From the IMG/VR virus record IMGVR_UViG_3300010296_000032, positions 1 through 34,851 of that record: 34,851 bases of DNA. One strand, written 5' to 3'. Source of the stretch: a virus. The stretch's first letter is position 1, and every line of letters begins with the position of its first letter. The notes beneath the pieces were generated by a model. The model saw only the letters and a list, made by a program, of their open reading frames with translations. It ran no database searches and was not told the origin of the DNA. This document shows positions 1 to 34,851 of the stretch, piece by piece. The position numbers and the translations under genes were made by a program.

Positions 1-1345
1 TACTGCCTGGTTTTGGATCACCAGTTACAGCAGTCTTAAGTTTGGAACCTGGGTTCTCACGGCGATATGCCTTAACTGCTGCAGGACTCATTCCATCAGT
101 TTTATCTGACTTGTTGACTTTCTGCCAATCTTCCATAAACTGACCAAAGGATTTATTTTGCTCTTTCACACAACGGTTATAAGTTTTACCAAAGAGTTTT
201 TGAGTTCCTGCTTTCTTATAACCTTTCCAACACTTCTTACCTTTACCTTCTTCAAGCATTCTGCTTCCAATACCATCAGTTGGTTGAAGTGGTTCTGGTT
301 TAATAATGTCAATTGACTCAATTTCCAGTGCTTTAAAGTCATCTCTCCAATTGGAATAATCATAGTTTTCATTCTTTGTTTTATTACCCCAATTTGCGGC
401 ACCAACTTTACGGCACTTGACTAGAGCACCAGAAGCATAAGCACTTGGCCAAACATCATATCTTGATTTTACTTTCTTATAGCAAGCATCTTTTTTAGTT
501 TCTTCACCAAGAGGATTTTTTGGTCCTTGTAATCCCGTTTTATCAACATTAAACTTAAACTTTGCAGCACCTGTTGGTTTTGGTTGTGGTTTAGTTGCGG
601 AAGGTGGAATTGTGTCTCCAACTTTATATGGAATACCTTCAGAAACTATTTTACCCTTAGGTTCAAAATGTGCCTTTTCAAGATTTGCAGATCCTTTTGG
701 TGTTGGATCAATAAGTTTACCCCCACCATGTTTTTTAATGAGTGGATTCATTACTTTCTGCAATCCACCCTTTTCTGGTGGAATAGGAATTCCAATTTGC
801 TCTTCTCTTACAATCTTTGCCTTACCCTTTCTATTTGGGTTTGGATCTTCTCTACGCTTTTTCTTTGCCCTTCTTTCTCTTTCATCTTCACTCATAGAAG
901 CACGGTCGTCAGCATCACGACAGAATGGTTTGGTCTTCTGACCTGGTTGTTTAGCGCAGGGTTTTCCATCATACTTACCACCTGCTTGAACCCATCCACC
1001 ACCTTTAAACCAATCACGAAGTGAGTAATTTTTGTCTTTGGCAGACTTACCATCACGCTTACCTTCATCCATATAAGATGATGCAGCATCAGTATTGTGT
1101 TCAGTATCAGTAATCTTTGCCTGAACCCAAGCAGGAATATTCTTTTCCTTTTTACCGAGTGCTTTTCTCAGTTTTCTGATATTTTCTTCAGATTTTTTTA
1201 ACTGAGATTGTGCCATTGACACTTCATGATCTTTTTCTTTTGCTTCGTTCATTTTCTTTTTACGACCCTGACAATGAGCACGCTGAGAAAACCCTTTTGG
1301 GTCACCACAGTCAATAGACTTCTTGTACTTCTCAGACCAACCCAT
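1..1345 (-). CDS. DUF5872-like multi-motif basic protein, C-terminus beyond window
   Basis: A continuous frame of 448 codons runs from the ATG at 1345 to the window edge without a stop, so the C-terminus is missing. No biochemical function is known to me. Several short Cys/Trp/Gly motifs are strung together: IDCGDPKGFSQRAHCQGRKK (residues 11-30), WFKGGGWVQAGGKYDGKPC (112-130), KKDACYKKVKSRYDVWPSAY (284-303) followed by ASGALVKCRKVGAANWG (304-320), then KKCWKGYKKAG (370-380) and GMSPAAVKAYRRENPGSK (418-435). The GGGWVQ-KYDGKPC and VWPSAYASGALVKCRK elements are, from memory, what defines DUF5872 in phage and algal-virus proteins. Highly charged linkers (ERERRAKKKRRED, 155-167) and a Pro-rich stretch (residues 247-258) separate them. 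There is no signal peptide or membrane segment. It starts 14 nt after gp16 with no clear Shine-Dalgarno. In T4 order the next gene would be gp17, so this gene is inserted there or displaces it. Confidence 0.8.
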   Translation of the reverse strand, partial: MGWSEKYKKSIDCGDPKGFSQRAHCQGRKKKMNEAKEKDHEVSMAQSQLKKSEENIRKLRKALGKKEKNIPAWVQAKITDTEHNTDAASSYMDEGKRDGKSAKDKNYSLRDWFKGGGWVQAGGKYDGKPCAKQPGQKTKPFCRDADDRASMSEDERERRAKKKRREDPNPNRKGKAKIVREEQIGIPIPPEKGGLQKVMNPLIKKHGGGKLIDPTPKGSANLEKAHFEPKGKIVSEGIPYKVGDTIPPSATKPQPKPTGAAKFKFNVDKTGLQGPKNPLGEETKKDACYKKVKSRYDVWPSAYASGALVKCRKVGAANWGNKTKNENYDYSNWRDDFKALEIESIDIIKPEPLQPTDGIGSRMLEEGKGKKCWKGYKKAGTQKLFGKTYNRCVKEQNKSFGQFMEDWQKVNKSDKTDGMSPAAVKAYRRENPGSKLKTAVTGDPKPGS

Positions 1346-1359
1346 TTTTAGGTTATAAA

Positions 1360-1791
1360 CTATTCTTTATTATTTAGAAAACCTTGCTTGAGTAGTTTTT
1401 GAAGTTCTGATGTAGATCCAACAAAAACAGCGTTATTAGTAACTGTATTTGGTCCTTTATTATTTCCAACGTCTTCTTCTACATCTTTTAGCTTCTTTTG
1501 TAAATCAATAAGTTTATCTGTTGTATCAGCAACACTCTTAATTAACTGACCAGCAACCTCATATGCTCTTGGACTACCACCTTCACCGGCAAGTTCCATG
1601 ATACCGTTGATTGCTTCTTGTCCCTTTTCAATCAATGAGTACAGATTTGCTCTTGTATATTCATAATCTTTTTTAATATCAGTTGGTTTGTCGTTTTTAA
1701 CAACCTCTACTTCCGAAGGTTTTTCCTCCGCTTTTGTTATCTCATATGTAGTATTAAGAGACTCATCAATCGCATTAAATTTATCTGTCAT
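1360..1791 (-). CDS. 16: Terminase small subunit, gp16-like
   Basis: This 143-aa protein is likely the DNA-packaging terminase small subunit, which recognises concatemeric phage DNA and regulates the large-subunit motor. The central region (about residues 45-110) is predicted helical, with the motif AYEVAGQLIKSVADTTDKLI near residues 76-95 that I associate with T4-like cyanophage gp16. The N-terminal 40 residues are charged and probably disordered. The C-terminus (SELQKLLKQGFLNN) resembles the conserved tail of this family. T4 gp16 is 164 aa, so the length fits. It lies immediately after gp15, as in T4 (13-14-15-16), with a 7-nt gap and a weak GAG ahead of the ATG. The large subunit gp17 is not in the window. 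Confidence 0.82.
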   Translation of the reverse strand: MTDKFNAIDESLNTTYEITKAEEKPSEVEVVKNDKPTDIKKDYEYTRANLYSLIEKGQEAINGIMELAGEGGSPRAYEVAGQLIKSVADTTDKLIDLQKKLKDVEEDVGNNKGPNTVTNNAVFVGSTSELQKLLKQGFLNNKE

Positions 1792-1798
1792 AAATCAC

Positions 1799-2845
1799 TC
1801 ACAAATCTACTTTTCTAGTTGGACTAAAGTCTGCTCCACTTTCGAAGAAATCTAAAGACTCATTGAATCCAAAATCATCACCAACAACGATTCTAGAGTC
1901 ATCCGCAGTACTAAGAACATTTAGTTTTGTTCCATTGGCATGTTCTGCAGCAATTGTTGAATCATAACCCCTCTTAACAGTCATTGATGTGCTAGTTAGG
2001 TTGGTTATCTTCATAATTTCACTATCAATAATAACTCTTCCACCAACAGAAAGACCAGAAGTGTCATTTAATGAGATAATAGTTTCTGATGTATCTACTG
2101 CTTCCGTTAACAGTGCCCCAGTATCATTATCATAATCTTTTCTTGCTTGTGGTGTTGCTGTATATCTAACTTGTCTCTTAGCAGATAGTTGGTTAGTGTC
2201 GGTATAATAATCAACCTGAACCTTACGAATAATTCCTTCTGTACTATCAGCAATTGGACCGAACAGATATGTTTTTGCCGTAAATTGTAATGTATAGATT
2301 AGTGCTCTACGAGTGGAAAAATCACCCTCATAATCATCTTGGAAACTTATATTATCTAAAACAACTGGTATATCTCTCTTTTCGCCAATAGAGTCAATCA
2401 ACTCAACAGTAACATTAAATGATGGTTGAAAATATGGAAGAATTTGCTCTAATATCTGTAATGCATCATCATTTAATTTGGTTAAAATGTTTAATTCAAA
2501 TCCAAGATTATATGGTACAGGCATATAAACCTTTTTAACCCTAGTATTATCATCTACTGCTTTAAAAGTTTGAGTTACGGAAACTTTTCTAGTTGGATCA
2601 TATGAGATGCTATTCATCTCAAATGACATTCTTGGAAGATTAATTTGAACTGCTCTATTCAAATCTGCTTGCTGTTCCAACCTTGCCAAGAACTTTTGAG
2701 CAGGACCATATGCCAGAGGTACTTTTATTTCACTCTCAACATCACTGTTAGCATCATTATGCTTTACATAAATCTGATTAAACAGTGTTCCGAATGAAAC
2801 GACTGTTTTTCTGATTATTTCGTGATAAAAATAAGTTCCTAACAT
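1799..2845 (-). CDS. 15: Tail sheath stabilizer and completion protein, gp15-like
   Basis: At 348 aa this is the tail terminator that caps the sheath and tube and joins the tail to the neck. The N-terminus MLGTYFYHEIIRKTVVSFGT is the characteristic start of T4-like gp15, and residues 1-235 read as the conserved core (MPVPYNLGFELNI, FTAKTYLFGPI). An inserted module at about residues 250-310 (DTSETIISLND, VIIDSEIMKI, VKRGYDST, EHANGTKL) is absent from my expectation of T4 gp15 (about 272 aa) and is shared with other virion proteins here. The conserved end resumes with DFGFNESLDFFES. The start codon overlaps the gp14 stop by one base (TAATG), suggesting coupled translation. Confidence 0.92.
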   Translation of the reverse strand: MLGTYFYHEIIRKTVVSFGTLFNQIYVKHNDANSDVESEIKVPLAYGPAQKFLARLEQQADLNRAVQINLPRMSFEMNSISYDPTRKVSVTQTFKAVDDNTRVKKVYMPVPYNLGFELNILTKLNDDALQILEQILPYFQPSFNVTVELIDSIGEKRDIPVVLDNISFQDDYEGDFSTRRALIYTLQFTAKTYLFGPIADSTEGIIRKVQVDYYTDTNQLSAKRQVRYTATPQARKDYDNDTGALLTEAVDTSETIISLNDTSGLSVGGRVIIDSEIMKITNLTSTSMTVKRGYDSTIAAEHANGTKLNVLSTADDSRIVVGDDFGFNESLDFFESGADFSPTRKVDL

Positions 2846-4482
2846 TAATAAGTACCAAATGGATTGGATTCTGTAAAGTCAAGTATGAGATCTGCTTCCG
2901 TCTCAATCTCATCATTGTCAGTGTATTTATTATAGGTATCATCAGAACTATACGAACCAACAGCATAAGTCGCAGATGATGCCGATCCAACAACAGTCTC
3001 ACCAGGAACAAAGTATCCATCAATTATTGATATCTTCATAGTATTTGTAGTTGAATTCCACTCTTTAACCCTTGCTGTAGTTCCACTTGTAGAACCAGTA
3101 ATAAGTTCATTGAATTGGAATACGCCAGATCCAGAAACCAATGGTGGGTTAGATATTGTAACTGTTGGTGCTTCTGTATATCCAATACCAGGATTTACAA
3201 TTCTAATAGCAGTTACAATATTTCCCGAAGAAATTTCTGCCTTCGCCACTGCTCTTACTGCTAGTGTAGGGTCTTTTATAGAATCACTATTGTCTATTGT
3301 AACCGCAGGATCACTACCATATCCACTTCCAGCATCTACGATGGTTAGAGAAGTTACTGTTCCACCAACACCAATTGTTGCTGTTGCTGTTGCTGTTGTA
3401 CCACTACCGACTGGGGAAGCAATGGTTACGACTGGTGCCTGTGCGTATGCCACACCAGCATTTACTAGTGTTAGTGATGCTACGGTTCCTCCAATACCAG
3501 TCGTTGCTGTTGCCACTGCTCCTAACGATGGCTGAGCAATTGTGACGGTTGGGATGGTTGGATATCCAGATCCACCATCGTCAACTGCGATAGAAACAAC
3601 GCCTTTATTAGATGTTTCTATTGAACAAGTTGCCGCTGCTCCAGTACCACCACCACTATAGATGTTAATATTAGGTGCCACAGTATATCCAGAACCAGCG
3701 TTTGTTATTAATATTTCTTTTATAGATGCAACTCCACCTCTAGATGTTGTTATAGCAACTGCTGTAGCAGTTGATCCTCCTGTTGGAGCATCATCAAATT
3801 GAATAACCGGTGTAGAAGTATATCCATTTCCATCATTATTTAAAAATACTTCTCTAACATATCCACTATTGATAAGAGCAGAAGCAGTTGCTGTTTGCCC
3901 AATACCAATTAATTGTAAAGTTGTAATATATCCCTCTTCCTTGATCTGAGTATCAATTTCACCAATTGTAGTGTCTATAACTTCATCTTCATATTCGAAG
4001 AGTTCACACTTCAGTTGATAGACATAGTTTTTGCCTAATTGGTAGAAAGGATCTTCATGCTCTACAAACTTAACTTCAAATAATCTTTGTCCCAAAGGAA
4101 AATAAACCAAATCACCTTCTCTAGGTCTACTGGATAGGATAATTTCATCATCACTCTCACTTTCCAAGAATGAAGCAATGAAATCATCATATCTTTCCTT
4201 AGAAATGGTTATCGTTAGTTCATCTCTAAGAGACATTCCAAATTTTGTTAGTATATCTCCAGCACCAGAATGACCCTCATATGTGTTCACATATGCTTCT
4301 ATAGTATAATTGTCATCAAACTTGGAAGATTCGATCTCATTAAAAATCGTATCCTTATTGACAATCTTTCTTGGGATGTAGGTAACATCAACCCCATACA
4401 TCCTAAGTTGTTCATTAATTAGTTCTTGAACAAGTCTTTGTTCAGACTGAGAACCTTGTAGAAAGAAGGGATTTAGTGCCAT
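2845..4482 (-). CDS. 14: Neck protein gp14-like with inserted beta-repeat domain
   Basis: This 545-aa protein is twice the length of T4 gp14 (256 aa). gp14 and gp13 form the head-completion neck to which the tail attaches. The N-terminal part (residues 1-190; MALNPFFLQGSQSEQRLVQE, RPREGDLVYFPLGQRLFEVK, FEYEDEVIDT) is the gp14 core. Residues about 212-450 are six tandem copies of a 38-46-residue GxGY-xx-P-x-V-x-I repeat. A further module follows (FNELITGSTSGTTARVKEWN), and then the conserved gp14 tail (DLILDFTESNPFG). The repeats therefore appear inserted just ahead of the C-terminal tail, and they probably form a surface beta domain on the neck. The gene overlaps gp13 and gp15 by one base each (TAATG). 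Confidence 0.92.
   Translation of the reverse strand: MALNPFFLQGSQSEQRLVQELINEQLRMYGVDVTYIPRKIVNKDTIFNEIESSKFDDNYTIEAYVNTYEGHSGAGDILTKFGMSLRDELTITISKERYDDFIASFLESESDDEIILSSRPREGDLVYFPLGQRLFEVKFVEHEDPFYQLGKNYVYQLKCELFEYEDEVIDTTIGEIDTQIKEEGYITTLQLIGIGQTATASALINSGYVREVFLNNDGNGYTSTPVIQFDDAPTGGSTATAVAITTSRGGVASIKEILITNAGSGYTVAPNINIYSGGGTGAAATCSIETSNKGVVSIAVDDGGSGYPTIPTVTIAQPSLGAVATATTGIGGTVASLTLVNAGVAYAQAPVVTIASPVGSGTTATATATIGVGGTVTSLTIVDAGSGYGSDPAVTIDNSDSIKDPTLAVRAVAKAEISSGNIVTAIRIVNPGIGYTEAPTVTISNPPLVSGSGVFQFNELITGSTSGTTARVKEWNSTTNTMKISIIDGYFVPGETVVGSASSATYAVGSYSSDDTYNKYTDNDEIETEADLILDFTESNPFGTY
3125..3845 (-). repeat. Six tandem GxGY protein repeats inside gp14
   Basis: Six diverged units occur in gp14, each starting with a turn such as NNDGNGY, TNAGSGY, DDGGSGY, VNAGVAY, VDAGSGY or VNPGIGY. 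Each is followed by -xxxP-x-(V/I)-x-I, an Ala/Thr/Gly-rich strand and a G(G/N)-V-xS-(I/L) strand. Unit length is about 38-46 residues. At DNA level the units are imperfect, so the array is old or under protein-level selection. Confidence 0.85.
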
Positions 4483-5324
4483 TATCCAATAAGATCGAGA
4501 GGTGGTAATTCATGCTCAAGCATCATTGTTTGCTTGAGTTGCTCTAGTTCTCTTTCAGCGTCTTCATAGATTTCTCTACCATTCAATTCAATACCACCAG
4601 GTAATTTGACTCCTCTGAATTTAATTAGATTTTGCCCCCACTGGCGTTTAATTAGTGATGTCAAGTATTTTTTAACGAAACTATCATTATAAACTTGAGT
4701 GAATGATGCTGGATCAAGTGCTCTATAACAATCAATAACTAAAAAGTTGCCAGCACTTTGAGCGTTCCAGTCAATATCAAGATACATCCTATCTTGGCGC
4801 TTATTAAATCTTATCTGCTTATCGGTTGTTAATAGGAAATCAATGTCTTCTAGATAACTCTTGGTCATTGCATATTGAAGCAATTCAACTGAGTTAAAGT
4901 AATAAAGATCATTTAAGAATAACTGATACTTAATACTAAACATTCCACCAGAAATGCTGCTAGTATCAAACTTAAATACCCTTTCAATTCCAACAACTGA
5001 ATCTGGAATTTGAATAAAGTTTGAATTTTCGTAAAAAGATGATGTAAAAGATCCAGCACCAGTATCAACAGATGTTGCTGTAGTGGTTACAATACCAACA
5101 CCTGTGGTTCCACCAGCTTTTCCTCTATCAATATCTTCTTGCTGAATTTCGTATTTGAGAAACATCCTTTCAACACCATCAAAGTGTCTCTCATTAAAAT
5201 ATTGAATGGCATCATCAACCAAATCATCAATTTGGTCATCATCAACGTTTATCTCTAGGACAGGAGCACCTAGACGCCTTAGGCAGTAATCAATTAATCC
5301 TTGACGCGTTGATGGTTTTGCCAT
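4482..5324 (-). CDS. 13: Neck protein gp13-like
   Basis: This 280-aa protein is the partner of gp14 in the head-tail neck (T4 gp13 is 309 aa). The N-terminus MAKPSTRQGLIDYCLRRLGA and the acidic stretch EINVDDDQIDDLVDDAIQYF at about residues 24-43 are strongly conserved in T4-like gp13. They are followed by NERHFDGVERMFLKYEI. A later segment (QWGQNLIKFRGVKLPGGIEL) and the C-terminus (HELPPLDLIG) also fit. A short insert around residues 70-95 (TTGVGIVTTTATSVDTGAGS) has the same Gly/Thr-rich flavour as the modules in its neighbours. It sits between a coiled-coil gene and gp14, each joined by a TAATG overlap. Confidence 0.93.
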   Translation of the reverse strand: MAKPSTRQGLIDYCLRRLGAPVLEINVDDDQIDDLVDDAIQYFNERHFDGVERMFLKYEIQQEDIDRGKAGGTTGVGIVTTTATSVDTGAGSFTSSFYENSNFIQIPDSVVGIERVFKFDTSSISGGMFSIKYQLFLNDLYYFNSVELLQYAMTKSYLEDIDFLLTTDKQIRFNKRQDRMYLDIDWNAQSAGNFLVIDCYRALDPASFTQVYNDSFVKKYLTSLIKRQWGQNLIKFRGVKLPGGIELNGREIYEDAERELEQLKQTMMLEHELPPLDLIG

Positions 5325-5569
5325 TACTCTTCAACCCCTGAGTTTTGAAAATCATCATCTTTTATTGGAGACTTGGATTTAGAATTGTTTACTGGTTTTC
5401 CTTTTTTAAATTCTAAAAGTTGTGCCAGTAAATTATTCTTTTCATCCTCAAAATCTTTTTTTAAAGTTTGGATCTTTGCCTCCAATAAAACATTTTGATT
5501 AGTTAGTGCCGCTATTTTTTGATTATATAGAGTCACTAATACATTGATATCAACTTCACTATTCATCAT
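5324..5569 (-). CDS. Small coiled-coil protein between fibre gene and gp13
   Basis: This 81-aa protein has no recognised enzymatic domain. Residues about 7-55 carry a heptad-like pattern (VLVTLYNQKIAALTNQN, LEAKIQTLKKDFEDEKNN), so it is probably a coiled-coil oligomer. The C-terminal 25 residues are polar and disordered, ending in acidic residues. Two ATGs begin the frame (MMNSE). The first lies 2 nt after the TAA of the restored fibre frame (stop 5572-5574). That spacing suggests the longer fibre frame, not the TGA at 5712, is the ancestral end of the preceding gene. Proteins of this size and character in this position are familiar from cyanophage genomes, and a fibre chaperone or minor neck component is possible. 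Confidence 0.8.
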   Translation of the reverse strand: MMNSEVDINVLVTLYNQKIAALTNQNVLLEAKIQTLKKDFEDEKNNLLAQLLEFKKGKPVNNSKSKSPIKDDDFQNSGVEE

Positions 5570-5571
5570 TT

Positions 5572-5738
5572 TTAGAAAGTTCCCCCGTCAATTGTTGTTG
5601 TCCAAACTGGTCTGTCAGTATATGTAGTAGAAACATTTGTTGGATTAACATTGACACTCGCTCCCTCAGAAACAATGTCATTTGTAGTATCAAATGTTCC
5701 CTGAACACCGATCAAAGTAACAGTATTTGAAGATGTGT
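5572..5738 (-). other. Out-of-frame C-terminal continuation of the fibre gene
   Basis: In the frame shifted by -1 (equivalently +2) relative to 5712-7193, about 55 codons read TSSNTVTLIGVQGTFDTTND, then a Thr/Val/Asn-rich stretch, then PVWTTTIDGGTF and TAA at 5572-5574. The ending TIDGGTF parallels DINGGSF at the end of the neighbouring 76-aa structural protein. Removing one CA from the ACACA in the coding strand restores GMVKTTT-SSNTVTLIG without a break. The next gene begins 2 nt after this TAA. Confidence 0.8.
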
Positions 5739-7193
5739 AGTGGTTTTAACCATACCATATGCCGCACTGTTATTTTGCTGGGTAATTTGTGATCCAGCAG
5801 CCAAACTTGCGTTTCCACTCAATGTTAAAACAACCTCTGTTACAGCGGTTAATACTTGTGTTGATGTAAATGTTGCTGCAGAAGGAGCAGTTGTCGATCT
5901 CTGTAAACCAGTGCTATCAAAATAAGTAACACCGTGAGTTGAGAAATCACCTGCTTGATAGTAGATACCTTTAATATCTAAGAATCCTTTGGTTCCAGAT
6001 ACAACACTATTTGAGATAGTTGCGTCTGGAATAAAAGTTAGTCTTCTACTATTATCAGCATGAGATTCGAAAACACCACTAGCTGCTATGGAACTATCAT
6101 CCATACCAAAGAAACCAACTTTATTGTTGCTGGTTCCACTGCTTGTGTTATAATTAAAAGAAATACCACGATCGGTATTAGTATCAAATGCGTGGGTTAT
6201 TGTCAGTTCAGTTGTTGTTGAAATACCAGCAATAGTTGGATCGGTTAAAGTAATAACCTTATTGACTGAATCGTATGAAGTGACTGTATTAGCAGCACCA
6301 ATATTTAATCCAGCATTTCCACTAATAACATCACCAGTATTAATACCAACAACCGAATCCAATCTAATAGTGCTTACACCAGAAACGACGGTTTCCATTA
6401 CCGTCCTAACACTGGTTACATCACCAAGATTTAGGATTGCTTCATTAGCACTAACAGTTGATGAATTAACAGTGGTTGTTGTACCATCAACTTGTAAATC
6501 CCCCTTAACAATAACAGTTCCTTCATTGCTTAATCCATCGGGATATGGATCAATGTAAAGAACATTTCCACCACCTGGTCTGGTAGAAATAACATTAGAT
6601 GAAATACCAACATTGTCAATTACAAATTGACTGCCAGCTGGCATATTGTAAGTTTGGACACTATTCCAAACCCATGGAGCTCCAGTTACCTGAAGCGCAT
6701 CACTGCCATTTTCATCATATTCTAGTTTTACATCCTTACTGTCGCCAAAAGTTAAGAACTGATCATCTGGAATTACAACTTCACCAATTCCATTAGTTCT
6801 TAATTCAATATCTCCATCCGTGTCATTAGATGAAATTGTATTTCCATCTATCGTTAAATTATCTACCGACCACTGATCAACTCTCGGTAAACGAGAAACA
6901 GCACCCAATCCTCCTGGATTTCCTCCATTTTCAGTAAGAAGGACAGGTACAAAACCGTTTGCTGGTGTTGTTGGGTTATCTTGACCAGCAACTAAACCAG
7001 GAGCAATACTTAAAAGGTCTGTATAATATCTACCGCCGATTAACTGTGGGTTTTGTGAGTTATCGCCAGAAAATACTCTCCCACCTCTATTGCCGTGAGT
7101 ACCAACGCCAATAGTAATAGCAAGTTCACCATAATTTAGAGTTGCTGGTGCAGAAGTACCAGTAGATCTTTTGACCCTAATGATACTTGCCAT
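5712..7193 (-). CDS. Tail-fibre-like virion protein, C-terminus out of frame
   Basis: This is 493 codons as read. MASIIRVKRSTGTSAPATLN and YGELAITIGVG at the N-terminus match the start of fibre and collar-type structural proteins of cyanophages. At about residues 140-165 is DDQFLTFGDSKDVKLEYDEN, a repeat unit common in phage tail fibres. Thr/Ser/Val-rich beta segments follow. As read, the protein ends in the non-homologous tail THLQILLL. A different frame downstream (see 5572-5738) encodes a typical fibre C-terminus, so a 2-nt indel near 5734-5738 probably truncates the gene or is a sequence error. The start overlaps the stop of the 76-aa gene (TAATG). By position between baseplate genes and gp13 it may play the short-fibre or whisker role, but no homology to gp12 or wac is visible. 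Confidence 0.8.
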   Translation of the reverse strand: MASIIRVKRSTGTSAPATLNYGELAITIGVGTHGNRGGRVFSGDNSQNPQLIGGRYYTDLLSIAPGLVAGQDNPTTPANGFVPVLLTENGGNPGGLGAVSRLPRVDQWSVDNLTIDGNTISSNDTDGDIELRTNGIGEVVIPDDQFLTFGDSKDVKLEYDENGSDALQVTGAPWVWNSVQTYNMPAGSQFVIDNVGISSNVISTRPGGGNVLYIDPYPDGLSNEGTVIVKGDLQVDGTTTTVNSSTVSANEAILNLGDVTSVRTVMETVVSGVSTIRLDSVVGINTGDVISGNAGLNIGAANTVTSYDSVNKVITLTDPTIAGISTTTELTITHAFDTNTDRGISFNYNTSSGTSNNKVGFFGMDDSSIAASGVFESHADNSRRLTFIPDATISNSVVSGTKGFLDIKGIYYQAGDFSTHGVTYFDSTGLQRSTTAPSAATFTSTQVLTAVTEVVLTLSGNASLAAGSQITQQNNSAAYGMVKTTTHLQILLL

Positions 7194-7423
7194 TAGAATG
7201 AGCCTCCATTAATATCTAAGTTCTGTGTAGTTCCTGGTGTTAACTCTAAAGTTGCATCCCATTTATTTGTGGTGGCATTGTAAACCAAAACCATTCCGTT
7301 TGACAATCCTCCACTCACATTAACATCGCTTAAACCAGAAAGAGTTCCTGAGGTATCTCCAGCAATTGAAGAAACAACTTTAATTGAATTTTGTTGACCT
7401 ACTCTTACTTTTATGTCTGGCAT
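7193..7423 (-). CDS. Small virion structural protein, fibre-like
   Basis: This 76-aa protein has short beta-type motifs: VRVGQQNSIKVVSS, then LSGLSDVNVSG and NGMVLVYNATTNKWDATLEL (residues 43-62), ending NLDINGGSF. The 'L-DV-VS ... NGxVLVYN..T.KW' pattern recurs in phage tail and fibre proteins, so a structural role is likely, perhaps as a fibre accessory. It is the first gene after an exact late promoter box (7463-7470), about 39 nt upstream of the ATG, and has no evident Shine-Dalgarno. The stop overlaps the fibre gene start by one base. Confidence 0.8.
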   Translation of the reverse strand: MPDIKVRVGQQNSIKVVSSIAGDTSGTLSGLSDVNVSGGLSNGMVLVYNATTNKWDATLELTPGTTQNLDINGGSF

Positions 7424-7462
7424 TAGAACATACCGATATGGTAATTATCAGGATCTAAAATA

Positions 7463-7470
7463 TATTTATA
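7463..7470 (-). promoter_or_regulatory. T4-type late promoter box TATAAATA
   Basis: The exact minus-strand TATAAATA lies in the only noncoding gap of this part of the cluster (7424-7488). It is about 39 nt ahead of the 76-aa structural gene. T4 late promoters consist of just this -10-like box, recognised by the gp55 sigma factor. It probably drives the fibre, neck, gp15 and gp16 unit down to the left edge. Confidence 0.75.
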
Positions 7471-7488
7471 CTCACAGTTTTCTGGGTT

Positions 7489-7662
7489 TTAGAGAAATGA
7501 TGCCACCACTTCTTGTTGCTTTAAATACAACTTTATGTAAGATTTGGCAATATTTCTCAAATCTTCTATAGATTCACAATTGTCAATTTCAGTAGCATAC
7601 TTAAAATATTCAAAACTTTTACTCAGATTCTCCAATTGAATTTTTTCTGGATCCATTTTCAT
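7489..7662 (-). CDS. 57-aa conserved small phage protein
   Basis: A short frame from the ATG at 7662 to TAA at 7489-7491 encodes 57 residues: MKMDPEKIQLENLSK, FEYFKYATEIDNCESIEDLR, NIAKSYIKLYLKQQEVVASF. I recall similar proteins in the same position in cyanophages; the function is unknown. GGAG lies 7 nt ahead of the first ATG (7662), which favours it over the in-frame ATG at 7656. The start overlaps the end of the upstream 76-aa coiled-coil gene by 44 nt. It is mostly helical and mixed-charge, with the pattern 'EIDxCxxIExLRNIAKSxxKLYLKQQE'. The late promoter at 7463-7470 lies just beyond its stop. Confidence 0.75.
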   Translation of the reverse strand: MKMDPEKIQLENLSKSFEYFKYATEIDNCESIEDLRNIAKSYIKLYLKQQEVVASFL

Positions 7663-7849
7663 TGATTAACTCCATTAGTAAATTTTTAATTTGTTGAACA
7701 TCATTTTTCAATTCAGCAATTTCATTCTTTTGTTTTTGACGATCTTTTTTCATTTTAATATATTGATTATATTCACGTGTATCACAATTGACAATAGCTC
7801 CAGAATTTTCATCCCGAAAAAGATTGTTGTGACCTTCAACTGGTATCAT
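7619..7849 (-). CDS. Small coiled-coil protein
   Basis: This 76-aa protein starts MIPVEGHNNLFRDENSGAIV, a hairpin-like segment seen in small phage proteins of this neighbourhood. It continues with a Lys/Glu-rich helix (YNQYIKMKKDRQKQKNEIAE, then LKNDVQQIKNLLMELINEN) with heptad character from about residue 33 to 65. I do not know its function; a coiled-coil assembly factor or minor baseplate component would fit. Its start overlaps the stop of the DUF4815 gene (TAATG), so it is probably co-expressed with that protein. Confidence 0.78.
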   Translation of the reverse strand: MIPVEGHNNLFRDENSGAIVNCDTREYNQYIKMKKDRQKQKNEIAELKNDVQQIKNLLMELINENGSRKNSIGESE

Positions 7850-10800
7850 TATGCTAAAGCAATTGCCCTTAGATCTTTGAATCTTGTTGTATATGCTTCA
7901 TTAGTTCCACTCATAACAATCTTAATAGCAAATCCGGTAAATTCTTCTAGATTATCAGCAGTAAATTGATACTCAATGAATTCATCATCTTCACTTGCTT
8001 TTACAAAGACATCAGGAAGACCATCATTTAGTGATGTATCAATAACAGTATCACCAACTCCATCACCATCAGTATCAGACAAGTTGTTGTAACCTGGGAA
8101 GAGCTCATAAGTTTGATCAACTTCACTGGAATCTGGTCTAATTAACTTATAAAGAACTCTAAAATCACTTGAAGAATTTCTGTATGAAGTTAAAATAACC
8201 TTTAATGAGGTTGCTGGTTTTTGTAAACTAACTTCATTAGAAATATAAACCGATGAATGTGGATCATCGCTGAGTTTATTTGATCTAGAATCTTTTACAT
8301 AATCCTGAATTGGATTATTCAGTCTATTTCTGGAAACAACAAATGTTGCTGCCTCAGTTAGATCAATGACTGGAGAAAGACTGGTGTTAGAAGTCCCCAT
8401 TCTTACACCAAGAGTTAAAGATTTATTTCTTGGTAAAGAAGTTAATCTTTCAGTTTCATTAACTCTTGAACAAATAATTCTTGGTGTAGATAGTTCATTA
8501 ACTTTATTAAGAGCAACAGATTCATATCCTTGATCGATAAATGATTGCTCACTACCACCAGAACTGGTTCCAGAAACAGTCCTTAATGTTGATGAAATAC
8601 TAGTATTTTCTGGAGCTATAACATTGAAATATGGAATTATTTCATTAAATTGAATATTTTGAGTTGCTCTACAATGGCTACCTCCTGTCGATCCTTCATT
8701 ATTAAAGTTTAACATACTGGATCCACTATTCTTAGTGCCAGGTCTTATGAATTCCAAATGATACTTATCAATCTCTCTTTGAGAAACAAGATTTTGATTT
8801 GTTGGCATATTATGTGAATTATTAATTCTAGTCAGAGAAACTCCACCAAGTTCATACTTGCGAATGATATCACCTGAAGAATGGTTACGAATGGTTGATT
8901 CATTCACGCCACGAGTAACAATTGTTAGAGATCCAGTTCCTACAGCATTATATGAGATAATCTCATCATTAACAATAACATAACCAATATTGGATCCAGA
9001 AACGGCAGTTCCTTCAAAGGTTGTAAATGTTTCAGTATTAGCAACTGATATTGTAGTATTTGTAGAAACAACAGACGCTGTTAAAGTAGTTGATTGTGTA
9101 TCTGGGGTAATACCACTAATATTTACAATATTATTATTTGAATGCATTCCATGATTGTAGTGATTTACTTCAAAAACATTTCCAGTATACAAATCACTGA
9201 CAACCGATGTTGTTCCTCTTACTGTAGTTCCAGACATAGAAACTAGAGTATTTCCACTATAGTATGAGAGAGTAGAGTTTTCACCAAAAGATTCACCAGA
9301 AACTTTAGTGAGATATAAAGTATCAATATTTGGAACATTAGTAACAGAAATCAGTGCCTTCCTTCCAGATCCACCAACAGAACTGGTAGTAACACCTAAA
9401 AGATCACCCGTTTTATATCCATTTCCAGTAGATGCTATAGAAACATTAGAAATTACATTTCCAGAAACTGTTATATTTGCTGTTGCTCCAGTTCCTTTAC
9501 TATTAATATTATAAAGAGGAACACCATTGTACGTTCCATTAGAGTAACCAACACCAACTGTACTAATACCTACAGTCTGAATATTGCCACCAGTAAATTC
9601 AATGTATCCAGTATTATCTCCTTCAGCAACTCTTACACCAGAAGTTAGAATATTATTAAGAGCATATGAAGTTGACATTCCTACTCTCAGTTTTCTTGGT
9701 AAGATTGTAATTGAATTATTTGAAAGTGGTGGAATATTTGCATCAATTGAAGCATATGTACTTCCAATAGAGAGTGATGGGTTATGGAAATAAACAACAC
9801 CTGCTGTTGAAACAAACTGTGCTTTGTATAGTTTGAACTTAAGATCTTGAGATATAGTTGGTGACCATACAGAACCATTTTGTGGTTTAAATAGATTTCC
9901 ACCAGTGTACTGATTGGAATATATCACTTGATCTGCATCTGGATATGATTGTGTAGCAACTGTTGCTTCATTAGTTTCACCAATCCAAACTTCATAATCA
10001 TCTGAAGTTGGACATGACAATGTTAAAGCATATTGTTTATTTGGTTGTAGATATAATGGTGATGGTAATGTAACAGTAGTAGCAGTTGTTCCATCTGTAG
10101 AAGTTGTGATATCAGAAGGCAATAGAGAAACTCTAGCAAAGTCTTGAACTAATTTATCTTTTGGTGTTCCACCAATATCAGTTTCTCTAATTTCAACAAA
10201 TATTTTTTCACTTGTATCTTTTACCTTAAAGTATAAATCTATTTTGGTTAAGAATCCCCCAACATTATCAGTTCTAAATGTTTGTGATAAAGGATCTCTT
10301 CTTAGAGCATTGAGAGGAAGTGCTGGTGGAGATTTTCTAATAAGAATGCTTTCAGTATATACTGAAGGATCAACTATACCTAAAGAATTGAATGTTGTTT
10401 GAGTAAATTTAACAGAAGATCCAGTAGAATTTGTAGAACTTGTTGATAGTTTAAAGGTCTTCGACCCAACTTTAAACGATGTTGATGGAGCTGGTGATGT
10501 TAATGGATTTCTAATAAAGAAGCAACCAATAAGATCTCCAACAACATCTGTTGTTAATGATTGTGCTGATACTGTTGCCTGAGCAGAACTGGATTCTCCA
10601 ACCAGAGTCATATTCTCCACTACATATCCGTAAAATCTTCCATCAGCATCATCTGCTAATGAGAAAGTATCAATGTTTAATAATGGTGATGATGATGAAT
10701 ATACTGTTGCTATATCTGTAGTGGGTGAGTATGGATTTTTTGTATATGTTTTTGATGGATTTTGATAAGGACCTTCTTTATGATTAGCATTTGCCAATCT

Positions 10801-13800
10801 AAAAGCGGTAGTCTTTTTACCATCAATATAACCGTATACAGTTTCCCCAGATTCAAATGATCCACTGGACATTGAAACTTTTAAAAGTTTTGGAATAACG
10901 TCAACATTTGAACTGCCACCAAAGAATGAATAATAATTTGTGGATGGTTGTAAAGAACTAGCAACAAATTGAACATTTCTAGATCTTAACTTATCACTTG
11001 TAGTAGAACTTGTTATTAAGTTTGAAATATATGAGTTTTGCCAATCACTTTGTGTTCTTACGATAGATCCAGACTGAATATTGAGTGTTCTTACCCAGGT
11101 ATCTGAAGATGGAGTTAATTTAACATTACCATTATAGTTTTCTACACCAAAAGGATTAACCTTTTGGCTATCTGTCGCAAATGTTTGTTGAATATCAGTC
11201 CAAGCAACTGATGAATAATTTAAAGTTACTAAATCACCAGTCTTTTTCACATTTGTATCAGTTAAATCAAAATCAGACGAGAAATCCAGTGTTTCTATAT
11301 TTTGATCAGAAGATGGAGAAATCTGGGATTTTAGTGAATAGAAAGATAGGTCAGACCTTAATTCTGTTCTATTTTTATCTATTGTAGAATTGGCATCATC
11401 ATTATCAACATCAATAAATTTAGTTCCTCTAAAGTTATCAACAAAGAATCCTGATTTAAATCTACTTAAACCATCAGCATCTTGTATCTGCAGTGTTTTT
11501 GTATTAAGTTCTAAAAGTGTCAATGATGTCAATTCTTCGACATTTTCTAGGCGATCCTCAATATCACGAAGATCTTGCATTGTGTATCTCTTATTATTGC
11601 TGAGAGTAACCTCAACATCATCTGGATTATACACATATGCTGGCAATTTGATGGTTGCCAAATCCATAGAATCATCAACAGATGGTGGTTCAACTGGATT
11701 TACTGAAGGAACACCTTTAATTAGAGTAATATTTCCAGTTTTATTAAGAACAATCTTATCTATTCTTGGCAAATAATAAGAATATCCAACTATGGATGAT
11801 CCATTGGGAGAAACAACCAGTGATGGATTTGAAGAGGAACTAAAAGTTCTACTAGAAAAATCAAAGGGAGAACTTGATGTTGATGTAAATTCTGCTACTC
11901 TAGGTCTAAAATCTAATATGTCGGAAGCTCTAGTATTATTCTTTAATATTGGTAAATCAGATGTATATCTCTCTTCACTGTAACTGTTAACACTGAAAAC
12001 ATCACCAGTATCACTAGAAGGTACAGTGTAGTAATCGTAAATTACTAATAGTCTTCTGGAAGGAATATAAGCATCGGATTTCCTTACAATTCTGGAATAA
12101 TCATAATACTGTTCCTTTTGACCTTTATTGAGTGTATAATCCTGAGTTTTATTTGTATAATTTCCTCTCTTAATTGAGAGGACAGATGATTTAATATTTG
12201 ATTCTTCAAAAGAAACGATCTCATTAGGTATAAATCTATTATCATTTAGATAAACAAATTCAATTTCTGAAGAAGAAACTCTAGTAACAATTTGTCCAAC
12301 TGCTCCACTGTTTTGACCGACAATCTTTTCACCAACAATTGATGCTGTATTCAGATTCAGTCCTGATGAGAATGTTAGACTATCAAGAATAACGCTACCA
12401 GTATCTAGTGATTCATAGATAGCAATAACTTTGTTTACATCTGGAACATTTAATGAAATTTCTCTATCTTGGATGCGTAAACCATAAAAACTATTATAAA
12501 CCAAACCGGATGTGGATGCCGTAGTGTTATCAGAACTTCTAGAAATTTCTAATTTTTGACTTCTTATGTAATTTTTTTGCTTATTTCTGATTGCATTCTT
12601 CTTAACAGAAGCATTAACAATAATATTGCTCCTGTTCGGTATCAAACCAGAGAAAGTTACATCTAGAGAATTGGCAGATAATGTAACTTGATCTGAAGTT
12701 AAGTTGGCAGATGTTCCATCCTCATAAAAGATAGAATACTTATTTAACGCATATGGTTCGAAGAAAGAACTACTAATACCAACATCGGTTCTATCAACAG
12801 TTAAACTTCCATTATTATCTGTGGATTTTCCAGTTGCTTGTCTTTCAACTAAAAGATTGGATCCAGAGAAAGAAACATTAGAAATATGTTTAGAATTTAG
12901 TTTTGTATATAAGTTTGATTTATCGGTATTCTTTACACTTGGTTGTCCTATCGAAAATGTTGTTGTAAGCTCTGCTGTTGGTAAAGTACCAGTACATACC
13001 CCACTAACATTTGGAACCGCTGTAATTTCCATTTCCAAACCATCGGTGGAAATACCAGTCACTCTATTGTAAGAAACCAATGTACTACCAGAAACTTGAT
13101 ATCTAATGATAGTATCAGTTTTAATACCAACAAAATTTCTACCAGCACAAGTTACGGTGGAAATTCCACTATCTACTGCGGTAATTTGTATAGAATCCGA
13201 ATTTGTGAAATTTTTGGGTATTTTACTTTCTAATATAGTATCAGCAAAGAATGCTGTACTTAAACCAATTCCACCACCAGTTCCTTGATAGATTGATTTA
13301 ATATCTTGAGTTCCATAAGGGGTGGTGGAAATTACAGATCTGGAAAGAGATGGATCTTCATTAATTAAGACTTCTTCACCAACAATAAATGATCCAGAAG
13401 TTTGATCTAAAGTAAATTGTGTTGAAGAATGCGATACGACATATCCACTAGCACCACTGCTCAATCCTCTAATATATGAACCAACTGGTGCTTGCGATAA
13501 AGATGCTCCAGAACTTAGAATTAACTTAGTAAATGTTTGAATATCCCAAAGATATAAATCCCACTTATTTGCGGAAAGATTAGAATCCGCATCAGAAAGA
13601 TTGAATGAATATACTCTTGCTCTTCCAATTTGTGATCCAGTTGGATTCTCTTGATTTGTCTTTCTTCTGCTATATAAATCTACTGTAAAATTATTATTAA
13701 TACCGACAAGTGGAGTTCCGGAAACATTATTAACTTTTATTTTATTCCCCATTTCAAATGGGATTGATGCTGAAGAAATTTCTCTTGTTGTTCTTGGTTT

Positions 13801-14928
13801 TTCTACATCCAGAATAGTGGTATCTGGTTTTTCAACGTCATATCCATATACGTATGCTTTTCCTGGAGAAACTTTTACTGCCAGAAGATCATCTGATGGT
13901 ACATTTCCTCGCTCAGTACGTTGATTTGAAAAGAATACTCCTTCAGAATCAATTCTATTGTTTAGTGAATTTTCAACTTCAACATTGAAAGGATCTACGG
14001 CATAGTTACCAGACTCTTCATAAGTTCTTTTTGCGATATAGTCCTTAATCTGAGAATATGTGTTTGTATCTTGAATTTTTTTGATTACGCCTCGATTTAC
14101 TCTTAAAATCTCAACAAAATCTTTGTCATCGGTATCAGTTAATCTTTTTTTGGTTAAAGTTGTTGTTATCTTTAATCTATCCGCACCAGGAGCAGCATAA
14201 TTTGAAAAACCTCTAGCATTATCATATAGACTATTATTGTCTTGAGCATCAATTATAGATTCGGAAACAGTCAAACCTACTCTATATGATGGAGTATTAG
14301 AATATTGATCTAATATAAGAGTTTCATCTGGAACATCTACAAAATGTCCTCTTAGATAATAAACTCCTTTTGAAATAGAAACAGAGGATGCTGTAAATGT
14401 TGCGTTAGAATTTATAAGAGTTGCAAAAGTCTCACCAGAAGAGATAGTTGTATTACCGTATACAACATTATCTAAAGTGATTAATGTCTCGGCGTTTCTA
14501 AACTGAGTAACATTAAAACTAGAATCAGATGTAATGTATTTTACATAAAGTGTATAATCGTTAGTTTCTGATTGTGTATTCTTTAGAACTTTTTGTACTA
14601 CCGCTGTTAGTTGTGATGTTTGACCTTTGATTCTTTTGCCAACTAATTGCTCAATATACAATCCAACACTTAAACCAACGTGTGTTGGATTAATTTTAAC
14701 AGCAAAGAATGAAGGATTATATGTAATATTTCCTGGAATTACAATAGAACCATCTTTAAATACATGGTTAGCGAATGATTTAACTTGATTCTGTAGAATT
14801 GACTGAAGAGTTGTCAGTTCTCTAGACTGAACTGGAAATCCTGGTTTAAAAAGAACCCTGTAAAAATTACTATTGGGATCAAAGTCGTCATAATATGGGG
14901 AAACATTTAAGTTTGTTTTTTGTGACAT
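7849..14928 (-). CDS. Giant DUF4815-type virion structural protein (gp9/gp10 position)
   Basis: This 2,359-aa protein has an N-terminus (NLNVSPYYDDFDPNSNFYRV, LFKPGFPVQSRELTTLQSIL, and YLRGHFVDVP near residue 195) matching DUF4815 proteins of T4-like cyanophages. These are tail or baseplate-periphery structural proteins. The middle is long and Ser/Thr/Asn-rich with beta character. At about residues 1955-2015 is a 'VNDEIISY...TRG...HSSGD' module shared with gp15 and the giant gene. At about 1790-1860 are GxGY-type units (TVGVGYSNGTYN, STGNGYKTGDLLGV). Near residue 2288 is a calcium-loop-like DTDGDGVGD. The C-terminal roughly 250 residues (TPRIICSRVNETERLTSLPR, LKVILTSYRNSSSDFRVLYK) look like a conserved globular end. 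The gene starts 2 nt after the gp8 stop, where T4 has gp9 and gp10. Assignment to either of those is by position only. Confidence 0.85.
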   Translation of the reverse strand: MSQKTNLNVSPYYDDFDPNSNFYRVLFKPGFPVQSRELTTLQSILQNQVKSFANHVFKDGSIVIPGNITYNPSFFAVKINPTHVGLSVGLYIEQLVGKRIKGQTSQLTAVVQKVLKNTQSETNDYTLYVKYITSDSSFNVTQFRNAETLITLDNVVYGNTTISSGETFATLINSNATFTASSVSISKGVYYLRGHFVDVPDETLILDQYSNTPSYRVGLTVSESIIDAQDNNSLYDNARGFSNYAAPGADRLKITTTLTKKRLTDTDDKDFVEILRVNRGVIKKIQDTNTYSQIKDYIAKRTYEESGNYAVDPFNVEVENSLNNRIDSEGVFFSNQRTERGNVPSDDLLAVKVSPGKAYVYGYDVEKPDTTILDVEKPRTTREISSASIPFEMGNKIKVNNVSGTPLVGINNNFTVDLYSRRKTNQENPTGSQIGRARVYSFNLSDADSNLSANKWDLYLWDIQTFTKLILSSGASLSQAPVGSYIRGLSSGASGYVVSHSSTQFTLDQTSGSFIVGEEVLINEDPSLSRSVISTTPYGTQDIKSIYQGTGGGIGLSTAFFADTILESKIPKNFTNSDSIQITAVDSGISTVTCAGRNFVGIKTDTIIRYQVSGSTLVSYNRVTGISTDGLEMEITAVPNVSGVCTGTLPTAELTTTFSIGQPSVKNTDKSNLYTKLNSKHISNVSFSGSNLLVERQATGKSTDNNGSLTVDRTDVGISSSFFEPYALNKYSIFYEDGTSANLTSDQVTLSANSLDVTFSGLIPNRSNIIVNASVKKNAIRNKQKNYIRSQKLEISRSSDNTTASTSGLVYNSFYGLRIQDREISLNVPDVNKVIAIYESLDTGSVILDSLTFSSGLNLNTASIVGEKIVGQNSGAVGQIVTRVSSSEIEFVYLNDNRFIPNEIVSFEESNIKSSVLSIKRGNYTNKTQDYTLNKGQKEQYYDYSRIVRKSDAYIPSRRLLVIYDYYTVPSSDTGDVFSVNSYSEERYTSDLPILKNNTRASDILDFRPRVAEFTSTSSSPFDFSSRTFSSSSNPSLVVSPNGSSIVGYSYYLPRIDKIVLNKTGNITLIKGVPSVNPVEPPSVDDSMDLATIKLPAYVYNPDDVEVTLSNNKRYTMQDLRDIEDRLENVEELTSLTLLELNTKTLQIQDADGLSRFKSGFFVDNFRGTKFIDVDNDDANSTIDKNRTELRSDLSFYSLKSQISPSSDQNIETLDFSSDFDLTDTNVKKTGDLVTLNYSSVAWTDIQQTFATDSQKVNPFGVENYNGNVKLTPSSDTWVRTLNIQSGSIVRTQSDWQNSYISNLITSSTTSDKLRSRNVQFVASSLQPSTNYYSFFGGSSNVDVIPKLLKVSMSSGSFESGETVYGYIDGKKTTAFRLANANHKEGPYQNPSKTYTKNPYSPTTDIATVYSSSSPLLNIDTFSLADDADGRFYGYVVENMTLVGESSSAQATVSAQSLTTDVVGDLIGCFFIRNPLTSPAPSTSFKVGSKTFKLSTSSTNSTGSSVKFTQTTFNSLGIVDPSVYTESILIRKSPPALPLNALRRDPLSQTFRTDNVGGFLTKIDLYFKVKDTSEKIFVEIRETDIGGTPKDKLVQDFARVSLLPSDITTSTDGTTATTVTLPSPLYLQPNKQYALTLSCPTSDDYEVWIGETNEATVATQSYPDADQVIYSNQYTGGNLFKPQNGSVWSPTISQDLKFKLYKAQFVSTAGVVYFHNPSLSIGSTYASIDANIPPLSNNSITILPRKLRVGMSTSYALNNILTSGVRVAEGDNTGYIEFTGGNIQTVGISTVGVGYSNGTYNGVPLYNINSKGTGATANITVSGNVISNVSIASTGNGYKTGDLLGVTTSSVGGSGRKALISVTNVPNIDTLYLTKVSGESFGENSTLSYYSGNTLVSMSGTTVRGTTSVVSDLYTGNVFEVNHYNHGMHSNNNIVNISGITPDTQSTTLTASVVSTNTTISVANTETFTTFEGTAVSGSNIGYVIVNDEIISYNAVGTGSLTIVTRGVNESTIRNHSSGDIIRKYELGGVSLTRINNSHNMPTNQNLVSQREIDKYHLEFIRPGTKNSGSSMLNFNNEGSTGGSHCRATQNIQFNEIIPYFNVIAPENTSISSTLRTVSGTSSGGSEQSFIDQGYESVALNKVNELSTPRIICSRVNETERLTSLPRNKSLTLGVRMGTSNTSLSPVIDLTEAATFVVSRNRLNNPIQDYVKDSRSNKLSDDPHSSVYISNEVSLQKPATSLKVILTSYRNSSSDFRVLYKLIRPDSSEVDQTYELFPGYNNLSDTDGDGVGDTVIDTSLNDGLPDVFVKASEDDEFIEYQFTADNLEEFTGFAIKIVMSGTNEAYTTRFKDLRAIALA

Positions 14929-14930
14929 CT

Positions 14931-16487
14931 TTAGAATTCCAGTACGATTTTAATATCTTCTTTTTGTCTTGGGTTTCTTGAAACGCGGGGTCTATTATCA
15001 ATGTAAATAATATCCCCTGATCCTTTATTTATCTCTGGTAAAGAAACACCATTAGTAAACTGAGTTGCCAAGTTTACATTTTTTGTTGATGTAATTGATG
15101 TTGTAATACCAGTGAAATCTTGATCGATTGTTCCACTAAAATTATTAGTGGAAGTTATAGTTCCACCATCTTTACTAAAGGAAACCTTCTTTGCTTCTGA
15201 TATAACACTCTTAGAATCTTTTTGATCGAAAGAACTGGTATTAAAATATAAGGAGCGATCTTGGAAATACTTTAAAACTTTAGTTTCCGTATCATAAGAA
15301 GCCAAATATCCAGTAGCAGTTCCAATTCCGGTAACTGTTTGGAAAATTCTATTTCCAGGAACAGCATCCTCTGGATTAGAAACTGAAGACAATTTAAATC
15401 CACCTAGATTTGAGAATTGACTCTCGGCAAAGGTTGACGATGCTGTTCCTGCTCTATCTGGATTCTTTATTATTCCAATCTGAGAAAATCTTGTATCCAA
15501 AGGAAAATCTTTTGTCGAATCATCAAATCTGGCATACACTAAAACCCTGTCGGTTCCCAATTCATCATAGATATTGTAACCATGCCCTCTAGATGGTGGA
15601 ATAATAGGAATTAGATTGGCGAAAGAAGTGGCACCAGAATTTATAGTCGATAGATCAACTCTTCCATAAGAATATCCCTTTCCACCAGAAGATACTGTTG
15701 CTGATGTAATCTTTCCACCAACCACATTTACAACAACCTTTCCACCCTCACCATCACCTAAGATATCGAGTTCTGCATCCGTTGTATTATATCCAGAACC
15801 CTGTGCCTCTACATATATTTTTTTAATTTGATTTTCATTAATAGTGGAGTCTCCATTGTCCCTTACCGCAACAATTTGAGCATCTGTTGTTGTTTCCCAA
15901 TCATTGGGGACAGGAATATATTCAATAGAATCGAATTTAATAATATCGCTAGGCGATACTGTAAAGAGGTATTTCCAAATATAACCATCACCACTTTCTC
16001 CCGCTCTGGAAGGTTCTAAATCAACAAATGTTGGCTCGTCTTGAGAAAAATTACCAGATATATTTGCTTCAGAAGAACCATTATCTATACAAATATAAAC
16101 TCTATAATCACTATTAATTACATAATAATTTGCATCATATAATCGTGCAGAATTTGTTTGGGGAGAAGGATTTGATAGGCTATAATCATGCCTGTACATT
16201 TCATAAACTGTTCCCTGCTTCCAGTCTACTCTTCTAATCAATCTTCTAATATCATTTTTGGTAATTCTCTTACCAAAAATCATAGTATCCTTTACATGTG
16301 TCAAGTAATTTGTATTATCAATTGGTGATGGTATATTACTGTCCCAAGTAGAAGATCTACCAAATCCAACAACAGAAGGATTTGGTAGACTCAGGAAAAC
16401 ATAATAAGAATTATTCGGATCACTTACCGAATCCACAAAGTTTTTCGCGTTTAAAATTCTAAATTGGTCTGTAACAATCGCAGCCAT
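14931..16487 (-). CDS. 8: Baseplate wedge protein gp8-like
   Basis: This 518-aa protein is a baseplate wedge component that pairs with gp7 in T4 (T4 gp8 is 334 aa). The core motifs are TDQFRILNAKNFVDSVSDPN (residues 6-25), MIFGKRITKNDIRRLIRRVDW (69-89, strongly conserved), GTVYEMYRHDYS (92-103) and GDGYIWKYLFTVSPSDIIKF (about 165-185). About residues 225-280 contain two GxGY units (VEAQGSGYNTTDAELDI and SSGGKGYSYGRVDLS), which help explain the extra length. The C-terminal PEINKGSGDIIYIDNRPRVS is typical of the family. A late promoter box lies 18 nt upstream of the ATG, and no Shine-Dalgarno is seen. Confidence 0.92.
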   Translation of the reverse strand: MAAIVTDQFRILNAKNFVDSVSDPNNSYYVFLSLPNPSVVGFGRSSTWDSNIPSPIDNTNYLTHVKDTMIFGKRITKNDIRRLIRRVDWKQGTVYEMYRHDYSLSNPSPQTNSARLYDANYYVINSDYRVYICIDNGSSEANISGNFSQDEPTFVDLEPSRAGESGDGYIWKYLFTVSPSDIIKFDSIEYIPVPNDWETTTDAQIVAVRDNGDSTINENQIKKIYVEAQGSGYNTTDAELDILGDGEGGKVVVNVVGGKITSATVSSGGKGYSYGRVDLSTINSGATSFANLIPIIPPSRGHGYNIYDELGTDRVLVYARFDDSTKDFPLDTRFSQIGIIKNPDRAGTASSTFAESQFSNLGGFKLSSVSNPEDAVPGNRIFQTVTGIGTATGYLASYDTETKVLKYFQDRSLYFNTSSFDQKDSKSVISEAKKVSFSKDGGTITSTNNFSGTIDQDFTGITTSITSTKNVNLATQFTNGVSLPEINKGSGDIIYIDNRPRVSRNPRQKEDIKIVLEF

Positions 16488-16505
16488 ATTATTAGCTTTT
16501 TTCTA

Positions 16506-16513
16506 TATTTATA
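16506..16513 (-). promoter_or_regulatory. T4-type late promoter box TATAAATA
   Basis: The exact minus-strand TATAAATA sits in the short gap between the giant gene (stop 16522) and gp8 (start 16487), 18 nt from the gp8 ATG. That spacing leaves a 5' leader of roughly 10-15 nt. Confidence 0.75.
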
Positions 16514-16521
16514 AATGATTA

Positions 16522-19500
16522 TTAAAGTTGTTTTCTCAGCGAACCACTGTCCCTAAGTCCAAAACCTCTTCTTTGAATAGATGGGTATGTAGTTAATCCA
16601 GAATTAACCGTAAATCCTGAAACACCAATACCTATCGATTCCGATCCTCTAGTGAATCCAGAAAGTCTTCCCCAAGAGAATGTTCCACAAGGATTTGATA
16701 ATGTTCCAGAGGTTTCTAATCCAACATGATTTGTTGTTGATAAAACATTTGCTGTAATAATACCAGCCAAATTATTTCTTGTAAATGAATGTACATAATA
16801 TACATTATCGGCAAATGTTGTACCTATACCAATCACAGCATTATCATTTCCATCAATAGAAGTTATTCCATTACCAACTGTGGTATTAGAAACATATATT
16901 GGATAATTGTTTAATAGAGAATCCAGATCATCATTTTGATCTAATAGTACATCGAATCTGATCGCTAATGGGTTTCCATCAATACCAGGACTCGTTGTTA
17001 TTCCAGTAATAATTCCACTGTATCCAGATACAAATCTTATTCCACTAATAAATTCTTTGTTAGCATCTGGTAATTTTGTAATAATGGATGGAATTGCTGT
17101 AGTTGTATATCCAGATCCAGCATTTGTGATAGAAACCGATTGTATTGTCCCAGCAGCAGATACAACTGTATTTGCTGTAGATCGTTCCTGATCCTGATAT
17201 AGACCAAAATCAAATGCTCTAACGATTTGGACAGTATTGGAGGCAGATTTATTAAGACTTATCTCTCCGTTATTTTCTGTAGAAATTCCAGTAACTGTAA
17301 ATGTATCATCGATTATTTCTAGAGATCCCGTAAAGACTCTATCAAGTGATTGACCAATTTGTATTGAAGTCGTATTAATTCCAATGATAACATCAGATCC
17401 AATTCCTAGAGTACCAACCCTATTCTTAATCTGGGGTTTAAATACGGTTCCAATACCACCTATAGGTGGTGCTATAACAACCGAAATAGATGATGAAGGT
17501 ACGTACCCACTACCGCCATCAACAACAGCAATAGAGGTGATAGTACCAGCAGCAGAAACAACAGCAGTTAATGAAGCTCCAACTGGTTGTGGTTTTCCAT
17601 CAATTACTAGTCCAGAAATTTCTTGAATATTAATGATCGATTCATTTTCTTCATAATTAAAGAATTGGGCATCATCTAAGAATATTTCTGTATCTGAAGA
17701 ATTAAAGTCTTTAATTATTTTAGCAGATGGGAATACCATACCTTCAATAGAATCTCTCGATTTGGGTTCTTCATTATCACCAATTAATAAATCCCTCTTC
17801 TGTTTAGTCCATGATAATGGTTTGTAGTTAACTTCATCAATTCCATCTCCAAGATATATTCCAGTTTCAATCGTATCAGCAGATGTTATGTTAGAAACAA
17901 TTCTGATATCTTGTTCTACTGTTGCAGTAAGAGCATCATTTTTATTAACCTTAACGTCATCACCCACTTTAATCGTTTCGTTAACATTAATCTCAATGCT
18001 ATCAGAACCACGAGTTCCTCTATAGAAGAATATATCAACTCTATCTTCTGGTTTTGGTGCTTCCAAGAATCTGAAAGTAGTTCCTCCCTCAAAGATGTAT
18101 GATACATTTGGTTCCTGCATTACACCATTTACATAAATGAGAAGAATTGAATCCAAATCAATCAACGAAGATGTGGCATCGGATGTATTCTTTTCAAAAC
18201 TCAACAGTTGACCATTTTTAAATAGTGGGAATCTAGTTCTAACACCATTTTGTCTTGACTTATTGCTATCAATATAATCAAATTCTCCCAACTGCCATGA
18301 ACCAAAGGAATCATTAAATACATCTTCAACTGTGAAGAATATTTCAGTAATTGGAGATGATAATCCTGCTGCTGTAACCAATCCTACTGGTTGGAATACA
18401 TCACCCTTTCTAAAGGAATAACCTGGATTGGTGATCCTATATCTAGAAACTTCGAAGTATGAAGTTCCAACACCAACAGAAGATGGTGCCATTTCCAATG
18501 TCATTGAAAGACCAATTCCAGTCTCAGTAGTAGCACCAATTCCAAGTCTAGAGAATCCAATAACTGGTAAATTTTCATAGTTTGGACTATCAATGCTTAT
18601 CACTGGATTAATATATCCACTTCCACCAGATACAACATTAAATGCTAAAGTTCCACCAGCACCCACTGTTGCCGTGATATTTGCTCCAGTTCCTATACCA
18701 CCAGCGGCACCAACATTGATTTCAATGGTATTAATACTAACAGCAGTAATTGCAGTTTGAATACCAGCAACAGGATCGGTAGATCTTGGATATAATTGTT
18801 CTGTTTTATATCCATCACTAGAACACTTGAATGTCAAGGATTCTGTTACTATTCCAACAGTGTTACTAACATTTAAACCATGATTTGGAATTGTTAGTAC
18901 AAGAACACCAGTTTCTGGAGTATACTTAGCATCAGTTGGAGTATATGTGTTATTTCCATCATCAATGATTGAATTTGAGTCAGTTCTAACATATTTGTGC
19001 TGATATACAATATCGGTAATAGCAACCCCAACTTCTCCCCGATATCCAGACCCAATGGAAAGGTTTGAATAGTATTCTCTTACTGTTCCACCACTTTCAT
19101 ATGTGTGTGGAATAGTGCTAGTACCAACATTTACATCAAATGTTCTTGTAGATGTAATTCCAGTAACTGGGAATATGAAGTCATTAGTTCCATCTGGGAA
19201 TATTGTTGTAGTTACACCAGCATGAGCAACATCACAAGAAAACTCTAATCCCAGTAAATGGACTTGTGTTCCAGATCCATAAAGATTATGTGGTGTTGTA
19301 GTAGTAATCTCTAGAATACCAGTTATATTGTCATAACGAGAAGTGCTTATTGAAAGTTGAGTAGAACTAAATGTGGATATGCCAAGAATATCTGTAATTG
19401 TTCCACCAGCACTAACAACTGGTTTTACTTTAGCATTAACCAAAGGAGCATATCCAAGTCCTCCAGTCGAAGCAACCGAAATTACAATACCACCTCTTGG

Positions 19501-22500
19501 GATTTGATTTTGATTGACATCACTTTCCGAAATAATGACGTCATCAGTACCTTCTCTAGTAATTCCTGTAAATGTAACACTAGTAATTCCAGAAATAGAA
19601 TCCGAATCAAAGGAATAATTATTTCCAGTATTGTTTGATGTATCTGGGGTTTGGAAAACATCATTAATAAAGAGCAAGCTGCTACCAGCTTCTACTCCAG
19701 TTACATTCTCACCTTCTTTATAAATGCTGAAAGTTCTTCCAATTCCATTAAATCCTAAAGAAATATCATCATATACCTGGTTTCCTGTATAATCTTTTCT
19801 TAGATAAACTCTACCATTAAATGAGGATTTTGGAAGAGAAAGGGAACTTGCGTTTAATCTATTGTTATTTCCTTTACCGTCTGGTGCCTCAGTGAAATGA
19901 ATTTTATTTCCGACAATATTATAAGATCCTTTGTAAATTCTAGCAAATGATCCATCCACATGTGTTGTTGCTGATGTACCAACAAATCCTCTAGATACGT
20001 TAATAATTGGGAAAGTTCCAACTCCAGTGATTGGACCAGAATTTGTTGTTCCCAATCCAACATTTTTAATTTCTAAGAATTCATCATCAATTCTAACAAT
20101 ATCTCTTGGTTTAATTGAAGATATTCCACTCAGAGATAAGTAAGTTGTACCAGCACCAATATTTGATCCGCCATTATTCTCCAAATTGAATACCAATGGA
20201 GTGTACATTAATGGATATTGTGTAACACCATCAATAGTAATCAAAGATTTCTCAAGTTTTTTCTTCATTTCTAGTTTATGAAGATTACCAGATCCAGAAT
20301 CGGTGAATGTGAACCCTACTCCACTGCCACCAGCGGTTCCAGTTATCTTAAATGTATCTTTGGTAAGTCTGATAGCATAAACTCTTTCGGGGCAAATGTC
20401 AGTGCTTATACCCGTTGTAAATGTTCCTCTAAAGGTTGATCCAGTGGAAACATTGGATAAAGTGACTGACCAATTAGAGTCATCAGAGAAATATGTTCTG
20501 TCATCACCACCAGATATTGTGGTTGATGCTGTTATTGAATTGATTCCAATAGAAATAATAGTTCCAAGTGACGTATTATCACCAGAGAAAATACCAGATC
20601 CAACAGATAGAACGGAAGTATTTGCTATACCAGTAATAACTGATGAACCAATACTTACAACATTCCCAGCAAAAAATGTATTAAATGTTTGAATACCTGT
20701 TATTGTTGTATTATTAGGAATACCATCACCAAATATTAATGTTGATCCAGAAGTTAGACCTGTAGATGCAGCAATTCCGGTAATGGTTGATAGTCCACTT
20801 ATAATATCACCAGTAAATATTGTTCCATTTACAATGGTTGTTCCAATACCAACAGAAGTTGCAGGAATACCAATCAGAGAAGAGAATGGGGTATAAATTA
20901 ATTCCTCACCAGTCTCGAAGAAGTGATCGTTAATTGTAAATACACCAGTAGATTTATCTAGAGTGTTTGTGCTTTCTGGATTGAAGGTTTTTTCAAAGAT
21001 AGGTATTCTATTGTAGTTTAGATCAAAATCAGTCTTATCTTTTCCAAATTCATTGATTGAACCATAGAAAGCATTTGTTATTGATTCTTCAGTAGTTCCA
21101 ACAGAAAAATCTCCAGGAATATTAAACTCATCAATATCAGCATATATGTGTTGATTATATGATTGTAGTGTGATAATATCACTTGAGAATTCAGAATCTG
21201 GGTGGAATTTAACAATAACATTCGTTCCATCCATTTCCGATGAGAATGTACCAATTCCAGAATTTGTACCAATATTAACAAATGGTGATTGTTGAATATT
21301 TGTTCTAGTTTGGTCGGCAACAACCATCAAATTATGTACAGATGTAGTATTTCCTACACCAATTTTAATAATTGATTTTTGGCTAAACTGTAAGACACTA
21401 TCAAATTCAAATACTGTACTTATTCCAGTTATTGTTCTTAATTGGGAATCAAATTTAGCAGTTCTCTCAGTTCCATCAATCTGTCCATCTACAAGATATC
21501 TGTATGTCCCAACCCCAACTGCAGTTGTTCCAATACCAACGGTTTTAGTCTTAACAATTAAGTTATTGTTAGTATCATTTTCAAATGTGAGTTTAATAAC
21601 ACCACCAGATACACTCATTCCAAAAGTACCAATATTAGATCCAGAGAAAGTATCAAAACTGGATGTATCATAATAATATTCAGAAACATGAGTATCTTGC
21701 CCATCATAATGACCAACTACCTCAAAGTAGTTCATTCTATTTGTATCTGTATCTAAAACTTGGGCAAAAGTATAAGTAGTGTCAAACTTATCAGAAAGTG
21801 CCTCAAATACATCAGTAGTAAATCCAACCAGACCACTACCATTAGCAGGTCCTAATTTGTTGGTTCTACTATCCAATCTAACAAATCCAAAATCAGTAAA
21901 TCCAGAACCAACATTTGCTGGAGTAAATGATTCTCTATAGATTTTTAGATTATAGTTGAAGTTATTAGCATCGACAGGATCGAATCTCAGTGTTGTATCA
22001 CCACTATCGGCAAAATCACCAGAGAAAGTGCCTAGATTTTTGTCCGTAAATAGATCAATCTTATTTAAAGTAAATGTATTAGTATAGTCATTAAGTACAA
22101 CAACCTCACTCAATTGAGAACTTTGTTTGTTTTCATCAGTTACTTGTACTAAGAATCTAGAATAGAAATCAGTAATTGGATATTCGATTGTTTCTACGAA
22201 AGTATCCTTATTGAATTCCGAACTTGAGAATCTACCACTAATATCATCAATTTGAAGAACACGATTGGTTCTACATTCAATAAAATCCGCAAGTCTCTTA
22301 TTCTTAAATATTAAGAATCTGGATGAGTCTTCTGTTGCTTCATAATCTTGAGTCAAGTCAAAAACATTTATAGTATCAACTCTTCTTTCGGAAATAAAAT
22401 CAAGAACTGGAGAAACAAAGGAATCCGATATTCCGACCCCAACAGATCCCTTTGATAAAATTTCTGTATCGGCAAAATTCTTCATTCCAGAAGGATGAAC

Positions 22501-25500
22501 ATGCCTACTAACAGACTCTTGTATTACTTCAAATTCTCTTGGACTCTTAATTGTGTATGAAAGGTTCTGATAGTAATCATTATCTGGAGTTACCTGTAAA
22601 CTATCATTGAGTTTGCCTACATTATCTTTCCATCCAAAATTCTTATCACTAGCATAATCAACAGAAAATCTACCATCATAAGTTTTAATGGACTCAACTG
22701 TACCAAAAATACCAGAATTTACACCCTTAATCAAATCACCAATCTCAATATCATAATCACCATCAACTTTAATAAGGTTTTGCTCAACAACTGTTGTTTT
22801 TAAATCCACCTCAGTATCATTTACTGCCAATTTCTCCCCTAAGAAGAATAATCCAGAAACAGTATTTAACTTAAATTCTGGTAGATTAGTTTTTTTAATA
22901 ACCGAAGTGAATGATGTTTGAATCTCTACTGGATTACCAGCATTATTAGTATATTCTCCAATATCATATTTTAAAATAGCTGGGTTTGAGTTGATATATT
23001 CTGTAACTCTAAAATAATTAAAATTATTGTCTTCAGAATTAAATCCATCACCTGGGAAAGAAACATTCCCAAGACTATCAGTAGATGATTGCTTTTGTAA
23101 TCCTTCTACAAATATTAGATCATCAGCACTAAATGGTGGTGTTGTGAATCCATCTACAGAAGGTGTACTTAATTCTAGAGTAACAATGCCATTACTGTAG
23201 TCAGTAATTCTTTCTACTTGAATTCCATTACTATTTCTAAGAGGAAATATCTTATGTTCTACAGAGTCTAAACCTTTTGGTTCCGAAACAAGTTCAACAT
23301 CGATGATTGTATTTCCAACAAATTTTGCTCTTAAATCATAGAGAGAGGGATTAATCTTTTCCCTAGTGTACATGTTAACAACAACCAAATCTGGTGCTGA
23401 AAGGTAATTTTTACCTCCATCTAAAACCTGTATGGATTCTATTTTATCTGTTCCAGTTAAAGTTATAAGTCTCGATATATTTGCTTTTGGTCTTAATGTT
23501 TTATCGGAAGCGTATTCAAAACCTTCATTTATGATTCTAAAATTATTTAATTTACCAATTGTATTTGTTGTTGGTCTAATTATTGCATTAGATCCGAGAG
23601 TAGAAGATGTTCCAGTAGAAAGACCAGAAATAACTGGTAACCTTGTATAATTTGATCCACCAGAAACTATATTGATGTCTGAAATAGGACCAGAAGCAGA
23701 TAAAGAATTAGTCTTATACTGCAACAAATCAACCTCCTGAGACGTATAGTTCAGTCTTTCTGGAAGATATTCTGGAGAAACATTGAATGTTGTTGATCCA
23801 ATGCCAAATACTTTATAAGATCCATTATATACACTATCAACGTATATAATCTCCGAATAATCTAATACATCTATGTCGGGTTTGATTGCTTCACCATTTT
23901 TTTCAAACGAATAATATAATTTTGTTGGTAGATCCTCATTATATGTTATTGTATATGATGTTGATAATCCACTACTTACCACAGTCTCTACAACAGAGAA
24001 TTGTGATGTTGAACCAGTTGAAACAAATTCATTACTTAGATTTTTATCATAGAAGAATTTAAATTTATACTCACTAAGAGAAGTGTCTGACACATTAAAG
24101 ACAATATCATTATTCTTAATTACTTTAATTTTTGGATTTATGAGACTAATCTCTTGACCAGATCCACCAGTACTAGCAATACTTACATAGATTGGTGGAT
24201 TTGAAATGGTGTCATTATAAGTCTTAGATAAATTAAAGTTATTATCGTCTATCCTGTATATAAAGTATCCACCTGTTGTTAAACCACTAGAAATATCATC
24301 CGAAGAACTATAAAAAACCTTTTCACCTGTTATAAATCCGTGATCATCAATATTAATTGAATTATTGATAACACTTACTTTTTCAGATCCAAATCCAACC
24401 GGATTGATTAATATTTTTTTATAATCAGAATTATATTTAATACTTACAGATGAAGAATTACCCACACCAATAGAAAGATTTGGTTTTAGATCCAAATCAA
24501 TCACATCTCCATTTGATAGATTATGGAAAGTTGAAACAGATACTTGTGTTTTAATTTTTTGAACTGTCGCAGTTATCTCGTTGTATCTCGTTTCAAACGA
24601 ATATTCATAACTGTTAGTCAGCGGTGTTGTTGTTACAAAGAACAAACCATCAGATGTTGATGTAAGACCAACCTGAGTTACGATACCAATATAATCCTTC
24701 CCTTTGTTAATGATATAAACAGTCTGATCTGTTCCATTATCTGGAATTGTAAAACTAAGATCACCTGGTTCATTTCTAACTGATAAAGCGTTAAATCCAG
24801 ATGGTATTCTAAATTGTACTGCTTGATTGTTCTTGAATGGATGATCTGGTAAGAAAATAGACTGCGATGTTACTGATACTGTTTTTGGTTGATTACCAAG
24901 ATAATATCCAATACTTATATCTGCTCCAGTTTCAATACCAACACCTACAGATTCGTTAGGGTTGAAATAAACTTTATAGTTCTTAGAAGAATCAAAGTAT
25001 TCTGTATTTAAAGGAACTATAATATAATCATCTTTTATTTGAACAAGATCCGAAGTTGTATGTGAAATACCAACTTCACCACGCTTTACGCGAAGAATGT
25101 TGTTCTCGGGGAATACATTTAATACGGAAAGAGTCTCTGTTCCAATACCAATGGAAGTTCCAGATCCTACACCTTGTGGTAGTGATGAAATATAGATGTC
25201 TGTTGTTACCCCAGAATTTGCTGGTACTACATCAGTTAATCTTGTGTATGTAGAAGTTACTCCAATTATATGGGATCCAATTAAATTATTGACGAATGTG
25301 GAAGCACTAGAAACCTGTACGGTATCTCCATCTATTAACTCATGTGTAATATTTGTGTGTATTTTAATATTTTGCGCGTCTTCCCTTGTTATAACCGAAT
25401 TTTCGTACTTTAAATATTCCGTTGATAATGAAGTTATTTTTTTTCCGAGAACTTTAGATACCTCGGCAGCTGCTCCTCCACCACCAGTTGCATCATTATT

Positions 25501-28500
25501 AAATGTTAAAGAGTTACCAACTCTATAATTATCACCAGGATTTAGAATAACGAAATCATCTACAGATCCTTTAGATACAGATTCAACCTTTGTAATCTGA
25601 TTAATAGGAGAATTTGATTCGAATAAGAAATCATTGCCAGAATTATTCTTTCCAGTTCTATATGGGAATGTATTTCTGACAAGAGATGAATTATTAAAAT
25701 CAAATTTTTGGTCCAATCTTAAGGTGGAGACTTTGGATCTATAAGTATCACCAATAAAATATGGGAATTTTGGATCTAATTTGCCAGTTGTTGCATTTGT
25801 TGATAAACCAACATAATAAGCGTAGACTCCATTAGGAAACTCTGGAGTTTTAGCATATCTACCATTGTGAATATCTAAATCTCCACTATTATTATATTTG
25901 TAGTCCTCAACAAAATATCCAAGTTCAAAAACATCTAAGGATGGTCTGTTCTTAATATTATTCGCAGATTCAACATATCCAGTTTCTAATCTTCTAGTTG
26001 TTGAGTTATCATCATTTGGATCTGAGAATCCAAATGGACCATAAATTGGATTACCATCATTTGCCCAACCAATAACTTTAGAGTGATTTGTTTCTGTATT
26101 CGAATCTAAGAATGTAACCCCATCACGATCTGTTGAATATCCAACAATAGAATATGAAAGATCATCTTCATATTCAACCAACAGTTCGTCAGAAAATCTC
26201 TTTAAGTTATTAACCGTTAAGTATCTGACATTAGATTCTAATACAACATTTCTTCCTGGTGGTTTTACTTTAATACTGGTAGATCCATCAACATATCCAG
26301 TTCCTTTGTTAAGGATGATTACATTTGTAATTTTCCCATTATTAACTTCTGCTCTTAATTTAGCGCCAGACCCAGCACCAACTACTTCTAAGTCTGGGGC
26401 AGCATTAAAGAATGATCCACCATTTTGAACTTCAACTGCTACAATAATACCTCTCTTTATGATTGGTTTTAATTGAGCACTCAAACCAGTTTTAACTGTA
26501 ACTACTGGATTTCTGTGGAAATTGAGAATATTTGAACCATAATCAGATCCTTCTTCATAAACAAAAGTATCTACGATTTCACCTCTTACTATTGGTGTTG
26601 CAACTATTGTGCTACCAGATCCACTAACACCTTCACCATATTCGGCATTAATTGTTACTACAATTGGTGGATATGAGAAAATTTGATATCCTTCTCCAGA
26701 TGTAGATCCAAAACTTACATAGTTTCTTCTGTTATAGTTTGTAGTTGCACCACCAACAGATTCTGCAACTTGGAAAGAAGAATCATTAAGTTTTAGAACT
26801 CTATATTGTAAAGAGCTAGAAAGACCAGAAATTGAAGAAGTTTCATAAGTATAATTAACTAGATCACCGTCATTGAATCCGTGGTTATTGAAAGTAATAG
26901 TATCACTAATTGTTGAAATACCGATTGGTTTTACTCTCAAAGTTCTATTTTCATATCCAGATCCTGGATTTAAAACTTTTATCTCAGAAACAACAGTTTG
27001 TTCTTCATATGTTCTAAATTTATGAATACCTCCAGTATTGACTGTAGTAAATCCTACAGTATTGATTCCACTATTGTAATCTGTAATATTCTTATACAAG
27101 TAAATTGATCTTGTATTAATAATTTCTGGATAGTATATTCCACCATTAACTAGACTGTCATTCTGATTAAGATTAGAACCACCAAATTCACCAATACCGA
27201 GTTCTAAATTTCCATTAGAACTATAAACAATTCTCTGACCATCAATAAGATTATGACGATTTTCGAATGTTATTGTATCGTTAGAAATATCAACACCACC
27301 AGTTGCAGCAACACCAACGATAGAAGCATTGAATTCAATTTCCCTAAATTGTTTAGCTACAACAGATTCTAAAACAGCGCCAGATCCATTACCACCAGAA
27401 ATCGTCGTTGATAAAACTCTATTAATATTAAATGTTTGTGGATCTACCAATACTTCTTTTACCGATCCACGAACAACAGATTGAGCAAGAGCAGTTGTTC
27501 CTCCAGAAACGGATGGATTTGAAACAACGATAGTTGGTGGATTTATGACATCATAATCTGTTCCACCATTCAGAACTTTTATAGATTCTATAGGACCATA
27601 ATAAACTCTATCGTCAGACTTATAGTTTCCAATTTCGACACCATTAATCAATACACCAACTGGTCCTGGTACTGTTGGTGTATTAACTCCAGATTGAATA
27701 TTTGGTACAAGTGGTATTTTTACTAATGATTTTCTTGCTTTTAGGTTTCTTTGGTAATGTTGTTTTAATGTGAAGGTGTGTGTTGTGTTAGAATTAAATG
27801 GTGTTTTATCAAATTCTACTACTTGAGAGGTTCCGATAAAAGATCTGGCATTAAAAAGTTTTATTCTGTTTTTTCTTGTTGGATTTGTGTCCTTTATAAC
27901 TTCAACGTAGTAAGTTCTTCCAAACACTAAACCTACGATAGGGTCATTATTTCCACTGTAAATAACCTCATCACCAGTAATGAATGGGACATCAGTATCA
28001 AAAGACAAAATGGAATATTTTCCAGTAGTGGCAACAAAACCCTGAAATACATTATCAAGATTTGTTGATGGTGTTATATCTACAGTTTTATATGAGATAT
28101 TTTTTGTGATTTCATACTCTGGAAGAGAGTTTGACGCCACATACATATTTTCGCCATTTTCAATGTATGTGTTCTGTACATTTGATAGAATTCTATCAGA
28201 ATCTAACTGAGCGCCTGTGGATGTAGAATAATCAAATCTCTTTCTTATGCTCAGATCTCTGTCAGAATTTGTGGTAATATTTTTGTTTAATTGTACACTA
28301 TTATTTGTAATAGAACTAACAGTTGCTTCGGAAACGACAATATTCTCAGCATTTCTATCTAAAATATCAACAACATCGCCAACTTTTAAACTAGATTTAT
28401 CTGGGGTTTCAAATAAAGTTACTGTATTATTTGAGAAACTTCCAATCTCATATCTGGATCTGGTATTGTAAATCCAAGTATTAAAAGCAAATTGTGTATA

Positions 28501-29793
28501 ATTTTCATTATCATTTTTAATGCTTTCACCAAGGTTTTTTACAGATATTAAATCACCTTCAAATAAGAGATCATACTGATCCTTGTCTTCAATATCAGAC
28601 ATAACACCAGTAACTCTTAGAATTACTTTTTTGGATGGATCTCCATCCTCATATCCGTAAATAGTATCATTATTTGAATACAGTATCTCTTTTGGTGAAA
28701 TGGCATTCGTCACACCAGTGCAACCAAAAAACTGATTTACACTCTTATCAGTGTAACTGACTGTGTTATTTCCAACAATAACAACCCCAGTTTGACCAAA
28801 ACCAACAGTACTATCAACAGAAATTACTGAAGATCCAACAGAAACATTATCAGAAACTAAACTGTTTGGTGTAATATTAAAAGTTCCTTCGATTAAACTC
28901 CTTTCATTATATCCAGAAAAGAGTTGAATTTTATAGAAAGTTTTTTTATTTCTTGTTATAATTTCCACTTCAGATACTGGTCCAGTGGCAGTATCTACAA
29001 AGTTGCTGATCATTTGACCAACCAACTTATTTGGATCACCAGAAATTAGTTCGGTTACTAGTACTTTTCTTCTGATAAATTCGGCGGTTGAAGATTTCAG
29101 TAGATAATCTTCAAGGTTTACAACTTTTGGTACTTCATTATATAAAACAGCAAAAAGAATTCTAAATGCTTCTTCAGTTCCTTTACTCTGATAGAAGTTT
29201 CGAATTTGTTTAATAAAATTATTAACGTCAAGATTACTGACAAAATTTACATCTTCAAATCCTGGAGCAAGAAGATACTTTAATTTGCGATAAAATTCTC
29301 TTAAAAAGAGTGTACTTAAATTTTTAATTGATGTTCCACTGCTGTGGGAACTAGAACTAGAAGTGCTGAATACAAGTTCTTCTGGATTTGTATTGTTTCT
29401 ATAAGAACTAATTCCACTAAAACCACGTATACATCCAGTAAAACTATTTGTGGTAATACCAGTATAGCTGATGATTTCATCATCAATCTTTACAAGACCA
29501 TACTGCTTTGGGAATCCATTAGTTGTAGTTACATTGATGGTTGTGTCTGATGATGAGATATCAGAAGAAACTACAATATGATCTGTTAAAACATCCGATG
29601 TTAAATTATTAAAACTTAGATATTGATCTAGGTTTTCAACAATATCAATTGATCCACCTTGAAATTCTTGAGAAATATAATACTGCTTCAGAAAGTCCAC
29701 TACCTTTGGACTTTCTGATAATAAGAATTCTGGTAATTGATTATCAATAACTTGTTGGACTTTTACCCTAGCATCAAAACCAGTTTTGATCAT
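16522..29793 (-). CDS. 4,423-aa virion protein in gp7 position, modular, with YHYH-like domain
   Basis: This is one uninterrupted frame of 13.3 kb. It lies between gp6 and gp8, the slot of T4 gp7 (1,032 aa), the peripheral wedge protein. Residues 1-75 and about 160-235 resemble the tail-protein-I-like start of such proteins (LPEFLLSESPKVVDFLKQYY, then FLREFYRKLKYLLAPGFE, then FYQSKGTEEAFRILFAVLYN). Between them (78-128) is a 'IDDEIISYTGI...CIRGF' module, which recurs near 310-350 and 3215-3275. About residues 1230-1355 resemble a YHYH domain (ANDGNPIYGPFGF, LDIHNGRYAKTPEFPNGVYA, KFPYFIGDTYRS). At least ten GGxGY-type units are scattered through it. Near 3885-3920 is YVNGVMQEPNVSYIFEGG, a motif of phage fibres. 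The C-terminus is TFSWGRLSGFTRGSESIGIG then SIQRRGFGLRDSGSLRK. GAGG precedes the ATG by about 6 nt. gp7 identity rests on synteny and the N-terminus. Confidence 0.88.
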   Translation of the reverse strand: MIKTGFDARVKVQQVIDNQLPEFLLSESPKVVDFLKQYYISQEFQGGSIDIVENLDQYLSFNNLTSDVLTDHIVVSSDISSSDTTINVTTTNGFPKQYGLVKIDDEIISYTGITTNSFTGCIRGFSGISSYRNNTNPEELVFSTSSSSSHSSGTSIKNLSTLFLREFYRKLKYLLAPGFEDVNFVSNLDVNNFIKQIRNFYQSKGTEEAFRILFAVLYNEVPKVVNLEDYLLKSSTAEFIRRKVLVTELISGDPNKLVGQMISNFVDTATGPVSEVEIITRNKKTFYKIQLFSGYNERSLIEGTFNITPNSLVSDNVSVGSSVISVDSTVGFGQTGVVIVGNNTVSYTDKSVNQFFGCTGVTNAISPKEILYSNNDTIYGYEDGDPSKKVILRVTGVMSDIEDKDQYDLLFEGDLISVKNLGESIKNDNENYTQFAFNTWIYNTRSRYEIGSFSNNTVTLFETPDKSSLKVGDVVDILDRNAENIVVSEATVSSITNNSVQLNKNITTNSDRDLSIRKRFDYSTSTGAQLDSDRILSNVQNTYIENGENMYVASNSLPEYEITKNISYKTVDITPSTNLDNVFQGFVATTGKYSILSFDTDVPFITGDEVIYSGNNDPIVGLVFGRTYYVEVIKDTNPTRKNRIKLFNARSFIGTSQVVEFDKTPFNSNTTHTFTLKQHYQRNLKARKSLVKIPLVPNIQSGVNTPTVPGPVGVLINGVEIGNYKSDDRVYYGPIESIKVLNGGTDYDVINPPTIVVSNPSVSGGTTALAQSVVRGSVKEVLVDPQTFNINRVLSTTISGGNGSGAVLESVVAKQFREIEFNASIVGVAATGGVDISNDTITFENRHNLIDGQRIVYSSNGNLELGIGEFGGSNLNQNDSLVNGGIYYPEIINTRSIYLYKNITDYNSGINTVGFTTVNTGGIHKFRTYEEQTVVSEIKVLNPGSGYENRTLRVKPIGISTISDTITFNNHGFNDGDLVNYTYETSSISGLSSSLQYRVLKLNDSSFQVAESVGGATTNYNRRNYVSFGSTSGEGYQIFSYPPIVVTINAEYGEGVSGSGSTIVATPIVRGEIVDTFVYEEGSDYGSNILNFHRNPVVTVKTGLSAQLKPIIKRGIIVAVEVQNGGSFFNAAPDLEVVGAGSGAKLRAEVNNGKITNVIILNKGTGYVDGSTSIKVKPPGRNVVLESNVRYLTVNNLKRFSDELLVEYEDDLSYSIVGYSTDRDGVTFLDSNTETNHSKVIGWANDGNPIYGPFGFSDPNDDNSTTRRLETGYVESANNIKNRPSLDVFELGYFVEDYKYNNSGDLDIHNGRYAKTPEFPNGVYAYYVGLSTNATTGKLDPKFPYFIGDTYRSKVSTLRLDQKFDFNNSSLVRNTFPYRTGKNNSGNDFLFESNSPINQITKVESVSKGSVDDFVILNPGDNYRVGNSLTFNNDATGGGGAAAEVSKVLGKKITSLSTEYLKYENSVITREDAQNIKIHTNITHELIDGDTVQVSSASTFVNNLIGSHIIGVTSTYTRLTDVVPANSGVTTDIYISSLPQGVGSGTSIGIGTETLSVLNVFPENNILRVKRGEVGISHTTSDLVQIKDDYIIVPLNTEYFDSSKNYKVYFNPNESVGVGIETGADISIGYYLGNQPKTVSVTSQSIFLPDHPFKNNQAVQFRIPSGFNALSVRNEPGDLSFTIPDNGTDQTVYIINKGKDYIGIVTQVGLTSTSDGLFFVTTTPLTNSYEYSFETRYNEITATVQKIKTQVSVSTFHNLSNGDVIDLDLKPNLSIGVGNSSSVSIKYNSDYKKILINPVGFGSEKVSVINNSINIDDHGFITGEKVFYSSSDDISSGLTTGGYFIYRIDDNNFNLSKTYNDTISNPPIYVSIASTGGSGQEISLINPKIKVIKNNDIVFNVSDTSLSEYKFKFFYDKNLSNEFVSTGSTSQFSVVETVVSSGLSTSYTITYNEDLPTKLYYSFEKNGEAIKPDIDVLDYSEIIYVDSVYNGSYKVFGIGSTTFNVSPEYLPERLNYTSQEVDLLQYKTNSLSASGPISDINIVSGGSNYTRLPVISGLSTGTSSTLGSNAIIRPTTNTIGKLNNFRIINEGFEYASDKTLRPKANISRLITLTGTDKIESIQVLDGGKNYLSAPDLVVVNMYTREKINPSLYDLRAKFVGNTIIDVELVSEPKGLDSVEHKIFPLRNSNGIQVERITDYSNGIVTLELSTPSVDGFTTPPFSADDLIFVEGLQKQSSTDSLGNVSFPGDGFNSEDNNFNYFRVTEYINSNPAILKYDIGEYTNNAGNPVEIQTSFTSVIKKTNLPEFKLNTVSGLFFLGEKLAVNDTEVDLKTTVVEQNLIKVDGDYDIEIGDLIKGVNSGIFGTVESIKTYDGRFSVDYASDKNFGWKDNVGKLNDSLQVTPDNDYYQNLSYTIKSPREFEVIQESVSRHVHPSGMKNFADTEILSKGSVGVGISDSFVSPVLDFISERRVDTINVFDLTQDYEATEDSSRFLIFKNKRLADFIECRTNRVLQIDDISGRFSSSEFNKDTFVETIEYPITDFYSRFLVQVTDENKQSSQLSEVVVLNDYTNTFTLNKIDLFTDKNLGTFSGDFADSGDTTLRFDPVDANNFNYNLKIYRESFTPANVGSGFTDFGFVRLDSRTNKLGPANGSGLVGFTTDVFEALSDKFDTTYTFAQVLDTDTNRMNYFEVVGHYDGQDTHVSEYYYDTSSFDTFSGSNIGTFGMSVSGGVIKLTFENDTNNNLIVKTKTVGIGTTAVGVGTYRYLVDGQIDGTERTAKFDSQLRTITGISTVFEFDSVLQFSQKSIIKIGVGNTTSVHNLMVVADQTRTNIQQSPFVNIGTNSGIGTFSSEMDGTNVIVKFHPDSEFSSDIITLQSYNQHIYADIDEFNIPGDFSVGTTEESITNAFYGSINEFGKDKTDFDLNYNRIPIFEKTFNPESTNTLDKSTGVFTINDHFFETGEELIYTPFSSLIGIPATSVGIGTTIVNGTIFTGDIISGLSTITGIAASTGLTSGSTLIFGDGIPNNTTITGIQTFNTFFAGNVVSIGSSVITGIANTSVLSVGSGIFSGDNTSLGTIISIGINSITASTTISGGDDRTYFSDDSNWSVTLSNVSTGSTFRGTFTTGISTDICPERVYAIRLTKDTFKITGTAGGSGVGFTFTDSGSGNLHKLEMKKKLEKSLITIDGVTQYPLMYTPLVFNLENNGGSNIGAGTTYLSLSGISSIKPRDIVRIDDEFLEIKNVGLGTTNSGPITGVGTFPIINVSRGFVGTSATTHVDGSFARIYKGSYNIVGNKIHFTEAPDGKGNNNRLNASSLSLPKSSFNGRVYLRKDYTGNQVYDDISLGFNGIGRTFSIYKEGENVTGVEAGSSLLFINDVFQTPDTSNNTGNNYSFDSDSISGITSVTFTGITREGTDDVIISESDVNQNQIPRGGIVISVASTGGLGYAPLVNAKVKPVVSAGGTITDILGISTFSSTQLSISTSRYDNITGILEITTTTPHNLYGSGTQVHLLGLEFSCDVAHAGVTTTIFPDGTNDFIFPVTGITSTRTFDVNVGTSTIPHTYESGGTVREYYSNLSIGSGYRGEVGVAITDIVYQHKYVRTDSNSIIDDGNNTYTPTDAKYTPETGVLVLTIPNHGLNVSNTVGIVTESLTFKCSSDGYKTEQLYPRSTDPVAGIQTAITAVSINTIEINVGAAGGIGTGANITATVGAGGTLAFNVVSGGSGYINPVISIDSPNYENLPVIGFSRLGIGATTETGIGLSMTLEMAPSSVGVGTSYFEVSRYRITNPGYSFRKGDVFQPVGLVTAAGLSSPITEIFFTVEDVFNDSFGSWQLGEFDYIDSNKSRQNGVRTRFPLFKNGQLLSFEKNTSDATSSLIDLDSILLIYVNGVMQEPNVSYIFEGGTTFRFLEAPKPEDRVDIFFYRGTRGSDSIEINVNETIKVGDDVKVNKNDALTATVEQDIRIVSNITSADTIETGIYLGDGIDEVNYKPLSWTKQKRDLLIGDNEEPKSRDSIEGMVFPSAKIIKDFNSSDTEIFLDDAQFFNYEENESIINIQEISGLVIDGKPQPVGASLTAVVSAAGTITSIAVVDGGSGYVPSSSISVVIAPPIGGIGTVFKPQIKNRVGTLGIGSDVIIGINTTSIQIGQSLDRVFTGSLEIIDDTFTVTGISTENNGEISLNKSASNTVQIVRAFDFGLYQDQERSTANTVVSAAGTIQSVSITNAGSGYTTTAIPSIITKLPDANKEFISGIRFVSGYSGIITGITTSPGIDGNPLAIRFDVLLDQNDDLDSLLNNYPIYVSNTTVGNGITSIDGNDNAVIGIGTTFADNVYYVHSFTRNNLAGIITANVLSTTNHVGLETSGTLSNPCGTFSWGRLSGFTRGSESIGIGVSGFTVNSGLTTYPSIQRRGFGLRDSGSLRKQL

Positions 29794-29805
29794 ATTTCCC
29801 CTCTA

Positions 29806-31668
29806 TTATCTTGTTATTGTTCCGTTTGAGTAACTTGATTTGACTGGGAAATTGACTCCAGAAATCTGTTCCCCAGAGGCAATTGTATCCTTAACCATAT
29901 TTATAGTGCTTTTTGAAACATCGAAGACAAGATAAAGATCTTTCAATCCAATAACATCATTTGATTCTGGTATCGCTTGAATCTCAACAACATTATCTGG
30001 TAGATCAGTAGAAATGATATTGATTGTATTGATAATAATCTCTCCCCTTAAGTAATCAACCGTTCCTATTGATTTCTTAACAACCTCGTAAGTATCTGGA
30101 TCTAAAGTTGGTTTAACAATTGATAATACACCAATTTCACTATTAGCACTTGGAGTATCTAAAAAGTATACAGTTTCCGATTCACCAGCAATCTTGAATC
30201 CAGTACTCTTAATATTGGACTTATCCAATGTTTTATGGAAGCGATTTCCGAAACATATTTCATATTGAGCAAATGTATTTGTTATACAATTCATATTTCT
30301 TCTCATCTTCACTCTTGTGATGTTGGAGGTAATAGAAGAATCAACATTATCAATTAATTGTAATATCTTACTATACTTAAATCTTCCACCAAATTTGTTC
30401 ATATCAATTGATGAAGCATGTTGTGTAAGGGATGATATGATTTTTGTTCTGGTTGATGCAATATCACTCACCTTGGATGAATCATAAAAAACATCACTAT
30501 CAATTTCAACAAATAATAATTTTAGATCTATAATTTCTTGCTTTACTCCCGAAACCGTATACTGCTTTAGGTCATTTAAGATTTGATTCTTAGCAAAGTC
30601 TGAAATTGAATAACCGTTCTTTGGTTTGATACTAATTATTACCTTACCAAACTGTGGTGGTTCTAATTCTTCACCACCAACAACTGAAACTGATTCTGTA
30701 CTTGGATATACTTGTTGTACAATTGCCTCGTAGTCCCTCGTTGTAACGGCACGGTACTGCGAAGAATAGATTCTAGGGGCAAAGTACTTGATTGAACTAA
30801 TTGGCTCGATGTCGCCGCCTCCAGAGGCGGATTGTGTAGTTGTTACGGATACGGAAGCAGTAGGGCTTATGAGAGTTCCATTACTGTCAGTCGTTGTTCC
30901 AGCATATGAGAATAGTGATGGACCATTTCCAGTTGCCCCTTCTGTAACAATATAGGTTACAGTAATCTTTGTACCTGTTTCTAATTTCTTACCAATGATC
31001 CCATCACCAAAAAGAAGTTCGTATTTTTCATCCGCAACTTCTTGGAGAAGATAAATTTCAGAATCTTTATTGACTGCGATGATATTATTAACTTGCTTAT
31101 ATTCACGAGTACCGATTTTTACTCTAATTGTCGATGTATCAATATTTGGGTTATTAAGAATAAATCTTTGATCTTGTGAATTATTAACTATAAACTCTTT
31201 TGTGAGATATGTTCCTTGGTATAATTCTATATTAGTAAATGATGCCTGATCATTTACAATATTTGCCGTTATATCACCAGGAGCGGAAAAAGTATATTGG
31301 GTATTATCAACAGCACCGACACAAACCAAACCTGCCTTAAGAATTAACTGTGATGCTGATGTTGATGTATTGACTGTAAATGATACTGTTGTCTTTGCTG
31401 CGGTTTTGGATCTTGGAACATAACCAATGTTTCTTGCCAAAGAAACAATGTTCTCTCTCAGAGTTGCCGAATCCAAGAAGGATTCATTGACAACCATATT
31501 AGAGTTGAATGCAGTAATATATGTGTTATATGCTAACGTATCGATCAGAACAGAAAAGTTCGATCCTTCAAAATCAAAGTCCGTAAAATCCGAATTCGCA
31601 CGGAGATAATCTTTGATTGAAGTTTTTATCTGATCAAAATCTAGATTTGTAAACTTAGTAAAAGGCAT
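29806..31668 (-). CDS. 6: Baseplate wedge subunit gp6-like
   Basis: At 620 aa (T4 gp6 is 660) this protein forms the inner ring that ties the six baseplate wedges together and is related to P2 gpJ. The N-terminus is diagnostic: FTNLDFDQIKTSIKDYLRAN, then FEGSNFSVLIDTLAYNTYIT, then LRENIVSLARNIGYVPRSKT. The gpJ-like core is at about residues 285-355 (ISSIKYFAPRIYSSQYRAVT, then RDYEAIVQQVYPSTESVSVV, GGEELEPPQFGKVIISIKP). The C-terminal part (residues 440-620) contains SITSNITRVKMRRNMNC. The start lies 4 nt after the gp25 stop with no clear Shine-Dalgarno, so it is probably translated as reinitiation from gp25. A late-promoter-like box lies in its last codons. Confidence 0.95.
   Translation of the reverse strand: MPFTKFTNLDFDQIKTSIKDYLRANSDFTDFDFEGSNFSVLIDTLAYNTYITAFNSNMVVNESFLDSATLRENIVSLARNIGYVPRSKTAAKTTVSFTVNTSTSASQLILKAGLVCVGAVDNTQYTFSAPGDITANIVNDQASFTNIELYQGTYLTKEFIVNNSQDQRFILNNPNIDTSTIRVKIGTREYKQVNNIIAVNKDSEIYLLQEVADEKYELLFGDGIIGKKLETGTKITVTYIVTEGATGNGPSLFSYAGTTTDSNGTLISPTASVSVTTTQSASGGGDIEPISSIKYFAPRIYSSQYRAVTTRDYEAIVQQVYPSTESVSVVGGEELEPPQFGKVIISIKPKNGYSISDFAKNQILNDLKQYTVSGVKQEIIDLKLLFVEIDSDVFYDSSKVSDIASTRTKIISSLTQHASSIDMNKFGGRFKYSKILQLIDNVDSSITSNITRVKMRRNMNCITNTFAQYEICFGNRFHKTLDKSNIKSTGFKIAGESETVYFLDTPSANSEIGVLSIVKPTLDPDTYEVVKKSIGTVDYLRGEIIINTINIISTDLPDNVVEIQAIPESNDVIGLKDLYLVFDVSKSTINMVKDTIASGEQISGVNFPVKSSYSNGTITR
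29898..29905 (-). promoter_or_regulatory. Possible internal late promoter box TATAAATA in gp6
   Basis: An exact minus-strand TATAAATA lies inside the last codons of gp6, 104 nt upstream of the giant gene's ATG. It could give the 13-kb gene its own late transcript. Being inside coding sequence of an AT-rich genome it could be chance, so confidence is lower than for the intergenic boxes. Confidence 0.4.
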
Positions 31669-31672
31669 TATT

Positions 31673-32071
31673 TTATCTGGTTGCCTCTAGGATGAATGTA
31701 AATTGTTGTGCTGGAACTTCTTGTCCAATAATATTAAATGAAACCGTAATCTCAAAGGCATTTTGATCTGCTCTTGGATTAACATCAATATTTACTCTAT
31801 TCACTCTTGGTTCATAGTTTTCAATCGCTATTGATATTTGCTTCTCCAAAAGAGATGCCGTACCAAAATCAACAAATTCAAATAAACTATTTTTTACTTC
31901 AGAACCAAAAATTGGATTAAAAAATCTCTCACTAGGTATTGTCTGTACAATATTGCGGATGGATTTTTTGATCGCATCCGCATTTTTTAATACGACAATA
32001 TCATTAGTTATAGGATGTCTATCAAAAGATAGGCTAATATCTTTAAATGCTCTAGATATCCTCTGAACCAC
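31673..32071 (-). CDS. 25: Baseplate wedge subunit gp25-like
   Basis: At 132 aa (T4 gp25 is 132) this is the lysozyme-like-fold wedge protein that, with gp6 and gp53, forms the wedge core and contacts the first sheath ring. The signature includes FKDISLSFDRHPITNDIVVL, then NADAIKKSIRNIVQTIPSER, then FFNPIFGSEVKNSLFEFVD, and a C-terminal half with IAIENYEPRVNRVNIDVNP. The start is GTG at 32071, preceded by an in-frame TAA two codons upstream, so no longer form exists. No Shine-Dalgarno is visible. It is the first gene of the wedge operon behind the late promoter box at 32099-32106, and gp6 follows after 4 nt. Confidence 0.95.
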   Translation of the reverse strand: MVQRISRAFKDISLSFDRHPITNDIVVLKNADAIKKSIRNIVQTIPSERFFNPIFGSEVKNSLFEFVDFGTASLLEKQISIAIENYEPRVNRVNIDVNPRADQNAFEITVSFNIIGQEVPAQQFTFILEATR

Positions 32072-32098
32072 AGTTTATTAGGAGATTTTACTTGCTTT

Positions 32099-32106
32099 TA
32101 TTTATA
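32099..32106 (-). promoter_or_regulatory. T4-type late promoter box TATAAATA
   Basis: The exact minus-strand TATAAATA lies between the 85-aa gene (stop at 32111) and gp25 (start 32071), 27 nt ahead of the GTG. It is the expected entry point for the gp25-gp6-giant gene late transcript. Confidence 0.78.
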
Positions 32107-32110
32107 GCCT

Positions 32111-32368
32111 CTACCCCGAAATCCTACCATAAACTGGTTCAGTACCATAATTCCAGTCATCATAGTCATCATCATTACGAATTTTTTCATGAATTTCATT
32201 TTGATGAACAAAATCATGCTTTTTAGGTGTGATATCGTCATTTGCGATCTCACGAAGCATCTTTTTTTGGTCGTTTTCGAGCATTGACCCATAATCGGAA
32301 ACAAGTTTTGTGGTTCCCCACATCTCTCTCATGTAATCTCTATTTCTATCTACAGGTGATTGTCCCAT
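32111..32368 (-). CDS. 85-aa acidic hypothetical protein
   Basis: No domain is recognised. The protein is polar and acidic with no hydrophobic core stretch: MGQSPVDRNRDYMREMWGTT, SDYGSMLENDQKKMLREIAN, then a C-terminal Asp-rich run NDDDYDDWNYGTEPVYG. It may be largely helical in the middle and disordered at the end. The ATG at 32368 is supported by AGGAG 7 nt upstream. That site directly abuts a perfect 18-bp palindrome (32377-32394), so initiation could be sensitive to a hairpin or a bound protein. It lies between the accessory genes and the late promoter of the wedge operon. A frame on the same strand at 32098-32304 is a shadow. Confidence 0.7.
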   Translation of the reverse strand: MGQSPVDRNRDYMREMWGTTKLVSDYGSMLENDQKKMLREIANDDITPKKHDFVHQNEIHEKIRNDDDYDDWNYGTEPVYGRISG

Positions 32369-32376
32369 TTTAGCTC

Positions 32377-32394
32377 CTGTTTTATATAAAACAG
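32377..32394. promoter_or_regulatory. Perfect 18-bp palindrome next to ribosome binding site
   Basis: CTGTTTTATATAAAACAG is a perfect inverted repeat with no mismatch. On the minus strand it ends in CAG, which forms the first bases of the CAGGAG ribosome binding site of the 85-aa gene. As RNA it could fold as a 7-bp stem with a 4-nt loop. As DNA it could be a dimeric repressor operator. A GGG...CCC pair (AGGG, 8-nt loop, CCCT) lies about 15 nt further upstream (32402-32418). Confidence 0.6.
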
Positions 32395-32428
32395 AACTTT
32401 TAGAGGGGTTGCTATCCCTTAATACTAT

Positions 32429-33112
32429 TTATTTTGCCTCTTCAACATAAAAACCTCTTCGTACATCACTCAAATGCCCATCTGCCGAGTAAAAACGAAG
32501 GTCTGATTCATGATTCGGAGAGAATCTTAGTCCTTTTCTTCTATTTTGACTCTCCTCATCCCAAATTGGGTACACTTTTGACCCCATCGGAAGATCCCAT
32601 ATCTGGTCATTACCAGTTCGAAGATGAATTTCGAATGGTTTTCCACTTTTTGATTCAATATTGAGGTATTCTACATCAATTTCATGAATAAAATCTGGTA
32701 ATTCAAAGTTTGGTAGTTCGACTTTCTCCCAAATTTCAAAACGAGTCAAGTTATCTTCGGTTTCATGAGTACCAATCATGGCACTAAATGGCACCCAGTG
32801 CCCATTTTCGCGTTTATAATCAATACTAAAATGGTCTCCCTCCAGATATTCACACCAGAAATATCCAGGAGAGACATATTTGTGAAGAATCATTTCTTCT
32901 CCGTGTAATTCTGGATCAAGGAATTGTTTTTTGGCACCAATTCCTTGTCCGAATAGATTGTAGATTGGTCTTATAATATAAAATCCTTTTTTGATGATGG
33001 GTACACAGGCAGGACCACATTCATATCCAAATCGAAGAGCAACTTCAAGTTTATTGAATACCCAACGATATTGTGGATAGGCACTCCATGCCTGTACATC
33101 ATCATCAATCAT
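32429..33112 (-). CDS. 227-aa hypothetical protein, weak ATP-grasp-like features
   Basis: I recognise the type from cyanophage genomes but not a proven function. The order of segments recalls an ATP-grasp fold: GFYIIRPIYNLFGQGIGAKK (43-62) could be the lysine plus Gly-rich ATP loop, EEMILHKYVSPGYFWCEYLE (71-90) the strand carrying adenine contacts, and VEYLNIESKSGKPFEIHLRT (148-167) the metal-binding strand with Glu and His. This is inference; canonical metal-ligand spacing (E ... E-x-N) is not complete. No signal peptide or membrane segment is present. It follows the 49-aa peptide gene after 6 nt and belongs to the glycosyltransferase cluster. Its own Shine-Dalgarno is weak. Confidence 0.72.
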   Translation of the reverse strand: MIDDDVQAWSAYPQYRWVFNKLEVALRFGYECGPACVPIIKKGFYIIRPIYNLFGQGIGAKKQFLDPELHGEEMILHKYVSPGYFWCEYLEGDHFSIDYKRENGHWVPFSAMIGTHETEDNLTRFEIWEKVELPNFELPDFIHEIDVEYLNIESKSGKPFEIHLRTGNDQIWDLPMGSKVYPIWDEESQNRRKGLRFSPNHESDLRFYSADGHLSDVRRGFYVEEAK

Positions 33113-33118
33113 AGAAGA

Positions 33119-33268
33119 TCAACCTTTTCCTTGTCCGCGATACTTTTTACGAGCCGAGTTACGCGAAGACGCCGCATATTTCGTTCCACCACCATCTCCT
33201 TGACGAGTCTTTTTGGGAGGACCTGCGATATAGCCGCTTTTGTTTACACCTGCTTTTGCTTTTGCCAT
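33119..33268 (-). CDS. 49-aa Gly/Lys/Arg-rich small protein
   Basis: The frame runs from ATG at 33268 to TGA at 33119-33121 and encodes 49 residues: MAKAKAGVNKSGYIAGPPKK, TRQGDGGGTKYAASSRNSAR, KKYRGQGKG. It is very basic (about 13 Lys/Arg), Gly-rich and without acidic or hydrophobic clusters, so it could bind nucleic acid. GGAG lies 10 nt ahead of the ATG. The start overlaps the end of the 62-aa gene by 25 nt and the next gene follows 6 nt after its stop, a compact operon arrangement. The patterns KTRQG and KYAASSRN look conserved-phage-like to me, but the function is unknown. Confidence 0.68.
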   Translation of the reverse strand: MAKAKAGVNKSGYIAGPPKKTRQGDGGGTKYAASSRNSARKKYRGQGKG

Positions 33269-33432
33269 GTTCCGTTTTCTCCAATAATGTGAGTTTCAAT
33301 ATCGCCCGCTTTGGGACTTCCAGTTTTGTAATATTCAATGGCAAGATCCTCCATAAGATTCATGTATTCCTCTTGCGAGAGACCCTTGAAGAGGACCTTA
33401 CCTTTTCTAATAACAGTATATGTTTCTGCCAT
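33244..33432 (-). CDS. 62-aa hypothetical protein
   Basis: This small, soluble, mixed-charge protein begins MAETYTVIRKGKVLFKGLSQ, suggesting a beta-hairpin followed by a helix (EEYMNLMEDLAIEYYKTGSP), then a strand ending IETHIIGENGTWQKQKQV. The fold recalls other tiny phage proteins with a beta-beta-alpha-beta layout, and no function can be assigned. The start overlaps the glycosyltransferase stop as TAATG, so it is probably translated by coupling. Its 3' end overlaps the 49-aa gene in another frame. Confidence 0.75.
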   Translation of the reverse strand: MAETYTVIRKGKVLFKGLSQEEYMNLMEDLAIEYYKTGSPKAGDIETHIIGENGTWQKQKQV

Positions 33433-34187
33433 TAGATAACGCGAGTTTTTTCATGCCCAACACGAATACGAGGATCACACCAGATCTCAAAACCTGCCGC
33501 AATGGCGTCCAAACAGAAGGAAACGTCCTCTCCACACATATCCTGTACTTCACCAGATTCGAATACTTGCATCTTCGGAGCAAACCAAGGATACTTGATA
33601 CCTTCATTCTCAAACACTCCGTGTTTAATTAGAAGCCATCCAAAACCAGTGTAGTCTACCGTGAAAGGCTTCCGACGTTTTGAGATACTTTCAATAGTTT
33701 CATGATTCATCACTCCACCATTGCTTCGGAAATCATCTTCCTCTAACCAGTGAGCAACGGATGTGGTCTGCCCGTCCTCAGTACAGTACCATCCAGCAGC
33801 AATGTCCTTCTCCATCAGAACAAGTTGCCAGAATTTCTCGGTGTTAAAAACAATATCACTATCGATCCACAACTGATAATCATACTTCAATTTGCCGTCC
33901 CAAGGTTTCTGATCAGGACCACGCAGTACATTCGCACCAAGACACTTACATCGTGCGAAGTTCACCATTGAACTATAATCTTGCGAGATTTGGATACTTG
34001 CTCCTGCCTGTACCAAATCAAAGCACAATTGTACAAAGTTTTTTAGATATGTGTAGGAAACTCCCCTTCCAGGTAAACAAAAGACTACGCTCTTACCCTT
34101 GATCAGTTCTCGCGCATAATCGTAGTCCCATTCTGGTTGGGAGTCGTTAACAGGCGTTTTTGCCTTTACAGTAAATCCTTTAGCCAT
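33432..34187 (-). CDS. GT-A-type glycosyltransferase
   Basis: This 251-aa cytoplasmic enzyme is likely to transfer a sugar from a nucleotide-sugar donor. The N-terminal strand and loop (GKSVVFCLPGRGVSYTYLKN, about residues 30-49) fit the start of a Rossmann-like GT-A fold. LWIDSDIVFN at about 103-112 is the DxD-type metal and nucleotide-binding motif. GFGWLLIKHGVF (about 181-192) and GEDVSFCLDAIAAGFEIWCD (about 217-236), followed by RVGH, correspond to the acceptor-side ED and the C-terminal His seen in family 2-like enzymes. The role is unclear: candidates are virion glycosylation or modification of host envelope or DNA. It is the first gene behind a consensus sigma70-type promoter, and its leader is only about 15 nt with no Shine-Dalgarno. 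The 62-aa gene follows with a TAATG overlap. Confidence 0.82.
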   Translation of the reverse strand: MAKGFTVKAKTPVNDSQPEWDYDYARELIKGKSVVFCLPGRGVSYTYLKNFVQLCFDLVQAGASIQISQDYSSMVNFARCKCLGANVLRGPDQKPWDGKLKYDYQLWIDSDIVFNTEKFWQLVLMEKDIAAGWYCTEDGQTTSVAHWLEEDDFRSNGGVMNHETIESISKRRKPFTVDYTGFGWLLIKHGVFENEGIKYPWFAPKMQVFESGEVQDMCGEDVSFCLDAIAAGFEIWCDPRIRVGHEKTRVI

Positions 34188-34209
34188 AAGAAAGAGTAGT
34201 TACATCAGT

Positions 34210-34238
34210 ATCATACAGTATTATGTAGTGCTTGTCAA
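34210..34238 (-). promoter_or_regulatory. Consensus sigma70-type promoter
   Basis: On the minus strand TTGACA (34238-34233) is separated by exactly 17 nt from TATGAT (34215-34210). This is a near-perfect host housekeeping promoter, expected to start RNA near 34203, about 15 nt before the glycosyltransferase ATG. It overlaps the last codon of the upstream AbrB-like gene. The form suggests early, host-RNA-polymerase expression of the accessory cluster. Confidence 0.75.
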
Positions 34239-34429
34239 TCGCTCTTGACTTCCGTAATTATTATACAATCTCCCTCAACTTCCATGTTTATTGTGGTGCC
34301 CTCGTACCATCCAAAATCATTGATGATCCATTCTGGAATCGTAATATAATACTCCCCAGTCACTGGATCGACTTCTATGGGCACAATATTTTCTCCGGGA
34401 TTTTTTCTCATCTCATTAGACTCTATCAT
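34235..34429 (-). CDS. AbrB/MazE/SpoVT-like small DNA-binding protein
   Basis: From ATG 34429 the protein has 64 residues. The frame is open to a GTG at 34492 (85 residues), but the extra part (KFTRHYKNFFRYIKS) does not look like the domain, and neither start has a clear Shine-Dalgarno. The core VPIEVDPVTGEYYITIPEWI, then NDFGWYEGTTINMEVEGDCI and IITEV, matches the swapped-hairpin AbrB pattern (TGE-YI-IPE-xxx-xGW-EGT ... GD-III). Such proteins are usually dimeric DNA binders, often transcription regulators or antitoxins. No toxin partner is adjacent. It lies just upstream of the sigma70-type promoter of the glycosyltransferase cluster, so autoregulation or control of that cluster is possible. 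Confidence 0.68.
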   Translation of the reverse strand: MIESNEMRKNPGENIVPIEVDPVTGEYYITIPEWIINDFGWYEGTTINMEVEGDCIIITEVKSD

Positions 34430-34555
34430 TGATTTTATATAGCGAAAAAAATTTTTATAGTGCCTTGTAAATTTAGATGCCTTCCGTAACACTTTGTAGG
34501 TTAGGGTAGTTATGCGTTTTTATATACGGGGGGGCATCACGGCGGCACGCTTAAA

Positions 34556-34574
34556 GGGGGGCACAACGCCCCCC
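34556..34574 (-). terminator. G/C-run hairpin, possible rho-independent terminator
   Basis: On the minus strand GGGGGGC, loop of 5 nt, GCCCCCC forms a 7-bp perfect GC stem, 27 nt after the stop of the GC-rich basic ORF. It is followed by TTTAA, a short U-tract. A second C7 run (34528-34534) could pair with the same G6 arm instead, giving two mutually exclusive stems. The rest of 34493-34601 shows no gene. Confidence 0.55.
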
Positions 34575-34601
34575 ACTGCTGCTGTCACGAACGAATGGAG
34601 G

Positions 34602-34851
34602 TCAGCGAACATCCACCAGAGCGGATGCCTTGGTGCTCTGGTGAACGGAGCGGGAACCTGCCCCAGTACGAACACGGGAGGAACCGCCCTTGATACGGTC
34701 TGCCCAGCGGTTGGACTTAGCACCATGAGCAGTGGGCAGGCGTTTGAACTTCAGAGCACCAGAGGCGATGGCGGCATTGAGTTCGGCAGCGGTCATCGGG
34801 TTGGTCATCGGGTTCGTTTGAGCGGGTTGCGTTTGCCTGATTATCCTACCA
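34602..34851 (-). CDS. GC-rich basic small protein, open at window edge
   Basis: The frame ends at 34602 and has its first internal ATG at 34808 (68 aa), but it stays open to 34851, so the true start may lie outside the window. There is no Shine-Dalgarno at 34808. The sequence has a direct repeat TNPMTNPMTAAEL, then AAIASGALKFKRLPTAHGAK, NRWADRIKGGSSRVRTGAGS and VHQSTKASALVDVR. It is basic, with no recognised domain. Base composition is about 60 percent G+C, in sharp contrast to the AT-rich genes downstream, which suggests a separate origin. It may be a small DNA-binding protein, or part of a longer gene. Confidence 0.5.
   Translation of the reverse strand, partial: GRIIRQTQPAQTNPMTNPMTAAELNAAIASGALKFKRLPTAHGAKSNRWADRIKGGSSRVRTGAGSRSVHQSTKASALVDVR

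Follow-up and report, generated by a model that had tools for sequence, protein, structure and literature searches.

The closest described counterparts of the locus analysed here are proteins of the phage head. In T4, the internal head proteins IPI, IPII, IPIII and Alt carry a capsid-targeting sequence and are processed by the prohead protease gp21, which cuts after L/I-x-Glu and also divides the core proteins gp22, gp67 and gp68 into several fragments; the inner-body proteins of phiKZ-like phages are cut at S/A-x-Glu (PMC9026906). Among catalogued families, DUF6321 (PF19846) corresponds to the C-terminal module of the full-length relatives of our protein, PHROG 727 is a whole-protein family, and DUF5872 (PF19197) is a name also given to an algal giant virus protein (PMC12085832). 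All three are of unknown function, and none of their entries covers how the chain is organised, the sites at its junctions or the sets of stand-alone genes reported below. The literature searched contained no account of an internal-protein polyprotein in cyanophages, a result that does not by itself prove its absence.

In the ocean, T4-like cyanophages count among the most abundant viruses. The stretch of DNA analysed here (the window, 34,851 nucleotides) begins with a motif-chain ORF, a single open frame that starts with an ATG at position 1345 and is interrupted by the contig end (Table 1). Beyond gp16, the window encodes gp15, gp14 and gp13, every one on the minus strand, and this gene neighbourhood identifies the contig as a fragment of a T4-like cyanophage. 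The chain protein matches PHROG 727, whose function is unannotated, with a profile E of 2.1e-67, as well as 369 phage records, nearly all from Synechococcus or Prochlorococcus phages, and about 400 IMG/VR stretches, so the ORF is not a chance one. The original prediction had placed it beside the terminase small subunit, which Pfam and PHROG 445 matches bear out, and in the gp16-to-gp17 slot. The gp17 gene of the window phage lies off the contig; complete relatives confirm the slot, with the chain gene between gp16 and gp17 and mostly within a few genes of them, as for S-SM2_109 and S-SM1_115 (Sullivan T4-GC119). This interval has been named a variability hot spot (PMC3037559). Nearly all complete family members end with a DUF6321 module and full-length relatives clear its curated Pfam cut-off (e.g., 83.8 bits vs 28.5), whereas the truncated window copy, which lacks roughly the last 40 residues that complete the module in relatives, gives no Pfam DUF6321 match. 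The window copy matched no known enzyme, and PADLOC was blank for it and for three relatives. Elsewhere in the window, gp14 (2845-4482) carries, from about residue 190, GSGY..P.VTI-type repeats in a long C-terminal extension, which match PHROGs belonging to unrelated tail and head proteins, and gp15 (1799-2845) has a C-terminal extension from about residues 219-250 that resembles segments of tail fibre proteins.

Table 1. Features of the motif-chain ORF and its neighbour (window positions; cut sites and secondary structure are predicted)
Feature	Position	Strand	Remarks
Motif-chain ORF	2..1345	(-)	448 aa, open at contig end; PHROG 727 / T4-GC119 member
Module SIDC, aa 3-31	1253..1339	(-)	Invariant Cys 13 and 25
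Predicted cut site 1, MNE|AK, Glu34	1244..1246	(-)	Junction motif
Module HEVS, aa 38-93	1067..1234	(-)	Predicted helical hairpin; best-modelled region of the protein
Predicted cut site 2, MDE|GK, Glu94	1064..1066	(-)	Junction motif
Module DWF, aa 108-177	815..1024	(-)	Cys 130 and 142; podovirus homolog resembles second half of DUF5872
Predicted cut site 3, VRE|E, Glu181	803..805	(-)	Junction motif
Variable linker cassette EKGG, aa 193-236	638..769	(-)	From profile comparison with relatives
Predicted cut site IVSE|G, Glu236, end of EKGG cassette	codon 638-640	(-)	Junction motif
Predicted cut site LGE|E, Glu281	503..505	(-)	Junction motif
Module CYKK, aa 284-324	374..496	(-)	Cys 288 and 311; weakly matches first half of DUF5872
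NWR segment, aa 328-354	284..364	(-)	From profile comparison with relatives
Predicted cut site MLEE|GK, Glu365/366	248..253	(-)	Junction motif
Module CWKG, aa 370-394	164..238	(-)	Cys 372 and 392; predicted beta hairpin
Targeting-sequence-like KSFGQFME|D with predicted cut site, aa 398-405	131..154	(-)	70-aa cassette of contig L008 inserts here
Module DUF6321, from aa 405	2..133	(-)	Truncated by contig end
gp16 terminase small subunit, neighbour	1360..1791	(-)	Pfam DNA_Packaging 1.4e-08; PHROG 445 3.7e-53

We propose, with a probability of about 0.6, that the window protein is an internal head polyprotein that gp21 cuts into DNA-associated mini-proteins. The chain would be built into the assembling prohead together with the scaffold, as part of the prohead core; gp21 would then act at the cassette junctions, cutting behind [L/I/V/M]-x-Glu and freeing small, mostly basic, cysteine-paired mini-proteins; these would remain associated with the packaged DNA and may leave the head with it during ejection. 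We infer the cleavage from the motif, its placement, cassette exchange and stand-alone genes, and the DNA association of the units from their charge and gene context. Like the T4 internal proteins, the units would be small, packaged in the head and cut after hydrophobic-x-Glu, and sister genes of the chain carry an N-terminal targeting sequence, MK[ST]F..F[ILM].E, almost identical to the T4 sequence MKTYQEFIAE. Each T4 internal protein is, however, a single protein with one propeptide, whereas the chain fuses many cassettes with a predicted site before each, and we saw no sequence relation between the modules and the mature T4 internal proteins. As a multiply cut core protein the chain would also resemble gp22, gp67 and gp68, but their fragments are mostly lost from the head, whereas the chain units are conserved, basic, cysteine-paired and encoded by separate genes elsewhere. 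With the phiKZ-like inner-body proteins it would share DNA association in the head and processing by a prohead protease at several propeptide sites; those, in contrast, are large folded proteins with propeptides and not chains of exchangeable mini-proteins.

To define the cassettes, we built module profiles from window segments and their relatives. These yielded a fixed vocabulary of SIDC, HEVS, DWF, CYKK, CWKG and DUF6321, joined elsewhere by YMFF, IPKG, CPKC, DUF5661 and DUF192, and profile comparison showed that modules differ in order and number among relatives. The window order is SIDC-HEVS-DWF-EKGG-CYKK-NWR-CWKG-D6321, compared with CPHG-D5661-DWF-SIDC-CYKK-HEVS-CWKG-YMFF-D6321 in DSL-LC02 and HEVS-IPKG-CWKG-EKGG-DWF-CYKK-NWR-YMFF in S-SCSM2R. 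Some relatives split the chain over several genes, and genomes that encode a chain have modules in further proteins as well, next to the cytidylyltransferase/NMNAT gene and, for P-TIM68, in a gene behind gp23. The gp23-gp3 interval was rejected as a general second site, with no module gene in 80 gp23 loci despite the P-TIM68 case. Near-identical phages can differ by the presence or absence of a whole cassette, often with the boundary at the junction motif: the protein of contig L008 differs from the window protein by one residue and one 70-residue cassette, which is inserted exactly at QFM|EDWQ and itself ends in EPEGEII|EDWQ. Among 23 cassette indels, taken from pairs with much sequence in common, 13 have the junction motif at both ends (null expectation 0.4-0.8). 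The shuffled order and number of the motifs, together with their stand-alone occurrence described below, agree with the original view of them as independent small units.

The motif [L/I/V/M]-x-Glu directly precedes nearly every cassette, and the next residue is mostly Ala, Gly, Asp, Lys or Glu. It stands at the module start in 21/23 SIDC, 29/33 HEVS, 38/43 CYKK, 38/43 CWKG and 32/35 DUF6321 copies, compared with composition-preserving shuffle means of 2.3, 5.3, 17.4, 11.9 and 11.8, respectively; relatedness inflates these counts, as shared ancestry survives shuffling, yet five unrelated modules and unrelated linkers carry the motif. It is rarer within modules (38 seen vs 70 expected), and in chains kept out of pattern-finding [LIVMF]xE was present in 41 of 57 cases against a shuffled mean of 19. 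The isolated DWF module has a site in only 6/15 cases, apparently because its cassette starts about 13 residues upstream of the profile, as at MDE|GKRDGKSAKDKNYSLRDWF in the window. The distance from cut to module is fixed in 29/29 SIDC and 40/41 DUF6321 copies and the motif is encoded by 96 different 9-mers, indicating that the constraint acts on the protein; the same diversity of 9-mers makes a DNA-level recombination signal an unlikely cause of the motif. Against the polyprotein reading, V or M precedes x-Glu at about half of the junctions (106/210 sites), whereas T4 gp21 prefers L or I. For comparison, among about 50 distinct gp23 sequences from cyanophages almost every one has a single L(V,I)xE|A/T/Q/S site, mostly LxE|A/T/Q, that closes the N-terminal propeptide region and, judging from T4, is presumably the cleavage position; V is rare there and M never occurs.

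At their starts, the sister genes of the chain resemble T4 internal proteins. T4 IPII and IPIII start with MKTYQEFIAE|A, and small module genes beside the chain start with MKSFQQFLSE|S, MKTFKQYITE|A, MKTFSQFITE|A and similar sequences of the general form MKSFxxFLSE|S. An ORF with a targeting sequence follows the chain gene in 22 of 41 cases. A scan of the S-SZBM1 genome (minus about the last 10 kb) returned three annotated genes with a T4-type targeting sequence and one spurious ORF; the annotated carriers are two module genes of the gp16-gp17 slot and the virion cytidylyltransferase. Over 50 kb of T4 only ipII and ipIII carry the sequence, and 463 kb around gp23 held four such ORFs. The window chain itself starts with MGWSEKYKK and has no N-terminal targeting sequence, nor was a match found across the window, so we do not claim formal membership among T4-type internal proteins for it; the chain does carry KSFGQFME|D internally. 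The targeting sequence offers a simple predictor of capsid-carried cyanophage proteins.

Virion data exist for several relatives. SSCSM1_29 of S-SCSM1, a positional ortholog between TerS and TerL with the modules IPKG-DWF-CYKK-CWKG-CPKC-YMFF-D6321, is labelled 'virion protein' in its record, a mark that the TerS and TerL of the same record do not bear. The S-SCSM1 paper reports mass-spectrometric virion proteins (PMC9602691), and reading record and paper together we take the label to denote such detection. S-CREM2 gp137, which consists of YMFF and DUF6321 in the same slot, was detected in virions by 4 peptides at 4.1% coverage (PMC10665884), as was S-SZBM1_139, which carries a CWKG module (PMC9146016). 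S-SZBM1_194, a chain in the gp16-gp17 slot, is not among the detected S-SZBM1 virion proteins. Virion presence is shown for positional orthologs of the window protein and not for the window phage itself. The search of virion proteomes that the original prediction had suggested thus returned these two orthologs and the module protein S-SZBM1_139, and its proposal of an internal head protein gains support from the virion ortholog and from the targeting sequences on sister genes. That prediction was right in part overall; it did not notice that cassettes are exchanged, that protease-type sites mark their junctions or that sister genes lie beside the chain.

In unrelated marine podoviruses the modules also occur as separate tiny genes, often directly adjacent, within head-gene clusters. 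CYKK, DWF and D6321 are adjacent genes in contigs from SAR11, flavobacterial and other assemblies; Roseobacter phage CRP-7 has the order D6321, CYKK, DWF, TerL, with the trio immediately before TerL, and in contig L281 the trio has the portal on one side and the major head protein on the other. Lone DUF6321 genes occur in Pelagibacter and Microcystis phages, and podovirus P-SCSP1d has one directly after its major capsid gene; the cryo-EM paper on its relative P-SCSP1u makes no mention of this gene. Two further contigs, L146 and L162, were discarded as terminase neighbours; in L146 the supposed TerL ORF has neither Pfam nor PHROG support. The stand-alone units have median pI values of 10.3-11.9 and a net charge of +0.24 to +0.32 per residue, and a T4-type start is found in only 3 of 125 distinct units from other contigs. 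We give even odds to a broader arrangement: in marine T4-like phages the internal head proteins would be made as one polyprotein, an array of cysteine-paired cassettes resembling histones or protamines that the prohead protease separates inside the capsid, and in unrelated marine podoviruses separate genes would supply the same mini-proteins.

The same units bear on the original description of the chain as DUF5872-like. The whole protein gives no match, and neither it nor its CYKK module reaches the curated cut-off of 27.5 bits, but a weak and real likeness holds for two modules: CYKK alone aligns to PF19197 positions 11-42 (E 0.013, 16.5 bits), and a podovirus DWF homolog to positions 49-99 (5.9e-06, 27.3 bits vs the cut-off of 27.5). 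DUF5872 looks like CYKK and DWF joined. AlphaFold modelled the whole window protein poorly (mean pLDDT 48); in 10-residue blocks the modules mostly reach about 55-83 (weak to moderate) and the linkers, at about 28-45, are disordered. The DUF6321 unit models moderately (74.6), with structure matches limited to other DUF6321 proteins; PDB profile matches to Gas7 and thioredoxin reductase were marginal and set aside.

If the chain were not cut at all, it could serve in the virion head as a modular protein, its beads binding DNA or protein and strung on a flexible tether whose acidic linkers mimic protease sites by composition. Such a tether would suit the basic beads and acidic linkers, the disorder of those linkers between weakly to moderately structured modules and the presence of orthologs in virions. 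We consider it unlikely, given that the motif is commoner at five unrelated modules than in composition-preserving shuffles and rarer than expected within modules, that indels often stop exactly at the motif, and that some relatives break the chain into several genes; moreover, the beads are separate proteins in podoviruses, so they are unlikely to need staying joined. A role as packaging accessory, in which the chain is a DNA-binding adaptor of the packaging motor and a partner of gp16 and gp17, draws on its constant position between these genes and on the CRP-7 trio before TerL. It appears improbable, however, since in pelagiphage-like podoviruses module genes either follow the major capsid protein or lie in the interval from portal to major head protein, away from terminase, since the cyanophage genomes hold further module genes beside the cytidylyltransferase and behind gp23, and since SSCSM1_29 is in the virion whereas neither TerS nor TerL bears the virion mark in that record.

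T4 IPI acts against a restriction enzyme, and the chain might likewise carry injected effectors, its units or fused cargo domains acting on the host after ejection. The variable cargo of the slot, with an S-adenosylmethionine lyase in S-SZBM1_194, DUF192 in S-SM2 and DUF5661 in others, and the high cassette turnover keep this a possible but distinctly less probable reading. The core modules are very basic and strongly conserved across hosts and phage families, so a structural DNA role fits better than host-specific effectors; as a second role, effector delivery is compatible with an internal head polyprotein. The original prediction had also suggested that the spaced cysteines (13, 25, 130, 142, 288, 311, 372 and 392, positions that are exactly right in the translation) bind zinc. 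IPKG and CPKC modules of the family do contain three or more cysteines with CxxC spacing, but each of the window modules SIDC, DWF, CYKK and CWKG has exactly two invariant cysteines, 11-22 residues apart, with no conserved His partner pattern, and two per module make no zinc site by themselves. Pfam and PDB profile searches of the window protein gave no zinc-finger match either, and a chain of zinc knuckles thus seems very improbable.

The polyprotein reading would give a testable head role to a gene that is present in several hundred sequenced records and annotated as hypothetical in nearly all of them. If true, many internal proteins would be packaged by way of a polyprotein, and some of the variability at the gp16-gp17 hot spot would be explained. 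Cyanophages, pelagiphages, roseophages and, via DUF5872, algal giant viruses would then be linked through their small basic genes.

Several additional ORFs with targeting-like sequences were noted. The cyanophage NMNAT/cytidylyltransferase (L097, 1655-2860; L099, 4390-5478) starts with MKSFTSFFTEA or MRFRQFIIEA, near the T4 capsid-targeting sequence; this enzyme has repeatedly been reported in virions, unexplained, and the start may be its packaging route. Two ORFs of gp23 loci start with MKTFQQFMAEAAPF (L207, near 2653) and MKTFKQFVIEATPF (L234, near 4546) and are candidate internal head proteins. In S-SZBM1_194 (L090, 9253-11376), the S-adenosylmethionine lyase domain lies right behind TYREFIAE|G, and the protein is perhaps a capsid-carried anti-restriction enzyme. 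Finally, an ORF of a Nonlabens xiamenensis contig (L307, 1282-1551) combines a T4-type start, MKNFAQYIE|EDWQ, with one DUF6321 unit, that is, a targeting sequence followed by a single unit.
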